A stretch of DNA of 64,000 nt from Caldinitratiruptor microaerophilus (GTDB lineage: Bacteria > Bacillota > Sulfobacillia > Symbiobacteriales > ZC4RG38), in contig NZ_AP025628.1 in NCBI RefSeq assembly GCF_025999835.1, forward strand, positions 1,984,001 to 2,048,000, given 5' to 3'. The stretch's first letter is position 1; each line of letters begins with the position of its first letter. The translations under genes and the position numbers were made by a program. The notes under the pieces were generated by a model. It made no database searches, was not told the DNA's origin, and saw only the letters and a list, made by a program, of their open reading frames with translations. Shown here one piece after another: positions 1-64,000 of the stretch.

Positions 1-1979
1 CTGCTGAGGGACGCCAGGGCCTCCTGGAGTTGCTCCTGCTGCGCCTCCAAGGCGTTTCGCTGTTGGATGAGTTCTTCGTTTTGGGCTTGCAACTCTTCCT
101 GCTGCGCGACCACTTCCTCGTGGAGCGCCTGCAACTCTTCGTGGGCCTGTTGCAACTTCCTGTGGCTGGCCAGCAGGTCTTGATGGGTGCGAGCGTGGGC
201 GATGGCGACGCTCACCTGACTGGCCACCGCTTCGAGGAAGCGCACTTCGTCCGGCGTCCACTGCCTGGGGGCGTCGCACTGGTGCAACCCGATGAGTCCG
301 AGCACAACATGTCCCAACCGAAGAGGCGCCACCAGCACCGCCCGGGCGCCAACGGACAAGAGTTCCTGGCGGAGGCCAGGGACGGCGGACTCCAACCGGG
401 CGTCTGTCGCCACGTCCGAGATGGCCACGGCCTCATCGTGGGTGGACAACACCACCGCCGACCGGGGCGTGACACTGCCGACACCGACAGGAGCGACCCC
501 GGGCGCCGTCCATTCCTCTGCCAGCCGAAAGCTCCCGTCCTCCTGCCGTAGCCGGATGAAGCTCCGGCTTGCGCCCAGAGCCTCCCCCAAGTTGCGCACG
601 GTTTCACGGAGCACGTCATCCAGATCCAGGGAGCCGTGGACTGCCTCGCTGACCTCCCGGATGAGGGCCTGCAGGCGGATCTCCTGCTTGAGCCGGGCGT
701 TGGTGCCGGCCAGATCCTCCTCCCGCTGCCGGTACTCCCTCGAAAAGCGCATGCCCACCGCTGCCCCTGCGCCCAACACGGCGGCCGCCAGCGCGCCCGT
801 CGACAGCGCCAGGCCCACAGACCTGCCCCCGGCGAGTTCCACTCGGAGCGCACCGGCGAACACCGCCGCCACGGAGAGGATCAGTAGCCTGCGCCCGGCC
901 GCGGCGCCCAGGGTGTAGGTCGCCACTCCGGGGATGAGCACCATCGAGGACAGAACACTGTACCCAATCCGTCCGGACGCGGAAAGAAGAAGACCGAGGG
1001 CCACGCTGAGAAAGACCATGCGCCAGAACACCCGGCGGCTGAGACTTCTCGGGCGGCACAGGGCCCAGCGCATGCCGGTGTTGTAAAGGGCGACCGCGCT
1101 GACGAACACATGGCCTGCGACGGGCGAAGCCACCACTTCGTGACCGCTCAGGGGGCTGAGCCCGACCACGAGGACAGCGAGGAGCCAGCCCCACGCCTCC
1201 AGCACCTGATCCACCCTGGTCAGGGTTGCCTTCGTTGCGGACGCTCGATCGTCCGCCACGTCCTGTTCCACCGACGGGGTGTAGCGTTCCGCGAGCAGGA
1301 CCAGGGCCCAGATGCCCCAGGCGACCATGCCGGTCCACTGCTCTGTCCGGGCGAAGTTGTACGCCAGCAGTAGCGGCAGCAGCGCCCCGGCCAGCGACCG
1401 CGCCCAGCCTGCCGGGGCGGCCCGGCGGGATGCGCCACCGGGCGAGAGGAGGGCCACGGCTCCCGCCAGCCCGGCGACGCCGGCCCACCGGATGGCCCCC
1501 CGGAGGGCTGCATACGGTGGGCTGGCGAAAATGCCCGGAGCGAGGAGCATGAGGGCCCCGGTGGCCGCTTCGATGAGCCCGAGGGCCATGTGGCTGAGGT
1601 TCAGACTTGCCTCCGTGTCGCCACGTGGCTGCGGCAGCCAAGTCGCTACCAGCACGCTGGCGGCCAGGAGTCCGTACAAGATCACCCCAGTCCAGGACGC
1701 GGCCCTCAGGAACAGGTACACCAGCACGCCGAAGGGCAGGGCTGCCAGTACAGAGAGAGTGCCGGCGATCCAGGTCGGAAGGGCATATGCGATCTGGACC
1801 AGAAGGGCCAGACCCCCCAGCATCAGGATCGTGGCAAACCCGGAAAAGTACGGACGAACGGGATCATAAGTGGGAGACCGAAACTGGCTTTGGAAAATGT
1901 AAATCGCCACTGCCAGGAACATCTCGATGGTGGCCGCCACGACGCGGAACTGGGCAGTCCGAAACGCGACCTTGCGCAC
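1..1979 (-). CDS. Multi-pass membrane sensor protein with GAF domain (C-terminus beyond left edge)
   Basis: The frame is open from a GTG start at 1979 to the window edge, giving about 659 visible residues. The start is chosen because GGGAGGA lies about seven bases upstream. Residues 1 to about 400 form many hydrophobic segments with no obvious named domain, so this is a large membrane sensor module. A GAF domain follows at about 440-585 (ending GLIGLHQCDAPRQWTPDEV), then a Gln/Glu-rich coiled coil at about 600-659 that leads out of the window. Such an architecture usually ends in a histidine kinase, diguanylate cyclase or phosphatase output domain, but that part is not visible. Function as a signal sensor is inferred; the ligand is unknown. 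Confidence 0.8.
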   Translation of the reverse strand, partial: MRKVAFRTAQFRVVAATIEMFLAVAIYIFQSQFRSPTYDPVRPYFSGFATILMLGGLALLVQIAYALPTWIAGTLSVLAALPFGVLVYLFLRAASWTGVILYGLLAASVLVATWLPQPRGDTEASLNLSHMALGLIEAATGALMLLAPGIFASPPYAALRGAIRWAGVAGLAGAVALLSPGGASRRAAPAGWARSLAGALLPLLLAYNFARTEQWTGMVAWGIWALVLLAERYTPSVEQDVADDRASATKATLTRVDQVLEAWGWLLAVLVVGLSPLSGHEVVASPVAGHVFVSAVALYNTGMRWALCRPRSLSRRVFWRMVFLSVALGLLLSASGRIGYSVLSSMVLIPGVATYTLGAAAGRRLLILSVAAVFAGALRVELAGGRSVGLALSTGALAAAVLGAGAAVGMRFSREYRQREEDLAGTNARLKQEIRLQALIREVSEAVHGSLDLDDVLRETVRNLGEALGASRSFIRLRQEDGSFRLAEEWTAPGVAPVGVGSVTPRSAVVLSTHDEAVAISDVATDARLESAVPGLRQELLSVGARAVLVAPLRLGHVVLGLIGLHQCDAPRQWTPDEVRFLEAVASQVSVAIAHARTHQDLLASHRKLQQAHEELQALHEEVVAQQEELQAQNEELIQQRNALEAQQEQLQEALASLS

Positions 1980-2712
1980 GTGCTTGTCCTCCCGACTGGG
2001 CTACGTCGGCCGACCCCAGGGCCAGTACGCCCCTCACCTCGTCCCGGCACAGACCCATGCTGTGTCCGCCCCGCTCAGCGGCCAGGATGTGTCCGCCGTC
2101 CGCGCCCCGCTGTGGTGCAACTCGCAGACGCCACCACAGGTCCGCCTCCCGAGGGCCACTGGTCCGTCACATCGACGCAACATCTCCCGTCTCACGTTCG
2201 CCGCAGCTGACCACTTCCACCAGGCCAACTCCGAGGCAGCGGGGATCACATGCCTTCCGCGTGGCACCCCACTCCCCGCCGGTTCTCGATCAGGCCCGCG
2301 ATCTTCCTGGCCGAGGCCGCCCACCGCTCCGCCAGCCGCCGCACCTCGTCCGCCACCACCGCGAACCCCCACCCTCGCTCCCCCGTCCGGGCCGCCTCGT
2401 TGGCCGCAGTCAGTGCCAGCAGGTTCGTCTACTCCGCGATTCCTGAGATCTCCTGGGTGGTGTCCCCGATCTGGTTCGACATCCCCTCCGGGTTGCGCAT
2501 GCGGCTCGCAGACCCGGAGATCGGGTCCGCGCACCACCGGCCGCCCCACGCCGTCCCGGTCGTTACGCGCTGACAACAAGGCCACACACAGCGACACGCT
2601 CTCCCGGTGAGGGAGAAGACTCGTCCCGGGACCATGGGCGCGTGTAAAATGTTCGTGGAGTTTCGGGTAGAACTGCACCAGATATTGAGATTTGCGATGG
2701 GACGGTGAGCCC
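1980..2712. other. Intergenic region with a decayed gene remnant
   Basis: About 730 bases separate the divergent sensor gene and the pilin-like operon. The only recognisable content is a degenerate chemotaxis-receptor fragment on the minus strand (listed separately). The last 70 bases are less GC-rich and include TAAAAT at 2645-2650, which could be a -10 element for the plus-strand pilin operon, but no matching -35 is seen. Confidence 0.5.
2245..2560 (-). pseudogene. Methyl-accepting chemotaxis protein fragment with in-frame TAG
   Basis: Read on the minus strand, this stretch encodes the highly conserved hairpin tip of a chemotaxis receptor: QIGDTTQEISGIAE, then a TAG stop, then [32 protein letters not shown] and a short tail before a TGA. 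The family has EQTNLLALNAAIEAARAGE here, so the TAG at 2432-2430 has replaced the conserved Gln codon. There is no start codon with a ribosome binding site, no membrane domain and no HAMP domain nearby, so this is a remnant rather than a gene. The assignment to the receptor family is strong because this segment is its most conserved region. Confidence 0.85.
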
Positions 2713-3897
2713 GTGCGCCATACCGGCCCGGAGTCGGCCCGGGGCAGCGCCCTCGTGTGGGTGCTCGTGGTCGCCGCCGTCTTGAGCCTCCTGGCCGCGG
2801 CGGTGGCGCGCGCCAACGTGTTCGGGCTGCGGAGCGCCACGTTCTGGCAGGAGCGGCTCCAGGCGTTCTACGCAGCGGAGTCCGGGCTGAACGTGGCGCT
2901 GTACCGGCTCTGGGAACTGCGGGAAACGCTACCGGCACCCGGGAGCACCGACTGCACGAAGTCCCCGTGGTTCGAGAGCAGCCCGAACGACTTCCCGGGC
3001 AAGCCGGACACGGGATATCGCGTCTGCGTCGAGGAAGGTCCCGGCGGCCGGGTGCTGGTCGCCCGGGGGTACAGCGGCCGGAGCACCCGCACGGTGCGGT
3101 TGACCCTTCGCAGGCCCCGGTCCGCCGCCGAGTACTTCCCGGAGGATCGGCAGGAGAACGGCGTCATCGACGCCGGGGACGGGGAGTGGGAGTGGCCGGA
3201 GGTCGCCCTGCCCGACCTCGCCCCGCCGTCCGGTACGCCCGAGGAGCCGGAACTCGCCGGCGACCCGGCGACGATGCCCCCCGGTACGTACCGGTACGAC
3301 AAGCTGGAAGTGGAGAAGAACGCCACCCTCCGCATCCAGGGCCCGGCCACGATCTACGTGAAAGAGGATGTCCGCGTCAAGGACAACGCGGTCTTGGAGG
3401 TCACCGGTTCAGGTGCCGTCAGCATTTACGTGAAAGGAGACTTTGACCTCGCAAACCGCGCCCGACTCGTGCGCACGCAAGAAACCGCTCTGTACGTTGG
3501 TAAGGGCGTGAAGTGGGAGAATAACGCCCGTGTCGAAGGCAGCGGGCGGCTGCTGATCGTGCTTGGCGGCGATCTCGAAGTCGAGAACGGGGTGGCGGTG
3601 AACTCCGGGGCGAGCGCGGACGCCATGGGCATCTACCTGACGACGGACGCCAGTCACAAGGTGAAACTGAAAAACAACGCCACCTTTGTCGGCGGTCTCT
3701 ACGCGCCGACCGCAGCGAAAGTAGAGATCGAGAACAACGCCAGCCTGGTCGGTGCGACGGTCGGAGAGACCGTCACCCTGGACAAGAACGCGACCACGGC
3801 CTGGGACCCTCGTGTGCAGGACGCCCCCGCCCCCGAGGCCGGCGGGACCGGTGGTGGCACCTGGGTCGCCGACTGGGGAACGTGGAACGAGGAGTGA
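2713..3897 (+). CDS. PilX-like pilus-assembly protein with repeated beta-helix C-terminal region
   Basis: About 394 residues from a GTG at 2713 (a TTG at 2692 is an alternative; neither has an ideal ribosome binding site). A short basic leader is followed by ARGSALVWVLVVAAVLSLL, a PilX-type N-terminal segment lacking a classical prepilin Glu. The C-terminal half (about 190-370) is a run of short beta-strand repeats carrying Asn-Asn-Ala or Lys-Asn-Ala turns (KDNAVLEV, WENNARVE, LKNNATFVGG, IENNASLVGA), suggesting a parallel beta-helix. It starts a tightly packed plus-strand set with two prepilin-like genes and faces the pilus assembly operon, so a minor pilin or tip protein is likely. Exact role is not established. 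Confidence 0.75.
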   Translation: MRHTGPESARGSALVWVLVVAAVLSLLAAAVARANVFGLRSATFWQERLQAFYAAESGLNVALYRLWELRETLPAPGSTDCTKSPWFESSPNDFPGKPDTGYRVCVEEGPGGRVLVARGYSGRSTRTVRLTLRRPRSAAEYFPEDRQENGVIDAGDGEWEWPEVALPDLAPPSGTPEEPELAGDPATMPPGTYRYDKLEVEKNATLRIQGPATIYVKEDVRVKDNAVLEVTGSGAVSIYVKGDFDLANRARLVRTQETALYVGKGVKWENNARVEGSGRLLIVLGGDLEVENGVAVNSGASADAMGIYLTTDASHKVKLKNNATFVGGLYAPTAAKVEIENNASLVGATVGETVTLDKNATTAWDPRVQDAPAPEAGGTGGGTWVADWGTWNEE

Positions 3898-3903
3898 GGC
3901 ACC

Positions 3904-4323
3904 GTGCTTGCGGCGACCCGCCGGCAGCCCGTCCTGCAGAACCCCTCTGGCGCGGCGTACGTGGAAACGCTCGTCGCCCTGACGCTGCTGTCCGTCGTCC
4001 TCGTGCCGCTGTGGGGCTCCCTCGTCTCGGGGCTGCGGACGGCGGGGCGAGCAGAGGAGCGGTTCGCCGCGGTGAACGTCCTGCGCTCCGAAGCCGAGTC
4101 GCTCAAGGCCGAGGTTGTGCGGCGTGGCGACCTCACCTTCCTGCCGGAGGGCGGGACGACCAAGACGGTGACGGCCGAAGGCGAGGAATTCACGGTGGAA
4201 CGCTCGGTCACAAAGCCGGGGGAGTTCCGGGGCAGGGTGGCCCGGGTCGACCTCACGATCCGGTCCGCCGACGGGCACCTGACAGGATCCACCACGCTTT
4301 ACCTGTACGAGCGGGGCCGGTGA
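3904..4323 (+). CDS. Minor pilin / pseudopilin-like protein
   Basis: A 139-residue protein starting at GTG 3904, six bases after the previous stop, with GAGG just upstream. The N-terminus has a hydrophilic leader, then SGAAYVETLVALTLLSVVLV, a class III prepilin signal with Glu at position 5 of the mature hydrophobic helix. The remaining roughly 100 residues form a small soluble domain with no cysteines. It resembles minor pseudopilins of the GspI/PulI or PilV type, though the identity to one of these is uncertain. It is presumably processed by a prepilin peptidase encoded elsewhere, since none is seen here, and incorporated into the pilus built by the neighbouring PilB/PilC/PilM-O system. Confidence 0.8.
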   Translation: MLAATRRQPVLQNPSGAAYVETLVALTLLSVVLVPLWGSLVSGLRTAGRAEERFAAVNVLRSEAESLKAEVVRRGDLTFLPEGGTTKTVTAEGEEFTVERSVTKPGEFRGRVARVDLTIRSADGHLTGSTTLYLYERGR

Positions 4324-4324
4324 C

Positions 4325-4819
4325 ATGGCGAGGCGGCTGCAAGACCCCTCCGGGATCGCCCTCATCGAGGTCCTCGTCGCCACCACGCTCATCGCCATCC
4401 TGACGCCGGTGCTCGTCCGCCTCACGCTCCAGTCTTACCGGCTGCACGAGGCGGCGACCACACGGGTCCGCGAGCGCGAGCGCCTCCAGGAGGTGCTCGA
4501 CGAGATCGTCCACGGCTTCGACGGGGACGCGGGTAGGTACCCCGGGCTCACCGGGGTCCCGTGCGACGCCCTGACCCCGCTCCCGGACGGGTTCCGCTAC
4601 GTGGTGGGCCCGCACCGCGTGGAGTACCGCGTCGTGGACGGGGCGCTCCAGCGCCAGGTGGACGCCGGGGTCCCGAACGTCCTGATGCCGGGGGTCGAAA
4701 AAGTCGAGGCGTCCTGCGATGCAGAACGCCTCGTAACCGTCCACGCAACGATACTTGCAGACAGCAGTCGAGTATCGGCCTCCACGTCGGTTGTGATCCG
4801 AGTCGGAACCAACCCCTGA
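4325..4819 (+). CDS. Minor pilin / pseudopilin-like protein
   Basis: A 164-residue protein whose ATG follows the stop of the preceding gene by one base, implying translational coupling. It carries a prepilin signal, SGIALIEVLVATTLIAILTP, with cleavage expected after the Gly and the conserved Glu at +5. The globular part contains two cysteines (about residues 79 and 137) that could form a disulfide. It resembles GspJ/PilW-type minor pilins in size and N-terminus. It ends 12 bases from the stop of the convergent major pilin gene, so the plus-strand and minus-strand pilus genes meet tail to tail here. Confidence 0.8.
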   Translation: MARRLQDPSGIALIEVLVATTLIAILTPVLVRLTLQSYRLHEAATTRVRERERLQEVLDEIVHGFDGDAGRYPGLTGVPCDALTPLPDGFRYVVGPHRVEYRVVDGALQRQVDAGVPNVLMPGVEKVEASCDAERLVTVHATILADSSRVSASTSVVIRVGTNP

Positions 4820-4830
4820 ACCAGGACGAG

Positions 4831-5358
4831 TTACTGCCAGTTGATGGTTGTCGGGTCCGTGTTCGGATCGAGCGCGCTAGGCCCGACCACCCCGTCCGGA
4901 GTGATGGTGATCTTCCGCCAGTCGGCCGGATTGGTAGTGGGATCCTCAGTGGCGGGGATGAACAGTTCAAGTGTGTAGCTCTTGCCGTTGCTGGAGCGGT
5001 TATATGAAACCGTAGCTGCAAAGATCTTAGCTGAGGTGTTCGCCGTTTCGATGTCGATCCAACGATCGAGCACCGTCGCGAGTTCGCTGAGGTTCTCAAC
5101 GTTGCTATCAGCCGGGTACCCTTTTTCCTCCGCCTTGTACATCTCCATGGCCGAACGGATCTGGTGCGCCTGTTCGACCGCCACCTGCTGCGTGGCCGTT
5201 CGGACCGCGCCCCAGAGCTTCGGCACCGCGAGGAGCCCCAGAACCGCCAGAACAGCCAGCACCACCATGAGTTCGATCAGCGTGAACCCCTCTTGCGCCC
5301 CCCAGCGCTTCGCCAGACGCCTCCACTGCCGCGACCTGCCCTTCAGCCAGCCACCCAT
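4831..5358 (-). CDS. Major type IV pilin / pseudopilin
   Basis: The ATG at 5358 is chosen because GAGGGGG lies nine bases upstream; an earlier in-frame start would overlap the promoter. The 175-residue product has a basic leader, then the canonical prepilin site QEGFTLIELMVVLAVLAVLG, with cleavage after Gly and a methylated Phe. The C-terminal domain is short and has no cysteine pair, resembling GspG/PulG or competence-type ComGC pilins. Being last in the minus-strand pil operon and having its own strong promoter suggests it is made in excess over the assembly machinery, as expected of a major subunit. Confidence 0.85.
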   Translation of the reverse strand: MGGWLKGRSRQWRRLAKRWGAQEGFTLIELMVVLAVLAVLGLLAVPKLWGAVRTATQQVAVEQAHQIRSAMEMYKAEEKGYPADSNVENLSELATVLDRWIDIETANTSAKIFAATVSYNRSSNGKSYTLELFIPATEDPTTNPADWRKITITPDGVVGPSALDPNTDPTTINWQ

Positions 5359-5428
5359 GGTTCTGTCCCCCTCGAACAGACGTAGTCCTTCTACTGGCAG
5401 CCCCAGTCCAACGCGTGAACGCGATTCC

Positions 5429-5457
5429 AGTGTAGGGGCGGCTGTTCGTGCGGTCAA
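5429..5457 (-). promoter_or_regulatory. Sigma-A-type promoter of the major pilin gene
   Basis: On the minus strand, TTGACC (5457-5452) and TACACT (5434-5429) are separated by exactly 17 bases. They lie about 70 bases upstream of the pilin start, in the 159-base gap after pilC. Confidence 0.65.
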
Positions 5458-5516
5458 TAGACTGCGGCCACAAACATGAACCCCACATATTTAGCGTCTG
5501 AAAGTACCTTGCCCCC

Positions 5517-6848
5517 TCACCGTAACCGGGGCGGCTTCGTGAACGCCTCGAACATCGGCAGGTACACCGAGAGCAGGATGACCGCCACGATCCCCCCGAG
5601 CCCGATGATGATCGCCGGCTCGAGCGCGGCGGTGAGCCGTTCGGCGAGGCGGTCGAGTTCACGTTCGTAAAAGTCCGCTACTTTATCGAGCATCCGGTCG
5701 AGGGCGCCGGTCTCCTCGCCCACCTCCACCATCTGGACCACCACCGGCGGGAACCAGCGGCTCTGCCGCAGGGATGTACTGAGGCGGCCCCCCAGGCGGA
5801 CGTGCTCGCGCGCGGCAGCGACGTCCTCCTCCAGCGCGGCGTTCCCGACCGTCCGCACCACGAGGTCCAGGGCGGTCAGGATCGGCACGCCGGCCCCGAC
5901 CAGGCTGCCGAGCGTCCGGCTGAAGCGCGCGATGCCGCGCAGGAGGGCGAGGCGACCGGCGATCGGGGTGCGGAGGACCAGCCGGTGCAGCCGGAGCCGG
6001 CCGGCAGGGGTCTGACCGTACGCGCGCAGTGCGGCGTAGGCGGCCACGAGACCCCCCAGCACGAGGTACCCGTACTGCCGCAACCCGGCGCTCAGACCCA
6101 GGAGAATCCGGGTGGGCAAGGGGAGCGGGGTGTCCATCTCCCGGAACATCGCCGCGAACTGGGGAAGCACCACCGTGGTGAGGAGAACGACGAGCGCCAG
6201 GCCGGTACCCACGACGATCTTGGGGTACGTCGTGGCCGACCGGACCTTCTGGTTCAGGGCGTCCTCCTTCTCGAGATGCTCGGCCAGGCGGCTCAGCGTG
6301 ACGTCGAGGATGCCGGCCATCTCCCCCGCCTCTACCATATTCACCACGAGGGCGGGAAAGAGAGGCCCCTGCCGGGCGAATGCCTCCGCCAGGGTGCTAC
6401 CCTGTTCGACCGACTGCACGACGGCCTCCAGGGCGCCTCGCAGGCCCCGGTGCTCCGCCTGTTGCGCCAGGAGCCGGATGGCGGTCACCACCGGCACGCC
6501 GGCGCCCAGGGCGGTGGCGGCCTGCCGGCAGAAGGCGGCCAGCACGGCGAGCGGGAGGGGCCGGGGAGGACGGAGGCGGACCGGCTGCCGCCAGAGCGGC
6601 GCACGGGCCGGCGGTTCCTGCACCGGGGCCGGCTCCGACGCCGCGCCCGCTGGGGTGGCGCGCCTCAGGCCCGCGGCGAGGGCCCCGTTGCCGCCCCGAT
6701 CCTCGCCGCGGGAAACGCGCACCAGGTCGACCACGTACAGGCCCTGTTCCCGCAGGCGCCGGACGACGCTCTGCTCGTCCGGCCCTTCGGCGGTGCCCCG
6801 CGTCACCGCGCCCGCCGGTGTCCGGGCGCGGTAGCGGTAGAGCGCCAA
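5517..6848 (-). CDS. pilC: Type IV pilus inner-membrane platform protein PilC/GspF
   Basis: Start at TTG 6848 gives the typical N-terminus MALYRYRA; GGGAGGGG lies seven to ten bases upstream, whereas the GTG at 6857 sits on top of that ribosome binding site. The roughly 443-residue protein has a short N-terminal region like those seen in GspF, a Pro/Ala-rich linker, then two homologous GspF domains, each with a helical cytoplasmic part (FCRQAATALGAGVP and FSRTLGSLVGAGVP) and hydrophobic segments near the middle and the C-terminus. PilC couples the PilB ATPase to pilin extraction from the membrane. The gene is downstream of pilB in the same operon. Confidence 0.9.
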   Translation of the reverse strand: MALYRYRARTPAGAVTRGTAEGPDEQSVVRRLREQGLYVVDLVRVSRGEDRGGNGALAAGLRRATPAGAASEPAPVQEPPARAPLWRQPVRLRPPRPLPLAVLAAFCRQAATALGAGVPVVTAIRLLAQQAEHRGLRGALEAVVQSVEQGSTLAEAFARQGPLFPALVVNMVEAGEMAGILDVTLSRLAEHLEKEDALNQKVRSATTYPKIVVGTGLALVVLLTTVVLPQFAAMFREMDTPLPLPTRILLGLSAGLRQYGYLVLGGLVAAYAALRAYGQTPAGRLRLHRLVLRTPIAGRLALLRGIARFSRTLGSLVGAGVPILTALDLVVRTVGNAALEEDVAAAREHVRLGGRLSTSLRQSRWFPPVVVQMVEVGEETGALDRMLDKVADFYERELDRLAERLTAALEPAIIIGLGGIVAVILLSVYLPMFEAFTKPPRLR

Positions 6849-6922
6849 CCTTGCCACCCCCTCCCGCTCCGGCGGTCGGGCCGGCGGCCCGTCCCCGACC
6901 CGGGCGAACCGGCACCGCCGAA

Positions 6923-8626
6923 CTATGCCTCCGAGTACGCCACCCGCTGGACCTCCTCCAGGGTCGTGATGCCCGCCAGGGCCTTGGCCACGCCATCCTC
7001 CAGGAGCGTGCGCATGCCCTGTGCACGGGCCCTCTCCCGGATCACGCCGGCCGGTGCCTTCTCGGTCACCAGCGCCCGCAGGTCGCCGGTCATCGTGAAG
7101 AGCTCGAACAGGGCCACGCGGCCCCGGTACCCCGTCTCGTGGCAGGCGGCGCAGCCCCGGCCGCGGTAGACCCGCACCGGCCCCGGCGGCAGCGCGAACA
7201 GCGCGCGCTCGGGGGCGTCCGCCGGCAGGTCGACGGGCTCCCGGCACCGCTCGCAGATCCGGCGCCCGAGGCGCTGCGCCACCACCGCCAGGACCGACGA
7301 GGCGACGAGGTAGGACTCGACCCCCATGTCGAGCAGGCGGGTGGTCGCGCTCGGGGCATCGTTGGTGTGCAGGGTGCTGAACACCAGGTGGCCGGTCAGG
7401 GCCGCCCGGATGGCGATCTCCGCGGTCTCGAGGTCCCGGATCTCGCCCACCATGATCACGTCGGGGTCCTGCCGCAGGAACGAGCGCAACCCGCTGGCGA
7501 ACGTGAGCCCGGCCTTCGGATTGATCTGGACCTGGCTGATGCCCGGGATGTGGTACTCCACGGGGTCCTCGATGGTGAGGATGTTGCGGTGCGGCCGGTT
7601 CAGGTGGCGCAGGGTGGCCATGAGCGTGGTCGTCTTGCCGCTTCCCGTGGGACCGGTCACCAGGATCATGCCATACGGGGTCTGAAGGAGCCGCCGGTAC
7701 TGCTCGAGGGTGTCCGGCAGCATGCCGAGCTGCTCCAGATGGGTGATGGCCCGGCTCTTGTCGAGGAGCCGCATCACGACCCGCTCCCCGGCGATGGTCG
7801 GCAGGGTGGAGACGCGGACGTCGACCTCCCTCCCCCCCGTCCGCAGGTCGAAGCGGCCGTCCTGCGGCACCCGGCGCTCGGCGATGTCCAGGTCCGCCAT
7901 CACCTTCACCCGGGACACGAGGGGGGCCAGGAGGGACAGCGGCTGCTCCATCACGTCGCGGAGGAGGCCGTCGACCCGGAACCGGATGCGCACCCGGTCT
8001 GCCTGGGGCTCCAGGTGGATGTCGCTCGCCCCCTGGTCGAGGGCCTCGGCGATGAGCTGCTCGAGGAAGTCGACCACCGCCCGGCTCTCCGTGACGGCCC
8101 GCCCCTCCGCTGCGCCGCGAGCCCCGGGGGACGGGTGCGCCTCCCCCGTCGCACCCCCGGCGGCCATCGCTTCGCCGCCGCCCGCTCGCGAGATCTGGCC
8201 GGCCACCCCGTAGGCGCGCCGGAGCGCCCGCTCGAGACCCTTCGGGGTCACCACCACCGGGACGGCCTCGCGGCCGGTGAGCCCGGCGATCTCGTCCAGC
8301 GCGAAGACGTTGAGGGGGTCCACCATCGCCACCCGGACCTGCCGGTCCGTGGCCGAGAGGGGCAATGCTCCGAGGAGCCGCGCCGTGGCCTCGGGCAGCA
8401 GCCGGGCGGCGCCGGGGTCGACCTGGATGAGGTCCGCCGGAACGTACTCGTACCCCAGCTGGCGGGCGAGGGTCAGTGCGATGTCCTCCTCGGTCGCCAG
8501 CCCCATGTCGACCAGCACCTGGCCGAGGCGGCGTCCGGAACGCCGCTGCTCCTGCAGGGCCTTCTCGAGCTGCTCGGCAGTCAGGAGACGGGCCTCGACG
8601 AGGATCTCCCCCAGACGTCTGGCCAC
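6923..8626 (-). CDS. pilB: Type IV pilus extension ATPase PilB/GspE
   Basis: This hexameric ATPase powers pilin polymerisation at the cytoplasmic face of PilC. An N-terminal MshEN-type domain (about 1-150) is followed by the GspE core with Walker A GPTGSGKTT near residue 325, the Asp box, Walker B VGEIRD near 395 and the His box. Two CxxC pairs (CERC and CAAC) near the C-terminus form the zinc site typical of PilB. The GTG at 8626 is preferred over GTG 8635 because GAGGGG is then about eight bases away and the protein begins with the family-typical ARRLGEILVEARLLT. It is flanked by pilO and pilC in one operon. Confidence 0.92.
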   Translation of the reverse strand: MARRLGEILVEARLLTAEQLEKALQEQRRSGRRLGQVLVDMGLATEEDIALTLARQLGYEYVPADLIQVDPGAARLLPEATARLLGALPLSATDRQVRVAMVDPLNVFALDEIAGLTGREAVPVVVTPKGLERALRRAYGVAGQISRAGGGEAMAAGGATGEAHPSPGARGAAEGRAVTESRAVVDFLEQLIAEALDQGASDIHLEPQADRVRIRFRVDGLLRDVMEQPLSLLAPLVSRVKVMADLDIAERRVPQDGRFDLRTGGREVDVRVSTLPTIAGERVVMRLLDKSRAITHLEQLGMLPDTLEQYRRLLQTPYGMILVTGPTGSGKTTTLMATLRHLNRPHRNILTIEDPVEYHIPGISQVQINPKAGLTFASGLRSFLRQDPDVIMVGEIRDLETAEIAIRAALTGHLVFSTLHTNDAPSATTRLLDMGVESYLVASSVLAVVAQRLGRRICERCREPVDLPADAPERALFALPPGPVRVYRGRGCAACHETGYRGRVALFELFTMTGDLRALVTEKAPAGVIRERARAQGMRTLLEDGVAKALAGITTLEEVQRVAYSEA

Positions 8627-8646
8627 CGGCCTCACCCCTCACGCGA

Positions 8647-9435
8647 CTACGGCGCCGCCTCGACCGTTTCCTGCGGGACCACGCCCAGCTCCTCGAGGTG
8701 CCGCTCCCCAAGGGATGGGGCCTCGGCGTCGGTGAAGAGGACCAGCTCCAGCACGGCCCGGGCCGGGCCCGCACCGGCGGCCGGGGGAGCCGGCCCCCGC
8801 AAGAAGGCGGCCCCGCCCTCTTCCCCCGGTGCGGAGGCCCCCTGGGAGTTCCGGGCGCCAGCGCTCGAGGGCGTGAGCTCGAGCCGCTCCAGGCGCCACA
8901 GCCGCTCCCATCGCTCCAGGACCCGGACGAAGTCGAGCACCTGCTCGTAGGTCCCGGCCACCTCGATCTTCACCAGCCAGGACCGGAAGCGGCTGTCCTC
9001 ACGGGCGCCCTGCTGCCGGTCGCGGCCGCCGCGCCCGGCCTCCCCGTTCCCGGTCTCCCCGTTCCCGGCCTCCCCGCTTGCCGGTCCCGGCCCCAGGTCG
9101 ATGGCCACGAGGCGCGCCCCCGCCTGACGGGCAGCCTGTTCCAGGAACACGCCGACGGCGGCGGGCTCGAGGTCACGGGGGACCTGGTGGGCGGCCGCGA
9201 CCGCTGCCTGCTGGAGTTCGGCGAGGCGGGCCCGGTACGAATCGAGGGCGGCCTGGGCACTGCGGTGCTCCTTCAGTGCCGCCTCGGCCGCGGCCAGGTC
9301 CCGCCGCAGGCGCTGGATCCGGGTGACGGCCGGCTCCACCGCGGCCCGCCAGGCGGCCGCCGCAGCCAGGAGCACCCCGAGGAGGGCGAGGAGGAACCGT
9401 TCGCGTCGCGACAGGCTCTGCCACCACACGCTCAT
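8647..9435 (-). CDS. pilO: Type IV pilus alignment protein PilO/GspM-like
   Basis: A 262-residue bitopic membrane protein: short cytoplasmic N-terminus, one membrane helix (about 14-32), a long coiled coil (about 35-80) and a ferredoxin-like periplasmic-type domain containing a low-complexity Gly/Glu insertion (GEAGNGETGNGEAGRGG) and a Gly/Ala-rich loop. The ATG overlaps the stop of the upstream pilMN gene by four bases (ATGA), implying coupling. With PilN it forms the alignment subcomplex linking the cytoplasmic PilM ring to the platform. The sequence is divergent; the assignment leans on topology and operon position. Confidence 0.75.
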   Translation of the reverse strand: MSVWWQSLSRRERFLLALLGVLLAAAAAWRAAVEPAVTRIQRLRRDLAAAEAALKEHRSAQAALDSYRARLAELQQAAVAAAHQVPRDLEPAAVGVFLEQAARQAGARLVAIDLGPGPASGEAGNGETGNGEAGRGGRDRQQGAREDSRFRSWLVKIEVAGTYEQVLDFVRVLERWERLWRLERLELTPSSAGARNSQGASAPGEEGGAAFLRGPAPPAAGAGPARAVLELVLFTDAEAPSLGERHLEELGVVPQETVEAAP

Positions 9436-11399
9436 GGCTTGCCCTGCTCACCCTTCCCGGCCGGCGACAGCGTCATGGCGAAGCGCACGCCGCCTCCCGC
9501 CTCGCCGGCGGCCTGCGCGAAGGGCTGCGGAAACCGCACGTCGGCGTCCCCGAACCGGCCCCCGGCCCGGAGGTTCACGGCCAGCTGCGCCACCGAGCGC
9601 ACGTCGGGCGCCCGGCCCTCGACCGTCACCCGGCCGTCCTTCGCCACCTCGAGCCGGTCGATCGCCACCCCCGAGGGGAGCCGCTGCGGCAGGCCGGCCA
9701 GGACGTCCGACGGGCGCCACTCCGCCCGCTGGCTCTCGACGAATTCGGCCCGGGCGGCCTCGAGGCGTTCCGCCGCCTGCACCTGCTCCCGGACCCGCAC
9801 GGCCTCCGCCAGCGCCGCGTTCTCCCGGCGCAGGGCCGCAAGGCGCGCTTCGAGGCGGTCCACGGTGGCGCGCACGGCCACGCCGCCGCCAACCAGCCCC
9901 GCCACCCCCACGCCCGCCAGGAGCGCAGCGGCGGCACGGCGCAGCCGGCGGCGCCCCGCGTCGCGCCACTCGCGGGGGAGCAGGTTGAGCCGCACTCCCG
10001 GTGCCGATGGCGATCCGGCGTCGAGCGCCAGGCCCAGGGCCACCAGGAAGCGGGGGTCGACAGGGTCCCGGCCGTCCCCCGGATCCTCACCCACCCACCG
10101 GACGTCGAAACCCGGGTGGTCACCGAAGCGCTCCCGCACCCGGTCGTCCAGGAAGCGGGCGAGGTGCGCGTCGAGCCCGGGCATCCGGGAGGTTCCGCCG
10201 TACACGAAGAGCGGCACCGCGGCCCGCGGCTGGGCCTGCCGCAGGAAGTACTCGAGGGTCCGCCAGACCTCACCGAAGAGGTCGGTCAGAGCGGACTCCA
10301 GGACGGCGGCCACCGGCGTGTCGCCGAGGAGGCCCGCCTGCTCCTTCCGGGCGCGCGCCTCGTCGGGCGATACGCCCAGCACGTCCTGGACGGCCCGGGT
10401 CAGGTCGTCGCCCCCCTGGGGGATGGTGCGGGTCAGTTCCGGCACGCCGCCCACGAAGATGCTGAGCCGCGTGGCGGCGGCGCCGAGGTCGACCAGCACG
10501 AGCGGCCCGGGCCCCGCCGGGAGGAGGCCGAGGGCCTCCAGGGCCCGGTAGGCAGCGAGGCAGTCGACATGGACGGCCGTGACCCGAACCCCCGCTGCCA
10601 CCGCCGCCCGCACCTGGGGCGAGACGAGCCGCTCGGGCACCGCCGCCACCAGGACCCGGAGTCTGGGCTGCCCACCGGGGTCGTGGATCCCGAGGGGGAC
10701 GAAGTCCCACGCCGCCTCATCCACCGGGATGGGGATCAGGTCGGGGATCGTGAACCGCACGGCCCGGTGCAGGTCCCTGGCGGGCATCGGGGGAAACTCC
10801 GGGGTGCGCAGGATCACCCCGTGCTGATCCACGCCCAGTGCGCCGCGCACGCCCCGCCGCCCCAGCCGCGCCAGCGCCTCCGGCAGTGCGTCTGTCAGGC
10901 GTGCGCTGTCCGGCCCGGTGCCGGCGCCCCTCCCGGCCCGCGCCGGGACGGTGATCTGGGCCAGGATCTGCGTCGAGCCCCGCCGCGGGCCCACGGCCAC
11001 GAGCTTGAGCGAATCCCTGCCGGGATCGATCCCCACCCGGACGCGCCGGATCCTCCCCCCGCGCAGGCTCTGCAGGGTGGCGGGCTCCGGCCCGGGCGTC
11101 CGGCCCGACTCGCGTTTGCGCCGGCGCGCCCGAACCGCCATCCACAGCGCCGTTCCCACGAGCAGCGTGAGGGCAGCCACCCCGGCCCACCGGAAGGCCG
11201 GACTGACGCGGGCGAGGTCCGCCAGGATGGCGAGCGTCCGCGTGAGCGCCTGGATGCCGGTGTCCCGGAAGGAACGCAGCGTGACCGCGACCCGGTCGAG
11301 GTGCGCGCGGTCAGCCCAGGTCCGGCTCCACCGGGCGGCGGCGCCGTCCCAGACCGCCGGCCAGAGCCAGCGGATCGCGATTGCGGTCGCCCCGGCCAA
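9432..11399 (-). CDS. PilM-PilN fusion protein with extra N-terminal membrane segment
   Basis: A 655-residue protein. Residues about 112-430 are an actin-like PilM domain (VGIDPGRDSLKLVAV, later VLVDLGAAATRLSIF and FVYGGTSRMPG nucleotide-binding segments). About 440-655 match PilN: a short LNLLPREWRD motif, a membrane helix and a coiled coil. In most bacteria these are two genes, with PilM binding the NLLP motif of PilN; here they are covalently joined. Unusually there are about 110 extra N-terminal residues with hydrophobic stretches. The listed TTG start has no ribosome binding site and the frame stays open to 11546 with no ATG, GTG or TTG, so the true start is uncertain. It leads the pilMN-O-B-C operon. 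Confidence 0.8.
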   Translation of the reverse strand: MAGATAIAIRWLWPAVWDGAAARWSRTWADRAHLDRVAVTLRSFRDTGIQALTRTLAILADLARVSPAFRWAGVAALTLLVGTALWMAVRARRRKRESGRTPGPEPATLQSLRGGRIRRVRVGIDPGRDSLKLVAVGPRRGSTQILAQITVPARAGRGAGTGPDSARLTDALPEALARLGRRGVRGALGVDQHGVILRTPEFPPMPARDLHRAVRFTIPDLIPIPVDEAAWDFVPLGIHDPGGQPRLRVLVAAVPERLVSPQVRAAVAAGVRVTAVHVDCLAAYRALEALGLLPAGPGPLVLVDLGAAATRLSIFVGGVPELTRTIPQGGDDLTRAVQDVLGVSPDEARARKEQAGLLGDTPVAAVLESALTDLFGEVWRTLEYFLRQAQPRAAVPLFVYGGTSRMPGLDAHLARFLDDRVRERFGDHPGFDVRWVGEDPGDGRDPVDPRFLVALGLALDAGSPSAPGVRLNLLPREWRDAGRRRLRRAAAALLAGVGVAGLVGGGVAVRATVDRLEARLAALRRENAALAEAVRVREQVQAAERLEAARAEFVESQRAEWRPSDVLAGLPQRLPSGVAIDRLEVAKDGRVTVEGRAPDVRSVAQLAVNLRAGGRFGDADVRFPQPFAQAAGEAGGGVRFAMTLSPAGKGEQGKP

Positions 11400-11833
11400 G
11401 AGGGCGACCAGGGCGAGCCACCCGCCCGACGACCGTCGCCTGCGTGAGCTCCTTGAACCGAGCGGCTGCGTGGGGATCCCCCCTGCGGGTTGCCGGACTG
11501 GTACAAACCCGTCGCCCGTCCTGCCCGGACGTTCGGAAGGGCGCTACACGGCACCCCTCAGCACTTCGACTGGCGGGCCCCACCGGGGACGGGGATGCGG
11601 CCGTGGCGATGGCGCCGCACCCGGCACCGGGGACAGCGGGCCGGCAGGCGCCCCGCGGGCGTGCCCGGCGTCCCCGGGTCCGATCGCCCGATCAATCCCT
11701 TTCGATGGTAAATCATTCGCGGCCGAGGCTACAAGCCATGGCCGCGCTGGAGGTCCCAGGCGTCCGCATTCCTCTGGGACCGCCCGGGTCCGTGTTGCCG
11801 GAAGATTGATACTTATTGCGTACCCCGTGGCGC
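11400..11833. other. Intergenic region upstream of the pilus operon
   Basis: About 430 bases with no convincing gene. It holds a perfect 8-base inverted repeat (GGTCCCAG at 11752-11759, CTGGGACC at 11774-11781) that could fold into a hairpin at the 3' end of the repeat-protein gene, and two small AT-richer patches (about 11697-11720 and 11805-11822). I found no c-di-GMP riboswitch motif. A pilus operon promoter probably lies here but cannot be pinned down. Confidence 0.4.
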
Positions 11834-12388
11834 TCACGACGATGCTCCACTCGCCACCCGCCGGCGGTGGACCATCTCCCAGCAGGCCACCGCCGCCACT
11901 GCTGTGGCCAGGAGGGGGTCGCTGACTCCGGGCTTGAAGCGGACGTCGTAGCCCACCAGGCTGCCGCCCAGCCGGCCCGCGACGCTGCCGTCCGGCCTCA
12001 CCGCCACGTCCACGTCGAAGCCCACCAGCGCGCCGCCGATGCGGCCCGTCACGCGGTCGCCGGACCGTTCCAGGACGAGGTCGGCCCCGATCACGGCGCC
12101 GCCCAGGCGCCCTTGCAGGCGGCCGCCATCGGCCACGAACTCGACGTCCCTGCCGGCGATCGCCCCGCCCATCCTGCCGGCCCAGCGGCCCTCAGCGTCA
12201 TGTTCAAGGCGGAGATCCGCTCCCCAGATCCTGCCCCCGAGGCGGCCGCGGATCCCCGCGGCATCCGCCTCCACGGCGATGTCCCATCCTGCGATCGCGC
12301 CGCCGATTCGCCCACGCCAGACCGCCACGGCCTCACCCCCCGCGTCACCGTTTGGACCGCACGCGCCCAGCCTCCACCGGAAGTTCAC
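11834..12388 (-). CDS. GRLGG tandem-repeat protein of unknown function
   Basis: A 184-residue protein starting at GTG 12388, with AAAGGAGG close upstream. Its core is six consecutive repeats of 22-23 residues with the pattern G-R-[LIM]-G-G-x-[ILV]-x-G-x-D-[VIL] followed by a short hydrophobic strand (for example GRLGGAVIGADLVLE and GRIGGALVGFDVDVA). The regular Gly-Gly turns and alternating hydrophobics suggest a beta-solenoid or stacked beta-hairpins. A short hydrophobic Ala/Val segment near the C-terminus could contact the membrane. There is no signal peptide and I recognise no family. It is divergent from the DUF4349 lipoprotein gene. Confidence 0.75.
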   Translation of the reverse strand: MNFRWRLGACGPNGDAGGEAVAVWRGRIGGAIAGWDIAVEADAAGIRGRLGGRIWGADLRLEHDAEGRWAGRMGGAIAGRDVEFVADGGRLQGRLGGAVIGADLVLERSGDRVTGRIGGALVGFDVDVAVRPDGSVAGRLGGSLVGYDVRFKPGVSDPLLATAVAAVACWEMVHRRRVASGASS

Positions 12389-12505
12389 CCCCTCCTTTCG
12401 ACGCCGCCGCGACAGATCCGGGTTCAGTGCCGGCCGCGGCGGTGAATCGGAGGGACCGCCTCCCCCGTCGAATCCGTGGAACTGACAGACAGAGGGGGCG
12501 GCAAC

Positions 12506-13660
12506 ATGAGGCGGGTCCTGTCGCTCGTCGCCTTGGTGGTGCTTTCCACGACGCTGCTGACCGCCTGTGGCTCGGGCATCCGGAAGTCGGCGCCGGCGCC
12601 CCAGAGGCAACCAGCCACCCCGGACGGCGCACCCAGCCCGGCCGTCGGCCGCGGCTCTCCGGAGTCCGGGTCCCTTCTGGACGGCGGCGGGACCGCCGCC
12701 AGCGCGCCCGTGCAGCCCGGCGCCGGGCAGGCGGTGCCCGGGGCGTGGCCGGCACCGGTGCCCCTGGAGGCGGCGGCCACCTCGGTCCCGACCCCTGCGG
12801 ACGCCCGGCGGAAGATCGTCCTCAACGCCCAGTTTGACGTCAAGGTCAAGGACGCCGACGAGGCGGTGAACCGCATCGGTATATCCGTACGGGCAGCCGG
12901 CGGGTACGTGCAGGAGACGAAGGTCTCCGGAACCCGCCAGCAGGGGCGGAGCGTGAACATGAGCCTGCGGGTTCCTGCCGCCCAGTACGGCAACATCGTG
13001 GACCTGATCATCGGCCTGGGGGAAGTCACGGGCCGGCGCGAGTGGACCGAGGACGTGACCGAACAGTACGTGGATCTCGAGGAGCGGATCCGCAGCAAGG
13101 AGGCCCACCTCACCCGGCTGCGCCAGCTCCTGAACCGGAGCGGATCCGTGAAGGAGCTCATGGAGGTCGAGCAGGAGATCGACCGCGTGACGGCCGAGCT
13201 GGAGTCCCTCCAGGGCCGCGTGCGTCTCCTCGCCAACCGGGTGGACTTCAGCACGATCGTCCTCAACCTGTACGAGCCCCAAATGCCGGCGCCCATCGAG
13301 GAGCCCGGGAGCATCTGGGAGCGGATGAAGCTCGCCTTCAAGGCTTCGGCCAGCTCCCTGGCCAACTTCACGGGCAACGTCGCGGTCGTTCTGGCCTCTG
13401 CGCTGCCGGTGGTGGCCTACGTGACCACGCTCGTCGCCCCCGCCTACGCGGTCTTCCGGGCCATCCGCGGGGCCTGGCGGCGCCGGGCAGCACCCGTACC
13501 CCCCCTCCACCCCGCCGCAGGCGTGACGGGCCGCTGCCGCAAAAGCACCCCCGGCGCTCGCCGGGGGTGTGTCGCGACCGCAAACGCATCGCCAAGCCGG
13601 TCGCCGGTATGTGCACTGGTGGGCGTGCAAGGGGTCGAACCTTGGACCTCCCGCTTGTAA
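12506..13660 (+). CDS. DUF4349 lipoprotein (frame continues into tRNA gene)
   Basis: Start ATG 12506 is preceded by GAGGGGG at a good distance. A lipoprotein signal peptide ends in LLTAC, so the mature protein is lipid-anchored. A Pro/Gly-rich linker (about 25-95) precedes a DUF4349 domain (about 100-270) with a long coiled coil (VDLEERIRSKEAHLTRLRQLL), and a C-terminal membrane helix ends in WRRRAAPV. The predicted frame then runs through the terminator hairpin and most of the antisense tRNA-Val before stopping at 13660. The natural end is probably near 13526: one C fewer in the C7 run at 13499-13505 would give a TGA there. The function of DUF4349 proteins is not established. Confidence 0.75.
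   Translation: MRRVLSLVALVVLSTTLLTACGSGIRKSAPAPQRQPATPDGAPSPAVGRGSPESGSLLDGGGTAASAPVQPGAGQAVPGAWPAPVPLEAAATSVPTPADARRKIVLNAQFDVKVKDADEAVNRIGISVRAAGGYVQETKVSGTRQQGRSVNMSLRVPAAQYGNIVDLIIGLGEVTGRREWTEDVTEQYVDLEERIRSKEAHLTRLRQLLNRSGSVKELMEVEQEIDRVTAELESLQGRVRLLANRVDFSTIVLNLYEPQMPAPIEEPGSIWERMKLAFKASASSLANFTGNVAVVLASALPVVAYVTTLVAPAYAVFRAIRGAWRRRAAPVPPLHPAAGVTGRCRKSTPGARRGCVATANASPSRSPVCALVGVQGVEPWTSRL
13541..13569 (-). terminator. Intrinsic terminator of tRNA-Val (possibly bidirectional)
   Basis: An 11-base-pair stem (CACCCCCGGCG at 13546-13556, CGCCGGGGGTG at 13559-13569) is followed on the minus strand by CTTTTG. It sits just downstream of the tRNA 3' end and just after the likely true end of the DUF4349 gene. 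Confidence 0.75.
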
Positions 13661-13691
13661 GGCGGGCGCTCTCCCGCTGAGCTACACGCCC
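13617..13691 (-). tRNA. tRNA-Val (anticodon TAC), CCA encoded
   Basis: The minus strand folds as a standard cloverleaf: acceptor stem GGGCGTG/CACGCCC, D arm GCTCAGCGGGAGAGC, anticodon stem CCCGC/GCGGG around loop CTTACAA (anticodon TAC), T arm with GGTTCGACC, discriminator A and an encoded CCA at 13619-13617. Confidence 0.97.
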
Positions 13692-13758
13692 TCGCTGCCG
13701 TCCCGCCCGCGCCCGGGCCGCAGGCCCGTCTCGCGGCCGAACTCGGTACGGCGCGGGC

Positions 13759-13787
13759 ATTATAACACCCTCCGGAAAGGCCGTCAA
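13759..13787 (-). promoter_or_regulatory. Strong sigma-A promoter of tRNA-Val
   Basis: TTGACG (13787-13782) and a perfect TATAAT (13764-13759) are 17 bases apart on the minus strand, about 70 bases upstream of the tRNA. The insertion sequence begins only about 30 bases further upstream. Confidence 0.85.
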
Positions 13788-13856
13788 CGGCGGCCCCTCG
13801 GGCGGCCGTGTCAAGCTTCGGTAGGTGACCCGACAAGGCCCGAATTTTTTGGTTCG

Positions 13857-15305
13857 TTATGCACTCCGCGGCAGCGCCCTCACAAGCTCACGTAGCACGT
13901 ACTTGACCCACGGCGAGCCGGCAGCTGGTCCGCTGAGCGCCGGCAGGTTCACCCGCAGCCATGCCTCCGGATCATTCAGTTCCCCGGGCTGCACCCGAAT
14001 CGCCGTCGAGCCGGTTGCCTGGCGCAACACCTCCGACTGCATCGGCCAGGCCTGCCGCCCCATCACCGCCAATTCCCCGTTCGCCCGGGCCGCCAGCAGC
14101 CGCACCAGATGGTCCGCTCCCCTGTCACTCCACTGCGCTCCATGGCGCTTCATCCGTCGGGCGACATGGTGGAACACCTGCCCCTCAATGGTGCCCAAAC
14201 TGTCTGCGGCCCCGGAACGGCAGATGCCGTCCCAGTTCTCCTGCAGGTACTTCCGCAGCCCTGCCACACGCTTGCGCTGCGCCCCACGACTGGCCCGCTC
14301 GGCCGTCGCCAGCACCTGCTCCACCTGGCTCCAGTCCTTGACCTTCAGGGCCTCCACCGCCTTCCGGTAGGCCTCCTCGTCATGCGACAGACCCTCCAGC
14401 AGCGCCCGGCGGAGGTGGAACGGGTCCAGCTGGTACCTCGCTCCGGCAAACGTCCCCGCCCACTGCTTCACCCACGGGGCACCGTCGCCGCCCACCACCA
14501 CGTCCTGTACCGCACTCAGATCCCACTTGCTGCCGAAATCCGCATACGTCTGCTCCGAGAAGACCTCCGCACTGGCCAAGCCTGCGGTCACCCGGCGCTC
14601 TACCAGTTGCCACCGGTTTTGCCCGACTTGCTCTTTGCCCTCATAGCCGACCGCCAGCTTCAGCCCCAGGTGCCTGTGGGCTCCCCGGGGACCACGGCCT
14701 TGGACCACCACCTCGTCCACCTCAATCCGCAACCGCTCGGTCCGCCGCTGCCCCGCCGGCACCTCGCCACGGTCGAACACTGCACGGCGCTGCGCTTCGG
14801 CTTGCTCCACCCGTACAGCGCCCACCTCCTGGACCTCACGCCAGACGCTCATCGCTCGGACATCCATGCCCCCCAGCGTGAGCTTCGCCAGCACCGCCGC
14901 CGCCCGGTGGTACGGCATCTCCGCGGCCATCGCCACCGCCAGTTCTGTGGCCCACGGCGACAGCCGCTGGCGGGCTGTCCACCCCAGCGCCTCGTCCAGC
15001 AGGAAATGGCCTTCCCCGCTCTGACGGTCCCGGTAGTACCGCCGCCGCACCTGCACCTTCCCAAACGGCGTCACGATCGTCCGCGGCTTGCTGTGCACCA
15101 ACTCATATCGCGCCGCGTCCCGCCGGCGCATCAGCTCGTCGTCCAGCCGGTGCAACGCCAGCACCAGCGCCCGTCGCGCCACCTCCTGCACCAGCCGGAA
15201 GATCCCCTTCTCCAGTTCCATGAAGTCGTGGCGGGTCCGCAGCAACTCCGAGATCCCATGCACCAGCAGCAGGATTAGGTCCATGATCTCACGAACTAGC
15301 CACAT
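13857..15305 (-). CDS. ISLre2-family transposase
   Basis: The ATG at 15305 is preferred (GGTGAGG five bases upstream); an ATG at 15320 is also in frame. The roughly 482-residue protein matches the ISLre2 (UPF0236-like) transposase pattern: N-terminal helical region, the segment ARYELVHSKPRTIVTPFGKV, a DDE-type core with IEVDEVVVQ and VVGGDGAPWVK acidic sites, and a C-terminal region with a conserved Arg/Lys-rich stretch. Length is typical and no frameshift or internal stop is seen, so the element may still be active. It is inserted between the tRNA-Val promoter and the P-type ATPase gene. Confidence 0.9.
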   Translation of the reverse strand: MWLVREIMDLILLLVHGISELLRTRHDFMELEKGIFRLVQEVARRALVLALHRLDDELMRRRDAARYELVHSKPRTIVTPFGKVQVRRRYYRDRQSGEGHFLLDEALGWTARQRLSPWATELAVAMAAEMPYHRAAAVLAKLTLGGMDVRAMSVWREVQEVGAVRVEQAEAQRRAVFDRGEVPAGQRRTERLRIEVDEVVVQGRGPRGAHRHLGLKLAVGYEGKEQVGQNRWQLVERRVTAGLASAEVFSEQTYADFGSKWDLSAVQDVVVGGDGAPWVKQWAGTFAGARYQLDPFHLRRALLEGLSHDEEAYRKAVEALKVKDWSQVEQVLATAERASRGAQRKRVAGLRKYLQENWDGICRSGAADSLGTIEGQVFHHVARRMKRHGAQWSDRGADHLVRLLAARANGELAVMGRQAWPMQSEVLRQATGSTAIRVQPGELNDPEAWLRVNLPALSGPAAGSPWVKYVLRELVRALPRSA

Positions 15306-15306
15306 C

Positions 15307-15371
15307 GAGACCTCACCCATTACCAGGCCTTGTCGGGATGGTTGCTACCGCAACCTACCAGGTGAGGTCTC
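15307..15371 (-). promoter_or_regulatory. Fold-back hairpin covering the transposase ribosome binding site
   Basis: GAGACCTCACC (minus strand, from 15371) pairs perfectly over 11 bases with GGTGAGGTCTC (ending 15307). The second arm contains the Shine-Dalgarno GGTGAGG of the transposase ATG at 15305. A smaller hairpin (GGTTGC/GCAACC) lies inside. Transcripts entering from outside the element would bury the ribosome binding site; shorter internal transcripts would not. Confidence 0.6.
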
Positions 15372-15921
15372 ATTCTTTGTTGTCCCCACCATCTCCTCCC
15401 GAAATGTTATCCGGCCCCCTCGGGCGCGCGGGCGGGTACCGCCTGCGGAACGGCTGTGGAAGAGGGACTTCGGCACCGATCGGACACCGCCGTGGAGAAG
15501 CTGGACGCCGCTCCGCGTGCGCGTGGCCCCGTCGTCCACACGTAGGGATCTCGAATCGTGGCCCGAGGGATACGGCACAACAATTGACCCAAGTTTCCAC
15601 GTGGGAATCGGGTCAACAATTATGCAAGCGGGTTAGGGAAAACGCTTTTCAGCCCATGAGGGTAACGGGAATTCGGTATTCCGTCACCTGGATTCCAGGC
15701 TGCCGGTGGTGGAATGCGGGCCAGAGGCACCACCAGGACAACAATTGTGCCCAGCGGACGAACCGAACCGGATCAAAACCTGTCCCGGTCCCCTCTCAGC
15801 TCCGTCGCGAGGCCTCCTCCCGAAAGCCAACCCACGACCGGCGGTCCCGGCTGGGTGGTCTACAATAAGGGGTGTCGCGGCCGTCCCGCCGTGCGGAACA
15901 CGCACCCCCGAGGACACACGC
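15372..15921. other. Intergenic region between the IS and the P-type ATPase
   Basis: About 550 bases without a supported gene; open frames here lack ribosome binding sites and family resemblance. A nested imperfect palindrome lies at 15581-15620: TTGACCC and GGGTCAA, 19 bases apart, around TTTCCACGTGGGAA. TACAAT at 15861-15866 may be the -10 of the ATPase promoter, without a good -35. Confidence 0.45.
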
Positions 15922-20201
<4,280 letters not shown>

Positions 20202-20248
20202 TCAACCGGCATACCGCGGCGGAAGGTCCCTGACCGGACACCGTACAG

Positions 20249-20275
20249 CAAAAATCCGACACCGTAGGTGTCGGA
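20249..20275 (-). terminator. Riboswitch-controlled terminator in the thiC leader
   Basis: TCCGACACC and GGTGTCGGA (20275-20267 and 20263-20255 on the minus strand) form a nine-pair stem with a 3-base loop, followed by TTTTTG. It lies between the TPP aptamer and thiC, so it is the likely transcriptional expression platform. Confidence 0.85.
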
Positions 20276-20299
20276 AGAACGAACGTGCATTCGACCGAC

Positions 20300-20397
20300 G
20301 CTTCCCTACGCTGGTATGATCCAGATCAGGTTCCGAGGGTACAGGCCCTCATCGCGGCCTGTTCTCAGCCCACGCTCCGTGGACACCCCTAGCGCCT
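20300..20397 (-). promoter_or_regulatory. TPP riboswitch
   Basis: The minus strand carries the thi-box core in order: GGGGTG, CTGAGA, ACCCTCGGAACCTGATCTGG, ATCATACCAGCGTAGGGAA. This is the conserved thiamine pyrophosphate aptamer. It lies about 120 bases upstream of thiC, with a terminator between. Confidence 0.97.
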
Positions 20398-20483
20398 GGG
20401 TATGCGGTTTGTTCAACGGAATTCTGCACGCCCGGCGTGATTCCTGCCCGTGCGGGAATTCGGTGTGGCACCCCGGAACACGT

Positions 20484-20506
20484 CCGGCACCCCTGGGGGG
20501 TGCCGG
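20484..20506 (-). terminator. Terminator-like hairpin after the SPOCS gene
   Basis: CCGGCACCCC (20484-20493) and GGGGTGCCGG (20497-20506) form a ten-pair stem with a 3-base loop just beyond the stop at 20513. There is no U-tract. Confidence 0.5.
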
Positions 20507-20512
20507 GTGGCG

Positions 20513-21850
20513 TCACAGGGTGAACTGCGGTAGCGTGGTCTGCATCGGCACGGTGCGGACGTGGATCTGCTGGTCTTCCGACACCGAGGCGACGATCTGG
20601 ATCACGGTCTTCTCGGCCAGCTTGCAGAACACCGGCACCTCGTCCTCCCGGTCGCCGAAGCGAAGCCCGCGCTCCGACGTGGCAGGGTCGATCAGGTGCC
20701 ACGAGATGTGCTCCACCATGCCCGACACCGTGCAGGTCATGCCGGGCTGCGCGCCGGGGACCTCGACGAAGGTCGTGAAGGGGATCTCCTCGGCCTGGTG
20801 GTGGACGATGTCGTCCGACCCGACGAAGAAGATCTGCTTGTGCAGGTTTCCCTGCACGATGACCTTGTTCGAGATGACCTCGCAGGTGAGATCGGCGAGG
20901 CGGGCCTGGATCTCATGTACCTTCTGGGCGGCGATGGAGAGCTCGACCACGCTCTCCACGAGCACCTGCCGGGTTCCGGAGGCCACCACCCGCCGGCAGA
21001 CGGCGAGCGGGCCGGTTATGTCCTCGGCGACGTTCACGTCGATGGTCTCGGTCACCTTCACGAAGACCGAGAGGATCACCCGCTGGCGGACCTGGGTGGC
21101 GCTCGTCAGGAAGCGGTCGACACGGATGAGCTGCGGGCGGATCTGGACGTTGTGGCCGGGGCGGGCGCCGGGGATGACGACGGCGCCGGTGAAGGGCACC
21201 TTCTCTTCCTGGTGGAACTCCTCGTTGTTCGTGGCGATGTAGAAGATCTGCTTGTCGAGCGTACCCTGGAAGATGACCTGATCGTCGCTGACCTCGGCCG
21301 TGATGCTCTCCAGGCTCACCCGCACATCGCGGATCTTGATGGCCTCGCGCTCCAGGGTCACCACGTTCTCCACCGGGACCACCTGGGTGGCCTCGCCCAC
21401 CACGAGCTCGGCCTTGCACAGGGGGCCGGCGGGGTCGAGCACCACGTTCACCTGGCAGTCCTCCGTCACCTTCACGAAGAACTGCAGAATCGCACGCTGC
21501 GTCAGCTCCTGCATGTCCACCAGGCTGTGGCTGAGCTTCGCGATCCGCCCCTGCACCCGGGCACCCATGCCTGCCTGGGCGCCGGGGACGTCGACGAACA
21601 CCGCGAAGGGCACGTCTTCCGCCTGGTGGTGAACCCGATCGTCCTCGCCGACGAAGAAGATCTGCTTGTGGAGCGTCCCCTGGACCATGACCTGGCCGTC
21701 GAGGACGTCCGCGCTCAGGTCGATGAGCCTCGCCTGGATGTCGGCGATCTTCTTGGCCCGCTTGTTCAAGACGATGCGGGACTCGACGGAGGCCTCGCCG
21801 GTGTTCTCTCCGACGACGCACTCGAGCTTGAGAAGGCGGGTCTCTGGCAA
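20513..21850 (-). CDS. Triple SPOCS (DUF3794) domain protein, sporulation-associated
   Basis: A 445-residue protein starting at TTG 21850. It consists of three copies of the SPOCS/DUF3794 domain (about 30-150, 165-285 and 300-430), each with the hallmark VQGTLHKQIFFVG-type strand (VQGTLHKQIFFVGED, FQGTLDKQIFYIATN, VQGNLHKQIFFVGSD) and a following VPF-x10-PGA segment. SPOCS domains occur in SipL, which engages the spore coat ATPase SpoIVA; SipL itself ends in a LysM domain, which is absent here. A spore coat or morphogenetic role is therefore inferred. The three domains are internally similar enough to suggest duplication. No membrane segment or signal peptide is present. Confidence 0.85.
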   Translation of the reverse strand: MPETRLLKLECVVGENTGEASVESRIVLNKRAKKIADIQARLIDLSADVLDGQVMVQGTLHKQIFFVGEDDRVHHQAEDVPFAVFVDVPGAQAGMGARVQGRIAKLSHSLVDMQELTQRAILQFFVKVTEDCQVNVVLDPAGPLCKAELVVGEATQVVPVENVVTLEREAIKIRDVRVSLESITAEVSDDQVIFQGTLDKQIFYIATNNEEFHQEEKVPFTGAVVIPGARPGHNVQIRPQLIRVDRFLTSATQVRQRVILSVFVKVTETIDVNVAEDITGPLAVCRRVVASGTRQVLVESVVELSIAAQKVHEIQARLADLTCEVISNKVIVQGNLHKQIFFVGSDDIVHHQAEEIPFTTFVEVPGAQPGMTCTVSGMVEHISWHLIDPATSERGLRFGDREDEVPVFCKLAEKTVIQIVASVSEDQQIHVRTVPMQTTLPQFTL

Positions 21851-21987
21851 GTGCCTCGTTCCCCCTTCCTCGCTGGGAATCGGCCGGGGGCCGCGCCGTC
21901 CCGCCCGCCGGGCCCGGGACGCGGGCTTAGCCCGCCTTTTCTACAGCATGATATGAGGGGGCAGGAGGCCCGGTGATCGCGCGCAGG

Positions 21988-22016
21988 CCCCGGGCAGGCG
22001 GGGTGCCTGCCCGGGG
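21988..22016 (-). terminator. Terminator-like hairpin after the RRM gene
   Basis: CCCCGGGCAGGC (21988-21999) and GCCTGCCCGGGG (22005-22016) form a 12-pair stem with a 5-base loop downstream of the stop at 22071. No U-tract follows. Confidence 0.5.
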
Positions 22017-22070
22017 TCGGGTCCGCGGCTGCCGGAGCGTCCGGATGCCGGCCGCGGGGTATCGGCGCCC

Positions 22071-22322
22071 TCAGCGGCGCTGGTTCTGGGCGACGTTCAC
22101 GGTGATCTCCCGGCCGCCCAGCAACTGGCCGTTCATGGCGGAGACGATCCGGTCGGCGTCCTCGTCTGCGACCTCCACGAAGCCGAAGCCGCGGGAGCGC
22201 CCGCTCTCCCGGTCGGTGATGATCCGGGCGGAATGAACGGTCCCGTGCGCGGCGAAGGCGCGGCGAAGCTCCTCCTCCGTGGTGGCCCACGGAAGGTTGC
22301 CGACGTACAGGGTCGTGGTCAC
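22071..22322 (-). CDS. RNA-recognition-motif (RRM) RNA-binding protein
   Basis: An 83-residue single-RRM protein. GTG 22322 is chosen because GAGGTGAAC precedes it and it gives the usual short N-terminus. RNP2 is LYVGNL (residues 5-10) and RNP1 is RGFGFVEV (about 45-52), the aromatic residues expected to stack on RNA being present. The C-terminal tail is short and Gln/Arg-rich. Such small proteins are known from cyanobacteria and several GC-rich bacteria, where some respond to cold; the targets here are unknown. It is divergent from the hydroxyacyl-CoA dehydrogenase gene. Confidence 0.93.
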   Translation of the reverse strand: MTTTLYVGNLPWATTEEELRRAFAAHGTVHSARIITDRESGRSRGFGFVEVADEDADRIVSAMNGQLLGGREITVNVAQNQRR

Positions 22323-22474
22323 TCGGTTCACCTCGCTTTGCCTGGCCGTAGTGTGCGGCCCTCCGCCCGGAAACATGCGAGGGAGGCAGCCGTCCCGCAG
22401 CAGGGGGCTCGGATGCACGGGACAAATTAACTAGGCCGTGGGAAATGCTCGGAAGCGGAGGAGGAGACCTGGCC

Positions 22475-23356
22475 TTGCACGGCATCAAGACGATCGGCGT
22501 GGTGGGGGCCGGGACGATGGGCCGCGGCGTGGCGGAACTGGCCGCGACGAAGGGGTTCGAGGTCATCGTCATGGACAACTCGCCGGCGGCGCTTCAGCAG
22601 GCTCCCCGGCTGATCGACGTCGCGCTGAGCCACCAGCTGGAGAAGTGGGCCATCACGGAGGCGGAGATGCGGGTGATCCGCGGCCGCATCCGGTTCACCG
22701 AGCACGTGGCCGACCTCGTGGGGGCCGACCTGGTCGTCGAGTGCATCGTCGAGGACCTCGGCGCAAAGCGAGAGCTCTTTCGCACGCTCGACCAGGTCTG
22801 CCGCAAGGAGGTGATCCTGGCCACCAACACCTCCACCCTCTCCGTGACGGAGATGGCGGCTGCCACCTACCGGGCCGACCGCTGCATCGGCCTGCACTTC
22901 CTGCAGCCGGTGACCCGCACCCGGGTGGTCGAGGTGGTGCGAGGGCTCCGAACCAGCAACGACACGGTGGCGACCTGCATGGCCCTCCTGGAGGACCTGG
23001 ACAAGGTCGGCGTCGAGGTGTACGAGTCGCCGGGGTACATCACCACCCGGCTCATCGTCCCGCTGATCAACGACGCGGCCAACCTGGTCATGGAGGGCGT
23101 GGCCACCGCCGAGGCGGTCGACACCGCCATGCGGCTCGGCTTCCACATGGAGCGGGGACCGCTGGAGATGGGTGACCGCACGGGGCTCGACACGCTGCTG
23201 GTGATGCTCGAGCGGCTCTGGCAAGAGTACGGCGACCCCCGCTACCGGCCCTCCCCCTACCTCCGCAAGCTCGTCCGGGCCGGCCAGACCGGGGTCGAGG
23301 CCGGGCAAGGCTTCTTCCGGTACGACGCGAACGGGAACCGGATCCCGGAAAAGTAG
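22475..23356 (+). CDS. 3-hydroxyacyl-CoA (3-hydroxybutyryl-CoA) dehydrogenase
   Basis: Start TTG 22475 is selected because GGAGGAGGAG lies about eight bases upstream. The 293-residue protein has an N-terminal Rossmann fold with GVVGAGTMGRGVAE for NAD binding, the catalytic GLHFLQP segment in place of the usual GxHFFNP (His retained), the SPGYITTRL segment, and the C-terminal dimerisation domain ending in a GxGFFRYD motif. The reaction is reversible oxidation of 3-hydroxyacyl-CoA to 3-oxoacyl-CoA. It lies 21 bases upstream of acetate kinase, so a link to acyl-CoA fermentation or fatty acid breakdown is plausible. Confidence 0.9.
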   Translation: MHGIKTIGVVGAGTMGRGVAELAATKGFEVIVMDNSPAALQQAPRLIDVALSHQLEKWAITEAEMRVIRGRIRFTEHVADLVGADLVVECIVEDLGAKRELFRTLDQVCRKEVILATNTSTLSVTEMAAATYRADRCIGLHFLQPVTRTRVVEVVRGLRTSNDTVATCMALLEDLDKVGVEVYESPGYITTRLIVPLINDAANLVMEGVATAEAVDTAMRLGFHMERGPLEMGDRTGLDTLLVMLERLWQEYGDPRYRPSPYLRKLVRAGQTGVEAGQGFFRYDANGNRIPEK

Positions 23357-23377
23357 GCCCACGGGGAGGGCGAACGC

Positions 23378-24628
23378 TTGAAGGTCCTGGTCATCAACAG
23401 CGGCAGTTCGACGATCAAGTACCAGCTGATCGAGATGGACACGGAACAGGCGGTGGCGGCTGGCAGGGTCGAGCGCATCGGCTACGACGACGCCCAGCAC
23501 CAGCACCTCGTCGCGCCGGGCGTCCTGCCCCACAAGCCGGACGGGTACGAGTTCCGCGAGGTCGCCCCCGTGCTCGACCACACGGCGGCCATCCGCCGGG
23601 TGCTGGCGGCGCTCACCCACCGGGAGATCGGCGTGGTGCGCGACGCCACCGAGATCGCGGCGGTGGGCCACCGGGTCGTGCACGGCGGCGAGAAGCTCAC
23701 GCGGTCGGTCCGGGTCACCGAGGAGGTCAAGCGCGAGATCCGGGCCACCTTCGACCTGGCTCCCCTCCACAACCCGGCCAACCTGCTGGGCATCGAGGCG
23801 ACCGAGTCCCTCCTGCCCGGGGTGCCGCAGGTCGCCGTGTTCGACACCGCGTTCCACGCGACGATGCCACGCGTCGCCTACCTCTACGCGCTCCCGTACG
23901 TCATCTACAAGCGCCACCGGGTGCGCCGCTACGGCTTCCACGGAACCTCGCACCGCTACGTCTCCCGGCGCCTGGGCGAACTGCTGGGCCGCCCGTCGCT
24001 CGAGGGCTTGAACGTGGTCACCTGCCACCTGGGCAACGGGGCCTCGGTGTGCGCGGTGAAGGACGGCCGGTCCGTCGACACCTCCATGGGCTTCACTCCG
24101 CTCGAGGGGCTCATCATGGGCACCCGCAGCGGCGACGTCGACCCCGGCGCCCTCCCTTACATCATGGCACGGGAGGAGCTCACCCCCGCCGAGCTCAACT
24201 CGATGCTCAACAAGCACAGCGGCCTCCTCGGCATCTCCGGCATCAGCGGTGACTTCCGGGAGATCGAGGAGGAGATGGAGCGAGGCGACAGCCGGGCCCG
24301 GGAAGCCTTCGAGATGTTCGAGTACCGGCTCCGCAAGTACATCGGCGGCTATGCCGCCGCCATGGGCGGGCTCGACGCCATCGTCTTCACGGGGGGCATC
24401 GGGGAGAACTCCTGGCGGCTGCGAGGGGCGATCGTCCGGAACCTGGCCTTCCTGGGCCTCGAACTGGACGAGGACGCCAACGTGGCGGGTCGGGGCGAGC
24501 GCCGCATCACCACCGAAGGCTCGCGCGCCAGCGCCTGGGTGATCCCGACCAACGAGGAGCTGGTGATCGCCCGGGACACCCTGGCGACGGTGCAGGAAGC
24601 GGAACCGGCCGCTATCCCCGGGCGGTGA
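23378..24628 (+). CDS. ackA: Acetate kinase
   Basis: Start TTG 23378 follows GGGGAGGG. The 416-residue length fits the family (about 400). Recognisable motifs are NSGSSTIKYQL at the N-terminus, GHRVVHGGE, YGFHGTSHRYVS, CHLGNGASVCAVKDG, DTSMGFTPLEGLIMGTRSGD and FTGGIGENS, covering the ASKHA nucleotide and acetate sites. The enzyme interconverts acetyl phosphate and ADP with acetate and ATP. No phosphotransacetylase gene is next to it. The last 17 bases overlap the 3' end of the convergent transporter gene. Confidence 0.96.
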   Translation: MKVLVINSGSSTIKYQLIEMDTEQAVAAGRVERIGYDDAQHQHLVAPGVLPHKPDGYEFREVAPVLDHTAAIRRVLAALTHREIGVVRDATEIAAVGHRVVHGGEKLTRSVRVTEEVKREIRATFDLAPLHNPANLLGIEATESLLPGVPQVAVFDTAFHATMPRVAYLYALPYVIYKRHRVRRYGFHGTSHRYVSRRLGELLGRPSLEGLNVVTCHLGNGASVCAVKDGRSVDTSMGFTPLEGLIMGTRSGDVDPGALPYIMAREELTPAELNSMLNKHSGLLGISGISGDFREIEEEMERGDSRAREAFEMFEYRLRKYIGGYAAAMGGLDAIVFTGGIGENSWRLRGAIVRNLAFLGLELDEDANVAGRGERRITTEGSRASAWVIPTNEELVIARDTLATVQEAEPAAIPGR

Positions 24629-25496
24629 CGATGCACCCGATCACGACCCCCAGGCCGCCCAGGAGCTGAAGCCACGTGAGACGCTCGCCGAGGATGAGCG
24701 ACCCCAGGAGCAGCGTCCAGACGGGGATCAGGTTCTGGAAGGTGCTCGCCGTGGTGACCTCCACCCCCTCGAGCCCCCGGTACCAAGCCCAGAAGCCGGC
24801 GGCACCGCCCAGGATGGCCATGTAGAGGACCGAGGCCCAGCCCGCGGCGCTCATGCCGAGCCCGTCGCGCCAGACGTGGACCCCGGGCAGGAGGGAGACG
24901 GCGAGGAAGCCGGCAAAACCGGTGACCGCCGCCATGGCGGTCGCCACGAGAGGGCTGTGCCGCCTCATGACCTCCTTGCCGAGGAGCGTGTACACCGCCC
25001 AGCAGCAGGTGGCGCCGAGGGCCAGGAGGTCGCCCACCAGGCGCTGGGCCGGCGGGGTGCCGGGCAGAGGCCTGCCCGCCAGCACGACGGCGGCCAGGCC
25101 GGCCACCGACAGCAGGATGCCGCCCACCCGCACCGGACCCAGCCGTTCTCCCCGGAACTGCCAGCCCAGGATCCCGCCGACCACCGGCGAGGCGGCGAGC
25201 ATGAGGGCGCTCTCGGACGCGCTGGTGAAGTGCAGGCCGGAGAAGAGGAAGAGGTTGAAGCCGAACACCCCGGTGAGGCCCAGCAGGGCGAAGTCGCGCC
25301 AGTCGGCGGCGCGGTAGCGGAGGGAGCCCCCGCTGAGGCGCACCAGGAGCACGAGCACCGCGCCCGCCACCAGGAAGCGCCAGGTCGCCAGGGTGAGCGG
25401 GCTGACCTCGCGCAGCCCGAACTTCGCCACGACCTGCGTGCCGCCCCAGAAGAGCGTCGCCAGCGCCAGGAACAGGTAAGACGGCAGCCGGTTCAT
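24612..25496 (-). CDS. EamA/DMT-superfamily transporter
   Basis: The ATG at 25496 has GGAGG eight bases upstream and gives a 294-residue protein, the normal size. It has ten hydrophobic segments arranged as two EamA repeats (about 8-140 and 155-290), with typical signatures such as ALATLFWGGTQVVAKF at the start and a hydrophobic C-terminus ending GVVIGCIVTARG. DMT proteins export amino acids, metabolites or drugs; the substrate cannot be predicted. Its stop overlaps the convergent ackA end by 17 bases. Confidence 0.92.
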   Translation of the reverse strand: MNRLPSYLFLALATLFWGGTQVVAKFGLREVSPLTLATWRFLVAGAVLVLLVRLSGGSLRYRAADWRDFALLGLTGVFGFNLFLFSGLHFTSASESALMLAASPVVGGILGWQFRGERLGPVRVGGILLSVAGLAAVVLAGRPLPGTPPAQRLVGDLLALGATCCWAVYTLLGKEVMRRHSPLVATAMAAVTGFAGFLAVSLLPGVHVWRDGLGMSAAGWASVLYMAILGGAAGFWAWYRGLEGVEVTTASTFQNLIPVWTLLLGSLILGERLTWLQLLGGLGVVIGCIVTARG

Positions 25497-25592
25497 TCCG
25501 GCATCCTCCGTTCCGCAGGGCCCTTCGTTTCTCTGCAAGTCTTTCGCCTTCCGTGAGTTTGGTCCTGCGGCGGACAGTTGAGGAAACGCACA

Positions 25593-25628
25593 GGACCCGG
25601 CGGGCTCCACCGGAGACCCGCCGGGTCC
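25593..25628 (-). terminator. Terminator-like hairpin after dacF
   Basis: GGACCCGGCGGG (25593-25604) and CCCGCCGGGTCC (25617-25628) form a perfect 12-pair stem with a 12-base loop downstream of the stop at 25644. It lacks a clear U-tract. Confidence 0.6.
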
Positions 25629-25643
25629 GGTTCGGGTACGCTC

Positions 25644-26897
25644 TCACTTCGTGAAACGGGCGAGCAGACTGCGCAGTGCCAGGCGGAGCGAGTCCCAGAT
25701 CCGCTTGAAGAGGCCTCCCGGGGGCACCTCGTCCTTGGCCACGAGCGGCACCTGCCGGATCGCCTTCTCGCCCAGGAAAAGCGCCGCGCTCCCGAGTTCC
25801 TGGTCCTTGGCCACGGGCGCCACGACATCGGCCGGGGCCTTCACGGCCGCCACCAGCCGGCCCTCCTCGCCCTTGGGTACCGCCACCCAGACGTCGGCCG
25901 GCACCACCAGGTCGACCTGGTCCGCCTTCCCCTTCCACACGCGGACCGAGGCGACGGCTTCACCGGCCCGGTACTTGCGGATGGAGGTCCAGTTGTTGAA
26001 CCCGTATTGGAGCAGCGCCTTGCCCTGCTGGGCGCGGGCCGCCTCGCTGGCGGTACCCAGCAGGACCCCGATGAGCCGCGTGTCCCCGACCTTCGCCGTC
26101 ACCACGTAGTTGTAGCCGGCGGCCTCCACGTACCCGGTCTTGAGGCCGTCGACCGGCAGATCCTTGTCCCACAGGAGCCAGTTCCGGTTGTCCTGGGGGA
26201 TGGTCGGCCGGCCGGCCAGCCGCCCGGGCAGGTTCTCCGGCTTCGGGTACTCGATGCGCTTCACCGAGTGCAGATCCCGCAGGACGTTGGGAAACTCGCG
26301 GATGTACCGGGCGGCCAGCGTCCCGATCTCCCGGGCAGTGGACACGTTCCCTTCCGACAGCCCGTGGGGGTCGACGAACCGGGTGCGGGTCAGGCCGAGG
26401 TCCTTCGCCTTGGCGTTCATGCGCTCCACGAAGGCGTCGACACTACCCGCCATGTGCTCGGCCAGCGCGATGGCCGCGTCGTTGCCCGAGGCCACGGCGA
26501 TGCCCAGGAGGATCTCCCGGACGGTCACGTCCTGTCCCGGCTCCAGGAACATGAGCGAGGAACCCCGGAGGGCGGGGTTCTGCGACCACGCCCGCTCGCT
26601 GATGGCCACCTTCTCGTCCGGGCTCAGCTTGCCGTCGCGGATGGCCTCCTGGGCGAGGTAGAGGGTCATGATCTTGGTGAGGCTGGCAAGGGGCAGCGGC
26701 TCGTCGGCGTTTTTCTCGTAGAGGACCTCACCGGACTCGAAGTCGAGCAGGAAGGCCGACCGGGCCTCGGCGTCGTATGCGGGCTGGGCGTGAGAGCGAT
26801 GTCCGGTGAGGAGGGTCAGGGCGGCGGTCAGAAAAGCGAGGAAGAACGGCAGGACCCGGGCAGCCCGCCTGTCCGGGCGGGATACGGTGTGTGGCAA
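25644..26897 (-). CDS. dacF: D-alanyl-D-alanine carboxypeptidase (PBP5/DacF type)
   Basis: TTG 26897 follows GGGAGG at a seven-base gap. A signal peptide (about 1-38, ending SHAQP) directs export. The penicillin-binding catalytic set is complete: SxxK as SLTK (about 72), SxN as SGN (about 137) and KTG (about 243). The peptidase S11 domain is followed by a PBP5-type beta domain and a C-terminal amphipathic helix (FKRIWDSLRLALRSLLARF) for membrane anchoring. The enzyme trims the terminal D-Ala of peptidoglycan stem peptides. Sporulating Firmicutes have several paralogues (dacA, dacB, dacF); the exact paralogue here is uncertain. Confidence 0.9.
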   Translation of the reverse strand: MPHTVSRPDRRAARVLPFFLAFLTAALTLLTGHRSHAQPAYDAEARSAFLLDFESGEVLYEKNADEPLPLASLTKIMTLYLAQEAIRDGKLSPDEKVAISERAWSQNPALRGSSLMFLEPGQDVTVREILLGIAVASGNDAAIALAEHMAGSVDAFVERMNAKAKDLGLTRTRFVDPHGLSEGNVSTAREIGTLAARYIREFPNVLRDLHSVKRIEYPKPENLPGRLAGRPTIPQDNRNWLLWDKDLPVDGLKTGYVEAAGYNYVVTAKVGDTRLIGVLLGTASEAARAQQGKALLQYGFNNWTSIRKYRAGEAVASVRVWKGKADQVDLVVPADVWVAVPKGEEGRLVAAVKAPADVVAPVAKDQELGSAALFLGEKAIRQVPLVAKDEVPPGGLFKRIWDSLRLALRSLLARFTK

Positions 26898-26937
26898 CAG
26901 AGAACCTCCCTGGGGATCCGCCCGGCCGCGGGGCCGG

Positions 26938-27609
26938 TCACGCCCCGCGCAGCCGCCGGATCACGTCCTGTACGAAGGGGCCGGCGTCCCCGTCCGAGAG
27001 GGACCGCATGACCCCCGGGGCGGTGGTCTTGATGGCGACGCGGATGAGTTCCGGTTCCAGGCCCAGCTCCTCCAGCCGGCGGCGCAGGCTCAGTTCCGCC
27101 TTGACCATCTCCTCGGCCACGGCGGTGTTGGCCAGCCGGACCTTCTCCTCGCTGTCCCGGATGACCGGGCCGAGCCCTCCGAGGATGCTCGCCAGAAGCT
27201 CCTCCTCCTCCGGGTTCACCCGGTCGAGAACGACGATGCCGGGCGAGCCGTGCGCCATCTCCCGGGCGTGGCCGATCACCTTGGCAGCCACGATCCGCAG
27301 GTCCGGGAAGCTCTCGGCGAGCTCCTCCGTGGGTACGTCCGTGGCCATGTTCACGACGATGGCGTCGCGATCCAGGTGCGGAGCCAGGTCCGACAACACG
27401 TTCGGGATCTCCGGCCCCGGAATGGCCAGCAGCACCACGTGGCAGCCCCGTACTGCGCTGAGCTGGTCGGAGGCGACGCCCCCCACCTCGTCCGCGAGCT
27501 GCACGGCCCGAGCCCTGCGCCGGGCGATGATGACCTTCCGGAAGCTTCCCGGAAGCCGGGCGGCCAAGAGGCTCCCCATCCGTCCGGCCCCGACGATGGC
27601 GACCTTCAT
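26938..27609 (-). CDS. NADP oxidoreductase, F420-dependent / P5C-reductase-like
   Basis: The ATG at 27609 has AAAGGAG seven bases upstream. The 223-residue protein opens with MKVAIVGAGRMGSLLAARL, a Rossmann dinucleotide-binding loop of the family that includes F420-dependent NADP reductase and pyrroline-5-carboxylate reductase. The C-terminal half is helical and lacks the conserved PCR signature, so it is not a confident ProC. It may be an uncharacterised NAD(P)-dependent dehydrogenase. It lies between bshC and dacF on the same strand but with separate spacing from each. Confidence 0.75.
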   Translation of the reverse strand: MKVAIVGAGRMGSLLAARLPGSFRKVIIARRRARAVQLADEVGGVASDQLSAVRGCHVVLLAIPGPEIPNVLSDLAPHLDRDAIVVNMATDVPTEELAESFPDLRIVAAKVIGHAREMAHGSPGIVVLDRVNPEEEELLASILGGLGPVIRDSEEKVRLANTAVAEEMVKAELSLRRRLEELGLEPELIRVAIKTTAPGVMRSLSDGDAGPFVQDVIRRLRGA

Positions 27610-27783
27610 CCTACCGCTCCTTTCCCCCGCGACCAGGCAAGCCCGGAGCACCCCCGCTGAGGCACAGGATGCCCGACCCCTGCCTGCCACAAACATACGC
27701 CGTTTGGGGGGCACATGCCAGCGGCCGATGAAGGCTACCCCTCAAATTGTAGCAGTAAACCCCGTCGCGTGCCACAATCCCTT

Positions 27784-29415
27784 TTACAGGTAAACGGCAA
27801 GGTGCTGCCACGGTTCCGGCAGGGGAAGGGTCTCGACCAGCCGGGTGACGAGATCCGGGCCGTACTTGACCAGGAAGTACACGACGTTCGCGTGCCGCTC
27901 CTGGAGCCGGCCGTGGGGCGCGAGGTGGGCGGACAGGCGGTCCAGCTGCCGCAGGTCGACCTCGCAGCGCTTGCGCAGCGCCTGCGCCGCCTTCTCCTGC
28001 AGGCGGTCGAGCTGGAACGCGATCTGCCGGCGGTTCTCGGCCGCCACCTGACGCAGTGACGGATCGAGCTGAACGAGGGTCTCCACCAGCGCGTCGTACT
28101 GGCGGTAGAACCCCTCGCGAAGCTCGCCGAACCGCACGCCGAGACCGATGCGGTCTTCCCGGTCCAGGACCTCCCGCCGCTTGGCCTCCAGTCCCCCGAA
28201 CACGTCCCGGGGGCCGATCCCCTGCTTCTCCAGGTAGCGGGCCAGGGCCGGCTCCACCAGCGTGACCGACGTCCGGGGGTACACGGGCGGCAGTTCCCGG
28301 CCGAAGACACGGAAGACCTCACGCAGGACACCCATGTACTGGATCTCGCCGGGGCCGCCGACGTACGCGAGGTCGGGCAGGAGGAAGCCCTGGGCGACCG
28401 GGCGCGTGACCACGTTCGTGCTGAAGGCGGCCGGATCGGCCAGGGCGCGGGCGCGGAGTTCGGCCACCGTGCCGCCCACCTCCGGGCGGTCCCGGCCCCG
28501 GATCCGCTCCCCCTCCCCGACGAGGGGCACCCGCTCGCCGTCCGCGTACGCGAACAGGTTCACGGCCCCGGGTTGCCGCTCCACCGTCGGCTCGAAGCCC
28601 AGGCGCTGCCACGCGGCGAGCCCGGCCGCCAGCGCGGCGTCGACCTCCGGGTAGCGCTCGAGCGCCAGCGCGAAGAAGGGCGCCTCCAGGCGGCGCACCG
28701 AGGGCCAGAGGGGGTTGCAGAAGACAAGGGGGGTGTCCCGGAAGAGCCAGGCCATCAGCCGGGCGAACCAGTCGCCGAGGTCCGCCGCTTCCCCGGCCGC
28801 CTGCCGGAGACGGGCCAGGACGCCGGCTCGGAACTCCGTCGCAGGCAGCGCCTCTTCCAGCCGGTCCAGGAGGTCCCGGACGGCTGGCCCCGCCGGGAGA
28901 TGCCCCACGGAGACCCGCCGGGGAGGCTGGCCGTCGAGCACGAGGCGGGTCCAGCCGTCGCCGGCGGGGAACTCCACCGGGGCGATCTCCTGGAAGTCGT
29001 GGTCCTCGCTTCCCACCCAGAACACCGGGACCACGGGCACCCCGAGGTCGTCTTCCTGACGCCGCGCCAGGTGGATGGCGGTCACGGCCTTGTAGATGGT
29101 GTAGAGCGGGCCCGTACACGCGCCCGGCTGCTGGCCGGTCACCACCGCCACGGCTCCGGGCTCGGCCAGCCGCCGCGCGGCGGCCAGCGCCGCCTGCCCC
29201 GCACCGATGCGGGCGTTCTCCGCCACGAGAGCGCGGGCCAGGGCGGCCCGGTCGGCCGCATAGGTCGCGTGCAGGTAACGAAGGCGCTCCCGGAAGCTCT
29301 CCGGGCGGAACGGATGATAAGGAAAGCGCTCCAGCACCGGCCCCTGCCCCGCCACGTACTGGCGGACGGCAGGGGCCGGGCCGAGCGCGACGCCGGGCAC
29401 CGGTTCGACTCGCAT
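27784..29415 (-). CDS. bshC: Bacillithiol biosynthesis cysteine-adding enzyme BshC
   Basis: BshC adds cysteine to glucosamine-malate in the last step of bacillithiol synthesis. The ATG at 29415 has GAGGA eight bases upstream; the 543-residue length is typical. Family features include the N-terminal region, VVTGQQPGACTGPLYTIYKA with the nucleotide-binding-like GQQ loop, FWVGSEDHDFQEI and GGPGEIQYMG, and a C-terminal long coiled coil (about 430-500). The gene is 14 bases downstream of selD in the same orientation. A second bacillithiol-linked gene (YpdA/Bdr type) is at about 50 kb. Confidence 0.95.
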   Translation of the reverse strand: MRVEPVPGVALGPAPAVRQYVAGQGPVLERFPYHPFRPESFRERLRYLHATYAADRAALARALVAENARIGAGQAALAAARRLAEPGAVAVVTGQQPGACTGPLYTIYKAVTAIHLARRQEDDLGVPVVPVFWVGSEDHDFQEIAPVEFPAGDGWTRLVLDGQPPRRVSVGHLPAGPAVRDLLDRLEEALPATEFRAGVLARLRQAAGEAADLGDWFARLMAWLFRDTPLVFCNPLWPSVRRLEAPFFALALERYPEVDAALAAGLAAWQRLGFEPTVERQPGAVNLFAYADGERVPLVGEGERIRGRDRPEVGGTVAELRARALADPAAFSTNVVTRPVAQGFLLPDLAYVGGPGEIQYMGVLREVFRVFGRELPPVYPRTSVTLVEPALARYLEKQGIGPRDVFGGLEAKRREVLDREDRIGLGVRFGELREGFYRQYDALVETLVQLDPSLRQVAAENRRQIAFQLDRLQEKAAQALRKRCEVDLRQLDRLSAHLAPHGRLQERHANVVYFLVKYGPDLVTRLVETLPLPEPWQHLAVYL

Positions 29416-29429
29416 GTACGTGCTCCTCG

Positions 29430-30482
29430 TCACGGCAGGACCTGGATGATGCCGGGGTGCTCCTCGGTGCACTCGCCGATGATCGCCGGCGCCGGAGCCC
29501 CGGCCTCCCGGAGGGCCGCCACCAGATCGCCGGCCCGGTGAGGCGCGATCGGGATCAGGAGCCCGCCGGAGGTCATGGCGTCGCAGAGGAGCGTTCGGAT
29601 GGGTTCCTCGAGGGCATCGTCGTAGATGACCTTGTCCTCGAGCCACTTCCGGTTGTTCCGGCTGCCGGCGGGGAACACGTCCTGGCGGGCGTACTTCTCC
29701 GCCCCCGGCAGGAGGGGAACCCGGCCGGCGTGAATCCGCATGCCGACTCCGCTGGCGCGGGCCATCTCGGAGGCGTGGCCGAGGAGGCCGAACCCCGTCA
29801 CGTCGGTCATCCCGCGGACCTCGAAGGCCAGGACGGTGTCCACCAGGTTGTTGAGGGTCGTCATGACCCGGATCGCTTCGGCGATCTCGGCCGGTTCGGC
29901 GAGTCCCCGCTTGATCGCCGTGTTCACCGTCCCGGTGCCGATGGGCTTGGTCAGCACCAGCTTGTCGCCCGGCCGGGCGCCGCCCTTCGTGCAGACGCAG
30001 GTGGGGTCGATCAGCCCCACGACGGCCATCCCGTACTTGGGCTCGGCGTCGTCGACGGAGTGGCCGCCCAGGATGATCACGCCGGCCTCCCGGGCCTTGT
30101 CGGCCCCGCCCCGGAGGATGTCCGCCAGCCACTCTCCCGGGAGCTTGCCGACCGGGTAGCCCACCAGGTTCAGGGCGACGACAGGCCGGCCGCCCATCGC
30201 GTAAATGTCCGACAGCGCGTTCGCCGCGGCGATCTGGCCGAAGGCGTACGGATCGTCGACGATCGGGGTGAAGTAGTCGACCGTCAGCACCAGCGCCAGG
30301 TCGTCGGTCAGCCGGTAGACCGCGGCGTCGTCGGGGTTGTCGAGGCCGACGATGACCTCCGCCGACGGCACCATCTGGGGCAAGTAGCGCAGAACCTGCG
30401 CCAGATCGGCAGGGCCGATCTTGCACCCTCAGCCGGCCTTGCTGGTCGTCTGGGTGAGGCGGATGCGCTCGCCCTCGGTCAC
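29430..30482 (-). CDS. selD: Selenophosphate synthase SelD with predicted selenocysteine
   Basis: SelD makes selenophosphate from selenide and ATP. A GTG at 30482, preceded by GGGGAGGTG, opens a frame that contains TGA at 30431-30429 and continues unbroken for the rest of the gene, 350 residues in all. The N-terminus is IRLTQTTSKAG-U-GCKIG, aligning Sec18 with the catalytic Cys/Sec and Lys21 with the essential Lys of known SelD proteins. A hairpin follows the TGA. Later motifs VDYFTPIVDDPYAFG, GHSV, GTGTVNTAIKRG and DVTGFGLLGHA are complete. A truncated start at TTG 30383 would lose the catalytic residue. It sits five bases after selA. Confidence 0.93.
30403..30431 (-). promoter_or_regulatory. 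Putative bacterial SECIS hairpin at the selD UGA codon
   Basis: Seven bases after the TGA (30431-30429), AGATCGGC (30421-30414) pairs perfectly with GCCGATCT (30410-30403) around a 3-base loop CCT. The loop lies about 16-18 bases from the UGA, where SelB-binding hairpins usually sit. The loop sequence lacks the G seen in the E. coli fdhF SECIS. Confidence 0.65.
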
Positions 30483-30487
30483 CGCTG

Positions 30488-31912
30488 TCACCTCCCCTGC
30501 CCGGCGGCACGGGCCACGGCCGCGGCCACCAGGGGGATCTCGTCCGGCCAGAGCGTGCGCGGGTCGAGGAGGACCTCGCCCCGCTGGACCCGGGCCAGGA
30601 CGGGCGGTTCGTGGGCCCGGAGCCCGGCCTCGACCTCGTGGGCCGGCCGGCCGGTGGGCTCCACGGCCACCAGCACGGTGGGGATCTCCACGCCCGGCAG
30701 CGATCCGCCGCCGACGGCCGAGAAGCCCTCGGCCAGGCGCACCCGGACGGCGTCACCGGCCTCCTGGCGGATGCGCGCCGCCAGGGCCTCGGCGACCGGC
30801 TGCAGGTCCTCCGGCCGCAGGGCGAGCATGCGCAGGATCGGGATCCGGGCGGCGGCCCGGTCGGGCTCGAGGTAGAGCCGGAGCGTCGCCTCGATCCCGG
30901 CGAGGGTCAGCTTGTCGACCCGCAGGGCCCGGGTGAGCGGGTGGCGCCGGCAGCGGTCGACCAGGGAGCGCCGCCCCACGATGAAGCCGCCCTGCGGGCC
31001 GCCCAGGAGCTTGTCGCCGGAGAACGTGACGAGGTCGGCGCCGGCGGCCAGGAGCTCGGGCATCGTGACCTCCGGCTCCAGGCCGAGCCGGCGGAGGTCG
31101 AGCATCACCCCGGAGCCCCAGTCGACCAGGAGCGGCAACCCGTGGCGGTGGGCCAGGGCGGCAAGGTCCGCCAGGGGCGGCGCCTCGGTGAAGCCGATCA
31201 CCCGGAAGTTCGACTGGTGCACCTTGAGGATGGCGGCGGTCTCGGGCCGGAGGGCGTTCTCGTAGTCGCGCAGGTGGGTCTTGTTCGTGGTCCCCACCTC
31301 GACCAGGCGCGCCCCCCCCTGCACCATCACGTCCGGGACCCGGAACGAGCCGCCGATCTCGACCAGCTCGCCCCGGGAGACGATGACCTCCCGGTCCCGG
31401 CACAGGGCACTCAGCATCAGGAGCACCGCCCCGGCGCCGTTGTTGACCACCATGGCGGCCTCGGCGCCGGTCAGGCGGCACAGCAGTTCCTCCACGTGCG
31501 CGTAGCGGCTGCCCCGCTCGCCCGTGGCCAGGTCGAGCTCCAGGTTGTTGTACCGACCGGCCACCCGGACGATCGCCTCGATGGCTTCCTCGGCCAGGGG
31601 GGACCGGCCCAGGTTCGTGTGCAGCACCACGCCCGTCGCGTTGACGACGTGCCGCAGCCGCGGGCGCAGCCGGCGCTGCAGGTGCCGCTCGGCACGGCGC
31701 GCCAGCGCCTCGGGGCTGAGGTCCACGGCCTGCGCCGCCGCCTCGTCGGGCGCAGCCGCGATCTCCGCCCGGACCGCCGCCAGGACCTCACCCACGGCCT
31801 CGGTCACGAGTTCCCGGTCGTGCGCCCGGAGGAGGGCCTGCGCCGCCTCAGCGGACAGGATCTCGTTCACCGGGGGGATCTCCCGCAGCCGCTTCTGCTG
31901 CCATTCCTGCAA
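30488..31912 (-). CDS. selA: L-seryl-tRNA(Sec) selenium transferase SelA
   Basis: SelA converts seryl-tRNA-Sec to selenocysteyl-tRNA-Sec using selenophosphate. TTG 31912 is preceded by GGAGGGG; the 474-residue size is normal. An N-terminal tRNA-binding domain (about 1-80; LREIPPVNEIL) is followed by the fold-type I PLP domain with NATGVVLHTNLGRSPL, NNLELDLATGERGSR, NNGAGAVLL and the PLP lysine in TFSGDKLLGGPQGG (about 300). It is upstream of selD and bshC. The leader has a TATAAT and a strong hairpin. selB is not seen in the window. Confidence 0.96.
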   Translation of the reverse strand: MQEWQQKRLREIPPVNEILSAEAAQALLRAHDRELVTEAVGEVLAAVRAEIAAAPDEAAAQAVDLSPEALARRAERHLQRRLRPRLRHVVNATGVVLHTNLGRSPLAEEAIEAIVRVAGRYNNLELDLATGERGSRYAHVEELLCRLTGAEAAMVVNNGAGAVLLMLSALCRDREVIVSRGELVEIGGSFRVPDVMVQGGARLVEVGTTNKTHLRDYENALRPETAAILKVHQSNFRVIGFTEAPPLADLAALAHRHGLPLLVDWGSGVMLDLRRLGLEPEVTMPELLAAGADLVTFSGDKLLGGPQGGFIVGRRSLVDRCRRHPLTRALRVDKLTLAGIEATLRLYLEPDRAAARIPILRMLALRPEDLQPVAEALAARIRQEAGDAVRVRLAEGFSAVGGGSLPGVEIPTVLVAVEPTGRPAHEVEAGLRAHEPPVLARVQRGEVLLDPRTLWPDEIPLVAAAVARAAGQGR

Positions 31913-31953
31913 GGGCGCCCCTCCGCCCCTCTCACCGCTCGACCCCGCCTGCC

Positions 31954-32007
31954 GCCAGGGGCTCCTCGGTGGGGGAGCCCCTGGCGCGGCCGGACAGGAG
32001 CATTATA
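31954..32007 (-). promoter_or_regulatory. selA promoter -10 and leader hairpin
   Basis: A perfect TATAAT (32007-32002, minus strand) lies about 90 bases upstream of selA; the -35 is weak (TTGGGA at 15 bases). Between it and the start, GCCAGGGGCTCC (31954-31965) and GGAGCCCCTGGC (31974-31985) form a 12-pair hairpin in the 5' leader, a possible attenuation or stability element. Confidence 0.55.
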
Positions 32008-32405
32008 ACACACTGGCAGCGCTCCCAACGGCGCAGGGGGGTGGCACCCGGCCATTCGCCCGGTCCTGGAAGCGCTTCCCACGGGGAATCCGCCGTCGCG
32101 CCCCCTGGTCTCGCTGCGGCTGCGCCTTCTGCTCGTGGCCCTCACGGTCGTCCTGATCGCGGGCTTGACCCTCCTGGACATCTACCCGCCCAACGTGACC
32201 AGGAACGCCGGCGGGCTCGCAGGGCCAATCTCATAGGCCCTCAACCCCGCGCAGGGGGCGCAGCCCGTGACCGGGCTGCGCTCCGGGACGCCGATTCAGG
32301 GCCGGAGGCGGCCGGACCGCCGGCGGGCACCACCGCAGGCGTGCCGTTCTCCTTCGCCGTACACCTGCTTGCGACACTCGGCCAGCACCCGCGCATCCGC
32401 CAAGG
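32008..32405. other. Intergenic region with no supported gene
   Basis: About 400 bases. On the plus strand an open frame ending at about 32236 could encode a short hydrophobic helix (LRLLLVALTVVLIAGLTLLD) like the first membrane segment of a sensor kinase, but it has no start codon or ribosome binding site and may be a remnant. Nothing else is recognised. Confidence 0.4.
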
Positions 32406-33551
32406 CTAGTCCCCCGGCGAGGGCTCCGGCTCCGGCGGGATCACACCCTCCCTCTCCCGGGCATACGGGAGCACCATCCAGACGACGGTACCGAGCGCCA
32501 GGACGAGGAACGCGGCGAACACCGCCATCAGACCCCACTGGGCGGCGACCTGCCAGCCCTCCGGGGGCAGGTACTGGACGGCCTGTGCCCGGCGGGCGAC
32601 CTCCCGGAGGATCGCCGGGGGGGCGGCGGCCAGGGCCAGGACGAGGGCCCCGAGGAGGCCCGCGAGCCGGGCCTGTGGGCGCCCCGGCACGGCCAGGGCC
32701 AGCAGGACGAGGCCGAGCAGCGCGAGCACCGGCCCGGCCGCCAGCAGAACCGTGCCACCCGGCAGTGCGCCGATGGCCGCCCGGGCGACCTCGGGCAGGG
32801 TACGCCAGTACCACGGAGCCACGACCGCCTGGCCGCCCAGGCTCATCACCAGCACGGCGAGGCCCAGCTTGCGCCCCGCCCCGGCGTGGGCGGGAACGTC
32901 ACCGGGCCGGCCGGCCCACGCCGCGTACGCCGCCAGGTAGCCGCCGGCGAGCGCGAAGGCCGCGAGCAGGGCGTGAAGGAAGCGGGGCGCGCCCTCGGCG
33001 CCGGCGGCCGGAAGGCCGAGCCCCCGCGGGTCGGCCGAGTAGACGGCCATCCACCGCTCCGGCTGCAGCATGAACGCGTAGCCGCGGCTGAACACCATCG
33101 CCACGACACCGACGAGCAGGGAGACGCCGAGCAGGATCCACGTGCGAGCCTGGCGGAGGCGACGCCCGGCCAGCGCCGCCACGTACATGCCGTAGTAGGC
33201 AAGGATGAGGAGCCCCAGGGTCGAGAGCCAGGGCCAGCCCATGAGGACCGTCGCCGGGTAGAACAGGTTGCCGTACAGGAGCTGGATGAAGAGGAGGGGC
33301 GCCACGCCCAGTGTGATGGTCGCCGGCATGGCCACCGGCAGGAGCCCCGCAAGGCGGTCGGCCAGCTCGCGGTAAGCGGGCCGCCTCCGGCCGAGCAGGT
33401 CGGACACCAGGGTCAGCACGCTGCCGCCCAGCACGGCGGCCATTGGCAGGACGTGGAGGAAGAAGGTGAGGACCAGGAGGCTCTCCAGGAGCCAGACAGG
33501 CGCCGGCAGCGGGAGCGCCTCGGCCCGCGGGATGGGCATCGACGCCGGCAT
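32406..33551 (-). CDS. Cytochrome bd-like (CydA-type) membrane subunit without heme c
   Basis: A roughly 381-residue membrane protein with about nine hydrophobic helices. The ATG at 33551 follows GGAGG within the overlapping end of the upstream gene; a GTG at 33563 is possible. The first helix contains FFLHVLPMAAVLGGSVL and a later one LGVAPLLFIQLLYGNLFYP, the same layout as in the upstream subunit (HVYVAQFAVGGGIFL and TGVGIWFTIGLVSP). This suggests that both belong to the CydA-like superfamily and arose by duplication. It is translationally coupled to the cytochrome c-bearing subunit. A role as the second subunit of a bd-type or bd-like respiratory complex is inferred. Confidence 0.7.
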   Translation of the reverse strand: MPASMPIPRAEALPLPAPVWLLESLLVLTFFLHVLPMAAVLGGSVLTLVSDLLGRRRPAYRELADRLAGLLPVAMPATITLGVAPLLFIQLLYGNLFYPATVLMGWPWLSTLGLLILAYYGMYVAALAGRRLRQARTWILLGVSLLVGVVAMVFSRGYAFMLQPERWMAVYSADPRGLGLPAAGAEGAPRFLHALLAAFALAGGYLAAYAAWAGRPGDVPAHAGAGRKLGLAVLVMSLGGQAVVAPWYWRTLPEVARAAIGALPGGTVLLAAGPVLALLGLVLLALAVPGRPQARLAGLLGALVLALAAAPPAILREVARRAQAVQYLPPEGWQVAAQWGLMAVFAAFLVLALGTVVWMVLPYAREREGVIPPEPEPSPGD

Positions 33552-33555
33552 GGAC

Positions 33556-34899
33556 TTATTCACCTCCGGTGAGCGCGCCGGCCCGGGCGAGGGCAGGCTG
33601 CTGGGCGGAAGCCGTCTGTCCAGGCGGGTTCAACGAGAGGAGGTAGGCCACCAGTGCCTTGCGCTCCTCGTCGGTCCCCACCAGCGGCGGCATGAAACCC
33701 TTCAGCCGGTCCAGGTGCTGCAGGCCGGTGTCCAGGAGCTCCTCGTTCCATCCCGCCACGAGCGGCCGGATGCCGTTGTAGCCGTCGATGGTGTGACAGC
33801 TCATGCACTGCACCCGGAAGACCTCCCGGCCGGCGGTGAGCGGATCGGCCTCGGCGGCCGACTTCACCAGGCTCCACCGGGCCTCGGCGAGCACGCTCCG
33901 GCCCTGCATGGCGGGGATGTCCCGGGCGTAGAGGCCGTTCGAGTAGAGCACCCCGTACACCAGGTAGGGCTTGCGGATCCCTTCCCGGACCCACTCGGTG
34001 CCGCCGGTGGCGACCAGGCCGAGCGCCAGCACCACCGCGGCGGCGACCGGGGTCACGTGCTGGGCCCGTGCAAAGGCGCCGTAGCGGGCGTAGAAGAAGA
34101 TGAGAGCCGATGCGGCGAGCGTGAAGAAGAACATCAGGCTGACCGGGGCCGCCCCACCGAGCACCAGCGCCCGGGCCGGGGCGGGCGCCACGGCGAGGAA
34201 CCAGATGCTCGTGAGCGGCAGGGCGAAGAAGCCCGGCATGAGCCAGTAGGAGGCGAACCGCACCATCTCCTCCCGGACGCGGGCATCCCGGGCCACGGGC
34301 GCCGTCAGGAGGCCCCACAGGCCGGCCAGGGCGAGGCTGGCCGCCGTGCGGGCGAGCATCGACGGCACGTACCCGGGGTTGAAGAAGGCATGCAGCACGT
34401 TCCCCGTCTCCGGCCACCGTCCGGGGGTGAGCATGAAGGCGACGATGCCGCTGATGACGGCCAGGCTGAGCCATGCCGCGGCCGCGTAAATGGCCCCGGT
34501 GGCGACGTGGGTGCGGGGGCTCATCCGGTCCCACCCGTAGTAGTAGAGCAGGGCGGCGGCGATCTCGACGATGAAGAACGTCCACTCGATGGCCCAGAAC
34601 CAGACGAAGTTGCGGATCAGCAGGGCGGTGCCGTGCGGGCTGACGAGGCCGATCGTGAACCAGATCCCGACCCCCGTCAGCGCCCCCAGCACGATCGTCA
34701 GGAGCAGGAAGATGCGGCTGTGGTAGCGCAGGTAGGCGAGCTGTTCCCTGTCGCCCTTGCGATGGGCGCGCCACTCGGCGACGGCGAGGAAGATGCCCCC
34801 GCCGACGGCAAACTGGGCGACGTACACGTGGACGATCGCCACGATCGCGATCAGCAGCCCGCCCCCGAGGCCGGGCAGCTCCCAGACCGGGTAGTTCAC
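33556..34899 (-). CDS. Cytochrome bd-like subunit I with fused C-terminal cytochrome c domain
   Basis: A 447-residue protein starting at GTG 34899. Residues 1 to about 320 form about eight membrane helices of the CydA type, with a conserved His in the first helix (IVHVYVAQFAVGG), YHSRIFLLLTIVLGALTG and a SPHG loop. After about 335 an extracytoplasmic class I cytochrome c domain carries the heme attachment site CMSCH (Cys365 to His369) and a Met ligand in GFMPPL near 402. Classical CydA has a Q-loop instead of heme c. Such fused forms are known in the wider bd superfamily and may use cytochrome rather than quinol as partner. It is first in a two-gene operon. Confidence 0.78.
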   Translation of the reverse strand: MNYPVWELPGLGGGLLIAIVAIVHVYVAQFAVGGGIFLAVAEWRAHRKGDREQLAYLRYHSRIFLLLTIVLGALTGVGIWFTIGLVSPHGTALLIRNFVWFWAIEWTFFIVEIAAALLYYYGWDRMSPRTHVATGAIYAAAAWLSLAVISGIVAFMLTPGRWPETGNVLHAFFNPGYVPSMLARTAASLALAGLWGLLTAPVARDARVREEMVRFASYWLMPGFFALPLTSIWFLAVAPAPARALVLGGAAPVSLMFFFTLAASALIFFYARYGAFARAQHVTPVAAAVVLALGLVATGGTEWVREGIRKPYLVYGVLYSNGLYARDIPAMQGRSVLAEARWSLVKSAAEADPLTAGREVFRVQCMSCHTIDGYNGIRPLVAGWNEELLDTGLQHLDRLKGFMPPLVGTDEERKALVAYLLSLNPPGQTASAQQPALARAGALTGGE

Positions 34900-35081
34900 C
34901 CTACCACCCCCAGGCTTTGTTCCTGTGGTATCAAATTAAATCACGGTGTTGAGCCGGACAATGATTCGGCAGGCCTAATTTCCCGTGCGACAAAATAGGC
35001 GAACTGGAACGCCCGGCGCAGACCCCTGTCCGGCAGGATCACCCAGGCCTCTGCCGTATTCCTTGGCGGGGGTGGGGGGCG

Positions 35082-36143
35082 ATGGTCCGGGTCCTGGGCG
35101 TCGACCCCGGCACGGAGAGCTTCGGCCTCTGCTGCCTCGAGGGTGGGGAGATGGCCTGGGAGGAGGAACTCCCGACGGCGGACCTCGGAGACGAGCCGGA
35201 CCGCCTCCGCGAGCACCTGGCGGCCCGGGGACCGTACGAGCTGATCTGCGGGCCGTCGGGGTACGGTTTGCCGTGGCGACTCGCCCGGGATCTTGAGGAG
35301 GACGACATCCGCCTGGCGGCCCTCGTCCGGCCCGGTGACACCGGGAGCGGGGGCATCGGCGCGTTCACGCGGGTGCTCCGCAACCTCGCCCGACTGCCCT
35401 GGCCGGTCGTGCTCGTCCCGGGCGTCGCCCACCTGGCCACCGTGCCGTCGCACCGGAAGGTGAACCGGATCGACATGGGCACCGCCGACAAGGTGTGCGT
35501 CGCCGCCCTGGCCGTCGCCGACTGGGCCCGCCGTACGGGTCGGCCGTATGCCGCAGCCCGGCTGGTCGTCGTCGAGGTGGGGGCGGCGTTCACGGCGGTG
35601 ATCGGCGTCGAGGGCGGCTGCATCGTCGACGGCCTGGGTGGTTCCAGCGGGGCACCGGGGTTCCGCTGCGGCGGCGCCATGGACGCCGAGGCCGCGTACT
35701 GGCTGGGGTCAGTCTCGAAGGCGACCGTGTTCTCCGGCGGCGTGTACCGGGTCGCCGGCCAGCCCGATCCGGACTGGCGGGGGTTCCTGGACGCGATCAC
35801 GAGTGGTGCCGCCCCCGACCGCTACCGCCTCGCCTGGGACTGGTGGCTGGAGGGGATCGAGAAGGCGGTCGCGGCGGTGGCAGTGAACGTGGGTGAGCCG
35901 CGGGAGGTCGTCCTGTCCGGGCGGGTGGGGCTCGAACCCCCTGTCGCCCGCGCGCTGGCGGAGCGGCTCCGGCGGTACGGGGGGGTGGCGGAGCTCCGGC
36001 CCCGGGCGCGAGCCAAGGCCGCCGCCGAGGGGGCCGCCGTCATCGCCGACGGGCTGGCCGGCGGGCGGTACGCCGGGCTCGTCGAGGCCATGCGGCTCCG
36101 GGAGGCCGGCGGAACGGTCCTGGACCACCTCTACTACGGCTGA
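35082..36143 (+). CDS. DUF1464 family protein (ASKHA-fold, predicted kinase-like)
   Basis: A 353-residue protein starting at ATG 35082 behind a G-rich ribosome binding site. The N-terminus VRVLGVDPGTESFGLCCLEG is a phosphate-binding loop of the acetate kinase/hexokinase/actin fold, and a second nucleotide-binding segment is seen near residue 165 (VVVEVGAAFTAVIGVEGG). This matches DUF1464, a family known mainly from archaea and some anaerobic or thermophilic bacteria; its substrate is unknown. It is 13 bases upstream of the threonine synthase-like gene, so the two are probably cotranscribed, but no functional link is established. Confidence 0.75.
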   Translation: MVRVLGVDPGTESFGLCCLEGGEMAWEEELPTADLGDEPDRLREHLAARGPYELICGPSGYGLPWRLARDLEEDDIRLAALVRPGDTGSGGIGAFTRVLRNLARLPWPVVLVPGVAHLATVPSHRKVNRIDMGTADKVCVAALAVADWARRTGRPYAAARLVVVEVGAAFTAVIGVEGGCIVDGLGGSSGAPGFRCGGAMDAEAAYWLGSVSKATVFSGGVYRVAGQPDPDWRGFLDAITSGAAPDRYRLAWDWWLEGIEKAVAAVAVNVGEPREVVLSGRVGLEPPVARALAERLRRYGGVAELRPRARAKAAAEGAAVIADGLAGGRYAGLVEAMRLREAGGTVLDHLYYG

Positions 36144-36156
36144 GGGAGGCGCCGGC

Positions 36157-37290
36157 ATGGAGTTCGTCTGCAACTCGTGCGACCACCACCACCGCGGCGC
36201 CGACGCGCCCTGGCGCTGCCCCCGCTGCGGCGGGGCGTTCGACCTGCGCCTGGAGGTCGACCTCCGGCGGCAAGCCATCGAGACCGGCCCTCCGAACCTG
36301 TGGCGCTACGCCGGGGCCCTGCCCCCGGTGCCGCCGGAGGCCCGCGTGAGCCTGGGTGAGCCCGTGACGCCCCTGGTGGAGTCGACGTGGGCGGGCGTGC
36401 CGGTCCGCTTCAAGCTCGACTACCTCTTCCCCACGGGCTCGTACAAGGACAGGGGGAACGCCGTCTTCGTCAGCGTCCTGCGGGCGGCCGGGGTCAGCGC
36501 CGTGGTCGAGGACTCCTCCGGCAACGCGGGGGCATCGCTCGCCGCCTACTGCGCCCGGGCGGGCATCCGCTGCACCATCTACGCCCCGGCGGACACCTCC
36601 CCCGCGAAGCTGGTGCAGATCCGGGCATACGGGGCCGAGGTCGTCGCCGTGCCCGGGTCCCGCGCCGAGACCGCCCGGGCCGTGCAGGTAGCCGCCGAAC
36701 GGACCTACTACGCCAGCCACAACTGGAACCCGATCTTCCTGCACGCCATGAAGACCCTGGCATTCGAGATGTGCGAACAGCTCGGCTGGCGGGCCCCGGC
36801 GGCCGTCGTGATGCCGTGCGGGTACGGGAGCGTGGTCCTCGGCGCGTACCTGGGGTTCCAGGACCTCGTGTCCGCGGGTCTCATCGACCGCCTGCCCCGG
36901 CTTGTCGCCGTCCAGGCCGCGGCCTGTGCGCCCCTGTACGCGGCGTACCGGGCGGAAGGCAGGGCGCCCGCGTGCTCGGGCCACACCCTCGCCGAGGGCA
37001 TCGCCTGCGCCGAACCCGTCCGCCCGGAGCGGATCCTCGAGGCGATCCGGGCGAGCGGAGGCGAGGTGATCGCGGTCTCGGAGGACGAGATCCTGGACGG
37101 GCTCCGGGCGCTCGCGGCGCAGGGGCTTTACGTCGAGCCCACCTCGGCGGTCGTGGCCGCCGCCATGAGCCGCCTCGCCGGGGAAGGCCGGCTCGAGCCC
37201 GGCACCGTCGCCGTCCTGACCGGCAGCGGACTCAAGGCCACGGAGAAGTTGGTGAGGGTCCTGACGACCGGGACCCAGGTCCGTTTCTGA
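36157..37290 (+). CDS. Threonine synthase-like PLP-dependent enzyme
   Basis: ATG 36157 is preceded by GAGGCG and gives a 377-residue protein. An N-terminal zinc ribbon (CNSC and CPRC) is followed by a fold-type II PLP domain: GSYKDRGNAVFVS with the PLP lysine (near 98), SSGNAGASLAAYCARAG, and the glycine-rich TGSGLKATEKL near the C-terminus. Threonine synthase turns O-phosphohomoserine into threonine; paralogues of this family perform other beta-replacement or elimination reactions, and the N-terminal region is shorter than classical ThrC, so substrate is not certain. It follows the DUF1464 gene closely. Confidence 0.85.
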   Translation: MEFVCNSCDHHHRGADAPWRCPRCGGAFDLRLEVDLRRQAIETGPPNLWRYAGALPPVPPEARVSLGEPVTPLVESTWAGVPVRFKLDYLFPTGSYKDRGNAVFVSVLRAAGVSAVVEDSSGNAGASLAAYCARAGIRCTIYAPADTSPAKLVQIRAYGAEVVAVPGSRAETARAVQVAAERTYYASHNWNPIFLHAMKTLAFEMCEQLGWRAPAAVVMPCGYGSVVLGAYLGFQDLVSAGLIDRLPRLVAVQAAACAPLYAAYRAEGRAPACSGHTLAEGIACAEPVRPERILEAIRASGGEVIAVSEDEILDGLRALAAQGLYVEPTSAVVAAAMSRLAGEGRLEPGTVAVLTGSGLKATEKLVRVLTTGTQVRF

Positions 37291-37324
37291 GCTCCGCCGA
37301 CCCCGGGAGGGTGTGCCCACCGGT

Positions 37325-39112
37325 TCACGCGACCCCATACGGCACGTGTTGCTCACGGATCCGGTCGCCGCCGGAACCGCCGTTGAAACCGCCGGGGAAC
37401 CCGAACGCGAGGACGTCACGAAGGAGCTCCGGCCACTCGTCGCGTCGGAGCCTCGTTCCGTGCAAGGAGGCGAGGATCAGAATGGTCCCGGCCAGCTGCG
37501 GACTACCGGGTGTCCAGGCACGGCGGAGGAGCGGGAGAAGAGAGCGATCGCCGAGGGCGAGCGCGACGTCGGCCAGGAGTTGTCGGTCGTGGGCAACGAT
37601 GTCCGCCCAGTGTCTCTTGATCAGTGCGACTGAGCGCTGGACCGGGACGAGCGAGAGGGCACGCAGAAGCCCTGCTTTCTCTTCGGGTGCCGCCGGATGC
37701 AACCTGCGCGCGATGGCAGGGATGGCGCCGGCGCCCTGTGCGGCCAGGGCCTTCACCACATGGGGGCGGTTCCCGCCCGCCCTCGGCAGTGCGGAAAGAA
37801 GACCTGGTATGGCGGCGGTGCCCCGGCCGGGGTGCTGGAACGCGAGTCGGCGTAAGAGCTTCGCAGTGCGCCTGCCTGCCCACCCATCCGGACGGGTCGC
37901 CAGAAGCTGGCCCAGGGCCCCGGCCACGTCAGGGCCGACACCGAGCATCTCGGCTTCCCACTGGCCCGGCAACCACGGCACCTCCAGGCTCCACACCCAG
38001 AGCCGCGTGGCATGGTCGGGGCCGGTACCTTGAATCACGCCTCGGTGGGCCATCCCATAAACGGCGAGCATCTCCGCCGCAGCCAGGGCAAGAAGCGATT
38101 CCTGCAACCGAGCCTCGTCTGGTCGGAGTCCGGGCACGGAACCCGGCGGCCCGTCACCTCCGGCAGCCATGCCACGCGTCGCCGCATCGCCCGGCGCGGG
38201 ATCGGCCAGAGCGGCAAAAAGCCAGACCAGCCGGCGCGCCGGGATCAGGAAGGGCGATACTCCAGAGGCGGTCAGGTCCGCAAAGAATTCCCTTACCCGG
38301 GTGGCCCAGTTCCGAATGGATGCCCCCTCGGGTTCCTCTGGACGGGCCCACGCAGCGGGGACCGGTGATCCGCCGGGTCCCCCGACCCGCTCGAGATTGG
38401 CCTGCACGTCTTGCACGGCGGCTGTCCACCCACGTTGCGCAAACACGTGCGTCAAGGAGGCGATGCGACGGGCGAGCCCTAGACCTTCCGAAACGGCGAG
38501 GAACAGGGGACCCAAGACCTGGCCGTCCCGGAGCCGGTACCACCTCACGGCCCGGTGCAGATCGGCCCGTGTCCCGACGCGCACCAGTGCCTCGAAGACA
38601 GCCTCTCTCTCGTACACCCGACCGGGTGAGAACGCGATGCGACGAAGGGCTGCGAGGACAGGTTGCGATCGGACCATGGCCAGGGCCTGGGCCAGAAGGC
38701 GAACGGTTGCTTTTCGGTCCTCGTCGCGGGCAGGCGTCCCGGTGCCGGGGCCCGTGTCCTCGAGCACCTGTCCGAGGAGGCGGAGAGCGGCCGGCACGAA
38801 TGTCCGGTCCCCGCACCGTGCCAGTGCGACGCAGGCATGCCCCGCACCCGGTCCGGTGGCTCGTTCCACGTAACGGCGCAAAGGCTCCGTGGCCACCGAC
38901 GGCGCCCACTCTGCCATGGCTTCGGCGGCGTACCCGCGGACTTGGGGGTCCGGATCCTCCAGGAGAGCGGTGAGAAGGGACTCGCCCCGGGTAGAGGGCG
39001 CCAGGTCCGCGAGACGCCAGCATACCCAGGAGCGGACCAGGATCTGCGGCGACCGGGACCATCGCTCGATGTCGTCGAGGGTCCAGAGGGGACGATTTCC
39101 CGCGCCTCGCAT
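37325..39112 (-). CDS. HEAT-repeat-type protein of unknown function
   Basis: ATG 39112, with GGGAGAG seven bases upstream, gives a 595-residue soluble protein. It is made of helical pairs typical of HEAT repeats, for example LLTALLEDPDPQVRGYAAEA and PLRRYVERATGPGAGHACVA near the start and ALIKRHWADIVAHDRQLLAD near the end. HEAT repeats build a curved scaffold for protein binding. No catalytic motif, signal peptide or membrane helix is seen. It is convergent with the threonine synthase-like gene (35 bases between stops). Composition is slightly less GC-rich than neighbours. I do not recognise a named family. Confidence 0.7.
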   Translation of the reverse strand: MRGAGNRPLWTLDDIERWSRSPQILVRSWVCWRLADLAPSTRGESLLTALLEDPDPQVRGYAAEAMAEWAPSVATEPLRRYVERATGPGAGHACVALARCGDRTFVPAALRLLGQVLEDTGPGTGTPARDEDRKATVRLLAQALAMVRSQPVLAALRRIAFSPGRVYEREAVFEALVRVGTRADLHRAVRWYRLRDGQVLGPLFLAVSEGLGLARRIASLTHVFAQRGWTAAVQDVQANLERVGGPGGSPVPAAWARPEEPEGASIRNWATRVREFFADLTASGVSPFLIPARRLVWLFAALADPAPGDAATRGMAAGGDGPPGSVPGLRPDEARLQESLLALAAAEMLAVYGMAHRGVIQGTGPDHATRLWVWSLEVPWLPGQWEAEMLGVGPDVAGALGQLLATRPDGWAGRRTAKLLRRLAFQHPGRGTAAIPGLLSALPRAGGNRPHVVKALAAQGAGAIPAIARRLHPAAPEEKAGLLRALSLVPVQRSVALIKRHWADIVAHDRQLLADVALALGDRSLLPLLRRAWTPGSPQLAGTILILASLHGTRLRRDEWPELLRDVLAFGFPGGFNGGSGGDRIREQHVPYGVA

Positions 39113-39382
39113 GCCGTCACTCTCCCTGCCGAACCGGCCGAATGCCGAACTCCAGTTCGATCCCCATTGCGCAGGATACCATACCGTATTCTTGTTGGCA
39201 AGACAGGCAACGAAAACCATTCAACGGCAGGCAACATCCGGAGTGCCTCGCAGGCGCAGGGATTCCGGTGGCCGGGATCTAAGAAGATAAGGCATGAGCA
39301 ACCGGACCCAGCGACCGTACGCCCCGAAGCAATTCCTGCTCTCGCCGCCCTCCTCGCCGCCGGCCACCCCGACGGAGCACCC

Positions 39383-40366
39383 ATGATTCCCCAGTGGGTC
39401 CTGGTCGGCGCCGCTTACCTCGTCGACGGCTGGGTGGGCGACCCGCCGCGCTGGCCCCACCCGGTCCGCTGGATCGGCGCCCTCATCACCGCCCTCGAGC
39501 GCCTGGTCCGCCCCCGGACCCGGGGACCCCGCGCCGAACTGGTGGCAGGGGCGGCGCTCGCCGCCGCCACCGTCGCCGTCTCCGCCGGAGCCGCCTGGGC
39601 CGTGCTGCGGGTTGCAGGTGCGATCCACCCCCTCGTGGCCGACGGGGTGGCCGCGCTGGGGATGGCGTCGCTCCTGGCCCGCCGCAGCCTGGCTGACGCC
39701 GCCCGTTCCGTCTGGGCGCCCCTTCACGCCGGCGACCTGCCCCACGCCCGAACCGCCGCCGGCCAGATCGTGGGCCGGGACACGGTCGGGCTCGACGCCG
39801 GCGAGGTGGCCCGGGCGGCGATCGAAAGCGTCGCCGAGAACACCTCGGACGGCGTCATCGCCCCCCTGTTCTACGCCTTCATCGGCGGGCTTCCCCTGAT
39901 GGCGGCGTACAAGGCCGTCAACACCCTGGACTCCATGATCGGCTACCGCAACGACCGGTACCTGTACTTGGGGCGGGCGGCGGCGCGCCTGGACGACGCC
40001 GCCAACTGGATCCCCGCGCGCCTCGCCGCGCTGTCGCTGGCCACGGCGGCAGCGCTGCTCCACCGGCGCGGCACCCGCGCCTGGAAAGCCGCGCTGGCCG
40101 ACGCCCGCAAGCACCCCAGCCCCAACGCCGGCTGGCCGGAGGCCGCCATGGCCGGCGCCCTGGGGGTGCGCCTGGGCGGCACCAACTTCTACGGCGGTGT
40201 ACCCTCCCACCGGCCGGTGCTCCACGGCGCGGGCCGGCCGCCGGCGGCGGCCGACCTGCCCCGGGCGGTCCGCCTCATGCAGACCGCCTGCCACCTGTTC
40301 CTGCTCGCCGGCCTCGTGGTGAGCGCTCTCGTCCACGGTGCGGGCGCCTGGGTGCCGGGGCGCTGA
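39383..40366 (+). CDS. cbiB: Adenosylcobinamide-phosphate synthase CbiB
   Basis: CbiB attaches aminopropanol phosphate to adenosylcobyric acid in cobalamin synthesis, at the membrane. ATG 39383 follows GGAG. The 327-residue protein begins with the family-typical AAYLVDGWVGDPPRWPHPVRWIG, then has ESVAENTSDGVIAPLFYAFIGG, YKAVNTLDSMIGYRNDRY and SPNAGWPEAAMAGALGVRLGG. Four or more hydrophobic helices are present. It faces the convergent cobD-type aminotransferase gene, which makes the aminopropanol precursor. No cobalamin riboswitch is recognisable in the 270-base upstream gap. Confidence 0.95.
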   Translation: MIPQWVLVGAAYLVDGWVGDPPRWPHPVRWIGALITALERLVRPRTRGPRAELVAGAALAAATVAVSAGAAWAVLRVAGAIHPLVADGVAALGMASLLARRSLADAARSVWAPLHAGDLPHARTAAGQIVGRDTVGLDAGEVARAAIESVAENTSDGVIAPLFYAFIGGLPLMAAYKAVNTLDSMIGYRNDRYLYLGRAAARLDDAANWIPARLAALSLATAAALLHRRGTRAWKAALADARKHPSPNAGWPEAAMAGALGVRLGGTNFYGGVPSHRPVLHGAGRPPAAADLPRAVRLMQTACHLFLLAGLVVSALVHGAGAWVPGR

Positions 40367-40400
40367 GTGCCGCGCGGCGGCAGGTCCCTCCCGCCCGGGC

Positions 40401-41540
40401 TCAGACGCCTTCGCCGAGGGCTCGCCGCAGCGCCGCCAGCAACCGGGCGTTGTCCTCCCGGGTCCGCACGGCGACGCGGAAGTACCCCGCCGGCAGGCCG
40501 AAGCTCCGGCAGTCCCGGATGAGGATACCAAGCGGCCCGAGGCGCTCCTGCAGCTCCCAGGCGGCGAGGCCGGTGCTCGAGCCGTCGACCAGGATGAAGT
40601 TCGCTGCCGGCGGCAGCGGCCGCAGCCCGGGGATGGCCGCAAGCTCCCGGTAGAGCCGCGCGGGCTCCTCCGCCACCCACGCCCGGGTGCGGGCGGCATA
40701 CGCTTCCTCCGCCAGGGCCTGCCGCCCGGCCACCTGGGCGAGCGCGCCGACGCTCCACGGGTCCTGGAGACGGCGGAGCGCGCCGGCGAGGGCCGGGGCG
40801 GCGACCGCGTACCCCAGCCGGAGCCCCGGCAGGGCGTAGAACTTGGTCAGCGACCGGATGACGACCAGTCCCGGCCGCCGGGGGGCCTCCGCGAGCACGC
40901 TGGCGGCCGGCGGGTCGGGAGTGAGGTCCACGAAGGACTCGTCCACCACCAGGAGGCAGTCCTGGGCCGCCAACACGCCGGCGAGTTCGAGGACCTCGCC
41001 GGCGGGCAGGAGCACCCCGGTCGGGTTGTTCGGGTTGCAGAGGAAGAAAAGCCGTGCGCGGGCCGCCCGGGCAGCTCCGCCGAGGGCGGCCACGTCCGGG
41101 CGGAAACCCCGGTCGGGGTCGAGGGGCACGCTCACCCACGTCCCCCCGGCGGCCTCGACAGCGCGGGGGTACTCGCCGAAGGTCGGCGAAGGCGCCACGG
41201 CCACCCCGCCCCGCGCCAGCAGCGCGGCGAGCCGGATCAGCTCGGTGGCGCCGGCGCCCACGACCACGGCCGGAGCCGGCACCCCTTCGCGCTCGGCGAG
41301 GGCCGCCGCCAGCGTGGCCGAGTGCGGCTCGGGGTACAGCCGGATCCGCCCCAGGGCCGCCCGGACGGCCTCGACCACGCCCGGCGGCGGCCCGAACGGG
41401 TTCAGGTTCGCGCTGAAGTCGAGGACCCGGTCGGGGTCAAGCCCCCACCGGGCCGCCGCCGCATACACGTCGCCCCCGTGCGGGGGCGCCGGGCGCTCTC
41501 GCCCCGGCTGCCCGGCGCCCCCGCCGACGTCCGGCAGCAC
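40401..41540 (-). CDS. cobD: Threonine-phosphate decarboxylase / HisC-type aminotransferase (CobD)
   Basis: A 379-residue fold-type I PLP enzyme starting at GTG 41540, directly adjoining the stop of the DapA-like gene. Motifs include HGGDVYAAAARWGLDPDRVLDFSANLNPFGPP at the N-terminus (typical of CobD), NPNNPTG, DESFVDLT, the PLP lysine in SLTKFYALPGLRLGY, and a C-terminal FRVAVRTREDN. CobD makes aminopropanol phosphate from threonine phosphate. The family is close to HisC, so the assignment relies on the N-terminal signature and on cbiB lying next to it in convergent orientation. Confidence 0.88.
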   Translation of the reverse strand: MLPDVGGGAGQPGRERPAPPHGGDVYAAAARWGLDPDRVLDFSANLNPFGPPPGVVEAVRAALGRIRLYPEPHSATLAAALAEREGVPAPAVVVGAGATELIRLAALLARGGVAVAPSPTFGEYPRAVEAAGGTWVSVPLDPDRGFRPDVAALGGAARAARARLFFLCNPNNPTGVLLPAGEVLELAGVLAAQDCLLVVDESFVDLTPDPPAASVLAEAPRRPGLVVIRSLTKFYALPGLRLGYAVAAPALAGALRRLQDPWSVGALAQVAGRQALAEEAYAARTRAWVAEEPARLYRELAAIPGLRPLPPAANFILVDGSSTGLAAWELQERLGPLGILIRDCRSFGLPAGYFRVAVRTREDNARLLAALRRALGEGV

Positions 41541-42452
41541 TCAGGACCCGGCCTCCAGCGCCCCGACGGCCCGCAGGATCTGCCGCAGCTCCTCCCGGGC
41601 CGCCTCGCCCAGCGGCTGCAGCGGACGCCTGGGCGGGCCGCCGTAGTAGCCGATGAGGTCGAGTGCCGCCTTCAGGCCCGCCACCCCCCAGCTGGCAGTG
41701 ACCGCCTTGTTCACGGCCAGGATCCGGAGCTGCAGCTCCCGGGCTTCGGCGATCCGGCCCGCCTGGGCCAGTTCCACGATCTCCGCGCACAGGTCGGGGA
41801 TCACGTTCGCCGCCGCCAGGGTGCCGCCGACGCCGCCCACGACGATCGTCGGGAGCAGGAAGCTGGCCGAGCCGGCGAACACGGCGAAGTCCGCCGGGGC
41901 CCCGGCGACGATCTCGGCGATCTGGGTGATGTCGCCGCCGCTGTCCTTCACCCCGACGATGTTCGGGTGGGACGCCAGCCGGACCACGAGGCTGGCCGGC
42001 AGGTTGATCCCGGTGTTCCTCGGCATGTTGTAGATCATGACCGGGATGGGCGAGGCCTCGGCCACGTCGAGGAAGAACCGGGCGAGGACCTCTTCGTTCA
42101 TCGATCCCTTGTAGTAGGTCGGGTTGAGCACGAGGGCCGCCGACGCCCCCAGCTCGGCCGCGCGGCGCGTGAGGCGGATCGTCTCCCGGGTCGATTCCGC
42201 CCCCGTGCCGGCGATCACCGGCCGGTCGGACGGGAAGTGCTCCCGCACGAAGGCGATGAGCCGTTCCTTCTCCTCCGCGTCCAGGAGCACCGACTCGCCG
42301 TTGCTGCCGAACACCACCAGGCCGGCGAGGCGGGTGCGCGCCCAGCGCGCCAGGTTTTCCTTGAGCTGCGGGTAGGCGACCTCCTCGTTTGCATCAAACG
42401 GGGTCGGGATCGGCGCGAACACGCCCGTGAACCGCTTCACCTTGCTCTTCAC
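41541..42452 (-). CDS. DapA/NanA-family aldolase (dihydrodipicolinate synthase-like)
   Basis: A 303-residue TIM-barrel class I aldolase. The N-terminus is GVFAPIPTPFDANEEV, with GSNGES for pyruvate binding, a tyrosine in YNMPRNTGINLP, and the Schiff-base lysine in VGVKDSGGD (near 168). The family includes dihydrodipicolinate synthase, N-acetylneuraminate lyase and KDG aldolases. The R-N-T-G in place of the usual GRTG suggests it is not a canonical DapA, so the substrate is open. It is 77 bases downstream of the agmatinase-family gene and directly upstream of cobD; these three genes are likely cotranscribed. Confidence 0.85.
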   Translation of the reverse strand: MKSKVKRFTGVFAPIPTPFDANEEVAYPQLKENLARWARTRLAGLVVFGSNGESVLLDAEEKERLIAFVREHFPSDRPVIAGTGAESTRETIRLTRRAAELGASAALVLNPTYYKGSMNEEVLARFFLDVAEASPIPVMIYNMPRNTGINLPASLVVRLASHPNIVGVKDSGGDITQIAEIVAGAPADFAVFAGSASFLLPTIVVGGVGGTLAAANVIPDLCAEIVELAQAGRIAEARELQLRILAVNKAVTASWGVAGLKAALDLIGYYGGPPRRPLQPLGEAAREELRQILRAVGALEAGS

Positions 42453-42528
42453 TCCTCGACGTGGGACCGGTTGATGGTGCGATCGACGATCTCGCCCCAG
42501 TGGAGTACGCCGGGGCAGGCCGCAATCC

Positions 42529-43455
42529 CTACCGAGCCGGGATGTGGCGGACCGCCGCCAGCGCCAGGAACTCGAACACGAGGTTGGCGGCCAGGATCGC
42601 CGTGACGCCCGCCGGGTCGTACGCCGGCAGGAACTCGACGAGATCGAAACCGGCGAACCGCAGGCCGGCCAGCCGGCGCAGGATGGCCAGGATTTCCCGC
42701 GAGGTGAACCCGCCGACCTCCGGGGTGCCGGTGCCGGGTGCGAAGGCCGGGTCGACCGCGTCGATGTCGAAGCTCAGGTACACCGGTCCGTCGCCGACCC
42801 GCTGGCGGATCGCCTCGGCGAGGGCGTCCGGGGACATCCCCGCGGCCTCGTCCATCTCGACCACCTGAAAGCCGAGCCGGCGGGGCATGTCCGGGTCCCC
42901 CTCGTCGAGCACCGGGCCGCGCAGCCCCACCTGGATCGACCGGGCCGGGTCGATGAGCCCTTCCTCCAGGGCCCGCCGGAACGGGGTCCCGTGCCCGAGG
43001 GGCTGACCGGACTGGGCCGGCCAGGTGTCGGTGTGGGCGTCGAAGTGCACGAGCGCCAGCCGCCCGTTGTGACGGGCCACCGCCCGCAGGCACGGGAGGC
43101 TGATCGAATGGTCGCCGCCGAGGAAGATCGGCACGCAGGTCGCGGGCAGCGCCGCACCCAGCGTCTCCGCCAGGAGGCCGAACGTCTCCCGGGCCCAGCC
43201 GGGGAGGACGGAGACGTCACCGTAGTCGACCGCCCGCAGCACCCGGGCCGGGTAGAACCGGAAATGCGGATGGTACGGCCGCAGCCCCGCCGAGGCCATC
43301 CGGATGGCCCCGGGCCCGAACCGCGCCCCCACCCGGAGGCTGGCGCCGGTGTCGAAGGGAACGCCGATGATCGCCACGTCGGCGCCCTGCAGGTCCTTCG
43401 TGTGGGGGAGGCGGAGGAAGGTGCGCAGGTCGGCGAAGGCGGGCATGTAGGCCAT
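42529..43455 (-). CDS. speB: Agmatinase / ureohydrolase family protein
   Basis: ATG 43455 gives a 308-residue protein, typical length; GGAGG is about 16 bases upstream, somewhat far. The two-manganese site is complete: GGDHSIS, HFDAHTDTW and SFDIDAVDPAFAPGTGTPE. The ureohydrolase family hydrolyses guanidino compounds, with agmatinase making putrescine and urea; arginase and guanidinobutyrase have similar motifs, so the substrate is inferred. It is the first gene after tRNA-Sec on the same strand and leads the dapA-like and cobD genes. Confidence 0.88.
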   Translation of the reverse strand: MAYMPAFADLRTFLRLPHTKDLQGADVAIIGVPFDTGASLRVGARFGPGAIRMASAGLRPYHPHFRFYPARVLRAVDYGDVSVLPGWARETFGLLAETLGAALPATCVPIFLGGDHSISLPCLRAVARHNGRLALVHFDAHTDTWPAQSGQPLGHGTPFRRALEEGLIDPARSIQVGLRGPVLDEGDPDMPRRLGFQVVEMDEAAGMSPDALAEAIRQRVGDGPVYLSFDIDAVDPAFAPGTGTPEVGGFTSREILAILRRLAGLRFAGFDLVEFLPAYDPAGVTAILAANLVFEFLALAAVRHIPAR

Positions 43456-43582
43456 GGGGGCTCGCTGCCTCCTCGCGTCACTCTCACGACGCGGATGGCA
43501 CCGGGCCGGCCGGGACACCGGCCCGACCTCTGTCGAACTTCCACCCCCCACCCCCCGGATCCTGCGCAAGGGACGCGCGAAG

Positions 43583-43611
43583 GCCCGGTGCGTCCGTGGC
43601 ACACCGGGCCG
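43583..43611 (-). terminator. Terminator-like hairpin downstream of tRNA-Sec
   Basis: GGCCCGGTG (43583-43591) and CACCGGGCC (43603-43611) form a nine-pair stem 13 bases after the tRNA 3' end. Only TTCGCG follows on the minus strand. Confidence 0.55.
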
Positions 43612-43623
43612 TCCGGAACCTTC

Positions 43624-43722
43624 TGGCGGGAGCATGTGGGAATCGAACCCACCCAGCGCAGGATCACTGCGCCGCAGACGGTTTTGAAGACCGCGAGGGC
43701 CACCAGGACCCCATCTGCTCCC
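43624..43722 (-). tRNA. selC: tRNA-Sec (anticodon TCA)
   Basis: A 99-base minus-strand tRNA with the selenocysteine architecture: acceptor GGGAGCAG with 3' CATGCTCCC, anticodon loop CTTCAAA (anticodon TCA) on stem GCGGT/ACCGT, a long variable arm (GCGGCGCAGTGATCCTGCGC), T arm with GGGTTCGATTCCC, discriminator G and encoded CCA. It decodes UGA, fitting the predicted UGA in selD. Confidence 0.96.
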
Positions 43723-43767
43723 GATCCCACAGAGGCCGAGGCCATAGCTGCCCTCCGCACTTTCCCG

Positions 43768-43796
43768 ATTATAGTGCCTGCCCGAAACCGGCGCAA
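43768..43796 (-). promoter_or_regulatory. Sigma-A promoter of tRNA-Sec
   Basis: TTGCGC (43796-43791) and a perfect TATAAT (43773-43768) are 17 bases apart on the minus strand, about 45 bases upstream of the tRNA. Confidence 0.8.
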
Positions 43797-43947
43797 GCGG
43801 CCCAGCGCCGGTCAAGACGCTTGTTGGGGACGGGTTGCTGACGAGGCACGGGCCGCGGCCGCGGCCGCGCCGTGCGGCCGGGGGCATGGCCGGGCCGGCC
43901 CGCCACTACACATGTGGCAGAGGCCGACGAGGGGCAGGCGATGTCGG

Positions 43948-44757
43948 GTGAGCGCACCGGCGTGGCGGGGCCGGGAAGGCTTGCGCAGGTTCGCCCTGGT
44001 CGGAGGGATCGTGGTGGCGGCTGCGGCGGTGGGCTACCCCGTGCTGCGCGCGCCCGTGCCCGAGCGCGAGGTCGCTCCTGCATCGGCGCAAGGGATGCCG
44101 GCGCACCTGCGGCCGATTTACTCCGCCCGGACGGCGGACCCCGTCCTGGCCCTCACCTTCGACATCTCGTGGGGCAACCGGACGTGGCCGAAGGTGCTGG
44201 AGATCCTTGAGAAGGAGCAGGTCAGGGCGACCTTCTTCCTCTCCGGGCCGTGGGCGCAGAAGCACCCGGAGGCCGTGAAGCAGATCGTGGCCGGCGGCCA
44301 CGAGATCGCCAGCCACGGGCACCGGCACGACAACTTCTCCCGCCTGGGCCGCGCCGGCACGGCGGAGAACATCCAGACCGCGCACGCGATCCTGCGGGAG
44401 GTGAGCGGCCGGGAACCCCGCCTCATCCGACCGCCCAACGGCGACTTCGACGCCGTCTCCCTGCAGGCCACCCGGGACGTCGGCTACGAGACGGTGATCT
44501 GGAGCGTCGACTCGCTGGACTGGAAGAACCCCGGGGTGGGGGTCATGGTGCAGCGGGTGCTGTCCCTGGCCCACCCCGGGGCCATCGTGCTCTTCCACGC
44601 GAGCGACTCGTCGAAGCAGGTCCACGAAGCCCTTCCCCGGGTGATCCGGGGGTTGCGGCAGAAGGGCTACGCCTTCATGACGGTCGGGGAGATGCTCGCC
44701 AGGTACGGCCCCGACCCCACCGGCTGCATCCGGGTGCCGGGCCGCACGGGGTGCTAG
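43948..44757 (+). CDS. pdaB: PdaB-like polysaccharide deacetylase
   Basis: A roughly 269-residue membrane-anchored protein. GTG 43948 (GGCAGG nine bases upstream) is the likely start; a TTG further in is possible. One N-terminal membrane helix (FALVGGIVVAAAAVGYPVL) precedes a NodB-homology domain with LTFDISWGN instead of the usual TFDDG, SHGHRHDNFS, RLIRPPNGDF and a C-terminal HASD. The FDISWG form is typical of PdaB, a sporulation protein needed for spore stability in Bacillus, whose catalytic status is debated. It converges on the metY fusion with three bases between the genes. Confidence 0.88.
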   Translation: MSAPAWRGREGLRRFALVGGIVVAAAAVGYPVLRAPVPEREVAPASAQGMPAHLRPIYSARTADPVLALTFDISWGNRTWPKVLEILEKEQVRATFFLSGPWAQKHPEAVKQIVAGGHEIASHGHRHDNFSRLGRAGTAENIQTAHAILREVSGREPRLIRPPNGDFDAVSLQATRDVGYETVIWSVDSLDWKNPGVGVMVQRVLSLAHPGAIVLFHASDSSKQVHEALPRVIRGLRQKGYAFMTVGEMLARYGPDPTGCIRVPGRTGC

Positions 44758-44760
44758 ACG

Positions 44761-46569
44761 CTACACCGGCTTGAACGTCACGATGCTCCCCTTGAGCCGC
44801 TGCGCCTCCTTGTAGGTGCAGCGGTTGTGCACGACCTCCAGTCCCCTCTGCAGGGCGTAGGCGGCGGCCTCGTCGTTCACCACGCCCTCCTGGAGCCACA
44901 GGACCCGGGCGCCGATCTCGGCCGCCTCCCGGGCGGCCTCCAGCGCTGCGTCGGGGCGGCGGAAGACCTGCACGACGTCGACCGGGAAGGGGATGCTCTT
45001 CAGGTCCGGATAGGCCTTCTCGCCCAGGACCTCGGTCTCCCGGGGGTTCACGGGGACGATCCGGAACCCCAGCCGCTGCATCTTCCGGGACACCCGGTTC
45101 GAAGGCCGGCCGGGGTCGGACGAGGCGCCGACGACGGCCAGGACCTTGGGCCGGGTCCGGGTTTCCCCGTCGGGACCGGTCTCGGTGACGTAGGGGCTGT
45201 CGAGGACCCAGCGGATCACGGCCTCGTCGTTGATCACCCGGCTCCGGCCGCCGGGGGCGGTGAGCCGGCCGTGGCCGGTGGCGGCGGCGAGCGCCCGGTC
45301 GAGGTCGGCCAGGAGGTCGTCGGGGTTCTCGATCCCCACCGACAGCCGGATGAGGTCGTCCGGAACGCCGGCGCGCGCCCGGTCCTCCGGGCTCAGCTGG
45401 CTGTGGGTCGTGCTGGCCGGGTGGATCACGAGGCTGCGCGCGTCGCCGACGTTGGCCACGTGGGACCACAGGGCGAGCGCGTCGATGAACCGGGCCCCCG
45501 CCTCCACCCCGCCCCGGATGCCGAAGGTGATCATCGACCCGCCCATGCCGCCGTCGAAGTAGCGCCGGACGAGGTCGTAGGACGGGTGGTCGGGCAGGCC
45601 GGGGTAGTTCACCCAGGCGACGCCGGGGTGGTCCTTCAGGAACTCCGCCACCCGTACGGCGTTCTCGCAGTGGGCCCGCATGCGCAGGTGCAGCGTCTCG
45701 ATCCCGAGGAGCGTCAGGTAGGCGTTGAACGGGCTCAGGCAGGCGCCCATGTCCCGCAGGAGCTGCACCCGGAGCTTGGTGGCGAAGGCGAGCGACCCGA
45801 ACTCGTCGGCGTACACGATGTCGTGGTAGCTGGGGTCGGGCGTGGTGAAGCCGGGGAACTTCGGGTTCTTCCAGTCGAACCGGCCGGAGTCGACCACCAC
45901 GCCCGCCAGGGAGGTGCCGTGGCCGGACAGCCACTTCGTCGCCGAGTGGACGACGATGTCCGCCCCCCACTCGATCGGCCGGCACAGCGCGGGGGTGGCG
46001 AAGGTGTTGTCGACGATGAGCGGGATCCCCGCCTCGTGGGCGATCCTCGCCACGGCCTCGACGTCCAGGACCCCGAGGGACGGGTTGCCAATGATCTCGG
46101 CGAAGATGGCCCGGGTCGCCGGGGTGATGGCCTGCCGGAAGTTCTCCGGGTCGGCGGGGTCGACGAAGCGGACGCGGATCCCGTACTTCGGCAGGGTGAC
46201 GGCGAACATGTTGTAAGCGCCGCCGTAGATCTGGCTGGAGGAGACGATCTCGTCCCCGGCGTGGGCGAGGTTCATGATCGTCGCGGCGATGGCGGCGTGC
46301 CCGCTGGCGAAGGCGACCCCGGCCACGCCCCCCTCCAGGGCGGCGACCCGTTTCTCCAGGACGTCCACCGTGGGGTTGCCGATGCGCGAGTAGATGTTGC
46401 CCGGCTCGTCCAGGGCGAACATCCGCGCCGCGTGCTCCGTGCTGGCGAACTGGTAGGCCGTGGTCTGGTAGATGGGCACCTGCCGGCTCCCGGTGGTGGG
46501 GTCCGGCGCCTGCCCGGCGTGCACGGCCAGCGTCTCCAGGCGATACGTGGGCGTCTCCTGCTTGGGCAA
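44761..46569 (-). CDS. O-acetylhomoserine sulfhydrylase (MetY) fused to a CoA-binding domain
   Basis: TTG 46569, preceded by GGGAGGGAG, gives a 603-residue protein. Residues about 1-430 are a Cys/Met-metabolism PLP enzyme of the MetY type (LAVHAGQAPDPTTGSRQVPI, SRIGNPTVDVLEKRVAALEG, PLP lysine in VVHSATKWLSGHG, STTHSQLS), making homocysteine from O-acetylhomoserine and sulfide. A linker leads to a YccU-type CoA-binding domain (about 465-603; VLAVVGASSDPGRPSNRVS, PVNPRETEVLGE, VWLQEG-like segment). These are normally separate proteins. The second domain may sense CoA or acetyl-CoA status; this is inference. Confidence 0.88.
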   Translation of the reverse strand: MPKQETPTYRLETLAVHAGQAPDPTTGSRQVPIYQTTAYQFASTEHAARMFALDEPGNIYSRIGNPTVDVLEKRVAALEGGVAGVAFASGHAAIAATIMNLAHAGDEIVSSSQIYGGAYNMFAVTLPKYGIRVRFVDPADPENFRQAITPATRAIFAEIIGNPSLGVLDVEAVARIAHEAGIPLIVDNTFATPALCRPIEWGADIVVHSATKWLSGHGTSLAGVVVDSGRFDWKNPKFPGFTTPDPSYHDIVYADEFGSLAFATKLRVQLLRDMGACLSPFNAYLTLLGIETLHLRMRAHCENAVRVAEFLKDHPGVAWVNYPGLPDHPSYDLVRRYFDGGMGGSMITFGIRGGVEAGARFIDALALWSHVANVGDARSLVIHPASTTHSQLSPEDRARAGVPDDLIRLSVGIENPDDLLADLDRALAAATGHGRLTAPGGRSRVINDEAVIRWVLDSPYVTETGPDGETRTRPKVLAVVGASSDPGRPSNRVSRKMQRLGFRIVPVNPRETEVLGEKAYPDLKSIPFPVDVVQVFRRPDAALEAAREAAEIGARVLWLQEGVVNDEAAAYALQRGLEVVHNRCTYKEAQRLKGSIVTFKPV

Positions 46570-46661
46570 GCGAATCTCCCTCCCGCCCGCGGGTCCCCCG
46601 CGGATGGGGAGAGAATTCGGCGGTACGGGGGGCATTCCTCCCGGATTCGCCCCCGGGGCGA

Positions 46662-48344
46662 TCACTCCTCCTCCACGTACCACCGCCAGGGGAAGAGGGC
46701 GATCCCGTACCCGGGCGTGTTGACCACGCCCTTCACCCGCGCCGAGGTGAAGTCGGTGCGCGTGTTCGTGTACACCCAGATGTGCGGGGCATCCTCGACG
46801 ACGAGCTCCTGCACCCGGGCGTAGAGCGCCTTCCGCTTCTCCTGATCCGCCGTCCGGCGGGCCTCCTCGAGCAGGCGGTCGACCTCCGGGTTCGCGTAGC
46901 GGGAGCGGTTGAAGCCGCGCACCCGACCCTGGGCGTCGGGCCGGCCGCTGGAGGAGTGGTAGAGGGCGTAGAGGCTGTCCGGGTCGGCGTCCAGGCTGAA
47001 GGCCGAAAAGGCCGCGTCGTAGTTCCCGGGCATCACGTAGGTCTGCATCATCGTGGCGAAGTCCAGCAGCTCGACGTCGACCTGGATGCCGAGCGCCCCC
47101 CAGTCCTTGCGGACCTGCTGCGCCACCCCCTCGATCACCGGGCCCGCGTTGCTCCCGTAGAACTTGAGCACCAGGGGCTTGCCGCCCTTGACCAGTCGAC
47201 CCTCCGCGTCCCGATTGTAGCCGGCCTGCACCAGCAGCTCGGCGGCCTTCTGCGGGTCGTGGGCGTAGCCCTTCGCATCCGGCTTGTACGCCCAGGAAGC
47301 CGGCGGGATCGGGCCCGGGGGGACCACGCCCATGCCGTGCAGGACCTCCCGGACGATCGCCTCGCGGTCCAGAGCGTAGGACAGGGCCTGGCGCACGCGC
47401 CGGTCGTCGAGCGGCGGCCGGGACGTGTTCAGCGCGATGTACCCGAAGCCCATCCGCTGCCAGTCGTAGGCGCGGAGGGTGCCCTTCTTCTCCTCCTTGA
47501 GCCGCGCGACCTGTGCCCCGGGGACGTTGTAGACGGCGTCCACCCGGCCGCTCTCGAGGGCGGCCACACGGGCATCGGGGTCGGGGATGACCTGCCACCG
47601 GATGGTCTTGATCCAGGGCCCGAGCCCATCCTTCTTCAGAAACCAGTCCTCGTTCGCCTCGAGCTCGATGTACTGCCCGGGCTGCCATTCCACGAAGCGG
47701 TAAGGGCCCGACCCGACCGGCTCCTGGCCCCAGGGCGCCTTTTCGAGCTCCTTCACGGGCACCCCGGCGAGGAGGTGCCGGGGCAGGATGCCGATCTGGG
47801 TGCCCGTCCGCAGGAACGGCGCGTACGCCTCCTTCAGGGTGAACCGCACGGTGTGGGGGTCCACGGCGGTCACGTCCCGCACCGGGGCGACCGACTCCGC
47901 CCGGGGGCCGGTGTACCCCCGGTCCATCAGGACCCGGTAGGTGTAGACCACGTCCTCGGCCGTCACGGGTTGGCCGTCGTGAAACGTCGCGTCCTCGCGG
48001 AGGTGAAAGGTCCATTCCGTGCCGTCCGGGCTGGATTCCCAGCTGCGGGCCAGGCGCGGGGCCACCTCGAGCTTCTCGTTGATGTAGGTGAGACCGTCGA
48101 AGAGGAGGTCCGTGAGGTAGAAACCCTCCGCCGTGGCGGAGTAGAGCGGGTTCAGGCTGTCCGGGTCCGCCTCCAGCGCCAGCGTCACGCTCCCGCCGAA
48201 CGCAGGCTTGCCCACCGCGGCCGCGCGGGCGGGGGGAGCGGTCGACGTGGCGGGGAGGGCGACACGGCGACTGCAGGCCGGAAGGGTCAGAACAAGTCCC
48301 AGGAGGGTGCAGGCCGCGCCCACGAGGCGCCGTCGGGCAGACAC
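46662..48344 (-). CDS. ABC transporter substrate-binding lipoprotein (oligopeptide type)
   Basis: A 560-residue protein starting at GTG 48344 with AGGAGGGG upstream. The lipoprotein signal peptide ends in LTLPAC (Cys about 24). The mature part matches SBP family 5 (OppA/DppA): GGSVTLALEADPDSLNPLYS, the ATFHDGQPVTAEDVVYTYRVL block and RRVRQALSYALDREAI. It binds peptides or small ligands outside the cell for import. No permease or ATPase gene is next to it, so it may be an orphan receptor, possibly shared with a transporter elsewhere. The next gene downstream is metY. Confidence 0.92.
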   Translation of the reverse strand: MSARRRLVGAACTLLGLVLTLPACSRRVALPATSTAPPARAAAVGKPAFGGSVTLALEADPDSLNPLYSATAEGFYLTDLLFDGLTYINEKLEVAPRLARSWESSPDGTEWTFHLREDATFHDGQPVTAEDVVYTYRVLMDRGYTGPRAESVAPVRDVTAVDPHTVRFTLKEAYAPFLRTGTQIGILPRHLLAGVPVKELEKAPWGQEPVGSGPYRFVEWQPGQYIELEANEDWFLKKDGLGPWIKTIRWQVIPDPDARVAALESGRVDAVYNVPGAQVARLKEEKKGTLRAYDWQRMGFGYIALNTSRPPLDDRRVRQALSYALDREAIVREVLHGMGVVPPGPIPPASWAYKPDAKGYAHDPQKAAELLVQAGYNRDAEGRLVKGGKPLVLKFYGSNAGPVIEGVAQQVRKDWGALGIQVDVELLDFATMMQTYVMPGNYDAAFSAFSLDADPDSLYALYHSSSGRPDAQGRVRGFNRSRYANPEVDRLLEEARRTADQEKRKALYARVQELVVEDAPHIWVYTNTRTDFTSARVKGVVNTPGYGIALFPWRWYVEEE

Positions 48345-48507
48345 CGGAGGAACCCCTCCTCCGCGCGGGCTTCGCCCAGCATCGATGGAACATGCGTGCC
48401 GACCCCAGAGCGGAACGGCATGACCCGGAACGTATTCGCAACTGCCGCCGGGCCTCTCCTGCCCCGGCCGGACTTACCGGCATTCCACTTTTTGCTATGA
48501 GCCGAGC

Positions 48508-49941
48508 TCACCGCCGTATGCCCGCCCGCCGCCGCGCGTCCTCGACCGCCCCGAGAATGATCCGCGCTTCCCGGTTCCCGGGGGCGAGGCCCAGCACCTG
48601 CTCCGCCTCGGCGCCGGCCTCCTCGTACCGGCCGGTGAGGTAATAGAGGCGCGCGAGCTCGAGGTGGGGGCGCCAGTCCCCGGGGCTTGCACGCGCCGCC
48701 TCCCGGAGCCAGTACTCCGCCTCCTCGTACCGGCGCACCGCCATGGCCGCCTGGCCTTGCTCCAGGGCGTCCCTCGCCCGGACCGGGATCGGGAAGGCGC
48801 CGGCCACCAGGAGGACGGCCACGGCCACGACGGCGAGGACCGCGGGCCGCCGCCACCGCGCCCGGCCCTGCCGGGGTACGCCGGCCACCGCCGCGGCGGC
48901 GAACCCGCCAGCCAGCCCACCCAGGTGCGCCCAGTTGTCGATGTTCGGGATCAGGAGCCCGATCGCGAGGTTGAGGCCGATCGGCCACAACAGCTGGCCC
49001 CATGGCACGCGCCACTGGCGCGGCGCGGCGATCCGGAAGTACACCGCTGCGCCGAAGAGACCGAAGAGCGCCCCCGAAGCTCCGACGCTGGGACGCACGA
49101 AGCTGCCCAGGAGAAGGCTCATCAGGCTGCCCGACAGCCCGGCCGCCGCGTAGATGAACGCGAAGCGCCACGAACCGAACAGGGTCTCGACGAGACGCCC
49201 CATGTGCGCCAGCACCAGGCCGTTCATCACCAGGTGGGCGATGCCGGCGTGAAGGAACATCGCCGTGAAGAGGCGCCAGTACTCGCCCCCCAGGACGATC
49301 GCCGGACCGTAGTTGGCCCCCCAGCGGATCAGGACCGAGCTGCGGGTCGACCCGCCGTGGACCTCGAGCCACAGGTACACCGCCCCGATGGCCGCCAGGA
49401 GCGCGTACGTGACGTACGGCACCGGCAGGTCCCGGGCGGGACGCTCCACCCCCGGGGTCGCTCCGGCCTCTGCCTCTCCGGGCAGGGCCGGCGGGTGCGG
49501 GTGCAGCAGGACGTCGGCCAGGAAGGCCGGGCCGCCGGGCCGGAGCACTTCCCGGCTCTCGAGGTCCACCACCCACGGCTCGACCGCCCGGCCCCCGTCG
49601 CCCCGGGTCCCGAGACGCAGCACCTCGTCCAGCACCGGGGCCGTGAGGGTCCCTGCGAACACGAAGGCGACCACCACGTGGGCCGGCCAGGGTCCGGCGG
49701 CGCCCCACGGCCCGGCGGCGGCAAGCCCGGCGGCCACCCCCGCCCGCTCGGCGGGGGTGAGGGCGTCGGCAGGGACGAGCACCACGGCCAGGCCACCCCC
49801 GGCGCCCGGGTCGGCCGTCCGCCGGACCGCGACAGGGCAGTAGGCGCGCAGGTGCGCCGGCAGCTCGTCTTCCGCCGGCAGGAACCCCTCCCGGCCGACG
49901 AGCCTCCACCGGACGGCGTGCAGGTAGCCGGAAAGGTCCAC
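48508..49941 (-). CDS. Rhomboid-family intramembrane serine protease with C-terminal TPR
   Basis: A 477-residue protein starting at GTG 49941. An N-terminal cytoplasmic domain (about 1-170) precedes a rhomboid core of about six to seven helices with GEYWRLFTAMFLHAGIAHLVMN, the catalytic serine in SVGASGALFG and the catalytic His in WAHLGGLAGG. The C-terminal region (about 390-470) contains TPR-like helices (YEEAEYWLREAARASPGDWR). The layout resembles GluP/YqgP of Bacillus. Substrates are unknown. It is on the same strand as the YpdA-type gene upstream and the lipoprotein downstream. Confidence 0.9.
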   Translation of the reverse strand: MDLSGYLHAVRWRLVGREGFLPAEDELPAHLRAYCPVAVRRTADPGAGGGLAVVLVPADALTPAERAGVAAGLAAAGPWGAAGPWPAHVVVAFVFAGTLTAPVLDEVLRLGTRGDGGRAVEPWVVDLESREVLRPGGPAFLADVLLHPHPPALPGEAEAGATPGVERPARDLPVPYVTYALLAAIGAVYLWLEVHGGSTRSSVLIRWGANYGPAIVLGGEYWRLFTAMFLHAGIAHLVMNGLVLAHMGRLVETLFGSWRFAFIYAAAGLSGSLMSLLLGSFVRPSVGASGALFGLFGAAVYFRIAAPRQWRVPWGQLLWPIGLNLAIGLLIPNIDNWAHLGGLAGGFAAAAVAGVPRQGRARWRRPAVLAVVAVAVLLVAGAFPIPVRARDALEQGQAAMAVRRYEEAEYWLREAARASPGDWRPHLELARLYYLTGRYEEAGAEAEQVLGLAPGNREARIILGAVEDARRRAGIRR

Positions 49942-49965
49942 GTGGCGGCCCCCTTCGGGCCTGCG

Positions 49966-50988
49966 CTAGCGCGGCACCGGAAGGCCGCGCCCGACCAGGG
50001 CGCGCACGATCCGCTCGCCGTGCTCCCGCCCGTTCTCGATGAAGATGCGGTTCGCGTCGTAGCCGGCGGCGACCACCCCGGCGAGGAAGAGTCCCGGCAC
50101 GTTGGTTTCCATCGTCGCCGGGTCGTGGGCCGGCACCCCCGTGACCGGGTCGACGGAGACGCCGAGCGACCGGACGAGCGCGTGGTCGGGACGGTAGCCG
50201 GTGAGGGCGAAGACAAAGTCGCACGGGAGTTCCTGCCCCCGGCCCTCCGTCTCGACCACGATCCGGCCGGGGCGGATCTCCCGCACCACCGTGTTCCACA
50301 GCGCCCGGATGGACCCCTCCTGCAGGCGCGCCCGGATGTCCGGCAGCACCCAGGGCTTGACCCGGTCGCTGAGGTCCGGGCCCCGGTGGATGAGGGTGAC
50401 GCGGGCACCGTGCCGGTAGAGGTCGAGCGCCGCCTCGACCGCCGAGTTGCGGCCCCCGACCACGGCCACGTCCAGGCCGTAGTAGGGCGCAGGCTCCGTA
50501 TAGAAATGGCTGCAGAGCTGCGGGTCGTCCTCCCCCGGCACCCCGAGGAGGTTCGGGGAGTCGAAGTAGCCCGTGGCCACGACGAGAGCCCGTCCGGCAA
50601 CCCCGTCCGGGCGGCCGTCGCGGTGGCGGGTCTCGAGGGCGAAGCCCTCCGGGCTCCGCCGGGCGCCCACGACCCGCTCCCACTGGCGAATCCGCAGGCC
50701 CGCGGCCTCCGCGATCCGCCGGTAGTAGCGGATGGCCTCCCGCCGGGTGGGCCTCTCCCCCTGGACCACGAACGGCACCCCGCCGATCTCCAGCCGGTCT
50801 GCCGTGCTGAAAAAGGTCATGAAGAGGGGGTAACGCGTGAGGGAGTGCGCGACCGACCCCTGCTCCACCACCACGTAGTCGAGCCCGGCCCGGTGCGCGG
50901 CCAGCGCCGTGGCCAGCCCGCAGGGGCCGGCGCCAACGATGACGAGGTCGTGCAGGCGCGCCACCTCCGTCCGTGAGGTCGCCCCCAT
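49966..50988 (-). CDS. YpdA/Bdr-type bacillithiol disulfide reductase
   Basis: A 340-residue FAD/NAD(P)-binding protein related to thioredoxin reductase. It has GAGPCGLATALAAHRAG near the N-terminus, a second dinucleotide site VVGGRNSAVEAALDLYRHG and a C-terminal ATG-type FAD segment, but lacks the CxxC of thioredoxin reductases, fitting the YpdA family which reduces bacillithiol disulfide with NADPH. The ATG at 50988 overlaps a TACAAT (50993-50988), so the true start may be later, such as GTG 50964. With bshC elsewhere in the window it supports a bacillithiol redox system. Confidence 0.85.
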   Translation of the reverse strand: MGATSRTEVARLHDLVIVGAGPCGLATALAAHRAGLDYVVVEQGSVAHSLTRYPLFMTFFSTADRLEIGGVPFVVQGERPTRREAIRYYRRIAEAAGLRIRQWERVVGARRSPEGFALETRHRDGRPDGVAGRALVVATGYFDSPNLLGVPGEDDPQLCSHFYTEPAPYYGLDVAVVGGRNSAVEAALDLYRHGARVTLIHRGPDLSDRVKPWVLPDIRARLQEGSIRALWNTVVREIRPGRIVVETEGRGQELPCDFVFALTGYRPDHALVRSLGVSVDPVTGVPAHDPATMETNVPGLFLAGVVAAGYDANRIFIENGREHGERIVRALVGRGLPVPR

Positions 50989-51028
50989 TGTAGCGCGCCC
51001 GGCTCCGCAGCGTCACCGATCGAGAGCC

Positions 51029-51058
51029 CCGGGGCGCCGGCCACCGCCGGCGCCCCGG
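51029..51058 (-). terminator. Terminator-like hairpin after the Hsp20 gene
   Basis: CCGGGGCGCCGGC (51029-51041) and GCCGGCGCCCCGG (51046-51058) form a 13-pair stem with a 4-base loop, five bases after the stop of the Hsp20 gene. No U-tract follows. Confidence 0.6.
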
Positions 51059-51062
51059 ACGT

Positions 51063-51539
51063 TCACTGGATATCGATGGGAAGCCTCCGCCCGCCCGCCG
51101 GCCCCGCGGCCCGCGGGATGCGGATCTCGAGCACCCCGTGCTGGTACCGGGCATGGGCCCTGTCCGCATCGACGGGGACGGGCAGGGGCACGGTCCGCTG
51201 GAAGGCGCCGTACCGCCGCTCCCCGTAGTAGTACCCCTGGCGCTGCTCTTCGGCCGCCCGGCGGACCTCCCCCCGCAGGGTGACGGTCCGGTCGGTCACC
51301 CGCACGTCCAGGTCCTGGGGGTCCACCCCCGGCACCTCGGCGCGGACGACCACGTCATCGCCCTGCTCGAACACCTCCACGGTCGGCGTGTCCCCGAGCG
51401 CCCGCTGGAGGAGGGCGAAGGGCTGGTCGAAGAGCCGGCGGAACTCCTCCATCATCCCCCAGGGCCCCGGACCGCTCCACCCGTCGCCGCGCGGGATGAG
51501 CTCTCGCACCGCGATCCCCCCGTTCCGCTTCGCGTTCAT
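51063..51539 (-). CDS. Hsp20/alpha-crystallin family small heat shock protein
   Basis: A 158-residue protein from ATG 51539 (a longer in-frame start exists but lacks support). An N-terminal flexible region contains FRRLFDQPFALLQRAL; the alpha-crystallin domain (about 50-145) has VEVFEQGDDVVVRAEVPGVDPQDLDV, VTLRGE and the diagnostic GAFQRTVPLPVPVD, with a C-terminal IPI-like RRLPIDIQ. These ATP-independent chaperones bind unfolding proteins during heat stress. It has its own downstream hairpin. The adjacent intergenic region upstream holds no recognisable CIRCE element. Confidence 0.95.
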   Translation of the reverse strand: MNAKRNGGIAVRELIPRGDGWSGPGPWGMMEEFRRLFDQPFALLQRALGDTPTVEVFEQGDDVVVRAEVPGVDPQDLDVRVTDRTVTLRGEVRRAAEEQRQGYYYGERRYGAFQRTVPLPVPVDADRAHARYQHGVLEIRIPRAAGPAGGRRLPIDIQ

Positions 51540-51840
51540 GCTTCTCACGGTCTGTTTCTGGCGGGGCCGCCGCGCCGTGCGCCCGGTGCCCGCAGCCGGG
51601 ATACCTGCCACCGGCGCCGCGGCAGCGGGCCCGGCTCCCGCACGGTGTGCACCCGCCGGACCCGGCCCCCGGGGGCATCGCCGCCTGCGGGCACGCCGGC
51701 GGCGGAGGGGCAGGTTCCCTGAAGCCGTTTGCCGGCGCAGCGGCTCCGGGCATAGCTTGCGCGCCGTGACGGCACCCTATCGGCCACGGGACGTGATCGC
51801 TCGTGGATGTTCCTGGCACTGGAGGCGAAGGAGGCTGACG

Positions 51841-52086
51841 ATGGCGCGAGAAGAGACCGCCGGCCGGCGGCCCGCCGGCAGAGCTCGGGAGGGCGGGGAG
51901 CCGCAGGCGGCCGGCCTGCCGCTCCCACCGGAAGTCGGGGCGCAGTTCGCCCAGGAGGCGCGGGAGGACCTTCTCCACCCGGCCGCGACCGAGGCGCTGG
52001 AGGACAACCTCGAGGCCACCCACGTCCGGCGCCACCGGTTCACGCGGGCCCAGGTGGCCGCCCGGTACGAGGCCGGTCCGCACTGA
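51841..52086 (+). CDS. Small hydrophilic protein of unknown function
   Basis: An 81-residue protein starting at ATG 51841; GAAGGAGG six bases upstream is an excellent ribosome binding site. It is rich in Ala, Arg and Glu, with no membrane segment. The C-terminal 40 residues (ALEDNLEATHVRRHRFTRAQ) look like a short helix-rich segment. I do not recognise a family. It lies upstream of the HExxH protein gene on the same strand with a 48-base gap, so they may be cotranscribed. Confidence 0.6.
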   Translation: MAREETAGRRPAGRAREGGEPQAAGLPLPPEVGAQFAQEAREDLLHPAATEALEDNLEATHVRRHRFTRAQVAARYEAGPH

Positions 52087-52134
52087 GGCGCGGACCGGCC
52101 GGGTCCGGCGCCGCCGCGCATACGCTGATGCAGG

Positions 52135-52959
52135 GTGAGCGCGGTGGCCATCATCCCGGTCTGGCGCGAGCTTCTGGCGGGCACGGCGGCAGGCCCCGGC
52201 TGCCTGAGCCTCCTCGCCGCGCTCGAGGAGACGTATGGCCCGGAGGTCTACGGTCCCGGCGGCGCCCCCGGTGCCCTGGCGCGGACGTGGCTGCCGGCGA
52301 TCGGGCAGATCGCCCGGGTAGGGGGCGACTGGTGGGAGGCCAGCATCGCCACTCTGCTCGGCCGGGTCTACCGGCACCTCCCGCCGCCGCCCCCGGACGT
52401 CTACCTGGGTACCCTCCTGTTTCTCGCCCCGGCCGCGACCCTCTCCCTGCAGGGTCGCCCCGTGGTCGCGGTGGGGCTGGAGCGGTTCGATCCGCTCTGC
52501 CCGCCCGGCATGCCGCCCCCGCGCGGACTCTACCACCCGAGCGAGGTCGAGGAGATGCTCCCCCACGAGGCGGCGCACGTGGCCCGGATTCGGGCACTCG
52601 GCCTCTGCCCTTCCCCCCGCGACCTCACCCTCGCCGACATGGTCCTCCTGGAGGGGACGGCCCTGCTCTTCACGGACTGGTTCCTCGGCCGGCAGACCCT
52701 CCCGACGTTCATGCCGGCCGCGGAGATCGCACGCCATCAGGCCGAGGAGGCCGCGCACCGGGCGGTCGTGCGCGGCGCCCTCGGCGAGCGCGGCATGCCG
52801 GCGTTCCTCCGGTTCTTCCGGGCGAACGCCCCGGTTTCGGGATACTACGTGGGCCTGTCCCTGTGCCGGGAGTACTGCGCCCGCACCGGCGTCACGCCCG
52901 ACCGCCTGGTGCTCGTGCCCACGCGGGAGATCCTGGCGGCCGTGGGGCTCGGCAGCTGA
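52135..52959 (+). CDS. Predicted zinc-metalloprotease-like protein (HExxH, DUF2268-like)
   Basis: A 274-residue soluble protein from GTG 52135 (GTG 52144 is also possible). The only clear motif is PHEAAHVARI near residue 144, an HExxH zinc-binding helix, followed by LLEGTALLFTDWFLG near 178, where the third ligand Glu of gluzincins would be expected. This layout resembles DUF2268-type predicted proteases, but the resemblance is limited. No signal peptide is present. It is convergent with the GNAT gene, 29 bases between the stops. Confidence 0.6.
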   Translation: MSAVAIIPVWRELLAGTAAGPGCLSLLAALEETYGPEVYGPGGAPGALARTWLPAIGQIARVGGDWWEASIATLLGRVYRHLPPPPPDVYLGTLLFLAPAATLSLQGRPVVAVGLERFDPLCPPGMPPPRGLYHPSEVEEMLPHEAAHVARIRALGLCPSPRDLTLADMVLLEGTALLFTDWFLGRQTLPTFMPAAEIARHQAEEAAHRAVVRGALGERGMPAFLRFFRANAPVSGYYVGLSLCREYCARTGVTPDRLVLVPTREILAAVGLGS

Positions 52960-52988
52960 TCCGGGGCGGATCCGGCCCCGGACGTCCG

Positions 52989-53456
52989 CTAGATCAGCGG
53001 GCGGGCCATGAGGATGCGCTCGGGCCAGTACCCGAGTGCCGTGGCGAAGCGGAGGGCGTCCGTCGCGTGCAACCCCACGACCACGCCCACCCCCCGCGCC
53101 CCGGCCTGCCGCAGGTGCTGTTCGGCAGCCCGCAGGAGGATCCGGCCGACGCCCTGGCGCCGCCAGGCCGGGTCGACCCGCAGGTGCAGGACCAGCCCTT
53201 CGGTCTGGCCGGTGAGCGGGTTCGGCTGCATGTGGTAGAGGATGGAACCCACCGGACGCCCGGCCGCCTCCGCCACCAACACGGTGCCGCCGGGCTGGGC
53301 CAGCGCCGCCCGGACGACGGTCTCGACCCGCTGGGCCACGACGGGGAAGTGGGCCCCGACCTGCTCCCGCTGGGAGATGTGCTCCCAGGCGGCCAGGGCG
53401 CACTCATGCAGGAGCCAGGGCAGGTCCTCCGCCCGCCCCACCCGGACCTGCACCAC
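52989..53456 (-). CDS. GNAT-family N-acetyltransferase
   Basis: A 155-residue protein from GTG 53456, with GGGGAG seven bases upstream. The GNAT fold is shown by strand VLVAEAAGRPVGSILYHM, the acetyl-CoA pyrophosphate loop RVDPAWRRQGVGRILLRAA (R/Q-x-x-G-x-G/A) and a C-terminal ALRFATALGYWPE. The acetyl acceptor is unknown. It lies 73 bases downstream... of no operon partner on its strand; upstream is the divergent region before the DUF2203 gene. Confidence 0.88.
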   Translation of the reverse strand: MVQVRVGRAEDLPWLLHECALAAWEHISQREQVGAHFPVVAQRVETVVRAALAQPGGTVLVAEAAGRPVGSILYHMQPNPLTGQTEGLVLHLRVDPAWRRQGVGRILLRAAEQHLRQAGARGVGVVVGLHATDALRFATALGYWPERILMARPLI

Positions 53457-53546
53457 GGCGCGACTCCCCCCTCACAGGAGACTATGCGCGCCGTCGCGCG
53501 GCCATGGCGAGACGCGAGAAGGACCGGGGCATCCCGGTCCGTCCTG

Positions 53547-54032
53547 CTAGTGCTTCCCGCCGCCCGGCTCACCGGGGCCAGGCCCCTCCCGGCCTTCTGT
53601 GCCCTTGCCCGGGCCGGCGGTGCCCGGCGGCAGGGGCTTGCGGCCCGCGAAGCCGTCCGTCAGGCCGTGGAAGTAGAGGATCTCGGGCTCGCCGAGCCGC
53701 CAGCAGAGCATGACCTCCTGGTCCCCGAGCTTCATGGGGAAGTCTACCAGTCCAGAGCCAATATCTTGCAGGATCGCGCCGATCTCCTTGATCCGCGCGA
53801 TGTGCCCCTGTGCGGCGATCTTCAGGAAGTCCAGCTCGGCCTCTTCCTGAAGGAATGTGCTGGCGTCGATGGGCCGTCCCTGCCTGCGGGCGAGTTCCTT
53901 GGCCTCCCGGAGCTTCCAGAGTTTCTCCTCCATCTCCTTCAGCAGAGCCTGCAGCTGGCTCAAGATCTTTTCGAGTTCGGGGATGCAGGCATTGGCCTCT
54001 TCAACCGAGAAATACCGGGTGAACATACTCAT
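53547..54032 (-). CDS. DUF2203 family protein
   Basis: A 161-residue protein from ATG 54032 (AAGGCGGGG upstream; M-S-M so ATG 54026 also possible). The first 75 residues form a long coiled coil beginning TRYFSVEEANACIPELEKIL, typical of DUF2203, and the second part has VDFPMKLGDQEVMLCWRLGE and IxxFHGLxDGFAGR. The C-terminal tail is Gly/Pro-rich and likely disordered. DUF2203 proteins are of unknown function. The gene is divergent from folP. Confidence 0.85.
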   Translation of the reverse strand: MSMFTRYFSVEEANACIPELEKILSQLQALLKEMEEKLWKLREAKELARRQGRPIDASTFLQEEAELDFLKIAAQGHIARIKEIGAILQDIGSGLVDFPMKLGDQEVMLCWRLGEPEILYFHGLTDGFAGRKPLPPGTAGPGKGTEGREGPGPGEPGGGKH

Positions 54033-54208
54033 CCCCGCCTTCCGGGCGCCGTGGTAACAGATTATAGGGTCTCCGGTGGGAGAAGTCAAACCGCTTCTCC
54101 TCGACGGTTCTCCGCCCCGGTCCCCGATCCCTGCAGCCCCTGTCCACCCCCGGGCGGCCGGGCGAGGGGGGAGGGCCATCGGCTCGGCGGAGGGGGGCTT
54201 TTCTCTCC

Positions 54209-54286
54209 TTCCGTATTCCGAAAGTCTCTGTTAGAATGGTTCTCGAAGGATGTCCCCGGTGGGCGGCCTCCGGCGAGGCCGCCCAC
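54209..54286 (+). promoter_or_regulatory. folP-folE promoter and leader hairpin
   Basis: TTCCGT (54209-54214) and TAGAAT (54232-54237) are 17 bases apart. The short leader then contains GTGGGCGGCCTC (54259-54270) and GAGGCCGCCCAC (54275-54286), a perfect 12-pair hairpin with loop CGGC, 23 bases before the folP start. It does not match the tetrahydrofolate riboswitch consensus. Confidence 0.55.
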
Positions 54287-54308
54287 TCTTCGCACACCCG
54301 AGAGGCAG

Positions 54309-55658
54309 GTGAGCCCCATCCAGGACGCTCCCCGGTTCCGTGCCCGCATGCTCGACCTCCCGACCCTGGAGGCGCTGAGCCGCGAGATGCGGCGGCTCGA
54401 AGTGGACCGCGGGGGCATCCCGCTCATGGCCCCCAAGGGGATCGTGCGGGCGATCCTGGTCGAGGACGTCCCCACCAAGGCCGCCAACATCATCAAGCAG
54501 GAGGCGCTGGCCCGCGGCGGGGACCTCGTGACCCCGTGGATGGCCGCCGACTTCGCGGCGGACACGGTGGACGTGATCGTGATCGGGAACGTGGTGACGC
54601 TGCGCAGCCTGGTGGCCAAGCTGTACCGGCAGACCGTCTACTTCCTGCCCGAGTTCGCCGACGCGCTCCAGGACGTGCTCATGAAGACCGTCCCCGGCTA
54701 CCTGCCGGTGGCGCGCCGGCCGGGCCGGCAGGGACTGGTCGTCGAGGAGACCCTGGACGACCTCTTCGGGGGGCGCATCCCGACGGCCCGCGGCGGGCGG
54801 GCGGTCGCCCTCCCGACGCTGGTGCCGCCCCCCGGGACGCCGGATCACGCGTGGCATTTCGGCCGCGAAACCTACATGCTGGGCATCCTGGAGCCGGAGG
54901 GCGGCCCTCTGGGCGGCGCTCCCGCTCGCGCCGACGAGGCCGGTCCCCCGGAGGTGCTGCTCGAGCGGGCCCGCTCCCTGGTTGCCGCAGGGGCCCGGAT
55001 CGTGGAGGTGGACGCGGAGGGGGGCGCCGCGGCGGCCGGCGTGGCGCCCCTGGTCCGCTCGCTGCGCGAGGCGCTGCCCGGGGTGCTCGTCGCCGTCCGG
55101 ACCACCCGGGCGGAGACCGCCCGGACCGCCCTGGCGGCCGGGGCCCACCTCCTGGTGACCGGAGCGGCCCTGCGTGACGATCCCGACCTGCGTGAGGTCG
55201 TCGCCGAAAGCGGCGTCCCCGCCGTCGCCGTCCACGCCCCGCCGCAGCCGGAGTACCGTGACCTGATGTCGGACGTCGCCCGGTTCTTCTGGGACACGCT
55301 GGACGCCGTCACGAAGGCCGGCGCGCGGGTCGAGCAACTCCTCCTCGACCCCGGCCTGGGACTTCAGAAGACGCACGAACAGGACCTCGAGTGTACCCGG
55401 CGGCTGCGGGAGCTCACGAGCTTCGGCCGGCCGCTGGTGTACACCCCCCCGGCTAGACTGGCCGCCGACCCCATGGGCACCGCGGCGCTGGTGACCCTGG
55501 CCGTCGCCGGGGGGGCCGACTTCGTCCGGGTGCGCGACGTGGGAGGCATCGTGGGCTGCGTCCGCACCGCAGACGCGCTCGTGCGGGGCCACCTGCGCCC
55601 CGGCGAGCCCGACACGGGCCGGGAACCGGTCCACACACCGCGGGAGGGGGAGCGCTGA
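54309..55658 (+). CDS. folP: Dihydropteroate synthase-type protein
   Basis: From GTG 54309 the product has 449 residues, longer than the usual DHPS (about 280). The C-terminal 260 residues form a pterin-binding TIM barrel with [21 protein letters not shown] and [12 protein letters not shown], resembling DHPS, but the classical N-terminal GILNVTPDSF is replaced by [10 protein letters not shown]. The N-terminal about 170 residues ([20 protein letters not shown]) match the extension seen in several Firmicute and archaeal proteins annotated as dihydropteroate synthase. A true folate role is supported by folE directly downstream, with one base between. Confidence 0.75.
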
Positions 55659-55659
55659 G

Positions 55660-56259
55660 TTGCAGGAACCCTTGGAGGGGCGCGGCGGCGTCGACAAGGA
55701 GAAGATCGAGCGGGCCGTGCGCATGATCCTGGAGGCGATCGGCGAGGACCCGGACCGGGAGGGGCTCCGCGAGACGCCCCGGCGGATCGCCGACTTCTAC
55801 GAGGAGGTGACGGTGGGGCTCCGGGTCGACCCCGGGCGTCACCTCGCCACCGTCTTTCACGAGGACCACCACGAGGAGATGGTCATCGTGAAGGACATCC
55901 CGTTCCAGTCGCTCTGCGAGCACCACCTCGTGCCCTTCGTCGGCAAGGCGCACGTGGTCTACATCCCCCGTGACGGGCGGCTCGTCGGGCTGTCGAAGCT
56001 CGCCCGGGTCGTCGAGGAGTTCTCCCGCCGCCCGCAGCTGCAGGAGCGCCTGACGAGCCAGGTCGCAGACCTGATCGTCGAGCGGCTCAACCCGCTCGGG
56101 GTGATGGTGGTGATCGAGGCGGAGCACATGTGCATGACCATGCGGGGGGTGCGCAAGCCGGGATCGATCACCGTGACCTCGGCGGTGCGCGGCGCCTTCG
56201 CCCACGAGCCCGCCACCCGTGCGGAGGCGATGGCGCTCATCAAGGGCGTGTCGCGGTAG
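55660..56259 (+). CDS. folE: GTP cyclohydrolase I FolE
   Basis: The enzyme converts GTP to dihydroneopterin triphosphate, the first step to folate. TTG 55660 follows the folP stop by one base, with GGGAGGGG in the folP end. The 199-residue protein contains [13 protein letters not shown], the zinc-binding CEHHLVPF (Cys near 87) and the second Cys in [13 protein letters not shown], so it is the canonical zinc-dependent FolE1. The end abuts glgP by one base in convergent orientation. Confidence 0.96.
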
Positions 56260-56260
56260 C

Positions 56261-57868
56261 TCACAGCCCGTACATGAGCTGGCGGTACTGCTCGACCATC
56301 CGGTGCGCGGTGAACCGGGCGCTCATGTCGATGCTGGCCCCCATCATCCGCACCCAGCGGTCCCGGTCCCCGTAGAACGTGGGGATCACCTCGCGCTCGA
56401 GCACGTCGTAGAGGGCCCGGGCGTCGTGATCCGCCTGGCCCTCGCCGACGTATCCGCCGCCGAACTGCCAGCCGTTCACCCCGTGCTCGCAGGCCTCGGC
56501 CCACCACCCGTCCAGGACGCTGAGGTTGAGCACCCCGTTCATGGCCGCCTTCATGCCCGATGTCCCGCTCGCCTCGAGGGGCCGCTGCGGGTTGTTGAGC
56601 CAGACGTCGCAGCCACGCGTCAGCACCCTGGCGAGGCGCATGTCATAGTTCTGCAGGAACACGACCCGGCCCGGGAAGCGCCGCGCCCAGTCGACGAGGC
56701 GGGCCACGATCTCCTTGGCCGCCTCGTCCCGCGGGTGGGCCTTGCCGGAGAAGAGGAGCTGGAGCCGCCCCGACTCCAGCAGGCGCACGATCCGGCCGGG
56801 GTCCCGGAAGATCAGGTCGGGCCGCTTGTAGGGGGCGGCCCGGCGGGCGAACCCGATGGTCAGGACGGCGGGATCGAGCCACAGCCCCGTGCGGGCCTCG
56901 ACTTCCTGGAGGAGCTCCCGCTTGCACTCCAGGTGGGCCTCCCAGAGGTCGCCGGCCTGTCCCCGCGCGGCCCGGATACGGGGGTCCTGCCAGGTGCCGG
57001 GATGAACGCCGTTCGTGATGTGGACGATGGGCGCGGCCTGGTCGACGTCGCTCCACATGGCCCGGGCCACCCGGCCGTGCAGGGCCGAGACCCCGTTGGC
57101 CAGGCGCGCGAGCCGGAGGCCCGCCACGGTCATCCCGAAGGGGTCGCCCCCGATGCGGCGCATCTGCTCGTAGCTCAGGCCGTGGTAGGCCTCCATGTAG
57201 CGGAGCAGGCCGTGGTCGTGCACCTCGTTGCCGGCCGACACCGGCGTGTGGGTGGTGAAGACGATCTGCTCCCGGACGGCCTCCCGGGCGTCCTCGAAGG
57301 ACAGGCCCCGCTCCATCTGCTCCCGGATCAGCTCAATCCCGGCGAAGACGGCGTGACCCTCGTTGAAGTGGTACACGGTCGGGTTGAGGCCCAGGCGCCG
57401 CAGCGCCCGGACGCCGCCGATCCCCAGGACCATCTCCTGGGCCACGCGGTCCTCCGCCGAGCCGCCGTACAGCTGCGCCGTGATGGCCCGGTCGGGGAAC
57501 GGGTTCTCCGGCAGGTCCGTGTCCAGGAGGTACAGCGGCGCGTTGCCGTAGCGGTCGACCAGCCAGACCTTCACGGCGACCTGCCGGTCCCGGATGCGCA
57601 GGCACAGCCGCACCCCGGTGTCCTCCAGGAAGTCGTACCGGAAGTCCGGGTACGTGTCGTACGGGCGGCCGCCCTCGCCGATGAGCTGGGTGGTGTAGCC
57701 TTGGCGCCACAGCAGGCCCACCCCCACGAGGGGCAGGCCGATCTCCCTGGCAGCTTTCAGGTGATCGCCCGCCAGAACCCCGAGGCCCCCCGCATACGTG
57801 TGCAGTTCCTCGTGCAGGCCGTACTCCATGCAGAAGTACGCGACCAGCGGCCTGCGCGCGCCCTCCAC
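56261..57868 (-). CDS. glgP: Alpha-glucan phosphorylase (short form)
   Basis: A 535-residue GT35-type phosphorylase from GTG 57868, without the N-terminal DUF3417 extension found in many thermophile homologues. It has YFCMEYGLHEELHTYAGGLGVLAGDHLK, HFNEGHAVFAG, THTPVSAGNEV, FARRAAPYKRPDLI, and NNPQRPLEASGTSGMKAAMNG. The last, with its SGTSGMKA motif, matches the PLP lysine site of phosphorylases. It releases glucose 1-phosphate from glycogen or maltodextrin. The missing N-terminal region could mean truncation or a natural short class; the start is well placed after an intergenic gap. Confidence 0.9.
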   Translation of the reverse strand: MEGARRPLVAYFCMEYGLHEELHTYAGGLGVLAGDHLKAAREIGLPLVGVGLLWRQGYTTQLIGEGGRPYDTYPDFRYDFLEDTGVRLCLRIRDRQVAVKVWLVDRYGNAPLYLLDTDLPENPFPDRAITAQLYGGSAEDRVAQEMVLGIGGVRALRRLGLNPTVYHFNEGHAVFAGIELIREQMERGLSFEDAREAVREQIVFTTHTPVSAGNEVHDHGLLRYMEAYHGLSYEQMRRIGGDPFGMTVAGLRLARLANGVSALHGRVARAMWSDVDQAAPIVHITNGVHPGTWQDPRIRAARGQAGDLWEAHLECKRELLQEVEARTGLWLDPAVLTIGFARRAAPYKRPDLIFRDPGRIVRLLESGRLQLLFSGKAHPRDEAAKEIVARLVDWARRFPGRVVFLQNYDMRLARVLTRGCDVWLNNPQRPLEASGTSGMKAAMNGVLNLSVLDGWWAEACEHGVNGWQFGGGYVGEGQADHDARALYDVLEREVIPTFYGDRDRWVRMMGASIDMSARFTAHRMVEQYRQLMYGL

Positions 57869-57944
57869 CCCTTCACCCCCGCCGGCTGCCTGTCAGGGTA
57901 GCGCGCTCAGGATGGCCCGGCGCGGCCGGCGTCTATGCACCCGC

Positions 57945-57975
57945 GAGCGAGGGGCCGGGAACCGGCCCCTCGCTC
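57945..57975 (-). terminator. Terminator hairpin overlapping the LytR-type gene stop
   Basis: GAGCGAGGGGCCGG (57945-57958) and CCGGCCCCTCGCTC (57962-57975) form a perfect 14-pair stem with loop GAA, overlapping the response regulator stop codon. No U-tract follows. Confidence 0.6.
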
Positions 57976-58771
57976 AGTCCATCGCGAACAGTTCCTTCAG
58001 CTTCTTCACGTTGGAGCGGCTGACGAGCACCTCGCTGTGGTTCTTGTCCTTCATCCGCAGGAGGTAGGCTCCGTTGAAGTACGGGCTGATCTCGCGGATC
58101 TGGTAGATGTTGACGAGGTAGCTGCGGTGGCAGCGGAAGAACTGGTCGGAGGGGAGGCGCTCGGTCAGCTCCTGGAGGGTGTAGCGGGTCACGAGGCGCT
58201 CGCTGTGGGTCTGGACGTAGACGTTGTACCCCTCGCTGAAGATGTAGACGATCTCGTTCGGCGCCACGGGGATCTGCCGCTCGTCCCGTTCGCACAGCAC
58301 CCAGGTGAGCGTGGGGCTGCGGCGCCCCTCCCGCTCCCCCTCGCCGGGCTCGGGCCGGGCCAGGCCCCGGGCCTCCCGCAGGCGCTGGATCGTCTCCGCC
58401 AGCCGCTCGTCGTCGATGGGCTTGAGGAGGTAGTCGACCGCCCGCATCTCGAAGGCGGGCACGGCGTAGTTCTCGTACGCCGTGACGAAGACGATGCGGG
58501 GCGGCACCTCCCGGCCGCGCAGCTGGCGCGCCAGCTCGATGCCGTTCACCCCCGGCATCTGCACGTCGAGGAAGATCACGTCGTAGTCCAGCGCCTCGAT
58601 GAGGTGGAGGGCCTCCCGGGCGCTCGTGGCCTCACCGATGATCTCCACGTCCGGGTACTTCTCCAGCCGGTAGCGGAGCTCCATGCGCGCGGGATACTCG
58701 TCGTCCACGATGAGCGCCTTCAGCACCGCCGGCGCCTTCTCCGCCGCGGCCTGGCCGGTGCCCTTCTGCAC
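57974..58771 (-). CDS. LytTR-family response regulator
   Basis: GTG 58771 (GGAGG just upstream) is preferred to GTG 58795; the product has 265 residues. The receiver domain (about 17-135) has DDE near the N-terminus, phospho-acceptor Asp in VIFLDVQMPG, and the Thr/Lys pair in FVTAY and YLLKP. After a Glu/Arg linker, a LytTR DNA-binding domain (about 165-262) shows IPVAPNEIVYIFSEGYNVYV and FFRCHRSYLVNIYQI. It pairs with the LytS-type kinase 69 bases upstream. LytSR-type systems often control carbohydrate, acetate/pyruvate uptake or autolysis functions; no target is evident here. Confidence 0.95.
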   Translation of the reverse strand: MQKGTGQAAAEKAPAVLKALIVDDEYPARMELRYRLEKYPDVEIIGEATSAREALHLIEALDYDVIFLDVQMPGVNGIELARQLRGREVPPRIVFVTAYENYAVPAFEMRAVDYLLKPIDDERLAETIQRLREARGLARPEPGEGEREGRRSPTLTWVLCERDERQIPVAPNEIVYIFSEGYNVYVQTHSERLVTRYTLQELTERLPSDQFFRCHRSYLVNIYQIREISPYFNGAYLLRMKDKNHSEVLVSRSNVKKLKELFAMD

Positions 58772-58840
58772 GGGACCTCCGACTCCTTTCTTCACGACGG
58801 GCTTGCCACGACCCGAGGGTCACGACCGGCCACGTCCGGC

Positions 58841-60253
58841 TCAGGCCGGCACCTGTCCGGCTCCGGAGGGGCCGGTGACGACGGGTTCCGGGACCTCGGC
58901 GGGGATGCGGAGCGTCGGGGCCAGGGCGGGGGCGCGGTCCCCGTCGGCCGCGGCCCCGGCGGGAGCGCGCAGGGGGATGCGCACCCGGATGGCCGTGCCC
59001 TTCCCCGGCGCCGACCGCACCCGCAGCCGGTACGCCTCGCCGTACAGGCTGACGAGGCGGTCGTTCACGTTCGTGAGCCCCAGGCCCATCCCGGTGCCGT
59101 ACCCGTCCCGGAAGACACGCTCGACGGTCTCCCGGTCCATGCCCACGCCGGTGTCGTAGACGAGCACGTGGATCTCGTCCCGGACCCGGCGCGCGAGCAT
59201 CCCCACGGTGCCTCCTCCCTCCAGGGGGGCGATGCCGTGGACCACCGAGTTCTCCACGAGCGGCTGCAGGGTGAGGATCGGGATGGGCACGCTGAGCACC
59301 TTGGGGTCGATGCGCATCCGGACCCGGAGCTTGTCGCCGTACCGGGCCTTCTCGAGGGCCAGGTACGTGTTGATGTACTCGAGTTCCTCCTGGAGGGTGA
59401 TGAAGTTCCCGCGGTAGCTGAGCGACCGGCGGAAGAAGCTCGCCAGCTGCACGAGGAGTTCGCGCGCCTTCTCCACGTCGGTGCGGCTGAAGTGGATGAT
59501 CGTGTTGAGGACGTTGAAGAGGAAATGCGGGCGGATCTGGGCCTGCAGCGCCTCCAGGCGGGCCTTGGTGACGAGCTGGCGCTGGCGCTCGGCCTCGGCC
59601 AGCTCCATCTGCATGTCCAGGATCTGGGCGATCCCGACGGCCAGCCGGGCGACGTGGGGCGGCAGCGCCTGGGCCTGCGTCCGGTAGAGCTTGAAGGTGC
59701 CGACCACCCGGCCCCGGAACTTCAGGGGCGCGATCACCGCCGACTTGAGCGGGTGCGGGCAGCCGGGCTCGTCACAGGACAGGACCCGGGGATCCACGAC
59801 CACCTTGGGCTGGCCGGTCCGCAGGACTTCCCGGGTGGCGTCGGTGAGGATCGGGCCGCCCTGCTGGTGACGCCGGCAGCCGACCCCGCTGAAGCCGAGG
59901 ATCTTCTCCGTGTCCGTGATCGCCACGGCGTCGACCTCGGTGATCCGCCGCATGAGCTCCGTGATCTTCTGGGCGGACTCCTCGTTCAGGCCCTGGCGCA
60001 GGTAGGGCAGCGTCTCGCCGCTGATCCGGAGGGTCGCGTCGAAGGAGTTCGACAGGCTCTCGAGCTCGCTGCTGCTGGGCGGGCGGGGGGTGGGGTCGGC
60101 GGCCGAGAGGATGCCCACCGCCACGACCAGCTGGAGCACGAGCGCCAGGGCGGCCACGGCCCCGCCCCAGGGCGCGAGGAGGAGGGCGGCCACACCCGCC
60201 CCCGTGATGGCCAGAAGGAAGTACAGGATGCGGTACTTGCGGTTGATGCCCAC
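58841..60253 (-). CDS. LytS-type sensor histidine kinase
   Basis: GTG 60253 (GGGAGG eight bases upstream) gives a 470-residue protein. Two membrane helices (about 8-50) precede a GAF-like domain (about 90-215) with several cysteines (GVGCRRH, SCDEPGCPH), then a His_kinase domain with QIRPHFLFNVLNTI (phospho-acceptor His near 245) and an HATPase_c domain with VENSVVHG, DTGVGMDRE and GMGLGLTNVNDRL. The Cys and His set in the GAF region might bind a metal or cluster; this is speculative. It is upstream of its LytTR partner. Confidence 0.93.
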   Translation of the reverse strand: MGINRKYRILYFLLAITGAGVAALLLAPWGGAVAALALVLQLVVAVGILSAADPTPRPPSSSELESLSNSFDATLRISGETLPYLRQGLNEESAQKITELMRRITEVDAVAITDTEKILGFSGVGCRRHQQGGPILTDATREVLRTGQPKVVVDPRVLSCDEPGCPHPLKSAVIAPLKFRGRVVGTFKLYRTQAQALPPHVARLAVGIAQILDMQMELAEAERQRQLVTKARLEALQAQIRPHFLFNVLNTIIHFSRTDVEKARELLVQLASFFRRSLSYRGNFITLQEELEYINTYLALEKARYGDKLRVRMRIDPKVLSVPIPILTLQPLVENSVVHGIAPLEGGGTVGMLARRVRDEIHVLVYDTGVGMDRETVERVFRDGYGTGMGLGLTNVNDRLVSLYGEAYRLRVRSAPGKGTAIRVRIPLRAPAGAAADGDRAPALAPTLRIPAEVPEPVVTGPSGAGQVPA

Positions 60254-60275
60254 CGGGGGCACCTCCCTTCGGCCC

Positions 60276-60809
60276 CTACCCTCCCTTGAAGCGGACGACG
60301 CCGATGTACGGCAGGTAGCGGTACCGCTCCGCCCAGTCGATGCCGTAGCCCACGACGAACTCGTCCGGGATCTCGAACCCGACGTAGTCCACCGGCACGT
60401 CGACCTGGCGGCGGGAAGGCTTGTCGAGCAGCACGCAGATGCGGACGGAGGCCGGCTGCTGGCGCTCGATGTGGTCGCGCAGGTAGCGCAGGGTGAGGCC
60501 GGTGTCGACGATGTCCTCCACCAGGAGGACGTGCCGCCCCTCCACGGCCGTATCCAGGTCCTTCAGGATCTTGACGGCGCCGGAGGACTCGGTCGCTGCG
60601 CCGTACGACGACGAGGCGATGAAGTCCACCTGGGCGTCGACGCCCTGGAACTGGCGGAGCAGGTCGGCGCAGAAGACGAAGGCCCCCTTCAGCACGCCCA
60701 CCACGAGGAGGGACTTCCCGGCGTAGTCCGCCGAGATCCGCCGCGCCAGCTCCGTGACCTTCTGCTTCAGATCCGCCTCGGCGATGAGGGGTTCGACGCT
60801 GTGGTCCAA
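60276..60809 (-). CDS. hpt: Hypoxanthine phosphoribosyltransferase
   Basis: TTG 60809 is preceded by GGGGAGGAG and yields a 177-residue protein, typical size. The PRPP-binding loop VLLVEDIVDTGLTL, the GVLKGAFVFCADLL segment and the DFIASSSYG segment place it with bacterial Hpt, which salvages hypoxanthine and guanine to IMP and GMP. The C-terminal VDYVGFEIPDEFVVGYGIDW is diagnostic. The gene lies 22 bases upstream of the LytS-type kinase on the same strand. Confidence 0.95.
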   Translation of the reverse strand: MDHSVEPLIAEADLKQKVTELARRISADYAGKSLLVVGVLKGAFVFCADLLRQFQGVDAQVDFIASSSYGAATESSGAVKILKDLDTAVEGRHVLLVEDIVDTGLTLRYLRDHIERQQPASVRICVLLDKPSRRQVDVPVDYVGFEIPDEFVVGYGIDWAERYRYLPYIGVVRFKGG

Positions 60810-60916
60810 TCGCTCTCCTCCCCGACAGGGCTCTGCGGCTTCCATTATCGCACAGCCAGGGCCGGAGGAGAACCGGCCGGTACCCGGGGCACGAAAAGTG
60901 TGCTATGCTGTTGGAC

Positions 60917-61915
60917 ATGAACATCTCGGAAGTCGCGCCAGGTCTCTACCTGGTTCCGGTTCCCATCCCGGTCCCGCTCAAGTACGTCAACTGCTACGCC
61001 GCCCGGGGGCGCAGCGGGTGGACGCTGGTGGACACGGGCTTCCACGACGCGGGCGCCGAAGCGGCCTGGCAGGCGGCGTTCCGCCAGCTGGGCTTCGGCC
61101 CCCGGGACGTCGAGCGCGTGGTGGTGACCCACTACCACCCCGACCACTACGGGGCCTCCGGGTGGCTCCAGCAGCTCACCGGGGCGCCGGTGCTGATGCT
61201 CGACCGGGAAGCGGCCATGACGGAACTCATGTGGGACCCCGCCTTCCGGCAGGGGGCCGAGCTGGCCGCGTTCTTCCGGCGCAACGGGATGCCCGAACCG
61301 CTCACCCGGGAGATGGACTGGTACCAGGGCAAGTTGCAGGCGCTCGTTTCCCCCCGGCCAAAGGTAACGACCGTTCGGGAGGGAGACCGGATCCCGGTCG
61401 GGGACCGGCTCTTCGAGGTCCTCTGGGCCCCCGGCCACAGCGACGGCCTCATGGTGCTCTGGAACGAGGAGGAGCGTATCCTCCTGGCGGACGACATGGT
61501 CCTCGTCAAGATCACGCCCAACGTCTCGCTGTGGCCCCGCATGAACCCGGACCCGCTCGGGGACTTCCTCGGGTCGCTGGAGAAGGTGGGCCGGCTCCCC
61601 GCCGTCCTGACCCTCACCGGCCACCGCCAGCCCGTGTACGACCTGGCCGGCCGCTGCGCCGAACTCGCCCGGCACCACGACGAACGGCTCAACGCCGCCA
61701 TGGAGCTCGCCGGCGGCGGCGCCACCGCGTGGGAGGTGTCCCTGGGGCTGTTCGGCGAGCAGGACAACCTCCACAACGCCCGCTTCGCCGTGGCCGAGAC
61801 CCTCTCCCACCTGGAGTACCTCCACCGCCGCGGGTTCCTCGCCCGGGACGAGGACGAGGGCATCGTGCGCTACCGCCGGTCGGAGCCGCGCCGCGCCGTG
61901 AGCGTGGCGCCGTAG
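60917..61915 (+). CDS. Metallo-beta-lactamase-fold hydrolase
   Basis: A 332-residue protein from ATG 60917 (ATG 60905 is in frame too; neither has a good ribosome binding site, and TATGCT at 60904-60909 could be a -10, so leaderless translation is possible). The MBL metal motif is THYHPDHYGASG, with further His in PGHSDG, the Asp in ADDMV, and TGHRQPV near 240. A C-terminal winged-helix-like helical domain (about 255-330) is typical of this MBL subgroup (glyoxalase II-like/LACTB2-like). Substrate is unknown. Confidence 0.85.
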   Translation: MNISEVAPGLYLVPVPIPVPLKYVNCYAARGRSGWTLVDTGFHDAGAEAAWQAAFRQLGFGPRDVERVVVTHYHPDHYGASGWLQQLTGAPVLMLDREAAMTELMWDPAFRQGAELAAFFRRNGMPEPLTREMDWYQGKLQALVSPRPKVTTVREGDRIPVGDRLFEVLWAPGHSDGLMVLWNEEERILLADDMVLVKITPNVSLWPRMNPDPLGDFLGSLEKVGRLPAVLTLTGHRQPVYDLAGRCAELARHHDERLNAAMELAGGGATAWEVSLGLFGEQDNLHNARFAVAETLSHLEYLHRRGFLARDEDEGIVRYRRSEPRRAVSVAP

Positions 61916-61958
61916 CCCCCGCGCGGCGGGGCCCCCGGACGGGAGAGCGTCCGGTCGC

Positions 61959-61992
61959 GGACAGCCCCCTGGCCGCCGCCAGGGGGCTGTCC
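61959..61992. terminator. Long bidirectional hairpin between MBL hydrolase and lipA
   Basis: GGACAGCCCCCTGGC (61959-61973) and GCCAGGGGGCTGTCC (61978-61992) form a perfect 15-pair stem with loop CGCC, four bases from the lipA stop and 44 bases after the MBL stop. No U-tract on either side. Confidence 0.65.
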
Positions 61993-61995
61993 CGC

Positions 61996-63003
<1,008 letters not shown>

Positions 63004-63158
63004 CGCCTCTACGTCCCCTTTCGAGCGCCGTCCCGGTACCCACAGTGTACCGCACCGGCTTGATTTCTCGGTAGCGACCGGCCGCTCCTGCCGCGGCGGT
63101 CCCGCTTGCAGCCGCGGCGCCGGCGCGGGTGGGCACCCCCCGGTCCGGGTGTGACGGG

Positions 63159-63629
63159 TCACGTCCGCAGCGTGGCCACCAACCGCCGCGGGTGGAGGAG
63201 CAGGTCCAGGGCGTCCTCGATCCGCAGTGCCACCACCCGCGCCGCCGCCAGGGCGGCGGCGCTCGCCCCCTCTGCGCCGATCACCACGATGCCCAGGGCC
63301 GCCTCCCGGAGCATGGCCACGTCGTTGAAGCCGTTCCCGATGACCGCCACGTGCGCCGCCCCAAGGTCGCGCACGACCCGGGCCTTGTCCTCCCCTCCCC
63401 CCACCCCCCGGACGGCCGTCAGCCGCACGGGAAGGCTCGCCGTGGCCTGACGGGCGGTCCCGAACGTGTCGGCGGTAAGCACGTGGATCTCCAGGTCCCG
63501 GGCCAGCGCCTCGAGCCGCGGGGCGACGCCCTCGATGAGCTTCCCGTCGGTCGCGATCGTCCCGTTGAAGTCGAGAAGGAGGTAGCGCAGCTGGAGCACG
63601 CCGCTTCCCGGGATCTCGATCTGCCGCAT
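63159..63629 (-). CDS. HAD-family hydrolase (soluble P-type ATPase-like)
   Basis: A 156-residue protein from ATG 63629; GGGAGG lies eight bases upstream. HAD motif I is [12 protein letters not shown], with Asn replacing the second Asp, motif II/III is VLTADT and a Lys, and motif IV is [10 protein letters not shown]. The DFNGT variant matches the small soluble P-type ATPase-like group (COG4087), which resembles the phosphorylation domain of P-type ATPases. Physiological substrate is unknown. It is a single gene on its strand between lipA and the right-edge MBL gene. Confidence 0.88.
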
Positions 63630-63820
63630 CGATCGTACCTCCCGACACTTGCCGGCTGCGCCGGAATTGCCCGGCCCCGCGGGGAACCCTGGAGTGCGCC
63701 CGCAGGCACCACTCGATGGCGGCCACCGGGACGAAGCAGGGAGGGACCGGGGCCCTGGCGTAGTCCGTTCAGGGAATGCTATGGCAGGGCCAAACCCTGA
63801 TGCCGGAAGGAGTGGAAGCC

Positions 63821-64000
63821 GTGAACCGGATCGGCCGCGACGTGGAGATCACCTGGCTTGGCCACTCGACCTTCCAGATCCGGACGCCGGGCGGCAAGAC
63901 GGTGCTCATCGACCCGTGGGTGCAGGGCAACCCGGCCACCCCCGAGCGCTTCAAGCAGGGCCTGAAGCCGGACATCCTGTTCGTGACCCACGGCCACTTC
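63821..64000 (+). CDS. Metal-dependent hydrolase, UPF0173/MBL-fold (truncated by window end)
   Basis: The visible 60 residues from GTG 63821 (GGAAGGAG eight bases upstream; ATG 63800 is also in frame) read ITWLGHSTFQI, IDPWVQGNP and ILFVTHGHF, the start of the beta-lactamase fold including the first metal-binding THGHxD segment cut by the window edge. This matches the UPF0173 (YtkL) metal-dependent hydrolase family. The rest lies beyond 64000. Confidence 0.9.
   Translation, partial: MNRIGRDVEITWLGHSTFQIRTPGGKTVLIDPWVQGNPATPERFKQGLKPDILFVTHGHF

Follow-up and report, generated by a model that had tools for sequence, protein, structure and literature searches.

A selD gene with UGA at its catalytic codon, and a second UGA-containing selD, in Caldinitratiruptor microaerophilus

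Introduction

That SelD can itself be a selenoprotein is established (PMC4561486, PMC1794560, PMC13188914), and the SelD proteins of Symbiobacterium thermophilum, Moorella thermoacetica and Clostridioides difficile have been listed as such (PMC1794560). Genomes with two selD genes are also on record: Photobacterium profundum carries one encoding a selenocysteine (Sec) form and one encoding a Cys form (PMC1273633). Sec-containing SelD having long been known, the core finding reported here is an ordinary one, and the parts with some novelty are the paralogy of selD, the gene neighbourhood of the second copy (SelD2) and a SECIS element of changing position.

The gene under study lies in a window of 64,000 nucleotides, the whole stretch of DNA analyzed here. 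We conclude, with a probability of roughly 0.96, that it is a functional selD whose UGA is decoded as Sec; the codon, alignment, machinery and conserved hairpin were computed, and from them we infer recoding, catalysis and feedback.

Results and Discussion

The selD1 Reading Frame

The reading frame and its neighbours comprise the following features.

29430..30482, minus strand: selD (SelD1) coding sequence, 351 codons including the stop, GTG start, one in-frame UGA
30429..30431, minus strand: TGA, predicted Sec codon, aligned with the catalytic Cys17 of E. coli SelD (from frame and alignment)
30491..30497, minus strand: Shine-Dalgarno GGGGAGG of selD, within the 3' end of selA (read from the sequence)
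30381..30383, minus strand: TTG, first standard start past the UGA and start of the shortened mechanical ORF
30488..31912, minus strand: selA, encoding L-seryl-tRNA(Sec) selenium transferase (595 bits against TIGR00474; start as in the mechanical ORF list)
27784..29415, minus strand: bshC, downstream neighbour of selD (TIGR03998, 494 bits)

The selA gene stops at a TGA (30490-30488, minus strand), followed after five bases by the GTG at 30482-30480, which lies 8 nt from the Shine-Dalgarno sequence GGGGAGG (30497-30491), just as the original prediction of an upstream GTG with a good ribosome-binding site had placed it; a second in-frame GTG (30491-30489) overlaps the edge of the same Shine-Dalgarno sequence. 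From GTG 30482 the frame reads VTEGERIRLTQTTSKAG-U-GCKIGPADLAQVLRYLP and ends at the stop 29432-29430, with the TGA 17 codons past the GTG in the context SKAG-U-GCKIGP. The full frame matches TIGR00476 over profile positions 1-309 with 382.8 bits (cut-off 125), which places it in the SelD family. Re-reading of the sequence and alignment of the full frame with known SelD (E. coli structure 3u0o) agree that the TGA at 30431-30429 occupies the position where other SelD proteins have catalytic Cys or Sec, as had been claimed: U21 and K24 of SelD1 align with Cys17 and Lys20, respectively. Cys17 and Lys20 are the catalytic residues of E. coli SelD. The gene order selA-selD-bshC is kept in a sister family (f2) and, bshC being a gene of bacillithiol synthesis, may reflect a link between thiol and selenium metabolism.

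The first ATG, GTG or TTG after the TGA is the TTG at 30383-30381, which opens a mechanical ORF of 317 amino acids (29430-30383), so that a simple gene caller would, as foreseen, report a SelD that has lost its active site. The same ORF is the basis of a rival explanation, in which UGA is a stop and the TTG-started product is either a SelD lacking the active-site loop or the remnant of a decaying gene. This ORF does exist and scores 347.4 bits against TIGR00476, beginning at profile position 35, but the protein region before the TTG is conserved throughout the class and in E. coli SelD, there is no apparent Shine-Dalgarno sequence upstream of TTG 30383, the coding GC3 pattern extends upstream of the UGA, and all of the 179 genes compared have either UGA or Cys at this codon; we therefore regard truncation as very improbable. 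A GC3 scan of the window for UGA-interrupted genes recovered the SelD site, which a stricter setting missed, and yielded no further convincing UGA-interrupted gene in the window. Elsewhere in the window, a TPP riboswitch (Rfam RF00059, 72 bits) was observed on the minus strand at 20286-20400.

Conservation of the Catalytic Codon

To place the codon among relatives, 121 genomes (the window's own and its relatives) were searched with TIGR00476, which gave 99 SelD genes above cut-off in 83 genomes. The aligned catalytic codon is TGA in 97 of these genes and Cys in the other two, one copy in genome G026 and the SelD2 of G076. When loci of named organisms are added, the 179 genes divide into 73 with Cys and 106 with TGA, the latter including at least two pairs of the same sequence (L052/L137; L044/L054 look alike), which makes the independent count slightly lower. 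A sequencing error, with TGC or TGT as the true codon, would need only one base, but the near-universal TGA, which extends to the two same-family genomes and to the paralogue in the same genome, makes such an error exceedingly improbable; a base-calling error, which the original prediction had named as the way it could fail, is for practical purposes refuted by the related genomes. Gene calling that treats UGA only as a stop drops the SelD active site in almost every Sec-using genome of the class. In families f38 and f45 the motif is CAG-U-AAKKAP (L184-L194), an active-site loop lacking the second Cys, like that of structure 2yye.

Decoding Machinery

The genome, 3.6 Mb in one contig, encodes selA in single copy directly upstream of selD1, and selB in single copy at about 251714-253684, beside a thioredoxin reductase-like gene. 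The tRNA lies in the window.

43624..43722, minus strand: tRNA-Sec, anticodon TCA

The tRNA-Sec gene is about 12 kb away from selA-selD, and selB is far off in the genome. Those other matches to the tRNA-Sec model that were examined proved to be tRNA-Cys and tRNA-Ser (ARAGORN). With respect to the criteria for bacterial selenoproteins, SelA, SelB and tRNA-Sec are thus all found in the genome, and homologues have Cys where this gene has its in-frame UGA. Genome-wide reassignment of UGA, to Trp for instance, or readthrough by a near-cognate tRNA would likewise keep the frame open, with a residue other than Sec; however, TGA terminates selA and selD themselves, a tRNA-Sec with a UCA anticodon is present together with selA and selB, and the aligned residue elsewhere is Cys and never Trp, which leaves this explanation less probable still than truncation.

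A SECIS Hairpin Downstream of the UGA

Two hairpins are predicted in the RNA that follows the UGA.

30385..30403, minus strand: predicted bacterial SECIS hairpin UGGCGCAG-GUU-CUGCGCUA, 8 bp, 33 nt after the UGA, -10.6 kcal/mol
30403..30421, minus strand: first hairpin AGAUCGGC-CCU-GCCGAUCU, between the UGA and the SECIS

The published bSECIS model asks for a loop of 3-9 nt with G in its first two positions, a stem of 4-16 bp, a distance of 16-37 nt from the UGA and an energy of at most -7.5 kcal/mol (PMC13188914). A scan with this model, one of the checks proposed for the original prediction, found that the window RNA downstream of the UGA fits it through the hairpin with the GUU loop, whose triloop begins G-U; no counterpart of the bulged U that is classical in the E. 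coli SECIS was identified in this element. The first hairpin (30421-30403) was rejected as the window's SECIS since its CCU loop lacks a G and fails the model, although its equivalent satisfies the model in other genomes and reads GGUCC-NNN-GGACC in many relatives.

The model is satisfied by 98 of the 106 UGA-type genes versus six of the 73 Cys-type genes, and among genes coding an L-x-Q-V-L segment the 7-bp stem is complete in 41/50 UGA-type versus 0/57 Cys-type genes; hairpins were scored on contiguous stems only, and the counts depend on that rule. Across 48 distinct rows, 95.2% of cells are paired (29-58% in controls with slid partners), and pair changes on both sides occur in 20 cells versus 3.1 expected, a value that none of 500 shuffles reached. 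Some of the stem compensations accompany a changed amino acid, as in AQVLC with GCACAAGUCUUGUGC and AQVLS with GCUCAAGUUUUGAGC. Similarly, when the 51 bases after the UGA are compared with synonymous shuffles that follow the codon usage of the gene itself, the mean z is -1.31 for UGA-type and +0.07 for Cys-type genes, with folding p <= 0.05 in 35% and 4%, respectively; neither kind of shuffle removes relatedness, and the Cys-type rows serve as the control. The Cys-type controls are mostly Bacilli of lower GC, a difference controlled in part by the own-codon shuffles and by the 19 Cys-type genes with GC >= 60%, of which one satisfies the model.

The distance of the SECIS loop from the UGA is mainly 17, 20, 27 or 33 nt, depending on the branch, and a number of SelD genes have hairpins at both 17 and 33 nt; the element has apparently shifted position within the SelD family. 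Four main distances within one protein family offer a natural data set on the spacing tolerance of SelB.

Autogenous Synthesis and Use of Selenophosphate

Collectively, selA, selB and tRNA-Sec, the conserved TGA and the SECIS support the claim that the UGA is read as Sec. In the mechanism we propose, ribosomes would start at GTG 30482, SelB carrying Sec-tRNA(Sec) would bind the hairpin at 30403-30385, and Sec would be inserted at the UGA in place of termination. The Sec would then serve selenide, water dikinase as its active-site nucleophile in the synthesis of selenophosphate, and SelA from the same operon would turn selenophosphate into Sec-tRNA(Sec), so that the output of SelD would feed the synthesis of SelD. 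The original prediction that SelD is autogenous, requiring Sec for its own synthesis, is in this way supported, and it extends to SelD2, which is also of the UGA type.

Three further UGA-type genes were located by targeted searches, and the set of selenoproteins so obtained is incomplete.

G000:C1 near 1571340, 2300477 and 2141760: loci L224, L223 and L225, two formate dehydrogenases and a peroxiredoxin, UGA type

The formate dehydrogenases have UGA at canonical Sec sites (EHHARI-U-HSSTVPGL and EHQARI-U-HSSTVAGL), as does the peroxiredoxin (DDTPG-U-TREA), whose assignment rests on PF00578, its short reading having no NCBIfam match. SelD is therefore not the sole selenoprotein of this genome. 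In the L224 formate dehydrogenase the UGA is followed by CCCGGUCUGGGC, with a GGUCU loop like that of E. coli fdhF. A TGA in a third molybdopterin match (1617566) falls outside the formate dehydrogenase Sec motif and was not counted.

No tRNA selenouridine synthase (MnmH) scored above cut-off in any of the 121 genomes, this one included, and no YqeB did so in this genome. Of the known uses of selenophosphate, Sec-tRNA is consequently the only one found in this genome, and the autogenous loop is strict on the consumer side too.

A Second UGA-Type selD

In addition to the window copy, the genome contains a second complete selD.

G000:C1:1648211-1649131 (locus L020:8200-9255): SelD2, with in-frame UGA and SECIS

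SelD2 is 52% identical to the window copy and has TGA at the same codon (SPGSG-U-ACKIG), with a SECIS of -12.9 kcal/mol that has a GUC loop at a distance of 33 nt; it is very probably made by the same UGA recoding. The original prediction had named, as evidence that would count against it, a TTG-started product together with a second complete selD. The second gene exists, but as it carries a UGA and a SECIS itself, the autogenous loop is unbroken and there is no UGA-free route. It is unlikely, for the same reason, that the presence of another complete selD renders the window copy dispensable and hence not truly autogenous: with UGA at the catalytic codon of both copies, either SelD needs Sec for its synthesis.

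In a FastTree phylogeny, 15 genes from 14 genomes in eight families make up the SelD2 clade (local SH-like support 99). The two related genomes of the same family and the five of the same order lack it, a distribution suggestive of transfer inside the class. At least two selD genes occur in 15 of the 83 genomes (three in G106), and in 13 of these all copies are UGA-type; most are draft assemblies, in which contamination can inflate the count, while the window's own genome is a single contig. We found no description of two or three UGA-type selD genes in one bacterial genome within the limited literature searched. The 13 genomes hold natural duplicates in which the cost and benefit of autogenous Sec might be weighed, and the clade keeps Sec across many families, though a switch to Cys in one of the copies might have been anticipated. 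In G076 (L156, G076:C132), a Cys-type SelD2 inside the UGA-type clade is devoid of the SECIS hairpin; its UGA-type sisters in family f38 have SECIS elements of -11.6 to -14.2 kcal/mol, and a UGA-type selD is also present elsewhere in G076. In G075 (L180/L202), SelD2 is the only selD found, which suggests that it can support the pathway alone, unless another copy lies in an assembly gap.

Gene Neighbourhood of SelD2

A LysR gene directly adjoins SelD2 in 14 of 15 loci, and DsrE-family genes, one of them weakly YedF-like, are near it in about 10 of 15. Seven SelD2 loci have a cysteine desulfurase of the NifS type that also resembles, less strongly, the selenocysteine lyase SclA, and seven have a flavoprotein whose best NCBIfam match, below cut-off, is the selenoprotein subtype of type III sulfide:quinone reductase; the families were assigned from representatives of every cluster. 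Of these recurring partners, only LysR and DsrE, the latter with two genes, are present at the SelD2 locus of this genome. A small methyltransferase recurs at the loci of relatives (L199-L212). Downstream of SelD2 in this genome are genes resembling those of a sensor kinase and a response regulator, then one for a molybdoenzyme of the DMSO-reductase family, and about 10 kb away (L020:18882-18966) a c-di-GMP-I-GGC riboswitch overlaps the end of an EAL-domain-like ORF.

The MnmH and YqeB searches of the 121 genomes gave no link between SelD2 and selenouridine or selenium-dependent molybdenum hydroxylases; YqeB passes its cut-off in 11 genomes, and SelD2 occurs in just two of them, G041 and G070. 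The SelD2 module may release and activate selenium under LysR control. Tentatively, and at slightly less than even odds, two Sec-dependent SelD isozymes could operate in parallel, a housekeeping SelD1 encoded in one operon with selA and a SelD2 that is regulated and belongs to a module for mobilising selenium; the composition of that module, which we put forward just as guardedly, might be LysR and DsrE, joined in relatives by the NifS/selenocysteine-lyase-like enzyme and the type III sulfide:quinone-reductase-like flavoprotein. Should SelD2 respond to the level of selenium or to selenium from a different source, it would represent a distinct selenium-assimilation system.

Comparison with Known Systems

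The window copy shares with Sec-containing SelD/SPS2 the UGA at the catalytic position, a SECIS inside the coding sequence and a full SelD family match, and there is no essential difference between them; the window's SECIS loop lies at 33 nt, and those of relatives at 17, 20, 27 or 33 nt. Its protein family is also that of the E. coli Cys-SelD (3u0o), of which Lys20 and the second Cys, Cys19, are conserved and Cys17 is replaced by the predicted Sec. Like P. profundum, this genome has two complete selD genes and a Sec-type copy in the company of selenocysteine genes, which in P. profundum are selA-selB; there, however, the second selD is Cys-type and beside ybbB (selenouridine), whereas here both are UGA-type and SelD2 is beside LysR. 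The SelD2 loci, with their LysR, DsrE and NifS/selenocysteine-lyase-like genes, resemble the described LysR_Se/YedF/selenocysteine-lyase neighbourhoods (PMC5322559), from which they differ in that the SelD2 LysR reaches 204.4 bits against the selenium LysR model NF040786 (cut-off 250), and we accordingly claim no membership of that family for it.
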